In this document: positions 1 to 48,114 of the stretch, piece by piece
How the letters are laid out: every line of letters starts with the position of its first letter
Position numbering within the stretch: the stretch's first letter is position 1
NCBI GenBank assembly: GCA_013388895.1
Contig: JACAEK010000006.1
Span: forward strand, 1-48,114
From: Candidatus Bathyarchaeota archaeon
Lineage (GTDB): Archaea > Thermoproteota > Bathyarchaeia > Bathyarchaeales > Bathycorpusculaceae
DNA length: 48,114 nt
Direction: 5' to 3'
Position numbers and translations under genes: made by a program
Notes under the pieces: model-generated
What the model was told of the DNA's origin: nothing
Databases searched by the model: none
Seen by the model: only the letters and a program-made list of their open reading frames with translations

Positions 1-115
1 AAAACTAAAAGCGAAATCTAAGAGAATAAGACAAACACCTACAATTTTAATTGGCGAAAAAAGGACAGAAGGAATCCCAGAAAAGAAACAAATCTTAAGC
101 CTACTGCACTGAATA

Positions 116-532
116 CTAAATATGCTGCTTCAGTTTTTTAGCCACTTCATCCAGTCTTGCCCTGCCTACTTCTTGAACTTCCTCAAATCTGGGCAATTTC
201 TGTCCTTCATATCGTGGAATGACGTGAACGTGCACGTGAAATATGTCTTGCCCAGCAGCCCTTTCATTCTGCTGTGCAATAGTAATGCCGCCTGGCTTTA
301 CGCTCTTCTTTACGGCTAACGCAACCTTCTTTACTAGTTTATATAAGTGGGCAACTTCCTCTTCTGGAACCTCGTAGATAAACGCATAATGTCGCTTAGG
401 AATTACGAGCGTGTGCCCCTCATTTAGAGGGTGAATGTCCAAAAAAGCCATAGCCACATTGTCCTCATAAACAATGCTTGCAGATGCCTTCTTCTCTGCT
501 ATTCTGCAAAATATACACGACTCTTCAGCCAT
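116..532 (-). CDS. HIT-family (histidine triad) hydrolase
   Basis: A 138-residue HIT protein, a family that hydrolyses or transfers nucleotides from nucleoside phosphoramidates and dinucleotides in the cytoplasm. The triad HVHVHVIP is present with His99, His101 and His103, and the N-terminus carries a CxxC pair (Cys6, Cys9) typical of zinc-binding HIT members. Length fits the family. The reading frame extends 11 codons upstream, but the Met at 532 opens directly on the conserved MAEESCIFC start of HIT proteins, so I chose it. It is transcribed leftwards and looks like an ordinary chromosomal gene next to the head-gene cassette. The exact substrate cannot be told. Confidence 0.93.
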   Translation of the reverse strand: MAEESCIFCRIAEKKASASIVYEDNVAMAFLDIHPLNEGHTLVIPKRHYAFIYEVPEEEVAHLYKLVKKVALAVKKSVKPGGITIAQQNERAAGQDIFHVHVHVIPRYEGQKLPRFEEVQEVGRARLDEVAKKLKQHI

Positions 533-624
533 AACATCACATCGCCCACTATTTTGACGTTTCAACTTTTAAAATCTGCTAAAGAGGCGGCATGTTCCAA
601 AAAAGGAGGATAAAAAAAGTGTGG

Positions 625-864
625 TTATTGTTTTGCTGTGTCAAGGAGTTTCTGAAGCCAAACCATGATGGCGGTAGGTCCTACTAACGCAGTGTAAACG
701 TCAAAAGTCAAGCCGACAGTATCCAAACCTAACGCCGTGAAAGTGCCTATGGCTACTGTGCGCAAGAATTTTTTCCAGCTGAAGGTTTTGTCTTGAGCTG
801 CATAGCCTAGAAAAGCGTAGACCAGTGCTGCACAGACTCCTAGACTAATGTTCACCAAATTCAT
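625..864 (-). CDS. Small two-segment membrane protein of the provirus cassette
   Basis: About 79 residues with a hydrophobic stretch at residues 5-22 and a second moderately hydrophobic stretch in the C-terminal half, so a small membrane protein. A GTG 12 nt upstream is also open, but it overlaps the strong GGAGGTG Shine-Dalgarno. The ATG at 864 sits 10 nt after that motif and is preferred. It is the last gene of the leftward head-gene cassette, about 100 bp after the portal gene. Size and position would suit a holin-like or virion membrane protein, but no family is recognised and that role is only a guess. Confidence 0.6.
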   Translation of the reverse strand: MNLVNISLGVCAALVYAFLGYAAQDKTFSWKKFLRTVAIGTFTALGLDTVGLTFDVYTALVGPTAIMVWLQKLLDTAKQ

Positions 865-970
865 TTTGGCATCCACCTCCTACAGGTTTAATGCGGATTT
901 CCCGCCTCCATGGAAGAAGCACACATCGCGCCTAATGAGGGGAGAAAGGATAAGCTAAGAAACAGCGCTT

Positions 971-2194
971 TCATTTTCTCGCACCTTCCACGGAGGTTTC
1001 GGGTTGGGGTTTCTCCCATAGTTCCCAGCCGAATTTTGTGGCGTTCTTGCGGAATTCCTCCTGGCGAATCAGCCCCAATTCAGCGGCTTTCAGCATGTCA
1101 GCCGTAACGATTTCGGGAGTTTTTTCGCTACCCCAGTTTAGGCGAATCTGCGCTTCTGATGGGTCAAGCCCTGCTTGAAATAGGACAACATTGAAAATGT
1201 CGCGTTCAACCTGTCGCTTGACGTATCGCTGAATAGGCTTAATGAGCATGTTCTGCAGGTCTAAGGCTGCCTTTGCGGAGGCTTCTGTGAAGCCCGGCGT
1301 GCTGAACAATCGTGGCAGAGGCGTTTCACATCCGAGGTAAAACTGGTTTATGATGTGGTCAACGTAGTATTCGAAGCGGGCACGTGGGTCCAAGACGATG
1401 GGTTTTATGTCGCCTTTTCCACCGTAGAACAACCATGCGCCTTCTTCAGAACGGTTTTTGATGGCTCTTTCAAACTTCTGAATTGTGGCTTCATCTGCTT
1501 TTTCCAACAAAGCCAGAACGTCTGGTCCAGCATATTTTTCGAAGATTTTTGGCATTATGCGCTCGATTTTGGCTTTCATCCACGCATAAGCTGGTCGTCG
1601 GTCAGACTGCAAAGTAAGCGAATGCAGAAGCACTTGCAAAACGCCTGTTCCGAAGCCGGAATCGCCAACATGGTTCATTCGCCAGTGGATTAGGGCTTCT
1701 TGTTTGAGGTTTTCGCCACCGTAAACGTGCTTAAGCTTGTAGCTTCCAATTTTATAGGGAATCTTTGACCCGTTATGTTGCATGTAGTTTTGTCCTATAC
1801 GCTCAACTGCGTCTATTGGTAACCTATGCAGTTCCGTTAGCTTTTCAGGCGTAATCCGAAGCCAAAAATCGTTTCCACACGCAATCAAAACACGCGTCAT
1901 ATCGCAAAGCAAAGCATCCAGATTAATCTCTTCGTTAAACTTGTCAACAGCATCTTTCGCTTCTTCAGCCCTCTGATATCGTTGATTAACAGTCGTGTAG
2001 AAACCCATGCCAACAGCTGAAGCCGCCAACAAGTCGACGCTGGCTTTGCAGGCAGGATCCCTTTCATAGAGCCGCATTACATCTGCTAGCGGAATGTTTG
2101 GAGTCTCATAAACAACAGCCGACTGCGGAGACGCATATCCGCTTCTGGTTCTAGGCGAAAAAGCTTCCATTAAACGTTTTAAGGCGTTGCTCAT
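971..2194 (-). CDS. Phage-type portal protein
   Basis: A 407-residue protein that reads as a tailed-virus portal, the dodecameric ring at the capsid vertex through which DNA enters. The order of segments fits: an N-terminal stretch with an ERDPACKASVDLLA-like helix, a central region with a WLRITPEKLTELHRLP core where the chain makes the wing domain, the conserved segment around FYLGCETPLPRLFSTPG, and a long C-terminal helix with KRQVERDIFN. Length is in the usual 380-500 range. Its start codon overlaps the stop of the upstream winged-helix gene (ATGA), so the two are translationally coupled. It lies downstream of the capsid gene, whereas in most tailed viruses the portal precedes the protease and capsid genes. 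Confidence 0.82.
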   Translation of the reverse strand: MSNALKRLMEAFSPRTRSGYASPQSAVVYETPNIPLADVMRLYERDPACKASVDLLAASAVGMGFYTTVNQRYQRAEEAKDAVDKFNEEINLDALLCDMTRVLIACGNDFWLRITPEKLTELHRLPIDAVERIGQNYMQHNGSKIPYKIGSYKLKHVYGGENLKQEALIHWRMNHVGDSGFGTGVLQVLLHSLTLQSDRRPAYAWMKAKIERIMPKIFEKYAGPDVLALLEKADEATIQKFERAIKNRSEEGAWLFYGGKGDIKPIVLDPRARFEYYVDHIINQFYLGCETPLPRLFSTPGFTEASAKAALDLQNMLIKPIQRYVKRQVERDIFNVVLFQAGLDPSEAQIRLNWGSEKTPEIVTADMLKAAELGLIRQEEFRKNATKFGWELWEKPQPETSVEGARK

Positions 2195-2433
2195 TGTAAG
2201 CCCTCCAGAAGTTTGCGTCCTTTTTCGGTAATCACGTAAGGAGCGCGATGTCTTTGCTCGTTTTTCTGTATATAGCCATTCTGAACCAAATAATTGAATA
2301 TGCCCTCAAAAGTGGCATGTGTACCCCACTTCCTAACAGTTCGCTTCTCAAGTTCAGTTCGACACAGAGATTGCCTATTAAGCTCATGTAACACAGTTCT
2401 TGCTAAACGCAATCTTTCATGCAAACGCCTCAT
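2191..2433 (-). CDS. Small winged-helix protein in the capsid cassette
   Basis: An 80-residue protein with a winged-helix look: a helical N-terminus rich in Arg and Leu, a recognition-type segment around GTHATFEGIFNYLVQNGYI, and a C-terminal wing ending in YVITEKGRKLLEGL, the usual closing motif of PadR/MarR-like wHTH domains. It overlaps the preceding zinc-ribbon gene and the following portal gene by ATGA junctions, so it belongs to the same transcript. A DNA-binding or regulatory role in the virus is inferred from the fold only. It could instead be a structural adaptor that reuses the fold. Confidence 0.65.
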   Translation of the reverse strand: MRRLHERLRLARTVLHELNRQSLCRTELEKRTVRKWGTHATFEGIFNYLVQNGYIQKNEQRHRAPYVITEKGRKLLEGLQ

Positions 2434-2684
2434 TCACGAACAACCTCCACGGGTTTCTGAACACTATAAAAAGGGGGAGAATGCTGAAGGCAAACCATCA
2501 CAATTGCAAAGTCCCGTTTGCCATCCTTGCCATAGGTGTCTGCAGCTAAATCAGGCGTGTAGGACACCATTTCTGCTCCACATAGTGGGCAATACAGCCA
2601 GCAGTCGCAGATTATTGTGTCCTCTTTTCGGTCGGAATAATGCGTTTTTCCGCATTGGGGACATTTGCCTTCATATTTTGCCAT
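2430..2684 (-). CDS. Small zinc-ribbon protein in the capsid cassette
   Basis: An 84-residue protein whose first half carries CPQCGK followed by CDCWLYCPLCG, giving several Cys pairs suited to one or two zinc ribbons. The C-terminal half is mixed and ends KPVEVVRE. It lies between the major capsid gene (25 bp upstream) and the winged-helix gene, which it overlaps by four bases. Small zinc ribbons are common in archaeal virus gene strings, but no specific function can be given. Confidence 0.7.
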   Translation of the reverse strand: MAKYEGKCPQCGKTHYSDRKEDTIICDCWLYCPLCGAEMVSYTPDLAADTYGKDGKRDFAIVMVCLQHSPPFYSVQKPVEVVRE

Positions 2685-2709
2685 TTTTGACGCTATCCTT
2701 GGACAGTTC

Positions 2710-3684
2710 TTACAGCGACGTGCTTATGTTTGTCATCTTTGCGACTGCCTTACTGCGTAAAATGCCCAAACCGAATCGAGTTGTAGCCCTAGCGCCGTAC
2801 TTGCCAGCTTTTATGTCTTCCCAGTCTTCGACGGTTATGTCTCTGCGCAACAGCATCACAGAAGCCACACGATTGTCTACTGCGTAGGCTGTTCCATTAG
2901 GCACAAGCGTGCTAGCTTGAACCCGCATGCCTAAAACACTTGTAACCGTGCCCTGTTCAAGGTCTGTCTGTCCAGAAGGCAAGTATTGAGCGTGGATAAA
3001 CTTGTCATCATTGAGCAGTTGATGCAATTGAACTTCGTTTACTGCGAGGACCGTGGGTCGCCAGTTCTCGCCTCTAACAGCGTTATGCAGCTTAACTAGG
3101 CCATTCCAGTTCATAGCTGCTCCACCCTGGTCTATTGGGGCTCCTCCGGCCAAGTCAGCGTCTGCAACTGCACCATAAAGTTCAAGAATGCTGTCTGTTT
3201 CTTCTTCGCCTAAGGCTCTGCCCACTTTCTCTACCATGTTATCCATAACGTTCCATGTGGCGTCTTCGAGGAATTCGCGAGTCCACTCTTCAGAAGCCTC
3301 AGCAAGAATGTTCGTGTAAACGTCAACAGTGCTAATTTTCTTCCCGCTCAGTCTTGTAACTGCGCCTTCAGCGTATCGGTATGCAACAGCATCTTCGTCT
3401 AGTGGGAATCTTTCCATCGTTTCGGTTGTTGGTCTCACTGTGATTATGTTTCTGCCAATCATTTCCGGATAAGCAGCCTGCACAAGCGTGTCATGCATGC
3501 GGCCAACAGCTCCGATAACATCGCTGAACAAGCCTTCCTTAACGCCGACTTCGCAGTAGCGCCTAAGAAAAGGATGCACAACTGCCTTATGCCGCATGTT
3601 CTCAACATGCTCTCTGAATTCGTTGTCGCGCTCTATCAAAGTTTCAAAAAGTCTTGGTTTCAAAGTAGTCACTTCTCCAAACAA
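2710..3684 (-). CDS. HK97-type major capsid protein
   Basis: A 324-residue protein with the character of HK97-fold major capsid proteins. An N-terminal charged helical arm (residues 1-60) is followed by a mixed alpha/beta P-domain and A-domain, including a helix with EASEEWTREFLEDATWNVMD, an NGLVKLHNAVRG segment, and near the C-terminus a GTVTSVLGMRVQAS element then AVDNRVASVMLLRRDITVEDW, the pattern seen in many phage and haloarchaeal virus capsid proteins. It overlaps the preceding decoration gene by 16 bp, and the protease gene lies just before that, the canonical protease-to-capsid order. I see no obvious protease-removed scaffold domain beyond the short arm. Confidence 0.82.
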   Translation of the reverse strand: MFGEVTTLKPRLFETLIERDNEFREHVENMRHKAVVHPFLRRYCEVGVKEGLFSDVIGAVGRMHDTLVQAAYPEMIGRNIITVRPTTETMERFPLDEDAVAYRYAEGAVTRLSGKKISTVDVYTNILAEASEEWTREFLEDATWNVMDNMVEKVGRALGEEETDSILELYGAVADADLAGGAPIDQGGAAMNWNGLVKLHNAVRGENWRPTVLAVNEVQLHQLLNDDKFIHAQYLPSGQTDLEQGTVTSVLGMRVQASTLVPNGTAYAVDNRVASVMLLRRDITVEDWEDIKAGKYGARATTRFGLGILRSKAVAKMTNISTSL

Positions 3685-4100
3685 ATGAATAGTAAGTCGT
3701 CCGCGGCTGAAGTTGTTGCCAATGCTGTTCCAAGCTTGCGGTTATAGTAAATCGTATATGTGCCCGTTCCACCCTCGTTTACAGCTTGATCAGTTAACTG
3801 CAACACTCTCCTCGACGAATCAGCGCCATAAACGGCTTTGCCTCGAGTTATGGCGCCGCCAGCCTTCACTTTGACTCTTCCACGTGTCAAGACGGGACAT
3901 TGATCGCCTGAAGAAACAGTTTTGACCGCAATGCCTATGCAGTCTTGGGCTGAAGTTGCTGGAGCAATTTTATTGTCTGCGCTTAGATAAACTGGATCGC
4001 CCTTTGTGACATCTGTAGTAGCCTCAAAAGCTTCAATGACAGCGTTGGGGTCGTCTGTTTCGCCGATTGCCATCCAAATTTTGTCAGTTAAATCTGCCAT
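3669..4100 (-). CDS. Capsid decoration/stabilisation protein (DUF2190-like)
   Basis: A 143-residue, mostly beta protein that resembles the DUF2190 type of phage capsid cement proteins. Features are VTKGDPVYLSADNKI near residue 35, a run with AQDCIGIAVKTVSSGDQCPVL, then GRVKVKAGGAITRGKAVYG, the usual small beta-barrel repeats of this family. Such proteins bind the outside of HK97 shells. Position between the protease and the major capsid gene supports the call. The stop codon lies inside the start of the capsid gene. The family name is my reading of the pattern rather than a database hit. Confidence 0.6.
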   Translation of the reverse strand: MADLTDKIWMAIGETDDPNAVIEAFEATTDVTKGDPVYLSADNKIAPATSAQDCIGIAVKTVSSGDQCPVLTRGRVKVKAGGAITRGKAVYGADSSRRVLQLTDQAVNEGGTGTYTIYYNRKLGTALATTSAADDLLFICLEK

Positions 4101-4149
4101 ACATATTCACTCCAAAATCAAATTTCGCTTTCACCGAGTTCATCCTCAG

Positions 4150-5337
4150 TTACTTGCATGTTTCACCACCGTGACTTTCACGAAGCTTCTGCAGCTTCAA
4201 AACAACCCGCCTCAATTCCTGGCACATGCGCTGAGGACCGAAACTCCAGCTACGTTGAATAATTGAGCTTGGCAGAACAGATTCGATTAAGCTTATGGCG
4301 TCATTTATTGGTATCACTGGTTCAGAGGGTTTTTTGAAAAGGCTTTCCAGGACATTGCCTTTTTCTGGAGGATCATGCGAAGCCGACGCTGGAGCCATGT
4401 AATTCGCGTGGAGTGTTAGCCAATCTCGAATCTTTATCTGGTCCCAGAGTTTGTCTTTGGCGAAGAATATAGCTTGCGTACGCTGCGTGTTTGGTTGATT
4501 GTGCAGTTTTCCCATGACTGCTAATATGCCATTTTGCTTGTCAAGCCAAATGGTCGTGAAATGTTCAGGTAAGAATGCTGATGCGTCTTGGTAAAAGCCG
4601 AGAATGTACTCGCCAGCAATCAAAGGCTCAAAAGCTTGTTCGTTGAGTCGCAGTTTTTCCATTATTTGGATGTTAGTTTCAGGTATGCCAGGCACAGCTA
4701 CGAGGCTCAGTTCAGCATTTTTTAAGCCATGAGGGATTTTGCCGTTCTGAATCTCGACAGTTTCATAATCTGCGCCTATGCTTACGTGTTTGATTACGCC
4801 TTTGCGGATTTTCTCGGCAGTTTCATCATCGTAAATTTCTGCTTCGTACCATAGACTTTGTCCATCCCATTCAGTTTTGACTATTTTTCCAACAGCGTTT
4901 GGCACGGCAACATGCTCTACGTAGACAGGAGCTGAAACAAGTTTGTTGGCAAAAGACTGCAACTCTTCAGGCGTGTAAATGCTGAAATTTCGGCTCATAC
5001 AAGCAATCACTGCGACGCCTTGGATCCGCAAAGGTTTATCGATAATTTTCTCTAAGACCTTAAATGGCAACAAAACCGAAAAATGCTCATACGTAACTCC
5101 GTCTGTATGGTGCTTTTCGAACCAAGCTTTAGCCTTTTCAAGTGTCCACTTCTTAGACACTTCAAATAAGTAGCTCTGGATTTCAGTAGTCTCTTTGCCC
5201 AATGTCTTACCAATAATTGCTTTGATGCCTTCATCGTGAGAAATTGTGATAATGCGTAGGCTGTTAGGTTTGAATTCTTCGGGACGACGGTGCCCGCTAC
5301 GTATATATTGGTCGGTTGTTTCCCATGGCACTTTCAC
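4150..5337 (-). CDS. Prohead maturation protease (HK97/U35-like) with extra N- and C-terminal regions
   Basis: A 395-residue protein. Residues 25-76 form a short domain with KTLGKETTEIQSYLF and WTLEKAKAWFEKH, a motif pair that often opens phage prohead-protease polyproteins. Residues 105-230 look like the assemblin/HK97 serine protease: His142 in the YVEHV motif, Ser186 in HVSIGAD, and the closing AELSLVAVPG (208-217). In the family His and Ser form the catalytic dyad that trims capsid proteins during maturation. The C-terminal 160 residues have no recognised domain and may act as scaffold. It is the first gene of the leftward cassette, 49 bp before the decoration gene. Confidence 0.78.
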   Translation of the reverse strand: MKVPWETTDQYIRSGHRRPEEFKPNSLRIITISHDEGIKAIIGKTLGKETTEIQSYLFEVSKKWTLEKAKAWFEKHHTDGVTYEHFSVLLPFKVLEKIIDKPLRIQGVAVIACMSRNFSIYTPEELQSFANKLVSAPVYVEHVAVPNAVGKIVKTEWDGQSLWYEAEIYDDETAEKIRKGVIKHVSIGADYETVEIQNGKIPHGLKNAELSLVAVPGIPETNIQIMEKLRLNEQAFEPLIAGEYILGFYQDASAFLPEHFTTIWLDKQNGILAVMGKLHNQPNTQRTQAIFFAKDKLWDQIKIRDWLTLHANYMAPASASHDPPEKGNVLESLFKKPSEPVIPINDAISLIESVLPSSIIQRSWSFGPQRMCQELRRVVLKLQKLRESHGGETCK

Positions 5338-5469
5338 ATCGCCTCACACTTCTAATACCAACCTAATAAGCAAGGAAAATGAAAAAGCGAATTGTACAAC
5401 GCACTAGCCCGTCAGAAGGCTATCATGTATGCCCCTGAAGTGGGCTAAGCCTAAAAAGTGGTTAAAACG

Positions 5470-5664
5470 ATGCCGCGAAAGTGTATAGTCAAAGTGGTTC
5501 TTAGCAAAGAGCAGAGAGAAATCCTCATCGAATTAGCGAGAAGGCTTGGAACGAGCGAAAGCGAAACGTTAAGGATGGCTCTTATGGATTATGCGAAAGA
5601 ACTGAGCTTAATAAGCGAAATAATACGCAGGAAAACAACTCTAAATGACACCAGAGGGTTCTAA
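5470..5664 (+). CDS. Ribbon-helix-helix DNA-binding protein
   Basis: A 64-residue protein with a basic beta strand MPRKCIVKVVLSK, a helix EQREILIELARRLG, the turn TSESE and a second helix TLRMALMDYAKEL, the ribbon-helix-helix pattern of small archaeal repressors. A GTG four codons upstream is in frame, but the ATG at 5470 begins at the conserved strand. It is divergent from the head-gene cassette, separated by about 130 bp. It could be the provirus repressor or a host gene. The spacer holds two short hairpin-like arms near 5406-5446 that may be operator sites. Confidence 0.7.
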   Translation: MPRKCIVKVVLSKEQREILIELARRLGTSESETLRMALMDYAKELSLISEIIRRKTTLNDTRGF

Positions 5665-5732
5665 ATCTGTTCTGATTCAGATTTTAGCTCGAAAATAGCT
5701 CAATTGAGGATTAAATTTAAAAATTCACAACG

Positions 5733-5744
5733 TATTTAAATATA
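5733..5744 (+). promoter_or_regulatory. TATA-like element upstream of the sensory operon
   Basis: TATTTAAATATA is an AT-only, nearly palindromic block about 50 nt before the TTG start at 5793. Distance and composition suit an archaeal TATA box with a leader of about 20-25 nt for the operon of two small proteins and the histidine kinase. Confidence 0.45.
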
Positions 5745-5792
5745 GAATCATTAGGTTAAACGTCAAGGAAGGCTGCACCTGAGGATTCATGT

Positions 5793-6146
5793 TTGGCAAG
5801 AAAAAGAAGGACCTTCGAGAAACTCCTAATTGAAGCTACAGATGAGGCTTTGGTTTCGCTTGGAGAATCCTCTAGACAATCAATATATTTCCATCTCGAA
5901 AACAAGTTCAAAATAGCAAAAAAAGACATACCCTACCGCATTGAGGACTTTGCAGAAGGAATTGAAAAAATTTTCGGTATGGGGGCGCAATTCATAGAAA
6001 TATTGATTATGAAAAGGTTGTTCGAGAAGATTGGACAGCCTCTTAATTGGAACGGGAACAAGACTCTTGAATTTGTTGAATACGTTGAAGCAGCTAGAAA
6101 AAGTTTCTCGAAAAAAAGAGAGGAAGCCAATCAAATAGAAACCTAA
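5793..6146 (+). CDS. Small NitrOD5-like protein, copy 1
   Basis: A 117-residue helical protein. The core LLIEATDEALVSLGES.R..IYFHLE followed by the helix ending IEKIFGMGAQFIEILIMKRL is the pattern I associate with NitrOD5, an archaeal output domain found with two-component proteins (the name is from memory). The start is TTG, preceded by GAGG nine bases upstream. A four-base-shifted ATG overlaps it but runs into a stop after 14 codons. A second copy lies 126 bp downstream, and the kinase and receiver genes follow. It probably acts as an adaptor or output partner of that kinase. The biochemical function is unknown. Confidence 0.62.
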   Translation: MARKRRTFEKLLIEATDEALVSLGESSRQSIYFHLENKFKIAKKDIPYRIEDFAEGIEKIFGMGAQFIEILIMKRLFEKIGQPLNWNGNKTLEFVEYVEAARKSFSKKREEANQIET

Positions 6147-6271
6147 GCATCTCCTATTCACACTCTGTACAGCTGGTTTTTGACAATCCATATTTGAAGT
6201 TCACAAAGGATTTATCAAGCCTCCATAAAGTTTCATTCTAAAACTTACGTTCAATCATCGAGGGTTAACAT

Positions 6272-6604
6272 TTGCCTCAAAACAACTTTAGCAAACTTCT
6301 TCTAGATGCAGTTGAAGAAAGCTTATCCTCTTTAGGGGATTCACCCAAACAAGCTATTCTCTTCCATCTTGAATCTTCTTTTAACATAAAAAAGGAACAC
6401 ATTCCAGAAAACATAACAGAATTCACAAAAGCTCTGGAGAAAATTTTCGGACCCGGAGCAAACTACCTCGAAAAACTCATCATAAAACGCCTTTACGAAA
6501 AATTAGGATTCGAAGCTGAAGATGCCGGAAACCTAGATTTTTTGGAAAGCGTAAACGAAGTGCGAAAACGACTGCCACGCAGAGAGGAGTACATAACAAT
6601 ATGA
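6272..6604 (+). CDS. Small NitrOD5-like protein, copy 2
   Basis: A 110-residue paralogue of the preceding gene. It shares LLLDAVEESLSSLGDS, an AILFHLESSF segment and the conserved helix ALEKIFGPGANYLEKLIIKRLYEKLG, and differs in the C-terminal tail. The start is TTG with GAGGGT eight bases upstream. Its stop overlaps the kinase ATG (ATGA at 6601), so it is translationally coupled to the histidine kinase. That strongly suggests a partner role in the same signalling pathway. Two diverged copies in tandem point to an old duplication. Confidence 0.65.
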   Translation: MPQNNFSKLLLDAVEESLSSLGDSPKQAILFHLESSFNIKKEHIPENITEFTKALEKIFGPGANYLEKLIIKRLYEKLGFEAEDAGNLDFLESVNEVRKRLPRREEYITI

Positions 6605-9600
6605 AGCAAATAAAGCGCAACAGCACAATAACGGAAGAAACGCGACATATGCTAGAAAAACTAGGTGAATTGAGCGAAGGACTAAATGAACCAATTTACG
6701 TTCTTGACCCTAAAACACACAAAATACTCTTCGCCAACAAGAAAACCAGACAACTCTTCGGCAAAAATATCGTAGGCAAAAAATGCTATAAGGTATTCCA
6801 AAATTTGAATCATCAATGCAAATCCTGCACTAACAAACATATCTTTGGACGCAATGTCGGAAAAGCTTACACCTGTGAACATCAAAATAAGAAGAACAAA
6901 CGTTGGTATCGAGGCTTATACAAAGCCATTAGATGGCCAAAAGGCGGATATGTCAAATACGGAATCGCCATTGATATTACAGAACAAAAACAAACCGAAG
7001 AAGCGTTGAAGGAAAATGAACAGCTTTTCCGCTCTGTTATTGACAATTCCTACGGATGCACTCTAATTATTGACGACGATTTCAATATTATTTACGCCAA
7101 CGAAAAGACTATTCGCTTAAGTGGATACGCAAAAAAGGAAGTATTTAACCAAGACTTCAGAAAGTTCCTCGATAAGGACTCAGTAGCTATTACTCAGAAA
7201 CTATTTATTCAAGATTTAAATGGAGAAAAAACGCCTCCAACGCATAAGCTTAAGATAGTCCGAAAAAATGGCGAGAAAAGAGACATTGAAGCCAAATCCA
7301 CAGTAGTCAAAGACAGAAACGGGAGAAAGCTCACAGTAGCGCAGTTAGTTGATGTCACAGAAAAGGAGAAAACAAAAAAAGAAAATGAATTGTTTGAGAA
7401 AAGATTATCCGCATTGAATATGTATGGTCAGAGTTTAAACATGGCAAAAAGTATGGGAGAAATTTACAAGCTAACATTAGATGTTATGGAGAAAATCTTG
7501 GGGTTCGAATTTGCTGACTTTTTTGTTGTTGACAGAAGAGTGCTTTGTTTAGTAGAACACAGAAGATTTTCAAAAGATTTCTCACTAAAATTGCCGTTAG
7601 ACGGATACAAGGGCGTAACAGTAAGAGCAGTAAGAACGGGTAGACCAGTTCTGGTTCAGAACGTTAGCAAAGATAAAGCGTATGTTAGAGGTGGAGAGGG
7701 CATACGTTCTGAACTTGCAGTACCAGTCAAAGTAGGAGGCAAAGTTCTAGGCGTTCTAAATGTAGAAGATAAAAAACCATATGTCTTTAGCGGAAACGAT
7801 AGGGAATTGCTGGAAATTTTGGCTTCACACGCCGCTATAGCCATGACCAAACTGAAGCGACAGGAGAGACTTTCAGCATTAAACGAATATGGTCAAAGCT
7901 TGGGCATGGCACAAAATATGGAGGAAATTTACAAGCTGACAATGGATGCTATGGAGAGAATTCTGGGGTTTGAATATGCTTCAATCCTCATAGTAGACGG
8001 AAAAATGCTTCGCCTAACAGCTAACAGAGGATATTCGAAAAATCTGAACCTCATACTGCCATTGGACGAAAACAAAGGCATCACTGTGAGAGTAGTGCAG
8101 ACGGGCAAACCTGTCTTGGTTGCGGACATAAGCAGGGACCCTGCGTATGTGGAAGGCGGAATAGGTATACGTTCTGAACTTGCAGTGCCAGTTAAAGTGG
8201 GACACAAAATTTTAGGCGTCTTAAACGTTGAAAGCAAAGAACTTGCAGCGTTCGACGAAGAATACGAGAAAATGCTTCAAATATTAGCTTCACACGCTGC
8301 GACTGCCATAAGCAACTTGAAAAGGCGAGACCAGTTAAGAAAGCTCTCGGAAAGACAAGAGTATCTAATGAAGAGCTCCACAGAAATCATGCACGTTAAA
8401 GCCATGCATCAACGACTAAAAACAGTTGCGAAAACCATACAGAAATTTGGTTGGCGAAGAGTTGTAATTTCCCTCCGAGACGAAAACTTGGAAGGAACAG
8501 ACCTAGTTGTCGCAGGCTTGACAAAGGAAGAAACTAAACTCTTACTGAAAAGAAAAGCCCCGGGCAATGTTTGGAAAGAACGTCTAGGACCGAAATTTGA
8601 ACGTTTCAAAATAGGCGAGTTTTATTATCTTCCATGGTGTGACTCATGGATCCGTGAGAACGTTCATGGCGTTCCACATGGAACGTCCCTTGAAAAGGCA
8701 ACCACTTATGCAGGAGTTCCAAGCAAGCTTTCTCTAGAAGAGATGGTTGATTGGCATCCGCAAGACATGCTTTATGCGCCTTTATGTACGCCTGAAGGAA
8801 AAGTGGTCGGCATTTTAAGCATGGACGACCCGTTAGATGGTAGAAGACCGACTAGAGAATCGCTTATTCCTTTGGAACTCTTTCTGCATCAAGCGGCAAT
8901 AACAATTGAGAATGCCCAGCTTATCGACAGCTTAAGAGACGCAAGAAAACAATTGGAGGAATACACGGAACAGCTTGAACAAAAAATGGAAGAGAGAACA
9001 TGTCAGCTGAAGAAATCGCAGGAGCAATTGCTTAAGGCGCAAAGATTTGCTGTTATAGGCGAATTGGCAGGCATGGTTGGACACGACCTACGTAATCCAT
9101 TAACAAGCATTGCAGGCGCCCAATACTACCTGAAGAAGCGGATGATTCAGCAGACAGATGAAAAAATAAAGGAGATGTTGGAGCTTATAGAGAAAAATAT
9201 TGCCTATTCGAACAAGATAATCAATGATCTTCTTGATTATTCTAGGGAAGTGGAACTCGAACTAACTCAGAACGGTCCTAAATCAATTATTAAAGAGGCA
9301 CTGTCCATCGTGGAAATTCCATACAATGTCCAAGTGACAGACTTAACCCAGAACAAACCGAGAATAATGTTGGACACTGGAAAAATACAGAGAGCCTTCG
9401 TTAACATAATTAAAAACGCAGTTGAAGCCATGCCGAAAGGCGGGACGTTGACCATTAAAAGCAGAAGAGCTGGCGAATTTCTAGAAATTGTTTTTGCTGA
9501 CACTGGAATGGGCATGTCAAAAAGAACATTGGAAAAGCTTTGGACACCGCTTTTCACTACAAAAGCCAAGGGAATGGGATTCGGATTGCCCATTTGCAAA

Positions 9601-9765
9601 CGCTTCATCGAAGCCCACGGTGGCTCCATTTCTGTAGAAAGCACTCAAGGAAAAGGCACAACCATCAAAGTTACTTTTCCAATCAAGCCCAAAATCAAAG
9701 AAGGAGGTGAAAAGATATGGGTGAAACCGCTAGAATCCTCATTGTTGACGATGACGAAAACATAA
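6601..9765 (+). CDS. Soluble multi-domain sensor histidine kinase (PAS-PAS-GAF-GAF-GAF-HisKA-HATPase)
   Basis: A 1054-residue kinase without membrane segments, so it should sense a cytoplasmic signal. PAS 1 spans about 25-140 and carries Cys62, Cys73 and Cys76 in a KKCYKVFQ...QCKSC pattern that could bind metal or respond to redox. PAS 2 spans about 143-260. Two GAF domains (about 268-420 and 424-575) are near-duplicates sharing GIRSELAVPVKVG. A third, more diverged GAF-like region runs 590-775. After a coiled coil come HisKA, with His828 in GHDLRNPL, and HATPase_c with an N-box (NIIKNAVEAM), a DTGMGM box and GFGLPICKRF. The C-terminal codons overlap the receiver gene by 49 bp, so both are co-expressed. 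Confidence 0.92.
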   Translation: MKQIKRNSTITEETRHMLEKLGELSEGLNEPIYVLDPKTHKILFANKKTRQLFGKNIVGKKCYKVFQNLNHQCKSCTNKHIFGRNVGKAYTCEHQNKKNKRWYRGLYKAIRWPKGGYVKYGIAIDITEQKQTEEALKENEQLFRSVIDNSYGCTLIIDDDFNIIYANEKTIRLSGYAKKEVFNQDFRKFLDKDSVAITQKLFIQDLNGEKTPPTHKLKIVRKNGEKRDIEAKSTVVKDRNGRKLTVAQLVDVTEKEKTKKENELFEKRLSALNMYGQSLNMAKSMGEIYKLTLDVMEKILGFEFADFFVVDRRVLCLVEHRRFSKDFSLKLPLDGYKGVTVRAVRTGRPVLVQNVSKDKAYVRGGEGIRSELAVPVKVGGKVLGVLNVEDKKPYVFSGNDRELLEILASHAAIAMTKLKRQERLSALNEYGQSLGMAQNMEEIYKLTMDAMERILGFEYASILIVDGKMLRLTANRGYSKNLNLILPLDENKGITVRVVQTGKPVLVADISRDPAYVEGGIGIRSELAVPVKVGHKILGVLNVESKELAAFDEEYEKMLQILASHAATAISNLKRRDQLRKLSERQEYLMKSSTEIMHVKAMHQRLKTVAKTIQKFGWRRVVISLRDENLEGTDLVVAGLTKEETKLLLKRKAPGNVWKERLGPKFERFKIGEFYYLPWCDSWIRENVHGVPHGTSLEKATTYAGVPSKLSLEEMVDWHPQDMLYAPLCTPEGKVVGILSMDDPLDGRRPTRESLIPLELFLHQAAITIENAQLIDSLRDARKQLEEYTEQLEQKMEERTCQLKKSQEQLLKAQRFAVIGELAGMVGHDLRNPLTSIAGAQYYLKKRMIQQTDEKIKEMLELIEKNIAYSNKIINDLLDYSREVELELTQNGPKSIIKEALSIVEIPYNVQVTDLTQNKPRIMLDTGKIQRAFVNIIKNAVEAMPKGGTLTIKSRRAGEFLEIVFADTGMGMSKRTLEKLWTPLFTTKAKGMGFGLPICKRFIEAHGGSISVESTQGKGTTIKVTFPIKPKIKEGGEKIWVKPLESSLLTMTKT

Positions 9766-10190
9766 GAAAAGTAATCGCAACCATTCTTTCAGATGAGGGA
9801 TATGCTGTTGAATCAGTGGACACAGCTAGAAAAGCAGTAGAAGCAACGAAGAAAAAATTCTTCAACTTAGCCTTAATTGACATAAGGTTGCCAGACATGG
9901 AAGGAATAGAACTTTTAACAAAAATGCGGGACACCACGCCCAAAATGCGCAAAATAATCATTACGGGCTATCCGACACTTCAAAACGCCGTAGAAGCAGT
10001 AAACAGAGGCGCAGACTCTTACATACTCAAGCCATTTGACATGGAAAAGGTCCTCGAAACCATTAGAGAACAACTGAAAATCCAAGGGCAAGAAGAGAAG
10101 TATAGTCAAAATAAAGTTGCAGAATTCATCGAAACAAGAGTGAGAGAATTAGGCGTGGAAAAGGAGGTAGCCAACAAAAAGAAGCCCTAG
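9717..10190 (+). CDS. Single-domain response regulator (CheY-like receiver)
   Basis: A 157-residue receiver. Acidic pocket residues Asp11 and Asp12 (IVDDDE), phospho-acceptor Asp55 (LALIDIRLPD), the TGYPT switch segment and Lys105 (YILKPFD) are all in place. A 35-residue tail after the receiver is helical and charged, with no DNA-binding domain. The start at 9717 lies inside the kinase coding sequence and is preceded by a strong GGAGGTGA, so it is well supported despite the 49-bp overlap. The kinase directly upstream is the obvious phosphodonor. Output must go through a protein partner, possibly the two small upstream proteins. Confidence 0.92.
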   Translation: MGETARILIVDDDENIRKVIATILSDEGYAVESVDTARKAVEATKKKFFNLALIDIRLPDMEGIELLTKMRDTTPKMRKIIITGYPTLQNAVEAVNRGADSYILKPFDMEKVLETIREQLKIQGQEEKYSQNKVAEFIETRVRELGVEKEVANKKKP

Positions 10191-10238
10191 CATCCTTCTT
10201 AATCCTCTTTCTTGAAGTTTTTCCTTGTTATTCAATTC

Positions 10239-11129
10239 TTAGGATTTTAAATATTTACGCATAAATTTCCAGTGATGACCAGTTTCAAAGCCCAATCTGT
10301 TCAAAAGAGCAACAGATGGAAGATTCTGTTCCGAAGTATGCAAAGCCACAGAGTTCATTCCTTTTCTAAAGAGAAAATTCATCGCTCTACATGTAAGAGC
10401 AGATGCAAGATTGTTATTTCGATGCTCTGGAAGCGTGGCTGCTGGACCTAGATAACCACGTTTTCCATTGAAGGCTTTGTTATAATCTACATCAGGTCTT
10501 GAAACAACGACTGAAACGATTTTGCCGCCAATTTCAGCCACGTGAATCCATTCTTCGCTAAAAGGAGAATCCTCAACTTTCCATTTCTGAATAGCGCCTA
10601 ATTGCACTCTTTCTAACCCGAAACCGGCGTTTACAGCTTCTACGAACTCTTTTTCTTCGTCGTGTTTCAAGCTACGAAGGCTTACGCCTTCCAGAACCAT
10701 AGGAAGTAGTTTTTCACCATCAAGTCTGGCAACCATATGGTATAAGCCTCCTTCAAACCTATAGCCTCGTTCAATCCAGTCGATGATTGCTGGGCTTTCT
10801 GCATCGAGAACCGTGAAAACTTTTTCGCCTTTAACGCATTTTTCTGCTTCTTTAACCAGCTCATTTTCTATTGTTTTTCGATTTGGGGTTTCGTTTACCA
10901 TAACCCATCTGATTTCTTCGCCCCAATACCCATCATTGTATGTGGCAGAGCCTAGGATTTTGCCATCTTCCACAACCATCAGAATTTTGAATTTACCTTC
11001 TTGAATCCGTGCGCGAAGTCTTTCCTCGGTGTAGGGAACAAACTCGTATGAACTTCTGTAGGTTTTATTTAGTAAGTCAAGAAGAATAGGCAAGTCTTCC
11101 TCAGTAAAGTTGCGAATTTGGATTAGCAT
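10239..11129 (-). CDS. Tandem GNAT acetyltransferase
   Basis: A 296-residue protein with two GNAT-like halves. The N-terminal half (residues 1-140) begins IRNFTEEDLPILLDLLNKTY and has the strand KILMVVEDGKILG but lacks a clear acetyl-CoA loop. The C-terminal half (150-296) carries AATLPEHRNNNLASALTCRAM, close to the R/Q-x-x-G-x-G/A pyrophosphate loop, and ends LLNRLGFETGHHWKFMRKYL, a standard GNAT finish. The substrate is unknown. It is convergent with the receiver gene and shows no operon partner. Confidence 0.85.
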   Translation of the reverse strand: MLIQIRNFTEEDLPILLDLLNKTYRSSYEFVPYTEERLRARIQEGKFKILMVVEDGKILGSATYNDGYWGEEIRWVMVNETPNRKTIENELVKEAEKCVKGEKVFTVLDAESPAIIDWIERGYRFEGGLYHMVARLDGEKLLPMVLEGVSLRSLKHDEEKEFVEAVNAGFGLERVQLGAIQKWKVEDSPFSEEWIHVAEIGGKIVSVVVSRPDVDYNKAFNGKRGYLGPAATLPEHRNNNLASALTCRAMNFLFRKGMNSVALHTSEQNLPSVALLNRLGFETGHHWKFMRKYLKS

Positions 11130-11190
11130 GTTTTAGCCTTCAGTCCAGAAGCTCGAAAACTGTAATAAACATTTGCATAGCCCAGGTATT

Positions 11191-12417
11191 TCAGCAGACG
11201 CAGTGAAGGCAGGAAGGCAGTTTCGGAAAAAGAAGGTCAATTAGCTGCTTGTGGCTTGGGCGTACGATTACGTCTGGATACATCATCTCAAGCTCCTCTA
11301 GACTTTGACACCCAAGCAGCAGCTTCACAAAAATCAGTGGGTTAAAACGCATGGTTCTGTCTTCGCAACTGTCCGTTTTCTGAATATCGGCAATCACACC
11401 ATTTTCGACATTAATCTGAACGTTGAAGCGGTAAAAGTTGAAGTTCAATTTCTCCGTCAAATGAGAAAAGGAGGACTCAGCAAGGTGTTTCTCGAAGAGC
11501 GGCTTCATCTTCAGCCATATCTTCGCATAGTTCACTATTCGCATTTGCCACGCATAAGCCGGAACACGCTCAACGGCACCGAGGACAATTAACTGTTCTG
11601 TTAATGGGTTATAGTGACTTAGGCGGCTAACTAAAGTGTCTAATTCATGTTGCTTGCCTACGTCCTTGAGAAATTTAAGAATGGCTTTGCCCACATGATG
11701 GTCTGCGTCTGAAGTCTCCATCAAAACCAATTCCTTAGCCTCTGGCTTTTTGCTTATTCTGAAAAATGCCTCCATCTGTCCCTCTTTCTCCACAGCATAA
11801 CTTTCAAATTTGTCCACAGAAGCAAGGCCTGTCTCTTGTTGCATTTTCCAGATTTGCTCATTGCGGATGCTGTGGACGTAGAATTTGCTCTGAGCCTTCG
11901 CCAATAGCTCCATTGCTTTTGGTATGTCCGAATTTGTGAATGGTCGAACGTCAAGTTTGGACGAGTAATCTGGCACTTCGTCCAGCCCAATTCTTGTTTC
12001 TTCGTCAAGCGGCAATGCATATTCGTATCCGAACTGGCGGTAAAAGTATGGAATGCCCTCAATAGCGCATAAGTCATAATCTTGTTCAGCTACGCGCTTG
12101 TCAAACTCTTTTACAAGCATTTTCTGGAGACCTCGATGGCGATATTCTGGGAGAGTTGCAACGCATCCCATCTCCGCTACTTTCAGCGGCACTCCTCCAA
12201 TGCTCCATTCTAAAGGAATCAAGTTGAGACCAGCGACTATCTTGCCACGATGCTTCACTGCGAAGAAATCTTTAAGCGTCATCGTTGGATGATTGTTTAT
12301 CAACTTTTTTACGAGTGCTGTAACGTCCTCTTGTCCGAAAACTCCTCGCATAAGCTCAAGAAACTGCTCTACGTCATCGTCTGTTTCCAAACGTTGCAAC
12401 GTGAATTCTTCAGTCAT
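11191..12417 (-). CDS. Eis-like GNAT N-acetyltransferase
   Basis: About 408 residues with the Eis-like arrangement. An N-terminal GNAT domain (residues 1-150) has VATLPEYRHRGLQKMLVKEF as the acetyl-CoA loop, a second degenerate GNAT-like region follows, and the C-terminal 110 residues resemble an SCP2-like domain, with FNFYRFNVQINVENGVIADI. The frame extends 21 codons further upstream, but the Met at 12417 opens directly on the GNAT strand EEFTLQRLETDDDVE. Eis proteins acetylate amines of varied substrates. The natural substrate here is unknown. Confidence 0.85.
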   Translation of the reverse strand: MTEEFTLQRLETDDDVEQFLELMRGVFGQEDVTALVKKLINNHPTMTLKDFFAVKHRGKIVAGLNLIPLEWSIGGVPLKVAEMGCVATLPEYRHRGLQKMLVKEFDKRVAEQDYDLCAIEGIPYFYRQFGYEYALPLDEETRIGLDEVPDYSSKLDVRPFTNSDIPKAMELLAKAQSKFYVHSIRNEQIWKMQQETGLASVDKFESYAVEKEGQMEAFFRISKKPEAKELVLMETSDADHHVGKAILKFLKDVGKQHELDTLVSRLSHYNPLTEQLIVLGAVERVPAYAWQMRIVNYAKIWLKMKPLFEKHLAESSFSHLTEKLNFNFYRFNVQINVENGVIADIQKTDSCEDRTMRFNPLIFVKLLLGCQSLEELEMMYPDVIVRPSHKQLIDLLFPKLPSCLHCVC

Positions 12418-12494
12418 ACTTTCGCCTTTTCTATGCATAGTTTGAACTTCAAACATGTTATAGTCATTGGTTATAAACATGACATATTATAACT

Positions 12495-13340
12495 TCATTT
12501 CTTGCAAATTATCATGAAATGCTGACTAATGTCAACCACGCTTGGCTGCGTGCAACTCTTTAGGTGGAGTTGTTGCCAGTTTTTCCAAGCTCTAGGATAT
12601 TTCTTGAAGAGTCTATTCGTTTCCTTTGGACGGCGCGTGGCAAGTCCTTGAAGGCCAACCATCTCCAAAATTTTTACATTCTTCTTTTTAAACGAATTTT
12701 CAAGTTCTTCGCGCAGATAAAGGTGACATGGTGCAAAACCGCGACCGCGAGCATAGATGCCATGGCCGCCATAATAGTTTCCTGTCTCATAGATTTCTTG
12801 ATAAAGCCTATCATTCTCTATTTCTTGAGGCCAATGAACTAAGGCGCAGACCAAAATTGCCAATCGCCCAATCACCGACACAAAAATTGGAGCATTTTTC
12901 TTCGCAACTCTTGTTAACTCGTCGATCGCTTTTTCCCGTTGTTGCTCGGATAATAGATGGGACAATGCTCCTAAGCAGATCACAGCGTCAAAAGTGTTGT
13001 CGCCGAACATAGAAAGATTGTCAATAGAGCCTTGTAGAACCTCTTTCACTTTATTTTCGACTCTTGCTTTTTTAATTCGTTTCTTGGCAATCTCCAACAA
13101 TTCAGGAGTAAGATCTAGTAAAACTACGTCATATCCAGACTTTGCTAATTCAACTGTGTATCTTCCCGGTCCTCCACCGGCATCCAGCACTAACCCTTCA
13201 GCTGGTGCATATTTCCTAAAAAAGTGCATAGTTGTGTCAAACTCTAGGCGATGGTAGGGGTCTCTGACAAGCCTTCTCCATTCTTTTTCCCCAAGCTCAG
13301 AATAGTATTTTCTGATAGTCTGCTTAGACGTCAGAAGCAC
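12495..13340 (-). CDS. Class I SAM-dependent methyltransferase
   Basis: A 281-residue Rossmann-fold methyltransferase. Motif I is VLDAGGGPGRYTVELAKSG (about residues 50-70), motif II ends in the acidic VVLLDLTPE, and the motif IV region is FDAVICLGALSHL with the following Ser/His. The C-terminal third is longer than the minimal fold and ends in a Trp-rich helix. The substrate cannot be told; the family includes ubiquinone/UbiE-like and small-molecule methylases. It stands alone and leftward, divergent from the ChrB-like gene. Confidence 0.85.
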   Translation of the reverse strand: MLLTSKQTIRKYYSELGEKEWRRLVRDPYHRLEFDTTMHFFRKYAPAEGLVLDAGGGPGRYTVELAKSGYDVVLLDLTPELLEIAKKRIKKARVENKVKEVLQGSIDNLSMFGDNTFDAVICLGALSHLLSEQQREKAIDELTRVAKKNAPIFVSVIGRLAILVCALVHWPQEIENDRLYQEIYETGNYYGGHGIYARGRGFAPCHLYLREELENSFKKKNVKILEMVGLQGLATRRPKETNRLFKKYPRAWKNWQQLHLKSCTQPSVVDISQHFMIICKK

Positions 13341-13468
13341 CTCGATATATATCTCGTAGACTTCCTTTTAAATTACCTGCGAATTTTGTATGAATGTTTA
13401 GGCTTGAGAATTCTTGGAAGGAGTAAATCTTAATCGTTGAACGTAATAATCTTTAGACGGGGAAATTC

Positions 13469-13985
13469 ATGAAGTGGATAACTCGTGAATTTGTGCATGT
13501 TGACAGAACTGCTTGTTCATGGCTTATCAAAAAATTCATAGACCCACAAGCAGAATTCATCTTCGCACCCGCAGAGAAAATAGAAGAAACGACCAAAAAG
13601 CACAGAGCAATACCATTTGACGCGCCTGAAGTTAAACTTGGCCACAGAAACGGCAAATGCAGCTTCGAAACCATAATAGAAGAATATCGCCCTAACAGAT
13701 CCAACGCTTCACGAACTCGCCAGAATCATACATTCGGCAGACACTCGCGACACAGCATTAACGCCTGAAGGCTTAGGCTTAAGCGCAATAATGACAGGCG
13801 CACGATTAAATGTGAAAGATGACTTGGAAGCCGTGGAAAAAGCAGCGTACGTTTACGATGCGCTTCATAGCTATTGCAAGCTTAAATTGCTTCGCGAGAA
13901 ATACACGAAGGAATTGGCAAAGATGAATCAGAAACAGAAAAACGAGTTCTTAATGAGAAAGGTGCATGAAGAAACATTAGTCTAA
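13469..13985 (+). pseudogene. ChrB-like chromate-resistance domain protein, frameshifted
   Basis: The first frame starts MKWITREFVHVDRTACSWL and reads as the ChrB C-terminal domain (PF09828-like) to about position 13689, then turns to unrelated residues and stops near 13768. The next frame continues the family sequence without a break: ALTDPTLHELARIIHSAD, then ALTPEGLGLSAI, then the helices to VHEETLV at 13985. One surplus base in the CGCCCT stretch (13689-13693) explains the shift. Restored, the protein is about 171 residues. ChrB proteins are linked to chromate sensing or resistance. The MFS gene 12 bp downstream is probably co-transcribed. Confidence 0.8.
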
Positions 13986-13997
13986 GCTGGCTTTTTA

Positions 13998-15227
13998 ATG
14001 GCTTCGAAGACGGAAAATAGGATTTTCTGGACAATCTGCATCATGGGCGCATTTGCCATCCTAAGCTCCACAATGTCTAAGAATCCTGTCTTGAAGCCTT
14101 TCGCATTAAGCCTTGACACTCCTGAAGGTTTTTGGACGGGTTTTGTCGGTTCTGCTTCAACCATCCCTGGAATACTGGTAAGCTTGCCTGCGGCTTCACT
14201 TTCGGACGTCTTTGGCAGAAAAAAGTTCTTGCTTATAGCGGGTTTTGTTTTTGCTTCGGCACCTTTTCTCTATCTTTTCATAACTGTTTGGTGGCACCTC
14301 GTCTTAGTGCGCTTTTACCATGGATTTGCGACGGCGATTTTTGTTCCAGTCGCAGAAGCTTCAATGGCTGAATTGTTTCCAACCAAGCGTGGAGAACGTA
14401 TATCGCTTTTTTCTTCAGCTACATACGTCGGAAGGGTAACAGCACCAATTCTTGGAGGCTATATTTTATTGACTACTAACAAGGATTTTCATGTGCTTTA
14501 CTTGGCTGTGGGCGTGGCTGGTGTCACAGCATTTATCATGGCTTGGGCATTTCTCGCCGAAGGAAAAAAGCAAAGCATTATCGTCGAACAAGTAGATGCA
14601 AGACAGACTCTTAGAACGATGTTTCACAGCTGGAGAATCATTGCCAAAAACCACGCTGTCTTAATTTTAAGTTTCGTTCAGGCCAGCCAATACTACACCT
14701 ATGGGACTGTTGAATATTTTATGGCGGGCTACTTGCCAGAAGTTGTTCACCTTGATTTTCTCTCTACAGGCGTAATAACCGCAAGTTTCATAGCCATTTC
14801 AATTTTCGTCAAGCCTTACATGGGTAGAATCTCCGACAAGATTGGTAGGCGAAACCCAATAATCATTGGCTTGACAGTAAGCAGTCTACCATTACTGGCA
14901 ATTCCATTCATAACAAACTTTCCAACGCTTCTCCTGCTTTCAATAGTTTATGGAATAGGCTTCGCAGTAGTAACCGCCTCAACACCAGCACTGACAAGCG
15001 AACTTGTACATGCAGAACGAGTGGGCGCAGCCATGGGCTTTCTTGACATGACTATGGATGTTGGACAAACCATAGGCCCAATAATCAGCGGCTTAATACT
15101 AGCAACAAGTCTCCATTACGCCGGACTTTTCCCATCACTCACCATTATACTGCTGGTTTCCTGCCTAATCTTCGTCTTGACCGGAACAGGCAAAACAAAC
15201 GCAAAAAGTTCCATAATCGAGAAATAG
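13998..15227 (+). CDS. Major facilitator superfamily transporter
   Basis: A 409-residue, 12-helix MFS permease. The signature loop between helices 2 and 3 is present as SLSDVFGRKKFLL, and the repeat in the second half reads GRISDKIGRRNPIIIG. Overall length and the doubled six-helix pattern fit drug or metabolite exporters of the DHA1 type. It starts 12 bp after the ChrB-like frame, so both are probably one transcript. A link to oxyanion or metal efflux is inferred from that neighbour alone. Confidence 0.88.
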   Translation: MASKTENRIFWTICIMGAFAILSSTMSKNPVLKPFALSLDTPEGFWTGFVGSASTIPGILVSLPAASLSDVFGRKKFLLIAGFVFASAPFLYLFITVWWHLVLVRFYHGFATAIFVPVAEASMAELFPTKRGERISLFSSATYVGRVTAPILGGYILLTTNKDFHVLYLAVGVAGVTAFIMAWAFLAEGKKQSIIVEQVDARQTLRTMFHSWRIIAKNHAVLILSFVQASQYYTYGTVEYFMAGYLPEVVHLDFLSTGVITASFIAISIFVKPYMGRISDKIGRRNPIIIGLTVSSLPLLAIPFITNFPTLLLLSIVYGIGFAVVTASTPALTSELVHAERVGAAMGFLDMTMDVGQTIGPIISGLILATSLHYAGLFPSLTIILLVSCLIFVLTGTGKTNAKSSIIEK

Positions 15228-15241
15228 TTAGCTGTCATAAA

Positions 15242-15760
15242 CTATTTTGTAGTTGCTTCGCAGAGCAAAACGCAATGAGGCCACTTAACTTTCAATTCGT
15301 CCATCCATTTTCGAATGAGCATTGCTTGTCCCTTGTTTTTAATTTCGATTAAGCCCTCTTTTATCTTTGGGTGACTTTTTTCTAGTTCTTCAAAATTCTT
15401 ACACGCGGCAAGCTGGCTGCATTGGCTGCAGTCCAATACGCCTTTGCTCAGAGCGCAGATTCTGATCTTACAGTTGGCATCTCCGCCGCCTTTTCTGCAG
15501 CCTGGGCATAGGGGCATAGCCTGTATGCAAGTAAGACCTTTCATAAACTCGTCGAATTTGAATTCTTTAGGTGCCTATTTTTCTAGTGCAGACTGACCGT
15601 GCTGAGTGACTTGCGCATATTTTCTTGTTAGCTCTTGTGTGGCACCGTTGCCGCCTAGGCAGCTCCCGCACCAGATTCCACAGTAGCCTATTTGATTTTT
15701 GATGTTTTCGAATGGTCTGGTTTCCAATTTGCAGGCCTCTTTAAGGATGGGGATAATCAT
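15242..15760 (-). pseudogene. DUF3795-type cysteine-rich protein interrupted by an in-frame TAG
   Basis: Two open segments in the same frame are separated only by a TAG at 15575-15577. The first (61 codons) has IGYCGIWCGSCLGGNG, and the second has APKEFKFDEFMKGL, then AMPLCPGCRKGGG and DCSQCSQLAACKNF. Together they make a 172-codon protein with the Cys pattern of DUF3795 proteins, probably metal binding and of unknown role. No frameshift is needed. A Trp codon (TGG) mutated to TAG would explain it and would fit a Trp before Ala-Pro. Pyrrolysine is a formal alternative. The downstream Met at 15544 could restart a truncated product. Confidence 0.75.
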
Positions 15761-15965
15761 GAAAATGCGTTGATATAAGGAATTTGGAAATTCGCTTCAG
15801 GAGATTTAGATGGAAAGTCTTAAGCGTTTTTCATGAACCTCAAAATTGAAGTGTTTTTCTTTAAAAAAGCTTTTTTCGTGGTTTTTGTTTTCCGTAATAA
15901 TGTATATGGTGCTCATCATTTCCTCATGTTGTAGGCTGGCCATTTCCATATTGATGTGGAAATTC

Positions 15966-15973
15966 TTTATATA
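15966..15973 (+). promoter_or_regulatory. Probable TATA box of the nrdR-nrdD-nrdG operon
   Basis: TTTATATA lies about 75 nt before the nrdR ATG in an otherwise gene-free 286-bp stretch (15761-16046). A second AT-rich block (TTATAAAACAC near 16004) is closer to the gene. Either could be the promoter. I found no convincing NrdR box here. Confidence 0.4.
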
Positions 15974-16046
15974 ACAAAACTCTACTTATAGCGTCTACTT
16001 TAGTTATAAAACACTAACAACTTGTGAAGCACGCGAAAGTGATAGC

Positions 16047-16493
16047 ATGAAGTGTCTATATTGCGGATCTGAAAACCTCAAAACCCTTGAAACACGGGAT
16101 TCGCCAGATAACGCTGTTAGGCGTCGCAAGGAATGTGCCGACTGTGGACGACGATTCACGACTTACGAGTATGTGGAAAACATTGAGCTTATGGTGCGCA
16201 AAAAAGACAACAGGCTTGAACGCTTCGACCTGAACAAAATCGTCAGAGGTTTGCAGAAAGCGTGCGAAAAAAGACCAGTTTCAATGGACCAAATCCACGC
16301 ATTGTCTGAACAGGTTAGACAAGACTTGACACGTCTAGGTAGGGAGGAGGTTTCTTCAGGTGAGATAGGAGATTCAGTTATGAGACACTTAAAGAAACTT
16401 GACAGACTAGCCTACATAAGATTCGCTTCTGTTTACAGACAATTTGAGGAGCCAGAAGACTTTAGACGTGTGCTTCTTGAGGTGAAAAAATGA
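16047..16493 (+). CDS. nrdR: Transcriptional repressor NrdR
   Basis: A 148-residue NrdR, the ATP/dATP-sensing repressor of ribonucleotide reductase genes. The N-terminal zinc ribbon has Cys3 and Cys6 (MKCLYCG) and Cys30 and Cys33 (ECADCGRRFTTYE). The ATP-cone follows from about residue 47 (MVRKKDNRLERFD) to residue 138. Length equals the bacterial family norm. Its stop overlaps the nrdD start (ATGA at 16490), so repressor and target are one transcript, which suggests autoregulation. NrdR is common in bacteria but patchy in archaea. Confidence 0.95.
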   Translation: MKCLYCGSENLKTLETRDSPDNAVRRRKECADCGRRFTTYEYVENIELMVRKKDNRLERFDLNKIVRGLQKACEKRPVSMDQIHALSEQVRQDLTRLGREEVSSGEIGDSVMRHLKKLDRLAYIRFASVYRQFEEPEDFRRVLLEVKK

Positions 16494-18622
16494 AGTATGT
16501 AAGAAAACGTGATGGAAGATTAGAAGATTTTGACCAAGAACGCGTAACAAAGGCTATTTGGAAAGCTGCCAAGGCTGTTGGCGGAAAAGACCGTGAATTA
16601 ACCAAGACCTTAAGCGACAAGGTTGTGGCTGAGCTCAAGAAAAGTTTTGGTGAAGACGGCGTCCCCACAGTCGAAGAAATACAGGACATAGTTGAGAAAA
16701 CACTTATTGAGGAGGGACGCGCCAGAACAGCGAAGGCTTACATTCTCTACAGAAAGCAGCATCAAGACCTACGAGAGTTAGCTGCGTTGCTCAGCTCTGC
16801 AGACCTAGTGGACCAATATTTGGATATTGAAGATTGGCGAGTTAAAGAAAACTCAAACATGAGCTATTCGCTGCAAGGATTAAACAACTATTTGTCGTCC
16901 ACTGTCATAGCGAAGTATTGGATAACAAGAATTTATCCAAGCAACATTGCGGATGCACATTTTTCTGGTGATATGCACATTCACGACTTGGGCGTTTTAG
17001 GACCATACTGCGTCGGCTGGGACGTAAAGGATTTGCTGCTTTCAGGATTCGGCGGTGTTCAAGGAAAAATTGAAAGCAAACCAGCAAAGCACTTCAGAAC
17101 CGCCCTTGGACATGTGGTTAACTTTTTCTATACACTTCAAGGCGAAGCGGCTGGCGCTCAGGCTTTCAGCAATTTTGACACCTATCTTGTGCCTTTCATA
17201 CATTATGACGGATTAACCCAGAAAGACGTGGAACAAGCTTTGCAAGAGTTCTTTTTCAACATGAACGTGCCCACGCGCGTAGGTTTCCAAACACCTTTCA
17301 CCAATTTAACTCTAGACTTAGCTGTTCCAGAGTTTATGAAAGACGAACCTGTCATTGTTGGTGGAGAGGTAAAAGGCGAAGCCTATGGCGATATGCAGAC
17401 GGAGATGGAAATGTTCAACATGGCTTATGCAGAGGTCATGGGCAGAGGAGACTCGAAGGGCAGAGTTTTCACTTTTCCAATACCAACCTACAACATAACG
17501 AAAGATTTTGATTGGGAATCGCCCATAACTCAGAAAATTTTCGAAATGACAGCCAAATACGGCGTGCCCTACTTCTCTAACTTCATAAACAGCGACATGA
17601 AACCAGAAGACGTTAGAAGCATGTGCTGCCGCCTCAGGATAGATAATCGTGAACTACGCAAGCGAGGCGGAAGCTTCTTTGGAGCAAATCCGTTGACAGG
17701 CTCAATCGGCGTAGTAACTCTAAATCTGCCGAGGCTAGGGTATTTAGCAAAAGACGAAGCTGAATTCTTTCAACGCCTAGAAGCGCTTATGGAAATAGCC
17801 AAAGACAGCCTAGAAATAAAGCGGAAAGCCCTCGAAAGCTTCACTGAAAACAGCCTATACCCATATTCAAGACGATATTTAGGCAGTGTCAAAGAAGGCT
17901 ATGGAAAATATTGGAAAAACCACTTTTCCACCATAGGTTTAGTAGGCATGAACGAAGCGATATTGAACTTGTTTGGTTTCAGCATCGCCTCGACAGAAGG
18001 CTTAGAGTTCGCCGTAAAAGCGCTCAGTTTTATGCGTGAAAGGCTAGCGGATTTTCAAGAGGAAACGGGAAACATCTACAATTTAGAGGCGACACCTGCT
18101 GAAGGAACAAGCTACAGGCTTGCAAGAATAGACAAAAGGAAATATGTGGATATAATTGCGGCTAACGAGCGATATCTGACGAAAGGCGCTGAACCATTCT
18201 ACACTAACTCTTCGCAGTTGCCAGTTGATTTTGAAGGCGACTTGTTTGAAGCCCTAGAGCATCAGGAAAGGCTTCAGACGCTTTATACCGGTGGAACAGT
18301 CATGCACGTTTTCCTCGGAGAAAGGCTTTATTCGTGGAAGGCAACCGCCGAACTGATTCGCAGAGTAGCGTGGAACTCGCATCTGCCATACTTCACGTTG
18401 ACGCCCACATTCAGCATTTGCCCAACACACGGCTATATGGGCGGCGAACATCTGCAATGTCCAATTTGCAGCGCAAACTGTGAAGTTTATTCGCGTGTTG
18501 TTGGCTATTTGAGGCCAGTGGATCAGTGGAACGAGGGAAAACAGGCAGAATTTGCCATACGCAAAACCTTTGACAAATCAGTAATTCTACCAACACCAAC
18601 CGCCACTGCTATTCCAGCCTAA
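16490..18622 (+). CDS. nrdD: Anaerobic ribonucleoside-triphosphate reductase (class III)
   Basis: A 710-residue class III reductase that makes dNTPs from NTPs in anaerobes using a glycyl radical. An N-terminal ATP-cone (residues 1-95, starting YVRKRDGRLEDFD) gives allosteric control. The catalytic barrel carries a Cys pair in RSMCCRLRIDNREL. The C-terminus has the zinc site in PICSANCEVY and the glycyl-radical loop SRVVGYLRPVDQW, with the radical Gly at about residue 672. The gene overlaps nrdR by four bases and nrdG follows almost at once. This enzyme implies a strictly anaerobic dNTP route. Confidence 0.96.
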   Translation: MKYVRKRDGRLEDFDQERVTKAIWKAAKAVGGKDRELTKTLSDKVVAELKKSFGEDGVPTVEEIQDIVEKTLIEEGRARTAKAYILYRKQHQDLRELAALLSSADLVDQYLDIEDWRVKENSNMSYSLQGLNNYLSSTVIAKYWITRIYPSNIADAHFSGDMHIHDLGVLGPYCVGWDVKDLLLSGFGGVQGKIESKPAKHFRTALGHVVNFFYTLQGEAAGAQAFSNFDTYLVPFIHYDGLTQKDVEQALQEFFFNMNVPTRVGFQTPFTNLTLDLAVPEFMKDEPVIVGGEVKGEAYGDMQTEMEMFNMAYAEVMGRGDSKGRVFTFPIPTYNITKDFDWESPITQKIFEMTAKYGVPYFSNFINSDMKPEDVRSMCCRLRIDNRELRKRGGSFFGANPLTGSIGVVTLNLPRLGYLAKDEAEFFQRLEALMEIAKDSLEIKRKALESFTENSLYPYSRRYLGSVKEGYGKYWKNHFSTIGLVGMNEAILNLFGFSIASTEGLEFAVKALSFMRERLADFQEETGNIYNLEATPAEGTSYRLARIDKRKYVDIIAANERYLTKGAEPFYTNSSQLPVDFEGDLFEALEHQERLQTLYTGGTVMHVFLGERLYSWKATAELIRRVAWNSHLPYFTLTPTFSICPTHGYMGGEHLQCPICSANCEVYSRVVGYLRPVDQWNEGKQAEFAIRKTFDKSVILPTPTATAIPA

Positions 18623-18623
18623 A

Positions 18624-19310
18624 GTGACGCAGATGAAGTTCAGCGGCATCCAAAAAACAAGTCTTATCGACTTTCCAGAAAAAATCGCAACAGTTTTGTT
18701 TACGCCTGGCTGCAATTTGCGTTGTCCTTTCTGTCACAATTGGCGAATAGTGGTTGACCCTAAACCGCCATTTTTGAATGAAGAGAATGCTCTAAAAATT
18801 TTGGAAAAGAGAAAAAGATTCGTAGACGCAGTCGTGGTGACTGGCGGAGAACCCACATTGCATAATGAACTGCCAAAATTCTTGAAAAAGCTTAAGGAAA
18901 AAGCTTTCACAGTTAAGCTGGACACGAATGGTTTTTATCCGCAGGTTCTAGAGGAGTGCCTTGTCTACGTAGATTACGTGGCTTTGGATGTGAAGACTTC
19001 TCTAGAAAAATATGAGCGATTAGGAACAAAGGAAACAAAAACCTTGCTGCGCACAATAGAAATCCTGAAAAGCGGCAAAGTTGACTACGAGTTCCGAACG
19101 ACAGTGGTGCCCGGTTTCGTGGACGCTGAAGATATTTCACGTATAGGCGAAATTGTCAAAGGCGCAAAAACCTTTGCATTCCAACAATTCATTTCCGGCG
19201 ACACGCTAAACAGAAACTTCGAGACAGTTAAACCGTACTCGCCAGAAACAATCATAGGATTCGCCGAAAAAATGAAAGACTACGTTGAAAAACGGATACT
19301 TCGCATCTAA
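18624..19310 (+). CDS. nrdG: Anaerobic ribonucleotide reductase activating enzyme (radical SAM)
   Basis: A 228-residue radical SAM enzyme that installs the glycyl radical on NrdD. The CxxxCxxC cluster motif is TPGCNLRCPFCHNW (Cys30, Cys34, Cys37), followed by VVTGGEPTL, the SAM-binding GGE box. The start may be the GTG at 18624 or the ATG at 18633. Both are in frame and one base or so from the nrdD stop, so translation is coupled. The gene order nrdR-nrdD-nrdG leaves little doubt about the partner, although related activases of other enzymes share this motif. Confidence 0.93.
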   Translation: MTQMKFSGIQKTSLIDFPEKIATVLFTPGCNLRCPFCHNWRIVVDPKPPFLNEENALKILEKRKRFVDAVVVTGGEPTLHNELPKFLKKLKEKAFTVKLDTNGFYPQVLEECLVYVDYVALDVKTSLEKYERLGTKETKTLLRTIEILKSGKVDYEFRTTVVPGFVDAEDISRIGEIVKGAKTFAFQQFISGDTLNRNFETVKPYSPETIIGFAEKMKDYVEKRILRI

Positions 19311-19753
19311 ACTTTGTTCGCATATTTCAGAAGTTCCTCTAACGCATTTGTCCATGATTTGTCGAACCACTGTCGTGCCTCTTCCCATTCTGCTGAATCA
19401 TGCCACCCAGTATGCAGCAAATGAACTTCTGTGCCTTCAGCGGAAGGTATGAAGGACACTATCACGTGGGTGAGAGGCTTAGTATTATTCATGAAGTGTT
19501 TGTATTGTTTTGGTCCCTTCCATTCGAAAGCGAGAAACTTGCCACTTTCAATCACTAACACTTTACAGTCTATGGTGCTGTCGTCTTCTTTTTCTTCGGG
19601 ATTCCAAAACAACTCATATTTTCCACCAGTTTTTGGCTCAACATCAGCCAACTGTGTCAGCCACTTCTCAAGATGGTGATTCACAGTGAACATTTGAAAG
19701 GCTTTCTGTGCACTACACTTTAGACTAATTGACTTATAGATTATTTTGTCCAC
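19307..19753 (-). CDS. SRPBCC / AHSA1-like domain protein
   Basis: A 148-residue START-like (SRPBCC) protein. It opens with IIYKSISLKCSAQKAFQMFT, has the TGGKYELFW strand and LAFEWKGP, and ends with the long C-terminal helix RQWFDKSWTNALEELLKY, the usual AHSA1 layout. Such proteins bind hydrophobic ligands in a helix-grip cavity. No ligand can be assigned. It is convergent with nrdG (4-bp overlap of the ends) and five bases downstream of the GNAT gene, so probably co-transcribed with it. Confidence 0.88.
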   Translation of the reverse strand: MDKIIYKSISLKCSAQKAFQMFTVNHHLEKWLTQLADVEPKTGGKYELFWNPEEKEDDSTIDCKVLVIESGKFLAFEWKGPKQYKHFMNNTKPLTHVIVSFIPSAEGTEVHLLHTGWHDSAEWEEARQWFDKSWTNALEELLKYANKV

Positions 19754-19758
19754 ATCTA

Positions 19759-20343
19759 TTACTCCATGAAATATCGCATGATTGCACGTGTTTCTGAACG
19801 ACGAAGCACCTCAACAAATCCTGCCTTGCGGAATGTGGAAACTGAACCAGTATAGGCATAAACATCGGGAATCCTGCCTTTTTTAGGATCAACAGGATAT
19901 GCTTCCACAATCGTTCCGCCCTGCTTTCGAACATGCTCCAACGCGGCTTTCAGCAACTTTCCAGTTACGCCTTTGCCTCTAAACGATTTAGCAACGAAGA
20001 AGCAAACAACAGACCAAACGGGCTTATCGTCTACCCGCTTAAGCGTACGCGAACGCTCCAAAGCCGAATAAGCCTCTCTAGGCGCAACTGCACACCACGC
20101 AACTGGTTGACCACTAGCGTAAGCAAGAATGCCTAGGATTTCGCCAGAATCCACAATTTGCTTGAATGCTCTTCTGTTTCCCTCACCCTTAAGCCGGTCG
20201 AATTCAGAGCGTTTCAGTCGCCACCACATACACCAGCAACCGCCACATGCTCCGTGAGGGCCAAACAGTTTTTCCAAATCAGCCCACCGTGCACCAGTGA
20301 GCGGACGAAATTCCAAATTTGTTTTCGCATGTTTCAAAGACAC
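19759..20343 (-). CDS. GNAT-family N-acetyltransferase
   Basis: A 194-residue GNAT. The opening FRPLTGARWADLEKLFGPHG with the Cys-rich GGCWCMWWRL segment is a recurring signature of one small-molecule GNAT subgroup. The acetyl-CoA loop is AKSFRGKGVTGKLLKAALEH, and the end FRKAGFVEVLRRSETRAIMR is typical. Substrate unknown. It lies five bases upstream of the AHSA1 gene on the same strand and is divergent from the Rpb5-like gene. Confidence 0.88.
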   Translation of the reverse strand: MSLKHAKTNLEFRPLTGARWADLEKLFGPHGACGGCWCMWWRLKRSEFDRLKGEGNRRAFKQIVDSGEILGILAYASGQPVAWCAVAPREAYSALERSRTLKRVDDKPVWSVVCFFVAKSFRGKGVTGKLLKAALEHVRKQGGTIVEAYPVDPKKGRIPDVYAYTGSVSTFRKAGFVEVLRRSETRAIMRYFME

Positions 20344-20443
20344 TTCACTGCTCTCCTTGCCAATGATATTTTGAAGCGTAAAGCTTAAAGGGTTAATGTT
20401 TCGTTTAGGTTTCGAATGTTCTTAGCTTAAGAGGGTTTATTGT

Positions 20444-20995
20444 TTGAGTAAGCAAGAGAAAAGCTTAGAGGAACGCAAAGCCGAAGTTTTAATCAAACTC
20501 AGAGGATACAAGCTCATCAAAAAAGAAAAACACAAAGACGCAATTAGCTATCTTGTTGAAATTCCAAAGGAAAAGCGGAAAGCGATCATATGGTGCATTC
20601 CAGAAGAGAGCACCGTGGGCATAGCATCCATCAATCGTTTGCAGAAACTGATGAAAGAAAAAAACTTGGAAAGAGGCATAATAGTCACAAGCGGAAGATA
20701 CACGCACGCTGTTAAGCAAAGTGCAAACAAGAAAGGCGTGGAGCTTTTGCCAAAGACATTTCCTGTTTTCGACCTTTTTGAGCATAAACTCGTTCCAAGA
20801 CACGAAATCTTAACGCAAAAAGAGAAAGAACAGATGCTCACCGAGTATAAGGTTCAGCCTTATCAGCTGCCCCAAATTAAATCGTCAGACCCAGCTGTTA
20901 AAGTCATAGATGCCAGACCAGGCGACATACTGCGCATAATTAGAAAGAGTTCCACATCAGGCGAACACATAGGTTACCGATACGTCGTTGAATAG
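20444..20995 (+). CDS. RNA polymerase subunit H/Rpb5-like protein with an N-terminal extra domain
   Basis: A 183-residue protein. Residues 110-183 are a clear RpoH/Rpb5 C-terminal domain: EHKLVPRHEILTQKEKEQML, YQLPQIKSSDP, ARPGDILRIIRKS and the closing GYRYVVE. Typical archaeal RpoH is only this part, about 75-85 residues. Residues 1-108 add an alpha/beta domain with RKAIIWCIPEE, a helix INRLQKLMKEKN and ERGIIVTSGRYTHAVKQSA, which resembles the N-terminal jaw of eukaryotic Rpb5 and the restriction-endonuclease fold. The start is TTG after GAGGG. It stands apart from rpoB/rpoA genes. It may be the true subunit or a paralogue. Confidence 0.8.
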   Translation: MSKQEKSLEERKAEVLIKLRGYKLIKKEKHKDAISYLVEIPKEKRKAIIWCIPEESTVGIASINRLQKLMKEKNLERGIIVTSGRYTHAVKQSANKKGVELLPKTFPVFDLFEHKLVPRHEILTQKEKEQMLTEYKVQPYQLPQIKSSDPAVKVIDARPGDILRIIRKSSTSGEHIGYRYVVE

Positions 20996-21050
20996 CTCAT
21001 AATTAACTCTGCTTTTTTATTCATCGCAATTAGAGAAAAAAGAGAGGTTG

Positions 21051-24000
21051 TTATGTGCTGTTTGCTTGTGGCGGCACTGACGACGGTGCTGGAAATCGGC
21101 GGTAGATTAGGAAAAGTATTAGGATCAAGACGACAAGTCCAATGATGCCAATGCCAAAAGTTGCTTCGCTAACTGGGAACTGGAAGCCGATTACTGTGAT
21201 TTCGAACGAACCAACAGTAGCCGTTGTGGTTTTGCCGTTGGAATCTTCGACAGTAACTTCTACTTGATAGATGCCTTCAGCTTTGTCTGTAGTGTCGAAA
21301 ACAACATTTGCAGCCGCAACATTTGAGTAGTTGAAATCTTGTCTCACACCAACGGGGCTGATGATGCTAATTGTGATTCTGGCGGGGATAATATCTTCGG
21401 GGTCTTCGCCACTTGTTGCTATGAATACGACTTCGCCTACTGCAACTTTGCTCGGCGAAATCGATGACGACACAATCTTGGGCGCCATATTTTCAGCGTT
21501 CACAGTTCCACCCAGCATGAAGGTTGTCGCATCGTAGGCGTCTGTTGCAACCACGTAAACCATGTATGCACCTTCCAAGTCAGTTGTGAAGCTTCTAAGC
21601 CAGTGACCACCTACAGACGCTACTGTTGCATTATCCCATGAACTGTCAGGTCTTTGCACTGCAATTGTTACGCTGAAGTCGTCGCCTTCTTGATCGTGAA
21701 CAACTGCATCAACGCTTATTGTCTCTCCAAGTTCCGAAGTCGTAGGCGTAATGCTAATGTAGTCGACGATGGGAGATTCATTGGCGAATTGAGGATCTAG
21801 CCATCTAAGCATGTTAACTGCAAATTTGTCGGTGTCAACACTTGACAATGGTACGCTCTCTCCACTGAAGGCAAATGTGTAAAACCAAGCCATAAAATCG
21901 GAGTATTCTAGCCACTCAAAGACGTAGCTTCCGCCTACCGTGACCATTCTTGAAGTATAATGCGAATTTGCTTGCATCTCGTTTACTGCTACTACGAAGC
22001 CGCTTGCCCAGCCTAAGCCAGAATCGTCTGTTCCAGTGGCAATGCCAGTTGTTACAGATGTTTCTGTGTTGTAAGGCGTTACTGTTAGCACTGGTCCGGA
22101 AAACATAGTGAAGTTGTCTACATCGGCAAAAATTGGATGCGTCTTGTCAAGTCCAGTAACCAGTAAGTCTAGAATCCACGGTCCTGCGAGGCTGATACCA
22201 TAGTTGTAAGTGAACGAAGAGATTGATTCGCCCCCACTGTCAAACAAAATCGCAAAGTCCATTTTTCCTGCTTCATAGAGTTGCCTGAAAACAAGTATTT
22301 CGTTTGCCCTGAAGGGAAAATCAACATCATGCATGCAAAGCGCGTCGTAACCTCCGTAGACAATTATCTCTAGTGGGTCAGCTGCATCGACTAGAAAGCC
22401 CCTGTGCTGTCTAAAGTAGAGTTGCTGGTGCAAAGAGTCAACATCAAATCCTGCTTCTGCAGCCATCTTCCACCATTCAGATACGCCGGTGCCCCATTCA
22501 GCTCCACCCCACAAACGTTCACAATCTGCCCAGTAATTCACGTAGTCGTTATAGTAGTCTTCCCACAAGACCTTGTACTTCGGTTCTTGCACGTCGAAGT
22601 TCAAGCTAGTTGAAGCTATCGTGGTGGTTCCGTTCACTAATTCCACTTGACCAGTGTACATGCCTATAGGCGTGTCTTCAGCTATGTAGACTTGCAGTTC
22701 TGCAAAGAGCATCGCAGGCGCTGAGACATCATCTATAGTGATGGTGTCGCCGATTATGGATGTCATGTTGGGTACGAAATAGGCTGGTGAGGGGTCAGGA
22801 AGCATTTCTCCAAATATTTCCGCAACTACGTGATAGGTAAACTGTGTCACGTTAACGAAGTCCGCTATTTGTGATACGTTACCTGTTATTCGAAGTTGGG
22901 CGTTAACGAGTGCGCCGCCACCCACAAACACCGTTAAGTTGTGTAGTGTGAAGTCTTCTGGATACATTGTAATTAGTGGCATGCTTAGAGACTCGATTTC
23001 CATCGGTGTCATTACTGACAACAAAGGATTGTCGCCCTTTCGCTCTCCTTTTGGAGCGGCTGCAATCTCTGCAGTGAATCCATTATTCGTATAGTCAAGC
23101 TCAGGGTCAACGATTGTGCCCCAGATGCTAAGCGAAGTCATATTAACGCCAGATAAGTCGCACATTGAAGTTGCATTGAGCTTCATACCTGTGTCGACTA
23201 TTGCTGAAGTGCTAGGCAGCAGACCGGTTACGTTTTTCACGTTTATGCCGTTCATGTAAAGCATAACGTCTTCCGTGTACGTTCCGAAATTAGTGACATT
23301 GACTGATATTGTGGCTGTCCTATTTGCAAGCACATATTCTGGCCATGTTCCACCTACGCCAATTTCGTGATAGGTTGGCATCAACTGCTTAACAACAACG
23401 GTTACATCATCAATGTACCATCCTTCAAAGTCATTTGCGATGTCGTCAACAGTGTCGAAGAAGAAGCGTATCTGGATAGTATGCCCCATGAAAGCTGACA
23501 GATCAATTTCCTCTGTATGCCAAGCGCCCATAGTCTCGCGGTAGATTTGTTTAAGCGGCACGAATGGACCGCTGTCCACTGATATGTATATCCATCTTTG
23601 GTCGTATATCGAACTCTGTTCTGTTTCATACCAGCAATCGAACATGAGAGATGCGCCGTATCCACTGCTCAGAATAATCTGTGGTGAAGTTAAATCTCCA
23701 CTGTTGCTCAAACCGTTATCGTAGTTCCAAACAAAATCTTGTCCATAATACCATGCATGTGATGAACTGTAACTGCGGTGGTCAGTAATATGCCAGAAAC
23801 CAGTACTTGTCCAACTGCCTGAGCCAGATTCAACATCGTCAAAGAACATTTTGTCTTGGAAAAACTCGACTTCGGATGCGTCAGTGAACCATGATATGAC
23901 GTTTAGGCCAAATTGTAAATTGTCTACCATGTACAAAAATTGGTCGCTGAGAAGTCCATCGTCTGAAACAACGACTACTTTTCCCGTAGCTGGCGCAGAA

Positions 24001-26072
24001 GCTTCCCAAACCGCTACTGCCGGAAGTGCGGGGTCCCAGACCACTGTTTCTGCGCTCATGCTGGCATTTACGATTAAGCTAGCAATTGGATTGCCAAAGT
24101 AGAGCTCTGTGATTCCGCCTGTTATGATATGCGCGTTCATGTGTGATGAGAAGCCGCCTACTGCAGTGTTATTCCATGTAATGCCCCAGATTCCAGTCCA
24201 TTCATCATAGGCTTCTAGATCCCATACATTCTCGCCTATGATGAGCAGTGTACCATTGTGTTGAACATAATGCTCTAGCGTTTCTGGCGGTAGCATCAAA
24301 GTGTCGATAGTGTAAGGGTCTGGAATAATGAAAACATCATAATTGGGTTGACCTGTTATTGTATCAACTAAGGTGGCATTCGTGTATGGAGCAAAACCCA
24401 ATGTTATAGATGCTCCGTAGTTCTCCAGCAAAGACAAGAAGTTTACGAACTTCCATACATTGCTCAGTGAAGTGTCAACGAGAATAGATTTGCCTGTAAG
24501 ATTCAGTTGCGTCGTAAAAATTGGAGGGTTAGACTCGGCAGTGCCCATCGGTGTGGGAGTAGCCCATTGCGTTTTAGGCGCTGCATTCATAGTGTCGTAG
24601 GCATTTTTCACGTTCAGTCTGCCAGCTCCCTGAGCCATAGAATCTAAGCCCAAATCGTCTGCGCCTTGCATCATTGCTGCTTTAACGGTGTACGGTGTTG
24701 CGCCTGGAAACGCCTGCAACAATAACGCTGCTGCTCCTGAAACATGTGGCGTTGCCATGCTGGTTCCGCTGATTTCCAAATAGAATGTTTGCAATCCCAT
24801 GTATTCTTCATATTCTCTATAGAAAGCGAAGGCAGCAACTACGCCGGCTCCAGGTGCAACAATGTCAGGTTTTGCATGTAGCCCAAATTGTTCTGGTCCT
24901 CTGCTACTAAAGTAGATTAGATGATCAGTTTCAGACGTCGCACCGACGGTGATTACGTCAGGCGCAAATCCAGGCGTCGTAACTGTGAAATAGCCAAATC
25001 CATTGTTCCCTGCTGCAATGACCACAACGACTCCATGTTCCACGGCTTCTTTCAAAGCTAACACTACTGGATCTTGATCCGCCGAAACGTCTGGCCATCC
25101 ACCGAAACTTCCGCTAATAATGTCAGCTCCATGTGTTACTGACCATTCGATAGCGCCTATAATCCAGCTCCATTCACCTGAGCCTGATTGGTCAAAAGCT
25201 TTTGCATTATAGAGATAAGCTCCGGGAGCGACACCGCGTTCCGTTCCCGGTAGAATCGTCGCGTTATGATATTCCGTGGTGGGAAATGTCCCTATAAAGC
25301 CCATGGCTCCTGTTGCGCCTGTGCCTGCAGCTATGCTTGCAACGTGCGTGCCATGTCCGTGTAAATCGTCTGGAGATTCATAAGGTACGAAGGAGACTTC
25401 GGCAAGCACTTTGGGGTCGCATGTTGTTGGGTTGTCATCCATGTCGTCTAGGTCTGGATGATACTTGTTGATTCCAGTATCTATTATGGCTATAGTCACA
25501 TTTTTGCCAGTTATCCCTGCTGACCACATCTCTGTTGCGCCAATAAGCTCTGTAGTCTCATTCAAGTAGGCTGGATAGTTGCCGAACCATTGGTTGTATG
25601 GTAACTCTTCGTCAGATAGTTCTGCATTTTGCCAATTTTTGATTTCTGAATAATCTGGGTATGGCAGTTCCAAGCCTTCGTCGCTTGCTATCTTCATCTT
25701 CAAGTCAAGATAAACGTATTCAACTCCAGAAAGTTTGCTTATTTCTTCAATCATAGAAAGAGGTGCCGATGCCGATATAATTGGAACTAAGCTGAAGCGT
25801 TTGAGAATTTCTACTCCTTCAGGCAATTCAACATTAACGTCTGTTTTGTGTCGAATCAAAATTTTTACCAGTTCATCTGAAGCTTGGTGATTAACTCCTG
25901 CTTCTTCTAATTTTTCCAATAGCTGTGGACTGATGTATTGTTCAGGCATTGATTGAGTGCTTTGAGAGAAATCGTTTTCTATATCAGCATTTGTTGTGTT
26001 TATTTTTATCACGGGGATTATTGCCATTAAAAGAATTGCCATGATAAATAGTGTGGTGATCTTTTCTTTCAT
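21051..26072 (-). CDS. Giant secreted subtilisin-like (S8) protease with C-terminal membrane anchor
   Basis: About 1673 residues. A signal peptide (residues 1-29) is followed by an I9-like propeptide region and the S8 domain from about residue 165: Asp198 in IAIIDTGINKYHPD, His240 in GHGTHVAS, the oxyanion Asn in VVVIAAGNNG and the Ser in GTSMATPHVSG. Downstream are a ThuA/DUF4350-like segment, a jelly-roll domain (FDDVESGSGSW ... EGWYIDDVTV), CARDB-like and PKD/Ig-like repeats, and a final helix (IGIIGLVVLILILFLIYRR) that anchors it outside the cell. The frame opens 13 codons earlier, but the Met at 26072 starts the signal peptide. Peptide scavenging is the likely role. Confidence 0.92.
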   Translation of the reverse strand: MKEKITTLFIMAILLMAIIPVIKINTTNADIENDFSQSTQSMPEQYISPQLLEKLEEAGVNHQASDELVKILIRHKTDVNVELPEGVEILKRFSLVPIISASAPLSMIEEISKLSGVEYVYLDLKMKIASDEGLELPYPDYSEIKNWQNAELSDEELPYNQWFGNYPAYLNETTELIGATEMWSAGITGKNVTIAIIDTGINKYHPDLDDMDDNPTTCDPKVLAEVSFVPYESPDDLHGHGTHVASIAAGTGATGAMGFIGTFPTTEYHNATILPGTERGVAPGAYLYNAKAFDQSGSGEWSWIIGAIEWSVTHGADIISGSFGGWPDVSADQDPVVLALKEAVEHGVVVVIAAGNNGFGYFTVTTPGFAPDVITVGATSETDHLIYFSSRGPEQFGLHAKPDIVAPGAGVVAAFAFYREYEEYMGLQTFYLEISGTSMATPHVSGAAALLLQAFPGATPYTVKAAMMQGADDLGLDSMAQGAGRLNVKNAYDTMNAAPKTQWATPTPMGTAESNPPIFTTQLNLTGKSILVDTSLSNVWKFVNFLSLLENYGASITLGFAPYTNATLVDTITGQPNYDVFIIPDPYTIDTLMLPPETLEHYVQHNGTLLIIGENVWDLEAYDEWTGIWGITWNNTAVGGFSSHMNAHIITGGITELYFGNPIASLIVNASMSAETVVWDPALPAVAVWEASAPATGKVVVVSDDGLLSDQFLYMVDNLQFGLNVISWFTDASEVEFFQDKMFFDDVESGSGSWTSTGFWHITDHRSYSSSHAWYYGQDFVWNYDNGLSNSGDLTSPQIILSSGYGASLMFDCWYETEQSSIYDQRWIYISVDSGPFVPLKQIYRETMGAWHTEEIDLSAFMGHTIQIRFFFDTVDDIANDFEGWYIDDVTVVVKQLMPTYHEIGVGGTWPEYVLANRTATISVNVTNFGTYTEDVMLYMNGINVKNVTGLLPSTSAIVDTGMKLNATSMCDLSGVNMTSLSIWGTIVDPELDYTNNGFTAEIAAAPKGERKGDNPLLSVMTPMEIESLSMPLITMYPEDFTLHNLTVFVGGGALVNAQLRITGNVSQIADFVNVTQFTYHVVAEIFGEMLPDPSPAYFVPNMTSIIGDTITIDDVSAPAMLFAELQVYIAEDTPIGMYTGQVELVNGTTTIASTSLNFDVQEPKYKVLWEDYYNDYVNYWADCERLWGGAEWGTGVSEWWKMAAEAGFDVDSLHQQLYFRQHRGFLVDAADPLEIIVYGGYDALCMHDVDFPFRANEILVFRQLYEAGKMDFAILFDSGGESISSFTYNYGISLAGPWILDLLVTGLDKTHPIFADVDNFTMFSGPVLTVTPYNTETSVTTGIATGTDDSGLGWASGFVVAVNEMQANSHYTSRMVTVGGSYVFEWLEYSDFMAWFYTFAFSGESVPLSSVDTDKFAVNMLRWLDPQFANESPIVDYISITPTTSELGETISVDAVVHDQEGDDFSVTIAVQRPDSSWDNATVASVGGHWLRSFTTDLEGAYMVYVVATDAYDATTFMLGGTVNAENMAPKIVSSSISPSKVAVGEVVFIATSGEDPEDIIPARITISIISPVGVRQDFNYSNVAAANVVFDTTDKAEGIYQVEVTVEDSNGKTTTATVGSFEITVIGFQFPVSEATFGIGIIGLVVLILILFLIYRRFPAPSSVPPQANST

Positions 26073-26197
26073 ACATAACACCATTTCGTTCAGCTTATTG
26101 CAAAGCCTCACTATAAAAAACTTGTTGCTTAAAACAGCCTTAGATATGCCCTAAATCAGACAAAAGCCAAGTTGTTGAAAAGAATATCCAATTGTGC

Positions 26198-26755
26198 CTA
26201 TTTTGCGATCATGACCTCTGTTGCCTTTATCACGGCTTCTACTTCATCCCCGACTTTTATGTTCAGGTCCTCAACAGCTTCTTTCGAGATTAATGAGGTT
26301 ACAACTGCGGGCACCATCAACTGCACTTTTATCATCGCCGTTAGACCTTCTTTTTGAACAGCTAAGACTTTTCCCTTCAAACGATTTCTTGCGCTTATTT
26401 TCAAGCCTATCACCTCCCAATATTCCGCATCAACAAGCAGCTCATCCAAATAGCCCTCAACACACTTATACTCAGCAAGCAAGTTTTTACCAAGTTCAGT
26501 TAGCTTTGCACCGCCTCCGCCAGACTTGCCTCCCCTGAACGTTTCCATGACTGGTTCCTCAAGGTTCTTCTCGATTTGTTGCAAGTAGCTCCAAACATAT
26601 CGGTAAGACATGCCAAGCTTTCTGGCGGCTTTTGAGATGGATTCTTGCTTTTCTATTTGCTCCAGAATTTGGGCTCCACCCTTGCCTAAAACAGGCTTTC
26701 CTTTATGTTCTATCCATATTTTGCAAGATGGTTTGTGCTTCTTGCTGGTGGGCAT
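26198..26755 (-). CDS. ModE-type molybdate/tungstate-responsive regulator
   Basis: A 185-residue ModE-like regulator. Residues 15-110 are the LysR-type winged helix seen in ModE: QILEQIEKQESISKAARKLGMSYRYVWSYL, then METFRGGKSGGGGAKLTELG. Residues 115-185 form one Mop/TOBE oxyanion-binding domain (SARNRLKGKVLAVQKEGLTA to KATEVMIAK). Bacterial ModE has two Mop units; one is common in archaea. It is divergent from the tungstate transporter genes and shares their 72-bp promoter region, so control of that operon by bound tungstate or molybdate is likely. Confidence 0.9.
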   Translation of the reverse strand: MPTSKKHKPSCKIWIEHKGKPVLGKGGAQILEQIEKQESISKAARKLGMSYRYVWSYLQQIEKNLEEPVMETFRGGKSGGGGAKLTELGKNLLAEYKCVEGYLDELLVDAEYWEVIGLKISARNRLKGKVLAVQKEGLTAMIKVQLMVPAVVTSLISKEAVEDLNIKVGDEVEAVIKATEVMIAK

Positions 26756-26781
26756 TTCAGTTTTGATATTGTTGCGTAATG

Positions 26782-26789
26782 CTTATAAG
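26782..26789. promoter_or_regulatory. Palindromic TATA-like element shared by modE-type and tupA-type genes
   Basis: CTTATAAG, a perfect palindrome, sits in the 72-bp spacer between the divergent genes. It is 27 nt before the regulator ATG (26755), which suits a leaderless transcript, and 38 nt before the tupA ATG (26828), which suits a leader of about 12-15 nt. Being symmetric, it could serve as TATA box in both directions. Function is inferred from position. Confidence 0.5.
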
Positions 26790-26827
26790 TTTAGTCGATA
26801 TGAATACAAAAACATAACGGTGAAAAA

Positions 26828-27823
26828 ATGCAAACATGGACAAAACTCTTTATTATTGCAGTTGCAGCCACCGTGTTAATAATCGCTGGGTCATACGCCT
26901 ATTTTCAGTCCTTAATTGGGACAAGACTTCTGGTCTCTACAACCACAAGCCTTTATGAAACAGGATTACTGAATGCTACAAAACAAGCCTTTGAGGTCAA
27001 ATACCCGATAAACATGGCATTCATAGCAGTCGGAACAGGACAGGCGATACTGCAAGCTCAGGGAGGCAGCGTAGATACACTGCTTGTTCACTCACCATCG
27101 CAAGAAGCTCAGTTTCTCGCAGGAGGAGACGGTATCTGCAGAAAAATAATTGCATACAACTTCTTTACGATAGTAGGGCCGCCATCAGATCCTGCCCACA
27201 TAAATGGATCGTCAGTAACTACCGCGTTGCAAAAAATAGTAGACTACGGAAGAAACCACACAACTGGCAGAATATGGGTGTCAAGAGGCGACGGTTCAGG
27301 CACCCACACAAAGGAAAAGAGCTTATGGGCAAAGGCCAACTTCAATTACACGCAGATATCTGCAGAACCTTGGTATGCAAACGCAGGACAAGGTATGAGC
27401 CAAACACTCAACATGGCCAACGAATTCGAAGCGTATACGCTTGCAGACACGGGGACATATTGGAAACTTTCAAAAGATGGAACTGTGTCCTTGATTGATT
27501 ACATAACGGAAGCGAAAGACCTGCTTAATGTCTACAGCGTTATGGCAGTTAATCAGACAAAGCATCCAAGTGTAAACTTTACCAATGCTATAACCTTCAT
27601 AAGATACTTAATCTCAGATGAGGGTCAGGAACTCATAGAAAACTATGGCAAGGACACGTACGGACAAAGTCTATTTCACAGTACAGTTCAACTTTTGAAA
27701 CAGAACTCTACGCTGCAAATAGTGCGGTGGATAAAGGAATATGCGTTCATAAAGGAAGACAATGAATCGTACGAATGCCCACCGCAATACAGAGATAGTC
27801 GCTATCCAGATTTATATGCGTAG
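26828..27823 (+). CDS. tupA: Tungstate ABC transporter substrate-binding protein
   Basis: A 331-residue periplasmic-binding-type lipid- or helix-anchored protein. Residues 5-25 form a membrane anchor. The mature part has the TupA signatures: STTTSLYETGLLNATKQAF, the VGTGQAILQAQGGSVDTLLVHSP block and SRGDGSGTHTKEKSLW. TupA proteins bind tungstate very selectively over molybdate. It is followed 14 bp later by the permease and then the ATPase, with a ModE-type regulator divergent upstream. Tungstate would supply tungstopterin enzymes such as aldehyde:ferredoxin oxidoreductases, none of which is in this window. Confidence 0.9.
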   Translation: MQTWTKLFIIAVAATVLIIAGSYAYFQSLIGTRLLVSTTTSLYETGLLNATKQAFEVKYPINMAFIAVGTGQAILQAQGGSVDTLLVHSPSQEAQFLAGGDGICRKIIAYNFFTIVGPPSDPAHINGSSVTTALQKIVDYGRNHTTGRIWVSRGDGSGTHTKEKSLWAKANFNYTQISAEPWYANAGQGMSQTLNMANEFEAYTLADTGTYWKLSKDGTVSLIDYITEAKDLLNVYSVMAVNQTKHPSVNFTNAITFIRYLISDEGQELIENYGKDTYGQSLFHSTVQLLKQNSTLQIVRWIKEYAFIKEDNESYECPPQYRDSRYPDLYA

Positions 27824-27837
27824 GACTGAGAAATTCA

Positions 27838-28533
27838 ATGAGCATATCGAGCGGCTTGATTGCTATCTTTCTCTTTTTTTCTATCGATCCTAGAATAATC
27901 GAAATTACATTGCGTTCATTGTTTGTCTCAGGCTCTGCCGCTTTGATTGCAGCCCTCTGGGGGGTTCCTATTGCAACCATAATAGCGATGAAGAACTTCC
28001 ATGGAAAATTCTTCATAAAAACAATCTTTAATTCCTTGATAGGCATACCAACGGTCGCCCTAGGCTTCCTCTTGTTCTTAGCTTTTTCGAGAGAGAGTGG
28101 CCCTCTTGGTTTCTTGCGTTTGCTGTATACTCCTACGGCTGTAATAATCGGCGAAGCCATACTTATAACACCTATAATTGTGAGTTGGGCAATAAGTGCG
28201 ATAGAAGCTGTTGATCCAGAAATAGCGAATCTAGCCAAAACCTTAGGAGCCTCAGAATCTCAAGCTTCTTTTGCGGTCTTGAAGGAAGCCCTAGAGGGAA
28301 TTTTTCTCGCTGGGATTGCGAGCTTCAATCGTGCTATTGGTGAATTGGGAATAGCACAGTTTGTTGGAGGATTCATTTACGGTCAAACGGAGCTACTAAC
28401 AACGGGAATTTGGATTGAACTGCAACTAAACAACATAGGAGCATCTATTGCCCTAATGATGATACTGCTTACCACAGTCTTCACTATAAACCTAGCATTG
28501 AACACGATTAAAAGGATGAGAGGAAGAGAATGA
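27838..28533 (+). CDS. tupB: Tungstate ABC transporter permease
   Basis: A 231-residue, about six-helix ABC permease of the TupB/ModB type. The cytoplasmic EAA loop is recognisable in NLAKTLGASESQASFAVLKEALEGIFLAGIASFNRAIGE, split over two helices. Length equals the family norm. Its stop overlaps the ATG of the ATPase gene by four bases, so the two are translationally coupled. Together with the TupA-like protein upstream it forms a complete three-gene importer. Confidence 0.9.
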   Translation: MSISSGLIAIFLFFSIDPRIIEITLRSLFVSGSAALIAALWGVPIATIIAMKNFHGKFFIKTIFNSLIGIPTVALGFLLFLAFSRESGPLGFLRLLYTPTAVIIGEAILITPIIVSWAISAIEAVDPEIANLAKTLGASESQASFAVLKEALEGIFLAGIASFNRAIGELGIAQFVGGFIYGQTELLTTGIWIELQLNNIGASIALMMILLTTVFTINLALNTIKRMRGRE

Positions 28534-29591
28534 AAGCCATTGCAGTGCTCAAAAACGTGACAAGGACCTTTACCAATAGAACAGTTTTGGACAAGGTAAA
28601 CCTGCAAATTCTCACTGGCGAAATACTAACCTTGCTTGGACCTAATGGTTCTGGAAAAACGACGCTACTTAAGATTCTAGCTTCGATTTTGAGACCGACA
28701 GATGGTGAAATATACTTTGATGGAGTGAAAGTCACGGAGCAGAATGTTGAAAGAATGCGAATGCAGAGCACCCTCGTCTTCCAGAAGACTGTGCTGTTCA
28801 ACGGTACAGTTTATGACAACATTGCCTATGGACTGAGAATAAGAAGAGTCCCAGAAAAGGAAATTAACTATAAAGTCACACAAATCCTAAAACTGGTAAG
28901 ACTGGAAGGTTTCGAGAAGAGATCTGCCAGAAAGCTGTCCGGCGGAGAGCAGCAAAGAGTGGCGTTAGCAAGAGCCTTAGCGCTTGACATCAGACTACTC
29001 CTCTTGGATGAACCCACTGCAAACTTGGACCCGAAAAACGCCTCAATCGTCGAGGAAGTAATCGCCACAGTGAACCGTGAGCACAAGATCACCATTGTTA
29101 TGGCTACGCACAACATGTTCCAAGCTAAGACCTTGCCCCAGCGCATTGCGTTAATGAGCGATGGAAAAATAACCGAGGTTGGCACACCAGCAGAGATTTT
29201 CGGCAAGCTCTCTAAGAATTTGGCCAGTTTCGCCGTTGTTGGCAACACTTTTGCTGGAACTGCAGAAATCACTGAAGATGGCATAACGTTGGTGGATATT
29301 GGAAACGATGTTCAAATAGCAGCGACTGCTCAAAGTTCTGGCAAAGTGTCAGTTTTCATCAGTCCAGAAGACATAATACTATCTAAAGACCGCTTTTCAT
29401 CGAGCGCAAGAAACATTTTCAAGGGCAGGATCACTGAAATCTTGGATTTAGATTCTGTTGTTAGGCTTAAAGTTGATGTTGGAAAGCCCTTCATTGTCCA
29501 AATAACCAAACGTTCCTTCAATGACATGGAACTTAACTTAAACACAGAAGTTTACTTGGCTTTTAAGGCTTCAAGCGTTCAAACCATTTAA
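28530..29591 (+). CDS. tupC: Tungstate ABC transporter ATP-binding protein
   Basis: A 353-residue ABC ATPase. Walker A is GPNGSGKTT, the signature is KLSGGEQQRVALARAL, Walker B is LLLLDEPTANLD and the switch His follows in VMATHNMFQA. Residues 235-350 form a C-terminal regulatory region with a TOBE-like domain, starting about NIFKGRITEILDLDS, which may bind the oxyanion and give trans-inhibition. It closes the operon and is convergent with the winged-helix gene, with only five bases between the stop codons. Confidence 0.92.
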   Translation: MKAIAVLKNVTRTFTNRTVLDKVNLQILTGEILTLLGPNGSGKTTLLKILASILRPTDGEIYFDGVKVTEQNVERMRMQSTLVFQKTVLFNGTVYDNIAYGLRIRRVPEKEINYKVTQILKLVRLEGFEKRSARKLSGGEQQRVALARALALDIRLLLLDEPTANLDPKNASIVEEVIATVNREHKITIVMATHNMFQAKTLPQRIALMSDGKITEVGTPAEIFGKLSKNLASFAVVGNTFAGTAEITEDGITLVDIGNDVQIAATAQSSGKVSVFISPEDIILSKDRFSSSARNIFKGRITEILDLDSVVRLKVDVGKPFIVQITKRSFNDMELNLNTEVYLAFKASSVQTI

Positions 29592-29596
29592 TCACG

Positions 29597-29887
29597 TTAA
29601 AACTTCTGACATGCTTCCTGAATCCTGCTCAGAAGCTCATTTGCATTGTCGCGTATCTTGTAACAGATGCACAAATACCCTTCTTTAGTCAACGAAGGAA
29701 CCTTTTCAACTATGTTTGCGTTCAAAAGCACTTTGAGATGTTTTTCCACTGTGGACCTGTTCCTATCTAGTTTCTTAGCTATGTTGCCTGGATTGGCAAT
29801 TCCTTTCTGTATACAATCCAAGATTTGGAGTCGCGATTTTTCAGCCAAAGCCTTCAGAAGCTTTTCGCGTTTATTGTAGTCGCTCAT
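29597..29887 (-). CDS. ArsR-like winged-helix regulator
   Basis: About 96 residues from the preferred Met at 29887 (MSDYNKREKLL). The frame is open 21 codons further upstream but those residues do not look like the family. Helix-turn-helix: SRLQILDCIQKGIANPGNIAKKL followed by the recognition helix NRSTVEKHLKVLLNANIVEKV, then a wing with YLCICYKI. It has no Cys metal site of the classical ArsR type, although Cys occurs in the wing. It may regulate the divergent DUF362/C45 gene pair 150 bp away. The effector is unknown. Confidence 0.8.
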   Translation of the reverse strand: MSDYNKREKLLKALAEKSRLQILDCIQKGIANPGNIAKKLDRNRSTVEKHLKVLLNANIVEKVPSLTKEGYLCICYKIRDNANELLSRIQEACQKF

Positions 29888-30039
29888 CAATAATGATTCT
29901 CCAGCTGCATACTTTATTGCTTTTTGGCAAATAAATTTGCCTCTTAGCATAGAAAATTACATGTTAGTGGAGAATTTCTCTATAAGCTTCGGAAACACTT
30001 TTGTCAGTCAACGCTTTAAAGATGTGAGGATGATTCAAT

Positions 30040-30864
30040 ATGTCTAAAGTTGCCATAGTTGAGTTTAACGGGAACGTCTACGAGTCTCTTGCAGAGGCAC
30101 TTAAGCTCATCAACAACATAGATGACTTAAACACTAAGAAAAGAACCGTAACCATTAAAGTGGGAGTCTTCGACCCAAAATCAGAAGCCCATTCCACGGT
30201 AGATGTTGTCGACGCCATCATCAAAAGCTTTACTAAAGCTCCGGAGATTTTTGTAGCCGAATCAGACAATTACAGGGGAACAGGCTCGGAAAGACTACAA
30301 ATTTGGAAAAACCTTTTCAACGAACGTGTCAAACCTTTCAATCTGTCAGAAGATGCTGAGGTCAAAAAGGTAAAGATTGCTGATGAGGAAATCAGCTTCT
30401 CACACATACTTTTCAAACCAAATGTCCTAGTAAGCACGCACATAGCACGAGGATACGAAAAAGGAAGTATTTTGAAGAATCTTCTAGGTTTGATTCCTGA
30501 TAGAAAGAAGGCGAGATTTCACAAGAAGTTGGAGACGACGCTCTTAGATGCTTTTGAAGCCATAGGTGGCATAGACCTTGCTGTCTTAGACGGTACTCAC
30601 GCGTTTGCTGGGACTGGAATTGGGGAAAAGGGGGTGCAAATGAATACTTTGTTAGTTGGCAGAGATGCTGTGGCTGTGGAAACCGTTGGCGCCACCCTTG
30701 CAGGTTTGAATCCGAAGGAAATGCCAATAATACAAAAGGCAGTGGAGCGAGGATTAGGTGAGGGAGAATTGGACAACATTAAGATTGTTGGCGCCTCATT
30801 CGACAGCGTAAAAAAGAAGTTTGCTTCAGCCCTCACACCCAAGAAAGGAAAGCGAACCGCATAG
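30040..30864 (+). CDS. DUF362 domain protein
   Basis: A 274-residue member of the DUF362 family. Segments seen are VTIKVGVFDPKSEAHSTVDVVDAII, EIFVAESDNYRGTGSERLQIWKNLF, FKPNVLVSTHIARGYEKGSILKNLLGLIPDRKKARFHK, and LAVLDGTHAFAGTGIGEKG with the conserved Gly-rich loop. The function of the family is not known; some members are fused to ferredoxin domains, but none is present here. It starts after GTGAGGATG and is followed 11 bp later by the C45 hydrolase, so the pair is one operon. Confidence 0.85.
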   Translation: MSKVAIVEFNGNVYESLAEALKLINNIDDLNTKKRTVTIKVGVFDPKSEAHSTVDVVDAIIKSFTKAPEIFVAESDNYRGTGSERLQIWKNLFNERVKPFNLSEDAEVKKVKIADEEISFSHILFKPNVLVSTHIARGYEKGSILKNLLGLIPDRKKARFHKKLETTLLDAFEAIGGIDLAVLDGTHAFAGTGIGEKGVQMNTLLVGRDAVAVETVGATLAGLNPKEMPIIQKAVERGLGEGELDNIKIVGASFDSVKKKFASALTPKKGKRTA

Positions 30865-30875
30865 GTGCATAGCTT

Positions 30876-31889
30876 ATGTTTCATCCAACAGTGAGAGGCA
30901 CATATTATGAAATGGGCTACAGCTACGGAAGCCTCCTTTACAAGCATGGCTTCAGAGTTCCAAAAATAGCAAAAGAAAAGCTTGAGTTTGGAAGGCAGAG
31001 TGAAAAAGAAGTTAAACGAGTCTTTCCAGAAATATTGGAAGAAATTCGCGGATTTGCAGAAGCTTGCCATGTTACCTACGAGGACATGGCGTCTTTCATG
31101 ATGAGCATAGGCGCATTCAAAGTTGACCAAAAGTGCAGCGTTTTCGCCGCGTTTAACGGTTCTGACGTTGTTTTCGGGCGCAATTATGACTTCTATTACA
31201 GCTTTAAGAAATATACGGAAAGTTGCCTGACCTGTCCAAAGGACGCGTACTCAAGTATTGGACATTCTGACGTTTTCATTGGGAAAGAAGATGGTGTTAA
31301 CGAGCGAAGTTTAGCCATAGCCATGACAGGCATAGCAGAGAAAAACATCAAACCCGGCATAAGTTTCGTTCTCATGATAAGATGTGTCCTTGACAGATGC
31401 GCCAACGTTGAAGAAGGCGTTAAAATTATTTCAAATGCCCATTTCTCAGCAACCAGCAATTACCTGCTTGCCGACAGAGAGGGCAGCATGGCAGTTGTTG
31501 AGGTTGCTCCAGACAAAGTTAGAGTTCGCAGACCAGAAAGAGGCGAAAATTTCATCGTTTGCACGAATCATTTTTTGCATTCAGAAATGTTGGAAAGCGA
31601 AAGTGTGAAGCAGAGGTGCTGGGATTCCGTGCCCAGATACGCGGCAATCAACCAAACTATAGAAGAACAGAATGGGAAAATCGACTTTGAAACTGCCCAG
31701 AAAATCCTGTCAAACCACAGCGGGTATGTATGCTCTCATCAAGAACAAATCAAACTTGGAACGCTTTGGTCAATTATAGCAACGTTAAAAGAACCAAAAA
31801 TATTCAGAGCTGAAGGGCATCCATGCAAAACAAAATTCAAGCAAGATATACGTTTGAACAAAATAATTAGGAGATATGCTCGAAGCTAG
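30876..31889 (+). CDS. C45-family (acyl-CoA:6-APA-like) Ntn hydrolase
   Basis: A 337-residue Ntn-fold hydrolase of the C45/choloylglycine-like group. The nucleophile should be Cys87 in DQKCSVFAAF, which would become the N-terminal residue after autocatalytic cleavage. FGRNYDFYY and NYLLADREGSMAVVEVAP are the next family blocks. In fungi the family includes the isopenicillin acyltransferase, but archaeal members cleave unknown amide bonds. Immediately downstream of the DUF362 gene and converging on a small HTH gene one base away. Confidence 0.88.
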   Translation: MFHPTVRGTYYEMGYSYGSLLYKHGFRVPKIAKEKLEFGRQSEKEVKRVFPEILEEIRGFAEACHVTYEDMASFMMSIGAFKVDQKCSVFAAFNGSDVVFGRNYDFYYSFKKYTESCLTCPKDAYSSIGHSDVFIGKEDGVNERSLAIAMTGIAEKNIKPGISFVLMIRCVLDRCANVEEGVKIISNAHFSATSNYLLADREGSMAVVEVAPDKVRVRRPERGENFIVCTNHFLHSEMLESESVKQRCWDSVPRYAAINQTIEEQNGKIDFETAQKILSNHSGYVCSHQEQIKLGTLWSIIATLKEPKIFRAEGHPCKTKFKQDIRLNKIIRRYARS

Positions 31890-31890
31890 T

Positions 31891-32115
31891 CTAAGACTCT
31901 ACGCGTTTTTCTTCCGTCAATTCGTGCATGATTACTAAGGCTTCACCTAAAGTTATCTTTAGCCTCATAGCCAATTCCGCAGGCGTTATATCTGGCTTCT
32001 CGTTCAGAATCACTTCTCTCGTGTAAGCTTTATGATGCGGATACATAACAATCGCGTGAACAGTTTCCACAAGTATGGGCCAGAGCTTCTCTTTTGCATA
32101 TTCTTCCACGCTCAT
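31891..32115 (-). CDS. Small helix-turn-helix-like protein
   Basis: About 74 residues from the Met at 32115 (MSVEEYAKEKLW); a Met nine codons upstream is also possible. The second half, ITPAELAMRLKITLGEALVIMHELTEE, is a typical helix-turn-helix with a short final helix. The first half is helical and includes VHAIVMYPHHKAYTRE. No family is recognised. It abuts the end of the C45 gene and may be independent. Confidence 0.6.
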   Translation of the reverse strand: MSVEEYAKEKLWPILVETVHAIVMYPHHKAYTREVILNEKPDITPAELAMRLKITLGEALVIMHELTEEKRVES

Positions 32116-32185
32116 ATGCATCAAAGTATATGTTATGCTCAAGGTTGAATATTCAATTTATCCTGTTGGGACGTTTTCTGATCTT

Positions 32186-32734
32186 TTATGGCGTTAATCG
32201 TCTCCATTCATAGTCAAGAACTGCATACAGCAGTGAGTCTCGCCACTTTCTTTTTGCCCATTTATGTTCTCGAAGACAACCTTCACATTTCATACCTATC
32301 TTTTCTAAAACGTGCGCAGATGCAATGTTGGCTGGGTCGCATGTAGCGAAAATTTGGTGCAATTTCAGCCTTTCAAAGCCGAACTTGAGAAGCGTTTTTG
32401 CTGTTTCAGTTGCGTAGCCTTGTCCCCAGAAGTTGTGATTGAAGATGTAGCCAATCCATCCTTCGCGGTTGTCTGGGTTTGATACATGAATGCTGCAGCC
32501 GCCAACTATTACATCCTTCGGCTTCAGCGCCACTGCCAAATCGTAGTTCCTACGGGGCTGTTCTTTTTGATAGGCAATTGCTTGTTGAATAAAGTTTTTG
32601 GTTTCTTCCGCTGTGTTGGGTCCCCAGTCCATGTAGCAAACAACTTTAGGGTCAGAAGCGTAGTTATATACTGCTTTCCAGTCGGCTTTCACAAAATCTC
32701 GCAGTATAAGCCTCTTCGTTTGAATAACTGTCAT
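32186..32734 (-). CDS. RimJ/RimL-type GNAT acetyltransferase
   Basis: A 182-residue GNAT of the RimJ/RimL group, which acetylate protein N-termini and small amines. It begins with the standard VIQTKRLILRDFVKADWKAVYNYASDP, has the conserved EGWIGYIFNHNFWGQGYATETAKTLL with the acetyl-CoA loop, then CDPANIASAHVLEKIGMKCEG and an Arg/Lys-rich tail. The substrate is not predictable. It is the only leftward gene in this stretch and is divergent from the HAD gene. Confidence 0.9.
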   Translation of the reverse strand: MTVIQTKRLILRDFVKADWKAVYNYASDPKVVCYMDWGPNTAEETKNFIQQAIAYQKEQPRRNYDLAVALKPKDVIVGGCSIHVSNPDNREGWIGYIFNHNFWGQGYATETAKTLLKFGFERLKLHQIFATCDPANIASAHVLEKIGMKCEGCLREHKWAKRKWRDSLLYAVLDYEWRRLTP

Positions 32735-32855
32735 AAATTCACATACTACCTCTTCTATTTCTAAAAGTTACTGTAAGCAGCGTGCACCGTAAAGTATATC
32801 TCTTTCAGAAAGTGAATAACGATTCAAATCCGATAATGGCAAAAGTGACAAACGA

Positions 32856-33569
32856 ATGGTTGTAAAAGCTGTAGTCTTCGACTTGGACGGTACGCTTGCA
32901 AGCTTCAACGTAGATTACAGAACAGTGAGAGCAGAAGCTAGAAGTCTCCTCATAAGAGCAGGTTTGCCCCCTTCAATCTTGTCAATTAACGAAAGCATCT
33001 TCGAAATGCTTAAGAAAACTGAGATTTTCGTAAAAAACAATGGGCAGTCCAAAGAAGCTTTTGCAGAAATCCGCTCAAAAGTTTTAGCCATCGCCGAAAA
33101 ACATGAATTGGACGCTGCAAAAACCACAAGTCTACTTCCAGGTGTTTTAGAAACTTTGCAGACTTTGAAACAGATGCGTCTGAAAATTGGCTTGTGCACA
33201 ATAAACGGCGAAAAATCCACAAATTACATCTTAAAAAGATTCCGAATAACGAAATTTTTCGATTCAATTACTCCACGGAACAGTGTGAAATATGTTAAGC
33301 CTAACACTGAACATTTGGAGGCTACATTGAAGGCTTTAGATGTTAAACCAGAAGAAATCATGGTTGCTGGAGACAGCCGCGTCGACATGAAATGTGCCAA
33401 AGAGCTAAAAGCAATTGCAGTGGGCTTACCAACTGGAGTTTCTTCGCCAAAAGAGCTTATTGATTCAGGAGCAAACTACTTAATCACGTCGCTAACTGAC
33501 TTGCCAAACCTAATAGAAAACATAAACAGGACACCAGGAACATTTGACCCAAGCAGAACTGCTGATTAG
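32856..33569 (+). CDS. HAD-superfamily phosphatase (phosphoglycolate phosphatase-like)
   Basis: A 237-residue HAD hydrolase. Motif I is VVFDLDGTL with the nucleophile and acid Asp, motif II is LGLCTINGEKS, motif III is the Lys in VKPNTEHL, and motif IV is MVAGDSRVDMKCAKE. The insertion between motifs I and II is a helical C1 cap, as in phosphoglycolate phosphatase and beta-phosphoglucomutase relatives. The substrate cannot be told. It is the last intact conventional gene before the accessory island. Confidence 0.9.
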   Translation: MVVKAVVFDLDGTLASFNVDYRTVRAEARSLLIRAGLPPSILSINESIFEMLKKTEIFVKNNGQSKEAFAEIRSKVLAIAEKHELDAAKTTSLLPGVLETLQTLKQMRLKIGLCTINGEKSTNYILKRFRITKFFDSITPRNSVKYVKPNTEHLEATLKALDVKPEEIMVAGDSRVDMKCAKELKAIAVGLPTGVSSPKELIDSGANYLITSLTDLPNLIENINRTPGTFDPSRTAD

Positions 33570-33628
33570 AACGCATGCGAGAACTGTGGCCACTGAGAGA
33601 TAATGTCCAAGTAATTTGACTTCAGAGT

Positions 33629-33893
33629 TTATTCAACTCCATTTGGATGCTTATTCATCCAATCCATGGCGAACGCTTCTGCTTTTGATTCGGTCGCATA
33701 CTCTGGTGACATCTTCTTGCCTTCTTCATCATTATTTTTTACTATAGGAAATAGCATTACTAAGTAGTGCTCTCCAAACTCTGTCTTCGTAACAATGAGA
33801 TTCTGTCCTGTTGGATACTGTTAAGTCTTTTGACCTATAATTTTCTTGTTGCTTTCAACCTAAAAGTATCCATAAACTTCTTTGGTTTCAATG
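33629..33893 (-). pseudogene. Decayed reading frame with two in-frame stops
   Basis: This 325-bp gap between the HAD gene and the PIN-like gene has no intact gene. Read leftwards, one frame is protein-like end to end: AIETKEVYGYF, TAG, VESNKKIIGQKT, TAA, then YPTGQNLIVTKTEFGEHY and on through PEYATESKAEAFAMDWMNKH to a stop at 33629. The TAA lies inside the left copy of the 22-bp inverted repeat. It is either a small dead gene of about 88 codons or two fragments joined by rearrangement. No family is recognised. Confidence 0.4.
33815..33836. repeat. 22-bp inverted repeat, left copy
   Basis: The 22 bases here are the exact reverse complement of 37874-37895; the core reads ACTGTTAAGTCTTTTGACC. 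The flanks of the two copies show no further similarity. The pair encloses 4.04 kb containing the PIN/helical/YwgA-like module, the transposase and the tRNA gene. A perfect 22-bp match is not expected by chance in a 48-kb window. Confidence 0.85.
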
Positions 33894-33894
33894 G

Positions 33895-34679
33895 CTAAAA
33901 ACCGATGAATCTATCTGTAGACTTGAAATCAGGAAAAACCAAGATTGGATGCTCAATAACCTCAGTAGCTGTTCCGTGTAGTTCTCCATCATCGGTGATA
34001 AGATACATGAAACCTTGAAGAAATCGCTTGTTTTTAAAAATGAAACAATCAGCAAGTATCAGTAAATCTTCGTCGTTTGCTGAATGCTTTATCGCCCCTT
34101 TATCTCGAGATTCCTTGATTAAGACGTACAGTCCCTCACTAAGTTTCTGTTCATCTTCGCTGAAATCAATCGTATGGTTTTCGCAAATCTTAGAAAACTC
34201 GCCCATTTGATCCAGTGTTAATTGCGTCATTCTTGTTCGTGTGAGTGTAGCATCCAATGAAATGAAAGACCAGAAAAGTTCCTTGTTGATTTCCCAAAAG
34301 AGCATTAAGTCTCCTAAGTGTCGACCGAATATGTTGACACTCTGCAATCGTCTTCTTGTCCTATCACAGAACTCTTCTTTCGTTGATTTTTTTTTTGTCT
34401 AGCCTTTATGATTTCTGTTTCGACATTTTGCAAAAGCTTTTTGAATTTTTCAAGAATCAAGTTGCTGAAATCTCGTTTATTGGCAGGTAAAAGTATGTAA
34501 GTGTAGCTCTGTTTGAGTACGTCAAAACAGTCTTTGTACATGCAACTTGGATAACGGATTTTCCCAGCATTTTTTAGGAATACAGAAGGAAATATGACTT
34601 GGGAATCTGGGACAAAACAGATGTCAGTAGTCAATGATATTTCCTCAGCAGACACTGGATATTGTGATGCCTTTGCCAA
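33895..34679 (-). pseudogene. PIN-like nuclease, split by a frameshift at a ten-base homopolymer
   Basis: Two overlapping frames make one protein of about 261 residues. The first (34679-34314) has LTTDICFVPDSQVIFPSVF, a PIN-like first Asp segment. The second continues LMLFWEINKELFWSFISLD and then DEDLLILADCFIF and YLITDDGELHG, like the later acidic motifs of PIN ribonucleases. The frames meet at A10 on the coding strand (T10 at 34387-34396); skipping or adding one base joins them seamlessly as QKKKSTKEEFCDRT. The gene overlaps the upstream helical-protein gene by 35 bp. The PIN call is motif-based, without a search. Confidence 0.55.
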
Positions 34680-35211
34680 TAGCTGTGACTATTTCGGAAG
34701 AGGCTATTTGACCTAGCTCTATCGCTATCATAGTTGATAATATATTAAAAATCTGTGGGATCTTCTGCCATATTACACAGTAGGTTTTGTCTCTGATTCT
34801 ACCTAAGAACCTCTCACCTTTGACTTGTTTTCTCAAAATATTCAGTTCTTGCGTTATTGAATCCAAAATCGTAATCATACTTCGTACCGCCAAGGCTCTT
34901 GCCCAATTAATTGTAGTGTCGAAGATGTTTGACATATCTTCGCAAAGTTGAATAATGTCTTTTAAAGCACTAACGGTTTCCGTTAGTTTTGAAAGGTAAT
35001 TTTTAAACGCTAGCGCATTATTACTGCTAAAGTCCTCTTTGCGTTTAATCAAATCAGCTAAACCTTTAAAATAGGTCTCAGTTGATTTCGATAGGTCTTT
35101 TTTCATGTCTTTGAAAAACTGGTGCTTATTAATCGAAATGCTCCTAGGAACTCCCACAAAAACATTGAGAGGATAGTCTTCCATTATCGATTTAAGCTCA
35201 ACCAATTGCAT
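34645..35211 (-). CDS. Uncharacterised helical protein of the three-gene module
   Basis: A 188-residue, mostly alpha-helical protein. The frame opens at 35337, but those first codons overlap the preceding gene's C-terminus; the ATG at 35211 follows a GGAGG eight bases upstream and is preferred. It has heptad-like helices (KSTETYFKGLADLIKRKE, YLSKLTETVSALKDIIQL) and a hydrophobic C-terminal stretch (IFNILSTMIAIELGQIAS). No family is recognised. It sits between the YwgA-like and PIN-like genes, with a 16-bp gap and a 35-bp overlap, so a functional link with both is likely. Confidence 0.65.
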   Translation of the reverse strand: MQLVELKSIMEDYPLNVFVGVPRSISINKHQFFKDMKKDLSKSTETYFKGLADLIKRKEDFSSNNALAFKNYLSKLTETVSALKDIIQLCEDMSNIFDTTINWARALAVRSMITILDSITQELNILRKQVKGERFLGRIRDKTYCVIWQKIPQIFNILSTMIAIELGQIASSEIVTAIGKGITISSVC

Positions 35212-35227
35212 AATATTTGCCTCCAGA

Positions 35228-35652
35228 TTAGAGATCTTCTGGGCTATATGCTTTATAGACGTAATCGAGTATTTTGGCGAGTGGTTTGTTGCCATACTCT
35301 TCAATTGTTCTAAAGAGTGCCACTCTGTTTTTATCATCTAATCTATTAACAAAAATCTGTGCCAATTTTCTCCCTTGTGGTGTTAGGCTGAGTCTTCTGA
35401 TACTATAGTCATCACCAAAATAACTAGTTCGTTCAAATACTTTTTCCGAAATAACATGTTGCCTTTTCAGTTTATCTATACTCTCCTGAATCTCTTCAGA
35501 ATATGGACCATAGAAGTGCCATTGAAGTCTGTAAATGATTCGAGACCTTTTTCTCGAATTGCAAGAAAGGCAAGTTTCTGAAGTTTTGTTACAGACTCAA
35601 AAGTACCACCCGAATTGAGAAGCATCGTCAAAATGAAAGAGGTAGGATGCAT
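35228..35652 (-). pseudogene. YwgA/DUF4065-like protein, frameshifted
   Basis: From the Met at 35652 the frame reads KLQKLAFLAIREKGLESFTDF, then derails near 35515. The neighbouring frame resumes QWHFYGPYSEEIQESIDKL and continues with RRLSLTPQGRKLAQIFVN and LAKILDYVYKAYSPEDL to a stop at 35228. The KLQKL...FYGPYS pattern is shared by YwgA-like and DUF4065 (SocA-like antitoxin) proteins. A one-base change restores a protein of about 141 residues. It heads the leftward module and its promoter region faces that of the transposase. Family assignment is tentative. Confidence 0.6.
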
Positions 35653-35730
35653 TTTTGCCAAGACAATTCCCACTATAACCTTTATAAAACATTTATAAAA
35701 CCTTTGGGTGTCTTCCGAAGATACCACAAG

Positions 35731-35740
35731 ATATATATAT
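35731..35740 (+). promoter_or_regulatory. TATA-like element of the transposase gene
   Basis: A run of alternating A and T, ATATATATAT, lies about 35 nt before the GTG (35766) and 44 nt before the ATG (35775) of the transposase. It is followed by AGGTAT...ATACCT arms (35747-35766 region), an inverted repeat that could bind the ribbon-helix-helix protein encoded at the end of this element. Confidence 0.4.
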
Positions 35741-35765
35741 AACGTAGGTATCTTATAGTATACCT

Positions 35766-36680
35766 GTGAGAAATATGCAATGCAAATATTGTGGCTCGGA
35801 ATTTGTGACAAAGAAAGGCTTTGTCAACAAGAAACAGCTTTACAAGTGTAAGGATTGCGGACACCGCTTCTTTGAAAACGGAAAATTCGCTAGAATGAAA
35901 ACAGACAAAAACCTCATAGTTACTGCTCTCAATCTTTATTACGATGGTTTGTCTTTAAGGAAAGCTCAGAGAAACCTAGAGCAGATTTTTGGGGAACGAA
36001 TAAGCCAAGTCACCATTTTAAACTGGATAAAAAAATATTCTAAATTAGTTAAGGAATTTGTGACTACTCTAACACCACAACTTTCGGGTTTATGGCATGA
36101 AGATGAAACTATGCTTAACTGTGAGGGCAAGAACATATGGTTCTGGGAAATGATAGATGAGGACACCAAGTTTCTAGTAGCATCTCACATTTCTGGAACA
36201 AGAACCTTTGAGGATACAGTAGCTATATTCAAGAAAGGCTTTGAGCAAAGCAAGGTAAGACCGAGAGCAGTATTCGTTGATGGCAGTCATGTTTACCAAT
36301 CAGCTTTCAACAAAGTCTTCTATACTATGCGAAAAAACACGCGACCCGAGCTTGTTCAAAGAGTAGGAATCAGAGCAAGAGAAACGAATAACATAGTTGA
36401 AAGGCTACATGGAACAGTAAAAGATCGAACCAAATCCATGAGAGGACTAAAATCCTTTGAATCAACAAAGTCTATACTAGAAGGATTTGCGATTCATTAC
36501 AACTTTGTTAGACCACATCAAACTTTGAATGGGAAAACTCCAGCTCAAGCCTCAAGAACGGATGCACCAAACAACTGGAAGAGTCTAATCGAGGAAGCAA
36601 CAAAACATGAAGTAGAGATTTTAGCAAGAATAACTAGACAAATACCAGTTTCAGAAAAGATAAAGGTGTTAGCGAAATGA
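35766..36680 (+). CDS. Zinc-ribbon DDE transposase (IS6/IS240-like)
   Basis: A 304-residue transposase. Residues 4-35 form a zinc ribbon with Cys6, Cys9, Cys28 and Cys31 (MQCKYCGSE and CKDCGHRFF). A helix-turn-helix follows (LSLRKAQRNLEQ ... VTILNWIKKYSKL), then the DDE core with Asp113 in LWHEDET, Asp172 in VFVDGSH and Glu212 in NNIVERLHGTVKDR, closing with the YNFVRPHQTLNGKTPAQAS tail common to IS6-like and related integrase-fold transposases. The start is GTG at 35766 or ATG at 35775. Its stop overlaps the next gene by four bases. It looks intact. Confidence 0.88.
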   Translation: MRNMQCKYCGSEFVTKKGFVNKKQLYKCKDCGHRFFENGKFARMKTDKNLIVTALNLYYDGLSLRKAQRNLEQIFGERISQVTILNWIKKYSKLVKEFVTTLTPQLSGLWHEDETMLNCEGKNIWFWEMIDEDTKFLVASHISGTRTFEDTVAIFKKGFEQSKVRPRAVFVDGSHVYQSAFNKVFYTMRKNTRPELVQRVGIRARETNNIVERLHGTVKDRTKSMRGLKSFESTKSILEGFAIHYNFVRPHQTLNGKTPAQASRTDAPNNWKSLIEEATKHEVEILARITRQIPVSEKIKVLAK

Positions 36681-36844
36681 GAAAAATCTTAGTTGCTTTA
36701 CCCGAGGAAATCGTGAATCTCATAGATAAAGAATTACTAGGTAAACTTGGTGAAGGATATTCAGACACTCTTCGTACAATAATAATGAATTGGTTATCTG
36801 AAAAAGGATACTTTACAAAAGGTGAGAAGAATGTCAAAGAATAA
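36677..36844 (+). CDS. Ribbon-helix-helix-like protein coupled to the transposase
   Basis: A 55-residue protein: a strand KILVALPEE, a helix EIVNLIDKELLGKL, the turn GEGYS and a second helix DTLRTIIMNWLSEKG, the ribbon-helix-helix form. ATGA overlap with the transposase stop means it is made from the same message. It may repress the transposase promoter. It is too short for usual ORF cut-offs, so may be missing from annotations of related elements. Confidence 0.65.
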   Translation: MRKILVALPEEIVNLIDKELLGKLGEGYSDTLRTIIMNWLSEKGYFTKGEKNVKE

Positions 36845-36989
36845 GACAATAAAACGAGAGCTAAAAGAGGAAATCGATTTGCTAGATATTATGCTTACTA
36901 GTCTCGTGGAATTACTTGAAGAAAAAGAAATAATTACACAAGAAGAATGGGAAAAACGCATCAAAAAGAATGTATCCATAAAAGATTAA
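36831..36989 (+). CDS. Small acidic helical protein coupled to the RHH gene
   Basis: A 52-residue, highly charged helical protein (KRELKEEIDLLDIMLTSL, then EEKEIITQEEWEKRI). The ATG lies 14 bp inside the upstream gene, after GGTGAG about ten bases before, a good Shine-Dalgarno. No family is recognised. Small acidic partners of RHH proteins are often antitoxin or anti-repressor-like, but here that is only a suggestion. Confidence 0.55.
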   Translation: MSKNKTIKRELKEEIDLLDIMLTSLVELLEEKEIITQEEWEKRIKKNVSIKD

Positions 36990-37100
36990 ATCTAGTGAAA
37001 CTATTGTGTTATTAATTCATCAATATTCTACATTAATATTCTAAATCAGAATTGTAAATTAACAAAGACTTTATCTTTTGTTACTATTACTAATAATAAT

Positions 37101-37117
37101 TGCCATATAGTATACGA
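37101..37117. repeat. 17-bp direct repeat, left copy
   Basis: TGCCATATAGTATACGA here matches TGCCATACAGTATACGA at 37753-37769 in 16 of 17 positions, in the same orientation. The two copies bracket the tRNA-Leu gene and one hypothetical gene (652 bp apart). The right copy includes the start codon of that gene; the left copy looks like a severed duplicate of the same promoter/start region. The core ATAGTATAC also occurs just before the transposase gene (near 35754). Confidence 0.7.
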
Positions 37118-37126
37118 TAGACACGG

Positions 37127-37213
37127 CGCAGGGGGCGGGATTTGAACCCGCGTGTCACGGAGTGACACTCGCTCTTAAGGCGAGCGCGATTAGCCTTACT
37201 CCGCCACCCCTGC
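37127..37213 (-). tRNA. tRNA-Leu (anticodon UAA)
   Basis: Read leftwards: acceptor stem GCAGGGG/CCCCTGC, D-stem GCG/CGC with a GG-containing loop, anticodon stem CTCGC/GCGAG with loop CTTAAGA (anticodon TAA), long variable arm TGTCAC/GTGACA typical of Leu or Ser tRNAs, and T-arm GCGGG-TTCAAAT-CCCGC. All stems pair perfectly and there is no intron. The base at position 73 is G and no CCA is encoded (the DNA reads GCCG). Archaeal tRNA-Leu normally has A73. It lies beside the insertion-sequence unit. Confidence 0.9.
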
Positions 37214-37228
37214 AATATTGATGTTTGA

Positions 37229-37277
37229 AGTCGGAAATAGAAAGGCGTAGGCATTCTAAGGGTTCCTATTTCCGACT
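37229..37277. terminator. 12-bp inverted repeat between the hypothetical gene and the tRNA
   Basis: AGTCGGAAATAG (37229-37240) pairs perfectly with CTATTTCCGACT (37266-37277) across a 25-base loop. It follows the leftward gene 37294-37758 by 16 bp and precedes the tRNA 5' end by 15 bp. It may end transcription of that gene or mark a recombination site. There is no T-run directly after the stem on the transcribed side. Confidence 0.4.
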
Positions 37278-37293
37278 ATCTTTGCATCAAGGA

Positions 37294-37758
37294 CTATGAT
37301 GGTCTTTGCTCATAGGTTGACAATAGAGATCGGCTTAATGGTTTGAATATATACTTTTTAAGGTTTCGAAAAGTTGACTTTTTTTGCTCAAACGCACCAT
37401 TTTTCTCTTTTTCAATTCTTTTTCTTACTTTTTCCAATTCATATGAAAGTTTTCGGTAGAGATTCGGATATTCTCGTGCTTTAATTTGTTTACCAAAAAA
37501 CGCTTCGCCAACTTGTTTTATATCATGTTCATATCTTGGCTTAGACAATACATATTCAAACAGAGCGTCCGATGTAGGCATTTTTCCCATTAATTCAAGA
37601 TCAGAAACTCTGAAACCATGGAGGTGTCTATTACGCGTGACACGTTGAGTGTTAGTATTTTCGCGTTCTATCAAATAATCATATATGTGGACTAGTTCCT
37701 CTGTCGTGCCTTCCCATTCAAATAATCCAGTTGCAGGACTATACCTAAGTTTTGCCAT
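37294..37758 (-). CDS. Hypothetical protein of the accessory island
   Basis: A 154-residue protein that I do not recognise. The first 30 residues (AKLRYSPATGLFEWEGTTEELV) look like a small beta unit; the middle has FRVSDLELMGKMPTSDALFEYVLSKPRYEHD, and residues 90-125 form a charged helix (REYPNLYRKLSYELEKVRKRIEKE). The C-terminus is very basic. The helical charged part with the basic tail would suit nucleic-acid binding. Its start codon lies inside the right copy of the 17-bp direct repeat. Confidence 0.6.
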   Translation of the reverse strand: MAKLRYSPATGLFEWEGTTEELVHIYDYLIERENTNTQRVTRNRHLHGFRVSDLELMGKMPTSDALFEYVLSKPRYEHDIKQVGEAFFGKQIKAREYPNLYRKLSYELEKVRKRIEKEKNGAFEQKKSTFRNLKKYIFKPLSRSLLSTYEQRPS

Positions 37759-37769
37759 ACAGTATACGA
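37753..37769. repeat. 17-bp direct repeat, right copy
   Basis: TGCCATACAGTATACGA, one mismatch to 37101-37117. It contains the palindrome GTATAC and covers the start codon and leader of the leftward gene ending at 37294. Position over a start codon would also suit an operator. Confidence 0.7.
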
Positions 37770-37873
37770 CCTCTGTTAAAGTAAGTTACAAATCTACAAT
37801 ATAAGCTTTCTTTAAAATGCAAAAGCATGGTAAATTGTGGCACAATGTTACATAAACTCAAGGAGATTAAGCC

Positions 37874-37895
37874 AGGTCAAAAGACTTAACAGTAT
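37874..37895. repeat. 22-bp inverted repeat, right copy
   Basis: Exact reverse complement of 33815-33836. On its inner side lies a short open start (ATG at 37845, reading LHKLKEIKPGQKT and then TAA inside the repeat). If the enclosed 4 kb were inverted, this start would join in frame to the decayed reading frame at 33629-33814, apart from that TAA. Confidence 0.85.
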
Positions 37896-37980
37896 CGCAT
37901 GCTAAGATTGGTTTTCTACATTCCAACGTGCATAAAACCATATATAGAAAATCTAACGATTTTAAAGAGAGGTAATCAAA

Positions 37981-38193
37981 ATGTCAAAAGATATTAAGCT
38001 TGAACGCGGGGTAAAAGGGTACAATATTATAAGGAAAAAATGCCCGAACTGTGGTGCTGAATTCGTCTTCAAACTTCATAAGAACGCAGTTCATGACGTA
38101 GGCGGAGACGCATTGTATTATCCTGAAGAAAACATTGTTCGCTGCAAAGTCTGCATGAGCACATTCAAATATGAATATAAGCTTAAGGGCTGA
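37981..38193 (+). CDS. Small two-CxxC (zinc-ribbon-like) protein
   Basis: A 70-residue protein with two Cys pairs, KKCPNCGAEF and VRCKVCMSTF, spaced 35 residues apart, a plausible zinc ribbon. GGDALYYPEENIV lies between them. An AGAGAGG ribosome-binding site is nine bases upstream and a TATA-like CCATATATAG at 37938-37947 lies about 35 nt before the ATG. No family is recognised. Zinc ribbons this small usually bind nucleic acid or a protein partner. Confidence 0.65.
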   Translation: MSKDIKLERGVKGYNIIRKKCPNCGAEFVFKLHKNAVHDVGGDALYYPEENIVRCKVCMSTFKYEYKLKG

Positions 38194-38254
38194 AAACCAA
38201 ATAGGTCTACTAAGTTGCTAAGCTCACAGACTTTTTTAAGTGCCAATAATTAGC

Positions 38255-38268
38255 ACGCACTAGTGCGT
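38255..38268. repeat. 14-bp perfect palindrome
   Basis: ACGCACTAGTGCGT is perfectly symmetric and lies between the zinc-ribbon gene and the tiny basic gene, converging from both sides. It could be an operator or the stem of a short hairpin. No function can be assigned. Confidence 0.5.
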
Positions 38269-38281
38269 CAACGTTGTGTTT

Positions 38282-38395
38282 CTATCTTCTTTTCTGTTTC
38301 TTTCCCCCACGGGCTCTTCTCGTCTGTTGCCCTCTTGCTTTGTCACGGCGAGCACTCTCGGTAGCTTTTCTGCGGGAATTCTGTTCTCTACTCAC
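38282..38395 (-). CDS. Tiny very basic protein 1
   Basis: A 37-residue protein, GTG start, reading SREQNSRRKATESARRDK and then a tail of Arg, Gly and Lys (RGGKKQKRR). A GGTGAGGTGA stretch lies just upstream and would serve as Shine-Dalgarno. More than a third of residues are Arg or Lys, suggesting binding to nucleic acid or the ribosome. It lies in a 630-bp stretch (38194-38824) that otherwise holds one similar tiny gene, a palindrome and a 10-bp inverted pair (GTCCAGATAG at 38452 and its complement at 38585). Confidence 0.45.
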   Translation of the reverse strand: MSREQNSRRKATESARRDKARGQQTRRARGGKKQKRR

Positions 38396-38586
38396 GTTAC
38401 GTCACCTCACCTTCAATTGTCAATAGTATCCTTTCCAAAATAAACCTGTTGTCCAGATAGCGCACATTTAACTTATACTGCAAGAACTGAGGTTACATTA
38501 AAATCGAGTTTGCGCTACAGGAAGACTCTTTCCATAATCAAGAATCTTCGAATTTGCTTTAACGTGTGCTTATGCTCCAAATAGGC

Positions 38587-38712
38587 CTATCTGGACTGAT
38601 GCCTCTCAAGTCTGGCAAGTTTTTTCTTCTTCCGCTTCTCTTCTCTTTCTTTCTTTTTCTGAGGCTTAGGTTTTGTCCGATCTTCTTCTCCGGTTCTCCC
38701 TCTGCTGCTCAT
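38587..38712 (-). CDS. Tiny very basic protein 2
   Basis: A 41-residue protein from ATG at 38712, beginning SSRGRTGEEDRTKPKPQK followed by a run of Lys, Arg and Glu and ending LARLERHQSR. A strong AGGAGG lies eight bases before the ATG, which is good evidence that it is translated. Composition suggests an extended, RNA-binding or ribosome-associated peptide. It resembles the tiny gene at 38282-38395 in composition and orientation, not clearly in sequence. Confidence 0.5.
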   Translation of the reverse strand: MSSRGRTGEEDRTKPKPQKKKEREEKRKKKKLARLERHQSR

Positions 38713-38824
38713 GTAACTGCCTCCTTTTCATATAAAAGCAAAGACTCTTATCTTCTTTTCTTGTGTGATTAAAATATTAATATGTGTCGACACAAATAAT
38801 GAACCAAAAGAATAGCTAAGAAAG

Positions 38825-39188
38825 GTGATAACAACGGAACAGACCAAAAAAGAATCTTTGCTCGAGCGCTATTGGAGACTCAGAGGGCAGGCTGACGAAT
38901 TGTATCAGAGACGAATGAGAGAGATCAATCAAAAAATTAACGAGGAAATGAGAAAGTCTGTACAAAGAGAACTTGATGCTTTGGATGATGCTATAGAAAG
39001 AGCAGACCTTGATGAGGTTTTGCGTCACAAATTAATATTGGAAATCCTACTGGGACCTCAATCTTCATCACGATCCAAAAGGGCTTCTGATTCAGTTTTT
39101 TGACTTGTGCAAGCACCATCAACTGGTTGTCGAAGACTTGAAAGCAAACAGGATGACGGAGGAGGAAAAAGCCGCTAATGTTTTCTAG
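38825..39188 (+). pseudogene. Charged helical protein with a frameshift near its C-terminus
   Basis: The open frame (GTG at 38825) gives 92 residues, almost all helix: SLLERYWRLRGQADELYQRR, then RELDALDDAIERADLDEVLRHKL and ILEILLG. After about 39055 it turns to a Ser/Arg stretch and stops. The +1 frame continues in the same style, HHDPKGLLIQFFDLCKHHQ, then VVEDLKANRMTEEEKAANVF, to a TAG at 39186. One base change would join the two into a protein of about 121 residues. No family is recognised. It might instead be complete at 92 residues. Confidence 0.45.
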
Positions 39189-39218
39189 TCTGAGCTGAAT
39201 ATTATCTATGTTTAAGGT

Positions 39219-39440
39219 ATGGTTGAAATGGTTAAGTGGGAGTATAAGGTGGTCCCGGTGAAGACGCGGATTCATTCAGATCATTTCCAATCTGACAGCA
39301 GGCCAATCATAGATGACGTCCAAAATGACCTGAACACCCTAGGCAATGAAGGATGGGAACTTGTTAGCGTTCAAGATATTAGCCTACCAGACGGCAGAAT
39401 GTTCACTGTCGCCTACCTCAAGAGACGAAAAAAGGGTTAG
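39219..39440 (+). CDS. DUF4177-like protein
   Basis: A 73-residue protein with the DUF4177 pattern: VKWEYKVVPVKT at the start, LNTLGNEGWELVSVQDI in the middle and VAYLKRRKK at the end. The family is small and of unknown function. The start is the ATG at 39219 or the Met three codons on. It sits among hypothetical genes of the same strand, without a clear operon partner. Confidence 0.8.
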   Translation: MVEMVKWEYKVVPVKTRIHSDHFQSDSRPIIDDVQNDLNTLGNEGWELVSVQDISLPDGRMFTVAYLKRRKKG

Positions 39441-39505
39441 CTAATCGAGCGCTATCTATAAAAGACAAGCCCACTATTCTAGACTATCATAAAGCTTGGA
39501 AAACC

Positions 39506-39841
39506 ATGATCGACGAATCTAGCAACCAAGAATCAACTTCGCCAGAAAAACTCTTAATTGACAACCCGTCTGACTTTCAATTCCACGCCGCCTATCTCAC
39601 CTACTCTAATATCTTTGACAAAGCGATTAACCCCGAAACAAAAAAACAACTAAACCAGAACATTATGGCGCTTCAACAAAATCAGATAGATTATCCAACT
39701 TTCTACAGAAATATAAGTCAATATCGAACAGAAGAAGGCTCTCAATATAATTATGGTCGGGCGTTCATAAAAACACAAAAGAAACGAGAATGGCGCAGAA
39801 AAACTCAAAGGCACGAAAGAATCGAACGACACAAAAAATGA
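39506..39841 (+). CDS. Hypothetical charged protein
   Basis: A 111-residue protein that I do not recognise. The first 25 residues are polar and likely disordered, the middle is helical (FQFHAAYLTYSNIFDKAI, KKQLNQNIMALQQNQ), and the last 25 are strongly basic (KKREWRRKTQRHERIERHKK). This would suit a nucleic-acid-binding tail. The gene is isolated, about 65 bp after the DUF4177 gene and convergent with the acyl-CoA region. Confidence 0.5.
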   Translation: MIDESSNQESTSPEKLLIDNPSDFQFHAAYLTYSNIFDKAINPETKKQLNQNIMALQQNQIDYPTFYRNISQYRTEEGSQYNYGRAFIKTQKKREWRRKTQRHERIERHKK

Positions 39842-39900
39842 CCGTTCACGCTAGTAGCGTTACCAAATAGAAGGAGAGAAGACCAAGGGTTAACGAAAAT

Positions 39901-40302
39901 TTACATGGGTTTGAAGTAATATCTGGGCCATTGAGGCCACGGTTGTGTCGTTGTGCATGTTCCAAAGTCTAATGTTAAGGGCATCCCAATTCTTATCTGC
40001 TCCAGAGCTACGCCTCTAATCATGCCAGGAATGTTCACGCCATTTTCCAGCTGGACTATGCCCACAGCATAAGGCGCCATGCCTTGAAACTGCGGCGGCG
40101 CAACATGAATAACCGTGTATGTTAGCAGTTTTCCTTTTTGTGGAAGCTCAGTCCATTCGAACTTCTTTGAGAAGCAGTTGCTGCAAAGAGGTCTTGGTGG
40201 TAGATGCACTTTTCCGCATTTTTTGCACTTACCACCCAAAAGTTTGCCTTCCAGCATATTCTTGTAGAATTGTTCTATTGTGAATGGTGCTTGTTCACCC
40301 AT
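39901..40302 (-). CDS. DUF35 zinc-ribbon/OB-fold protein, partner of thiolase 1
   Basis: About 133 residues from the Met at 40302, which follows an AGGAGAGG and opens the family sequence GEQAPFTIEQFYKNML; the frame runs 19 codons further. A rubredoxin-like zinc ribbon (GGKCKKCGKVHLPPRPLCSNCF) precedes the OB-fold (LLTYTVIHVAPPQFQGM, then YAVGIVQLENGVNIPG). In archaea DUF35 proteins bind a thiolase and pass intermediates to HMG-CoA synthase. The gene starts four bases after the thiolase stop, so they are made together. Confidence 0.92.
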   Translation of the reverse strand: MGEQAPFTIEQFYKNMLEGKLLGGKCKKCGKVHLPPRPLCSNCFSKKFEWTELPQKGKLLTYTVIHVAPPQFQGMAPYAVGIVQLENGVNIPGMIRGVALEQIRIGMPLTLDFGTCTTTQPWPQWPRYYFKPM

Positions 40303-40306
40303 GGCT

Positions 40307-41491
40307 TTAGCCTCTCCTGTAAATGTGAATCGTTGCAGTGGCGCCTGAACCACCAACATTATGCGTCAATCCCACTTCAGCATTTCCTACTTGACGCTTC
40401 TCTGCTTGTCCAGTCAGCTGCAGATACATCTCATAGGCTTGGGCTGTTCCAGTTGCGCCTACCGGATGCCCCTTCGACTTTAATCCGCCACTCGTGTTCA
40501 CTGGGATTCCTCCTCCCAATTTCGTCTCACTTTTCTCCACGAGGCCACTGCCCTCACCCGGTTTACAAAAGCCCAAATCCTCGTAGGCAATAATCTCGGC
40601 TATAGTGAAGCAGTCGTGAACTTCTGCAACGTTCACGTCTTCCGGCTTCAAGTCAGCCATTTCATAAGCTTTGTTTGCAGCTATTTTGGCAGAAACAAGA
40701 GATGTGAAGCCTTCTCTTTCATACATGCCTATGGTGTCGCTGGCTTGTCCGCTTCCAACTATGTGCACTGGCATGTCTGTATATCTTTTGGCTAGTTCTG
40801 GTCTGGTCAGAATTAAGCAACTTGCGCCGTCAGTGATTAGGGAGCAATCATAAAGCTTAAGGGGCCAAGCTATGACTCTTGAAGATAAGGCTGTTTCAAG
40901 CGTTATTTCCTTTTGCATGTGCGCTTTCGGGTTTAGGCTTCCGTGATAATGGTTTTTCACTGAAACCATGGCTAGATGTTGTTCCGTAGTGCCATACTTG
41001 TGCATGTGCGCAGTCGCCATTAACGCAAACAACCCTGGAAAAGTTATGCCATGCCACTGTTCAAAAGGATAATCAGAAGCCATAGCCAAATACTCTGTTA
41101 CCTCGGGCGTTGTTCTATGCGTCATTTTTTCAATACCGCCAACCATAACAACATCGCACAAGCCTGAAAGAACAGCGTAGATTCCAGCTCTAAGGGCAGC
41201 GCCAGAAGAAGCGCACGCAGCTTCAGTTCTAGTGGCTGGAATATGAAGTAAACCTGCCCAGTCAGCCATTGTCGCGCCTGTATGTCCTTGATGCTCGTAG
41301 GCTTCTCCCATGTGCCCAACAAACATAGCTTGAATGTCATTCTTCGGGTTTAGATTTGGGCAACGGTCGAAGGCTTCTTTTGCTGCTTCCGCAAAGATTT
41401 CCCTGGCGTAAAGGCCCTCCAGTTTTCCAAACTTTGACAAGCCCGCAGAAACGATTGAAACGAGGGGTTTACCCTTCAAAGCGAAATTCAC
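40307..41491 (-). CDS. Thiolase (archaeal SCP-x-type acetyl-CoA acetyltransferase)
   Basis: A 394-residue thiolase. The nucleophile Cys93 is in EAACASSGAAL; the next catalytic blocks are the His in EVHDCFTIAEI and the His in SKGHPVGATG; the C-terminal loop is HNVGGSGATATIH. This is the full catalytic set of the archaeal acetoacetyl-CoA thiolase group, which works in mevalonate synthesis and in acyl-CoA degradation. The DUF35 partner follows at once. A TATA-like TACTTAAATACT is found upstream near 41535-41550. Confidence 0.92.
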   Translation of the reverse strand: MNFALKGKPLVSIVSAGLSKFGKLEGLYAREIFAEAAKEAFDRCPNLNPKNDIQAMFVGHMGEAYEHQGHTGATMADWAGLLHIPATRTEAACASSGAALRAGIYAVLSGLCDVVMVGGIEKMTHRTTPEVTEYLAMASDYPFEQWHGITFPGLFALMATAHMHKYGTTEQHLAMVSVKNHYHGSLNPKAHMQKEITLETALSSRVIAWPLKLYDCSLITDGASCLILTRPELAKRYTDMPVHIVGSGQASDTIGMYEREGFTSLVSAKIAANKAYEMADLKPEDVNVAEVHDCFTIAEIIAYEDLGFCKPGEGSGLVEKSETKLGGGIPVNTSGGLKSKGHPVGATGTAQAYEMYLQLTGQAEKRQVGNAEVGLTHNVGGSGATATIHIYRRG

Positions 41492-41628
41492 CTTTGTGAA
41501 TATGGTTAAAGTGGAAAATGGAATAGTATTTGAACAAGTATTTAAGTATCTTCAACGTTTTCCCAGGTTTCTCAAGAAAAAATGGTGCCAAAAACCTAAA
41601 AAATGGGAGAGTTGATGGAAATCGCTTA

Positions 41629-42312
41629 TTATTTTCCAAACGTTTTCTTAACCCAAGCGCGTGTTTTTTCCATGTCTTCTCTGAAGCGTTTCAGTTCTTC
41701 GGGCGTTCGTTTTGGCGCTTTAGGCTTTTCTGCAGGCGTCGCATAAACGTCTAAGAGGTCGCCTTTTGGCTGTTTCTCGATGTGTATGTTTACTCTTAAC
41801 CCAATGTTAACTTTCTCCGGATCAATGTCTCTCATTGTCATCGGCAGGCAAGTGTTTGTTCCATCTATTCTAACCATTGCACCAACTAGTGGTTGGAGAT
41901 GAGCCATAGAAGGCCAAGCAATAGCCATAACTGTGTGCGCGTGGACTTCGCCTTTTTTCGAAAGTTCAACCCATTTTGTCTCTTCTAATCTGCATTTAGG
42001 ATTGAAGCAGTGTGCACGTGGTGGGCAGTAGACTAATCCGCATTTTGGACATTTTGTTCCATACAATTTGCCCTCTAGAAGTCCCATGAAGAATTTTGAG
42101 GTTTTGCCGTAGCTGTGATGAAACATGTTGCCGTGTGGACGATGTACAATCAGGAATTTCTCGGGTCTCAGATTATTCAATGTTGGACCATCGTTCATTT
42201 CAATTATTTTCCATCCTTCAGGTCTCCAGCCGCCTTTACGTATCCAGTTGTCCCACCATTTTTCGTCAATCTTTTGTTCCTTCAAAACCTTTTCAGGTCC
42301 AGGTTGCTTCAT
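41629..42312 (-). CDS. DUF35 zinc-ribbon/OB-fold protein, partner of thiolase-like 2, with extensions
   Basis: A 227-residue DUF35 protein, longer than the usual 130. The N-terminal 75 residues (WWDNWIRKGGWRPEGWKII) are an added segment. Then come the zinc ribbon (GTKCPKCGLVYCPPRAHCFNPKC) and the OB-fold (VHAHTVMAIAWPSM, MVRIDGTNTCLPM). The C-terminal 50 residues form a basic Pro-rich linker and helix (RTPEELKRFREDMEKTRAWV). It starts four bases after the thiolase-like gene, so the two form a complex by analogy with other thiolase/DUF35 pairs. Confidence 0.9.
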   Translation of the reverse strand: MKQPGPEKVLKEQKIDEKWWDNWIRKGGWRPEGWKIIEMNDGPTLNNLRPEKFLIVHRPHGNMFHHSYGKTSKFFMGLLEGKLYGTKCPKCGLVYCPPRAHCFNPKCRLEETKWVELSKKGEVHAHTVMAIAWPSMAHLQPLVGAMVRIDGTNTCLPMTMRDIDPEKVNIGLRVNIHIEKQPKGDLLDVYATPAEKPKAPKRTPEELKRFREDMEKTRAWVKKTFGK

Positions 42313-42316
42313 TGTC

Positions 42317-43612
42317 TTACACCTCCAAAACTACAGCGCCTGCCTGACAGCCAGTGCCGCCATGTCCATGAATGAAGCCTTTCTTTGGTTTGCTTAATTG
42401 TCTTCCAGGTGCGCCCCATTTCTTGCCAATTTGATTGCTAAGTTGCCAGTAAACGTCAACCACTTGAGCAACAGACGTAGAGCCCACTGCATGTCCCTGA
42501 GCTGTTAAAGCGCCGCTTAGTTGGCAAGGAAGCTCCCCGTGAGGCTGTATCACGCCTTCTCTGAGCAGTTTCTTTCCTTCGCCTCTTTTACAGAAGTCAA
42601 AGTCCTCTAGCCCTGCCAAGACTACGCCTGCATATGGGTCAAAGATTTCGACGAGGCTTATCTCTTTTCGTGGGTTCCTTATTCCAGCGTCCTTGTAGGC
42701 CATTCGTGCAGACACTCTTAATGCGCCGAAATTGCATAGGTCTGGGTATGGCGACATGGGGGCGGGAACGTGTTTTGGCCAGATTTTTTCGTCTTCTGGG
42801 TATAATCCTTTCCATGCTGGATTGTCTGGTCTATCTCCAGCTCTCATAGTGTCTGACCCGAAGCCCACGCCGGATATCCAGACTGGATTGTCAGTTAACT
42901 TCTTTGTTGTTTCCTCATTTGCTAAGAGTAATGCTGAGGCGCCTTCGCTTGTCATTGCACATTCATAAAGCCTATATGGCCAAGAGATTAAGCGGGACTT
43001 GTACACGTCGTCAATGGTGATTTTGCTGAAGCCATGTTGGGCTGGCCACTGTGCGTATGGATTTTCAAGTGAATTGTTGTGGCATAACACTGAAACTTGA
43101 GCCAAGTCTTCTTCTGTTTCACCATAAACATGCATTCGTCTTGCTTCCATTGTGGCGTAGAAGGCATTGTAAGTAAAGCCTGACACAAAGTCCCAGTCTG
43201 TGTCTCCTGCGATGGCTATTGCTTCATTGACTTTTTGGATTGGCAGTTCGTCCATTTTTTCCCATCCTACTACGAGGACTGCGGGGAACATGCCTGAACG
43301 TATCCACAGAGCCGCATTTACTATTGCGTCTATTGGTGTTGCTCCACCTGATTCCACCCGATAGCATGGTACGGCGCTTAGTCCCAGATAGTCGTTGATT
43401 ATCCAGTGCATGCATTGTTGCTGTTCTAGAATGTCGCTGAAATATGAGTAGCAACAAGCGTATCCTTTCTTTACGAAGTCTCCAAGTTCAAGGTCTGGTA
43501 CTTCATCTAATATCATTTTGACGGCTTCTGCACACATTTCTTCTTGCAAAGTATGTCTAGGATTGTCAAATCTGGAAATGCTGCCAGCAACTATTCCGAC
43601 TTTCTTTGCCAA
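42317..43612 (-). CDS. Thiolase-like protein lacking the nucleophilic cysteine
   Basis: A 431-residue thiolase homologue. It aligns without gaps to thiolase 1 around the active site, but has RVESGGATPIDA where thiolase 1 has RTEAACASSGAA, so Gly90 stands at the Cys position. The EVHDCFT block becomes EIFDPYA, while the final His block (AQGHAVGST) is kept. Without the Cys it cannot do the usual Claisen chemistry. Thiolase-like aldolases such as Ltp2 also lack Cys and work with a DUF35 partner, so a retro-aldol or scaffolding role is possible. The DUF35 gene follows at four bases. Confidence 0.85.
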   Translation of the reverse strand: MAKKVGIVAGSISRFDNPRHTLQEEMCAEAVKMILDEVPDLELGDFVKKGYACCYSYFSDILEQQQCMHWIINDYLGLSAVPCYRVESGGATPIDAIVNAALWIRSGMFPAVLVVGWEKMDELPIQKVNEAIAIAGDTDWDFVSGFTYNAFYATMEARRMHVYGETEEDLAQVSVLCHNNSLENPYAQWPAQHGFSKITIDDVYKSRLISWPYRLYECAMTSEGASALLLANEETTKKLTDNPVWISGVGFGSDTMRAGDRPDNPAWKGLYPEDEKIWPKHVPAPMSPYPDLCNFGALRVSARMAYKDAGIRNPRKEISLVEIFDPYAGVVLAGLEDFDFCKRGEGKKLLREGVIQPHGELPCQLSGALTAQGHAVGSTSVAQVVDVYWQLSNQIGKKWGAPGRQLSKPKKGFIHGHGGTGCQAGAVVLEV

Positions 43613-43712
43613 TTTTCCACCTCATTTTTAAAGTGGTATCTACTGAAATTCAATGGCTAATAAGATTTTTGTGGAAAAAATCATGCAAAGAATATGAAGC
43701 ATTTTATGAATC

Positions 43713-43723
43713 CTTTTATAAAC
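43713..43723 (+). promoter_or_regulatory. TATA box of the KAS-like gene
   Basis: CTTTTATAAAC is centred about 28 nt before the ATG at 43746. In archaea transcription starts about 25-27 nt after the TATA box, so the message would be leaderless. No Shine-Dalgarno is seen before this ATG, in agreement. Confidence 0.55.
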
Positions 43724-43745
43724 TTCTTTCGTCAATTTTACTGAC

Positions 43746-44852
43746 ATGAATATACTGGATCTAGCCGCTGCTTTTCCGAAAGACAAGTATTCCACAGAGA
43801 GCCTAATGCAGATTTTCCCATGTGAGCTTCCCGAAGGGGTCAGGCAAAACGTGCTCAATCTGGGAGTATCAGAACGCTATCTCCTAGATCATGTTGACTC
43901 ACAAACTGCGATGAGCGAAACTGAACTCGTAAATCTTTGCTCAGAAGCTTGCCAAAAAGTTATGGAGAAATCCGCACTGTCGCTTAGGGATGTAGGCTTT
44001 TTTGTAGCGACTTATGACGTAAACCCATTCTTAAGTCCGGGTCTAAGCCAGCTCTTAACCCGAGAAATTGGTTTTGACTGTTACATTAAGCATGCTAACA
44101 TACAAGGAATAGCCAGCACAGCATTCTCAAAAGCCCTTGAAATTGCAGAAAACTACTTGGCAAGAAATGAGAAAGACTACGCTTTGGTTAGCATTTCGGG
44201 AGTAAGCTCATGCTGGTTTCAAAATCAAGTGCACGGATTGAAAGATGTTTTGGAAATCAGCAAAATCAACCAGATAAAAAACAAGGAAAAAAGACAGACA
44301 GAATTAAGGAAGTGGATTGCAACCATGGAGTTTTTCCTTTTCGGAGACGGTGTAGCTGCTGCAGTTGTGTCAAGGAATGGTGAAGGGTTATCTGTTGAAA
44401 AAGGTGTGGAAGTCACTAACATCAGAAAAAAGGACTATTTGGCTGGCTACGCTGCCCTCACTGCTGTTAGCGAGCCTTTCAAATTCGGCTTCTATTCAAA
44501 CCTTGGCAAAGAAATTCCCGAGTTAGGAGCAGAGTACACGGCTTTAGCGCTTAAGAAGTTGCTTGGAAAAGAAGCAGAAAGCATTACAGGAACAGCAAGG
44601 AAATGGGCGGTTCACACTGGGAGCGAAAAAATCCTTAACAGAATAGCAGAAACCCACAACATTGCCTACGAAAAGATTAGAGAATCGCACGAAGTGCTTA
44701 GAGATTGCGGCAATTTAGCTGGAGCCAGCTTACCAGCTATACTTGAAAAAATAGTTTCAGGCGGCAAGCTTTCAAGGAATGATGTTGTGCTGATGGTTGG
44801 TTATGGGTGGGGATTTTCAGCCGCTGCAACTCTACTAAGATATGAAAGATAA
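43746..44852 (+). CDS. KAS III/type III PKS-fold protein with Gln at the nucleophile position
   Basis: A 368-residue thiolase-fold protein. His290 (WAVHTGSEKIL) and Asn323 (RDCGNLAGAS) match the catalytic His and Asn of KAS III and chalcone-synthase-like enzymes. The nucleophile block, GC-[FH]-AG in type III PKS, reads ANIQGIASTAF here, so Gln120 replaces Cys while the following ALEIAEN helix is kept. Cys-to-Gln is the KSQ change known to turn ketosynthases into malonyl decarboxylases. The gene is divergent from the thiolase-like gene and overlaps the next gene by 11 bp. Substrate unknown; HMG-CoA synthase is excluded by the missing Cys. Confidence 0.75.
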   Translation: MNILDLAAAFPKDKYSTESLMQIFPCELPEGVRQNVLNLGVSERYLLDHVDSQTAMSETELVNLCSEACQKVMEKSALSLRDVGFFVATYDVNPFLSPGLSQLLTREIGFDCYIKHANIQGIASTAFSKALEIAENYLARNEKDYALVSISGVSSCWFQNQVHGLKDVLEISKINQIKNKEKRQTELRKWIATMEFFLFGDGVAAAVVSRNGEGLSVEKGVEVTNIRKKDYLAGYAALTAVSEPFKFGFYSNLGKEIPELGAEYTALALKKLLGKEAESITGTARKWAVHTGSEKILNRIAETHNIAYEKIRESHEVLRDCGNLAGASLPAILEKIVSGGKLSRNDVVLMVGYGWGFSAAATLLRYER

Positions 44853-45540
44853 GGCTTCAATGGAATGGACATTTATGGAGAACCACAAAATGCAGAAAGG
44901 ACTCAGCCAGAATCACATTGTAGATGAGACGTTAAAAGCCCTTAAACGAAACAGATTCAGAGCGGTTTATGTGGAAAATCGGAAAAAAGCTTTACAGAGC
45001 ATTATGGAAGAAATACCTTCAAACGCCACTATTGGCGTAGGAGACTCGTTAACGTTAAAGGAAATTGGCGTTTTTGAGGAATTGAAGCACAGAGGCTTCA
45101 CGTTGTTTTGGCCGTTTGATGAGAAGGTTGCCAAGGAAAACAGAAGAGCTGTTATGCGAAAAGCTTTGCTAGCAGACATATTCTTGTCAAGCTCAAACGC
45201 AGTTACTGTGGATGGAAAAATCGTGAATGTTGACGCTACTGGAAACAGGGTTGCAGGTTTAGTTTTTGGACCTAGAAAGGCGATTGTAGTGGTTGGAGTG
45301 AACAAGATAGTGAAGAATGTGGAAGAAGCCCTAGAAAGAATTAAGACTATAGCGGCGCCATTAAATGCGAAGAGAATCAGAGAAGAGCGTGGTTGGGAAT
45401 TGTTGCCCTGCGTTGAAACTGGGAAATGTGTGGACTGTAGTGCAGAGAACCGAATATGCAACATAACCGCCATCATAGAGAAGAAGCCTAGAGCCATAGA
45501 CTTGCTTGTAATCATTATAGGAGAAAACTTGGGACTATAA
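44842..45540 (+). CDS. LUD-domain (LutC/DUF162-like) protein
   Basis: A 232-residue LUD-domain protein. Signatures are NATIGVGDSLTLKEIGVFEEL, LADIFLSSSNAVTVDGKIVNVDATGNR and FGPRKAIVVVGVNKIVKN. A Cys motif (TGKCVDCSAENRICN) near the C-terminus could hold a metal. LUD domains occur in lactate-utilisation enzymes and in many small proteins of unknown role in anaerobes. It overlaps the KAS-like gene by 11 bp. The true start could be one of the Mets up to 16 codons further in, since the first residues are unlike the family. Confidence 0.88.
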   Translation: MKDKASMEWTFMENHKMQKGLSQNHIVDETLKALKRNRFRAVYVENRKKALQSIMEEIPSNATIGVGDSLTLKEIGVFEELKHRGFTLFWPFDEKVAKENRRAVMRKALLADIFLSSSNAVTVDGKIVNVDATGNRVAGLVFGPRKAIVVVGVNKIVKNVEEALERIKTIAAPLNAKRIREERGWELLPCVETGKCVDCSAENRICNITAIIEKKPRAIDLLVIIIGENLGL

Positions 45541-45604
45541 TCGGCACGCGGTACGACATTCTTCACAAAACTATTTATTCAAAAACTCTAGTTAATGAAG
45601 AGAC

Positions 45605-45976
45605 ATGGCAGCATCAAAAAGTCAATACAAGACCATTAATGAATATATCGTTAGATTCCCAAAAAATGTCAGAGATGTTTTAGAAAAACTTAGACGGGTT
45701 ATTAGAGAATCTGCACCTGAAGCTGAAGAGACGATAAGTTATGGAATTCCCACATTTGACCTCAATGGGAAGCATTTGGTGCATTTCGCAGCATATAAGA
45801 ATCATGTTGGCTTTTATCCCACTCCATCACCGATTGAAGCCTTCAAAAAAGAGTTATCCTCCTTCAAAACTTCAAAGGGTACTGTCCAATTTCCATTTGA
45901 TAAGCCGATTCCGTTTGATTTAGTGAAGAAAATTGTGAAATTCAGAGTAAAAGAGAACGAGTCAGAAAGAAAATAG
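45605..45976 (+). CDS. DUF1801 protein (iron-chaperone-like, YdhG family)
   Basis: A 123-residue DUF1801 protein: INEYIVRFPKNVRDVLEKLR, then APEAEETISYGIPTFDLNGK, HLVHFAAYKNHVGFYP and GTVQFPFDKPIPFDLVKKIV. These blocks define the family, whose YdhG/frataxin-like members were proposed to handle iron. No Cys metal site is present. It ends six bases before the converging pseudogene. Confidence 0.9.
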   Translation: MAASKSQYKTINEYIVRFPKNVRDVLEKLRRVIRESAPEAEETISYGIPTFDLNGKHLVHFAAYKNHVGFYPTPSPIEAFKKELSSFKTSKGTVQFPFDKPIPFDLVKKIVKFRVKENESERK

Positions 45977-45981
45977 CTCTT

Positions 45982-46520
45982 TCATCTTCCCTCGTATGCT
46001 TGTTCTATTTTTTTAATATCAAGTTTTTTCATTGTATAAATTGCCTTCATGACTCGCTGCGCTTTTTCTTGATCAGGACCTTCCACGATTTCCTGCAGAA
46101 TGGCTGGAGCAATTTGTCACGACACGCCATATTTGTCTTTCAACCAACCACATGCTGTTCTATTCCTCCCTTAGAAAGCGCATTCCACAACTCATCAATT
46201 TGTTCTTGTGTTTGGCATGTGACATACATTGAAATGCTCTCGGTAAATTTGTCGAAGCTCGAAAACCCTCCGCCGTTCACTGCCAAAAATCCTTGCCCGT
46301 TAAGCTGAAAACGAATAGCTTTGACGTTGGCTGCAGGCCCAGGCATGATATCTTCTGACATTTCGGGCACATTTTTAAGCGCCTCAAGCTCTTCTTTCCC
46401 GAAGTAAGTAGTTTTCAGAATCTTCGAATTTCCGAATACAGAAGAAAAAACGGACACGTACAGCTTAACTGCCTCTTCAGCTTCCCTCTTGAATGTTAAA
46501 CTAAGTGTTATTGTTTTCAT
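45982..46520 (-). pseudogene. PhnB/glyoxalase-fold (VOC) protein with frameshift and nonsense codon
   Basis: The open part (46520-46140) reads TLSLTFKREAEEAVKLYVSVF, then LNGQGFLAVNGGGF and ISMYVTCQTQEQIDELWNAL, a PhnB-type VOC protein, and stops early at VVG. The neighbouring frame supplies the family's missing end, GWLKDKYGVS, a TGA where Trp is expected, then QIAPAILQEIVEG and VMKAIYTMKKLDI, closing at 45982. One frameshift near 46145 plus one TGG-to-TGA change accounts for it. The full protein would be about 179 residues. Two independent lesions argue for a dead gene. Confidence 0.82.
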
Positions 46521-46571
46521 ATAGTTTCAACTATCTTTGCGCTTGAAACAGAAATGCAGGCTTGAGCTTTC

Positions 46572-46997
46572 CTATTTCCACTCGTGGACTGTGACGTGGA
46601 ATTCCATCCACATAGGGTCCAAGGCTTCGAAAGTGGCAACAGCGATGAGGTCGGTTCATCCATCCTAGTTTCTCTGACATGGTCGTGAAGTTCCATAAGC
46701 CTACACTTGCTGGTTGCCACCAACCATCTTCATAAGATTACAGCCTTTGAGCACGCCCATGTCACCGCCCATGGTTCTGATCACTGCCTGAGTTTTTGCT
46801 TTGGCTATGCCTTTAACAGGATTCTTGCTCTTGCCTGTTACGTTGATGGTAAGGTCTACGCCTTTGGCTCGTCCCATGCCCTTCACTTCAGCTCTCCACG
46901 TGTACACTGAGATTACGCCTTCTGTTGTGATTGACTTGATGAAGTCTGTTCCTGTGCTCTTGCCTTTGCCTTCCCAGAGTTTTTCGCCTAAAACCAT
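46572..46997 (-). pseudogene. Small conserved protein broken by two frameshifts
   Basis: The first frame (46997-46701) reads VLGEKLWEGKGKSTGTDF, ISVYTWRAEVKGMGRAKGVD and MGGDMGVLKGCNLMKMVGG. The sequence goes on in a second frame, SVGLWNFTTMSEKLGWMN, and then in a third, DLIAVATFEALDPMWMEFHV, ending EWK-stop at 46572. Joined, this gives one protein of about 140 residues. The family is one I have seen in archaea and bacteria but cannot name; it is predicted to be mostly beta. It lies back to back with the VOC pseudogene. Confidence 0.7.
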
Positions 46998-47248
46998 GTT
47001 TTTTCACCTCAAGGCAGATGATCGACGCTGTAACTTAAGCATATGTGACTATTGGCTTACATCAACAGAGAGGCCGCCTGCAATTTCTCAAAAACCCAAT
47101 CTACAGACTCGAAACCTCACCAAACATATCTAATGTATCCACAGACTCGCCTTTAACGTTAATTTCAACGAGCCAACACCGATAAGAAAATATCCTTTAA
47201 CCTTCGATACCATTATGTAAACTCAACTCTAACAATAGAGGAAACACA

Positions 47249-48114
47249 ATGTTTGACAAAGAAAACATCAACCAAATAAAAAAGCAACGAGAACGCTGGG
47301 AGAAAACCACGCTTCTGAACTGGATTAAACAGAGCCACGAAAGAAAAACCGAATTTCACAATCATTCGGGCATGACGATAAAACGCTTGTACACGCCAGA
47401 AGACATCGGAAAAATGGATCACATGCGAGACATGGGCTTTCCAGGCGAATATCCATTTCTCCGAGGTGTCCATGCAACCATGTATCGAGGACGATTATGG
47501 ACCATGCGAATGTTTGCAGGGTACGGCATGGCAAAAGAGACAAACAAACGCTTCAAATACTTGCTGAAGGAAGGCGAAACAGGATTAAGCACGGCTTTTG
47601 ATTACCCAACAATAATGGGATATGATTCAGACCATCCAATGGCAAAAGGCGAAGTAGGCATTTGCGGAGTAGCCATATCTTCATTGCAAGACATGGAAGT
47701 GCTTTTTGACGGCATACCACTTGACCAAGTTACAACGTCTATGACCATAAACGGTCCTGCACCTATGCTCTTGGCTATGTATGTGGCTGTGGGCGACAAA
47801 CAAGGCGTGCCACGAGAAAAGCTTGGCGGAACAACCCAAAACGACAATCTAAAAGAGTTTTTCGCCCAAAAACTGTGCATATTCCCACCGAAATCTTCTG
47901 TGAAACTCACAACAGACATAATCGAACACTGCGCTAGGCATTTGCCTAAATGGAATCCAGTAAGCATAAGCGGCTACCACATCCGAGAGGCAGGCGCAAC
48001 AGCACTTCAAGAATTAGCTTTCACACTTTATGACGGCATATCCTACGTAGAATCCACACTAGAAAGAGGATTAAAAGTGGACGACTTTGCGCACAGATTA
48101 TCCTTCTTCTTCGC
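47249..48114 (+). CDS. B12-dependent acyl-CoA mutase large subunit, isobutyryl-CoA-mutase-like (partial)
   Basis: The first 288 residues of a methylmalonyl-CoA mutase-family TIM barrel, cut by the window end. Family blocks are [45 protein letters not shown] and [12 protein letters not shown]. In the classical mutase Tyr89, Arg207 and His244 hold the substrate. At the same numbers this protein has Phe89 (TMRMFAGYG), Gln207 ([10 protein letters not shown]) and His244. Phe and Gln are the isobutyryl-CoA mutase residues, so n-butyryl/isobutyryl-CoA or another acyl-CoA is the likelier substrate. A GAGG lies seven bases before the ATG. The B12-binding part is expected beyond the window. Confidence 0.88.

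Follow-up and report, generated by a model that had tools for sequence, protein, structure and literature searches.

Genetic organization of the locus

The window, meaning the whole stretch of 48,114 nucleotides that was analysed, carries near its 3' end an intact open reading frame for a 368-residue protein, P0001, which is flanked on the opposite strand by thiolase and DUF35 genes and followed downstream by a gene for a B12-dependent acyl-CoA mutase. The relevant features, with the basis of each assignment, are:

39901..40359, minus strand: DUF35 protein, 152 aa (domain search)
40307..41491, minus strand: canonical thiolase with the Cys and both His motifs (domain search, alignment)
41629..42312, minus strand: DUF35 protein (ChsH2-like zinc ribbon/OB), 227 aa (domain search)
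42317..43612, minus strand: Cys-less thiolase paralogue, with VESGGAT at the nucleophile and FDPY for HDCF (alignment)
43715..43722, plus strand: TATA-like box, 31 nt 5' of the ATG (comparison of upstream regions)
43746..44852, plus strand: P0001, Ser-type KAS III/type III PKS-like protein, 368 aa (intact ORF)
44103..44105, plus strand: Gln120 codon, a strand residue and not the nucleophile position (homologue alignment, AF2 model)
44115..44117, plus strand: Ser124 codon AGC, replacing the catalytic Cys equivalent to Cys164 of chalcone synthase (alignments, orthologues)
44340..44342, plus strand: Phe199 codon (Phe215 of chalcone synthase) (alignment)
44613..44615, plus strand: His290 codon (His303 of chalcone synthase) (alignment)
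44712..44714, plus strand: Asn323 codon (Asn336 of chalcone synthase) (alignment)
47249..48112, plus strand: large subunit of a B12-dependent acyl-CoA mutase, truncated by the window end (sequence)

This organization agrees with the first-pass annotation in that P0001 is encoded by a stand-alone, single-domain gene with no PKS modules nearby, adjoining two DUF35 proteins and a degenerate thiolase, which proves to be Cys-less. Seven of the nine genes of the Ser-type, so called for the Ser at the nucleophile position, are divergent from the thiolase/DUF35/Cys-less-thiolase/DUF35 quartet, the exceptions being L008, which ends at a contig end, and L005 (G031), whose quartet is located elsewhere on the same contig. 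The mutase gene lies downstream in eight of the nine Ser-type loci, and in complete loci is followed by genes for the B12 subunit, MeaB and the CobO adenosyltransferase. The seven further full-length Ser-type genes likewise have TTTTAT(A) boxes about as far upstream, and the start codon at 43746 is supported by the presence of such a box 31 nt upstream. The ORF of a LUD-domain protein (44842-45540) overlaps the end of the P0001 gene and is not conserved at other loci. Far upstream, at 2710-4100 on the minus strand, a possible provirus remnant is suggested by a pair of adjacent ORFs with matches to phage major head and head scaffolding/decoration proteins.

P0001 has a predicted KAS III/type III polyketide synthase fold

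Sequence, profile and structure matches relate P0001 along its whole length to KAS III and type III PKS. The C-terminal models ACP_syn_III_C (6e-12) and Chal_sti_synt_C (1.5e-8) exceed the Pfam cut-offs, whereas the N-terminal models, including that of KAS III and FAE1_CUT1_RppA, fall under them. A search of NCBIfam returned zero models at their cut-off, and the FabH subfamily model TIGR00747 scored 51 bits against a cut-off of 292, which places P0001 outside FabH. The top PDB matches with P0001 as a single-sequence query were type III PKS and KAS III, and a profile of 21 orthologues gave THNS (1u0m) as the best match, with an E value of 8e-20. An AF2 model (pLDDT 83, pTM 0.88) retrieved CylI (8yw7) first in Foldseek (E 4e-25), followed by FabH and OleA, and thus the fold is by prediction that of KAS III/type III polyketide synthases. 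HMG-CoA synthase identity was rejected, since archaeal HMG-CoA synthase models gave no match listed at E<=10 and the HMG-CoA synthase of this genome is encoded by a separate gene (contig C8) with its own adjoining thiolase. A search of the open-access literature returned neither a report on the P0001 family nor a characterised archaeal type III PKS.

The nucleophilic Cys is replaced by Ser124

The first-pass annotation had taken Gln120 as the replacement of the catalytic Cys, the hallmark of KSQ domains, and Gln120 does fall under the Cys when the sequences are lined up ungapped from the helix (AEN). This reading is a misalignment by four residues. Every printed alignment that covers the site places the Cys opposite residue 124: those of THNS, CylI and OleA in single-sequence comparisons, and those of THNS, PKS18, 2-pyrone synthase and chalcone synthase in profile comparisons. 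According to the AF2 model, residue 120 is the last of the strand and residue 126 the first of the helix, with the elbow formed by residues 121-125. Residue 124 is Ser in P0001 and eight orthologues and Cys in 20 Bathyarchaeia homologues, which read QGMAC or QGMGC (KGMAC in one), as well as in the two distant outgroups from another family of the same phylum (L055, NLQGLAC; L056, NFQGLAC). The codon is AGC in all nine Ser-type genes and TGC or TGT in the Cys-type genes examined. Gln120 is indeed conserved, as the annotation had asked of orthologues, in 30 of 31 homologues; 21 of these, however, have the catalytic Cys too. Thus, the nucleophile position is held by another residue, an outcome that the annotation itself had named as speaking against its proposal, and the coexistence of Gln120 and Cys124 in Cys-type orthologues and both outgroups leaves a KSQ-type enzyme with practically no probability. 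By alignment, the actual change is Cys to Ser at position 124. Calling KSQ therefore needs orthologues, as a conserved Gln four residues upstream of the nucleophile mimics the motif.

Conservation of the remaining active-site residues

The claim that the catalytic His and Asn are kept is borne out by the homologue alignment: His290 and Asn323, together with Phe199, are invariant wherever the column is present, in Ser-type and Cys-type clades alike. The correspondence to chalcone synthase residues was counted ungapped from alignments of 17-19% identity, the level shared with the type III PKSs, and holds at the level of sequence alignment. The Ser-type clade hence has a Ser-His-Asn triad in contrast to Cys-His-Asn in its sister clades, and differs in this from type III PKS. 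By the same mapping, residue 154 corresponds to Thr194, a pocket position, and Trp157 to Thr197. Residues 97, 154 and 159 have changed along with 124, while Trp157, at the Thr197-equivalent cavity position, is invariant and would leave scant room for chain elongation. P0001 resembles THNS, PKS18, chalcone synthase and CylI in predicted fold and in the active-site Phe, His and Asn, but differs from them in the Ser, in having GYGWG for the GFGPG loop and in the cavity Trp. With FabH and OleA it shares the fold, the C-terminal domain match and, in its parent family, the Cys-His-Asn layout, again with Ser at the Cys position as the difference.

Such an active site, otherwise unchanged relative to the Cys-type relatives, might still belong to a working condensing enzyme, in which Ser as a slow nucleophile would carry out one Claisen condensation on small acyl-CoAs. 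Some activity was retained by a C170S chalcone synthase in one study (PMC3431822); however, product loss upon Cys-to-Ser changes is cited by PMC3431822 and PMC6274091, and the fixation of the change, together with the accompanying changes in the pocket, suggests that the protein has taken on a new role, making continued condensation improbable.

Alternatively, P0001 may be a Ser-dependent acyltransferase or thioesterase, in which Ser124 would be acylated by an acyl-CoA and the acyl group passed with the aid of His290 to an acceptor or water. DpsC, which acts in daunorubicin priming and has a KAS III fold with Ser replacing Cys, self-acylates and transfers acyl groups (PMC12664062), and the invariance of Ser124 in nine orthologues fits such a role, as random loss is expected to drift to Ala or Gly. 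The DpsC triad is nevertheless Ser-His-Asp, whereas Asn323 is found in all Ser-type proteins, and among the genes conserved around the Ser-type loci, none for an acyl carrier protein was noticed. On balance, such a Ser-dependent transfer or hydrolysis seems rather unlikely.

A single Cys-to-Ser change maintained under purifying selection

In a tree built without column 124, the nine Ser-type proteins form a single clade (support 99/97, recovered in 100% of 200 bootstrap trees) that branches from within the Cys-type proteins, and both outgroups carry Cys. One well-supported clade implies a single Cys-to-Ser change. Close pairs have a dN/dS of 0.135 in the Ser clade and 0.10-0.12 among Cys-type proteins, and the P0001 gene is under purifying selection. 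A pseudogene was rejected in view of the dN/dS of about 0.13, the intact ORFs and the invariant His and Asn. Homologues in 30 of the 257 genomes of the class, the low dN/dS (about 0.11-0.135) and the conserved TATA-like box further indicate that the gene is more than a product of chance. Two family copies, L066 (G012 C11) and L080 (G060 C31), are split into two overlapping ORFs, reflecting frameshifts or assembly errors. The genome that encodes P0001 also contains a Cys-type second copy (L061:2436-3554, G000 C52; also L029), which is 61% identical, has Lys for Gln120 and adjoins genes for an acyl-CoA dehydrogenase and an electron transfer flavoprotein subunit.

The condensing-enzyme gene evolves faster than its surroundings: in the same genome pair, neighbouring genes have a dN/dS of 0.009-0.049 as compared to its 0.135, and P0001 is 60-66% identical to the other Ser-type copies, as compared to 83-92% identity across Ser-type loci for the canonical thiolase, the second DUF35 protein and the mutase.

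Association with a Cys-less thiolase and a divergent mutase

The Cys-less thiolase has, when aligned to its canonical paralogue, Gly at the position of the nucleophilic Cys and FDPY in place of HDCF. Its conservation far exceeds that of the neighbouring genes (dN/dS 0.009 in one pair), with 90-94% identity in all nine Ser-type genomes and across seven genera. Among the 257 genomes of the class, proteins at least 90% identical to that of the window are found in exactly these nine. Aldolases are known among the Cys-less thiolase-fold proteins that pair with DUF35, such as Sal and Ltp2 (PMC12329534).

At two positions where the other, canonical mutase of these genomes, which adjoins a carboxyltransferase gene, has Tyr and Arg, the island mutase carries Phe and Lys, with one exception (L071, Arg for Lys). 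We take these positions to be Tyr89 and Arg207 of methylmalonyl-CoA mutase, the corresponding residues in isobutyryl-CoA mutase presumably being Phe80 and Gln198. Since Phe/Lys matches neither enzyme, the island mutase probably has a new substrate specificity, of neither the methylmalonyl-CoA nor the isobutyryl-CoA type. A literature search on mutase specificity residues found nothing. Complete copies of the Phe/Lys mutase are present at L001, L002, L004, L062, L063 and L064, and matches of at least 67% identity in roughly 50 genomes of the class.

Counts of co-occurrence overstate the evidence, because members of a clade are non-independent, and the genomes are mostly MAGs, some of them incomplete. 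A better test comes from two within-genus contrasts: G000 and G003 have the Ser-type gene, the Cys-less thiolase and the Phe/Lys mutase, whereas their respective congeners G001 and G034 have none of the three. A strict pairing of Ser-type gene and mutase as functional proof is weakened by the fact that some Cys-type genes also adjoin a mutase gene and that the mutase occurs without the gene. The mutase/thiolase island is found without the condensing-enzyme gene in the sister genomes G016, G165 and G026, from which it follows that the gene is optional and not essential to the pathway. The sister-genome loci L105, L107 and L114, where this gene is absent, have an island with two different Cys-less thiolases.

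The presence of the same Cys-less thiolase in all nine Ser-type genomes raises the question of whether P0001, its nucleophile lost, might be a non-catalytic partner that holds or regulates the adjacent thiolase-DUF35 complex. PhlA of the PhlACB Friedel-Crafts acylase provides the precedent, a KAS III/HMG-CoA-synthase-like protein with Gly115 for Cys whose binding partners are a thiolase and a DUF35 protein (PMC6392133), and the two share the loss of Cys and the gene association. Yet PhlA resembles HMG-CoA synthase and has Gly in place of the Cys, while P0001 resembles type III PKS/KAS III with Ser there, in a genome with a separately encoded HMG-CoA synthase. Its gene is on the strand opposite to the thiolase/DUF35 genes with its own promoter-like box, it evolves far faster than its would-be partners, and the active-site His, Asn and Phe are invariant. 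In G058, moreover, the Cys-less thiolase-DUF35 pair is present and a match to the P0001 family absent. The role of a non-catalytic partner is accordingly judged unlikely.

A KS-S-type decarboxylase as the favoured reading

As it stands, P0001 is most likely, though tentatively so on sequence grounds, a KS-S-type decarboxylase of a malonyl-type CoA ester. Of the original interpretation, the KSQ part falls, but the idea of a free-standing relative of condensing enzymes survives, one in which the nucleophilic Cys is lost and the residues for malonyl decarboxylation are kept. By analogy, the nearest precedent is KS-S (PMC12843615, PMC4540446) and not KSQ: Ser occupies the nucleophilic Cys position and the catalytic His is kept (Ser124 and His290 in P0001), whereas KSQ domains have Gln there. 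KS-S and KSQ are, however, loading domains of modular PKSs with AT and ACP, and P0001 is a stand-alone archaeal protein of the KAS III type.

The acyl-carrying Cys has been replaced once by Ser124, with retention of Phe199, His290 and Asn323, the residues for the binding and decarboxylation of malonyl-type CoA. In the mechanism envisaged, P0001 would bind a (substituted) malonyl-CoA ester, possibly a branched, alkyl-malonyl-like ester supplied by the island mutase, and its His/Asn oxyanion site would decarboxylate it without efficient condensation. It would thereby act in the adjacent acyl-CoA pathway together with the B12 acyl-CoA mutase and the thiolase-DUF35 and Cys-less thiolase-DUF35 pairs. 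Decarboxylation is favoured because the starter-loading residue is lost and the decarboxylation residues are kept, because KS-S provides a precedent and because the genes of two Cys-type relatives form part of a methylmalonyl-CoA cluster that includes a carboxyltransferase, an epimerase-like glyoxalase and a biotin ligase. The C164A and C164S mutants of chalcone synthase show no more than modest effects on the decarboxylation of malonyl-CoA, which is impaired or lost when His303, Asn336 or Phe215 is altered (PMC6274091). For the KS-S domains of polyene loading modules, retained decarboxylation with reduced condensation has been described (PMC12843615). The co-changed residues 97, 154 and 159, the cavity Trp157, the adjoining mutase gene and the joint absence of all three genes from G001 and G034 also favour a decarboxylase. 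Against it stand the ability of Ser to act as a nucleophile, the occurrence of the island without the gene and the much faster evolution of the gene than of its neighbours. The mutagenesis of NysA also counts against it, being less clear in that the Ser at the Cys position did not prove to be the residue on which decarboxylation depended (PMC4540446). The mutase, in addition, has Lys and not Arg at its carboxylate-binding position, and the substrate may hence not be a malonyl-type ester.

Implications for acyl-CoA metabolism in Bathyarchaeia

The Ser-type gene flags an acyl-CoA island of Bathyarchaeia that is conserved and uncharacterised and that encodes both a divergent B12 mutase and a Cys-less thiolase. 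A single Cys-to-Ser change that has become fixed constitutes a natural experiment, for which close relatives that retain Cys and the Cys-type paralogue L029 of the same genome serve as the comparison. More specifically, P0001 could be a free-standing KS-S-like decarboxylase of archaeal primary acyl-CoA metabolism that works on an alkylmalonyl-type CoA from the Phe/Lys-type mutase with its presumed novel specificity, a proposal drawn from the gene context that we regard as possible but doubtful. If true, such a decarboxylase would operate in a pathway that also uses thiolase-DUF35 and Cys-less thiolase-DUF35 enzymes.
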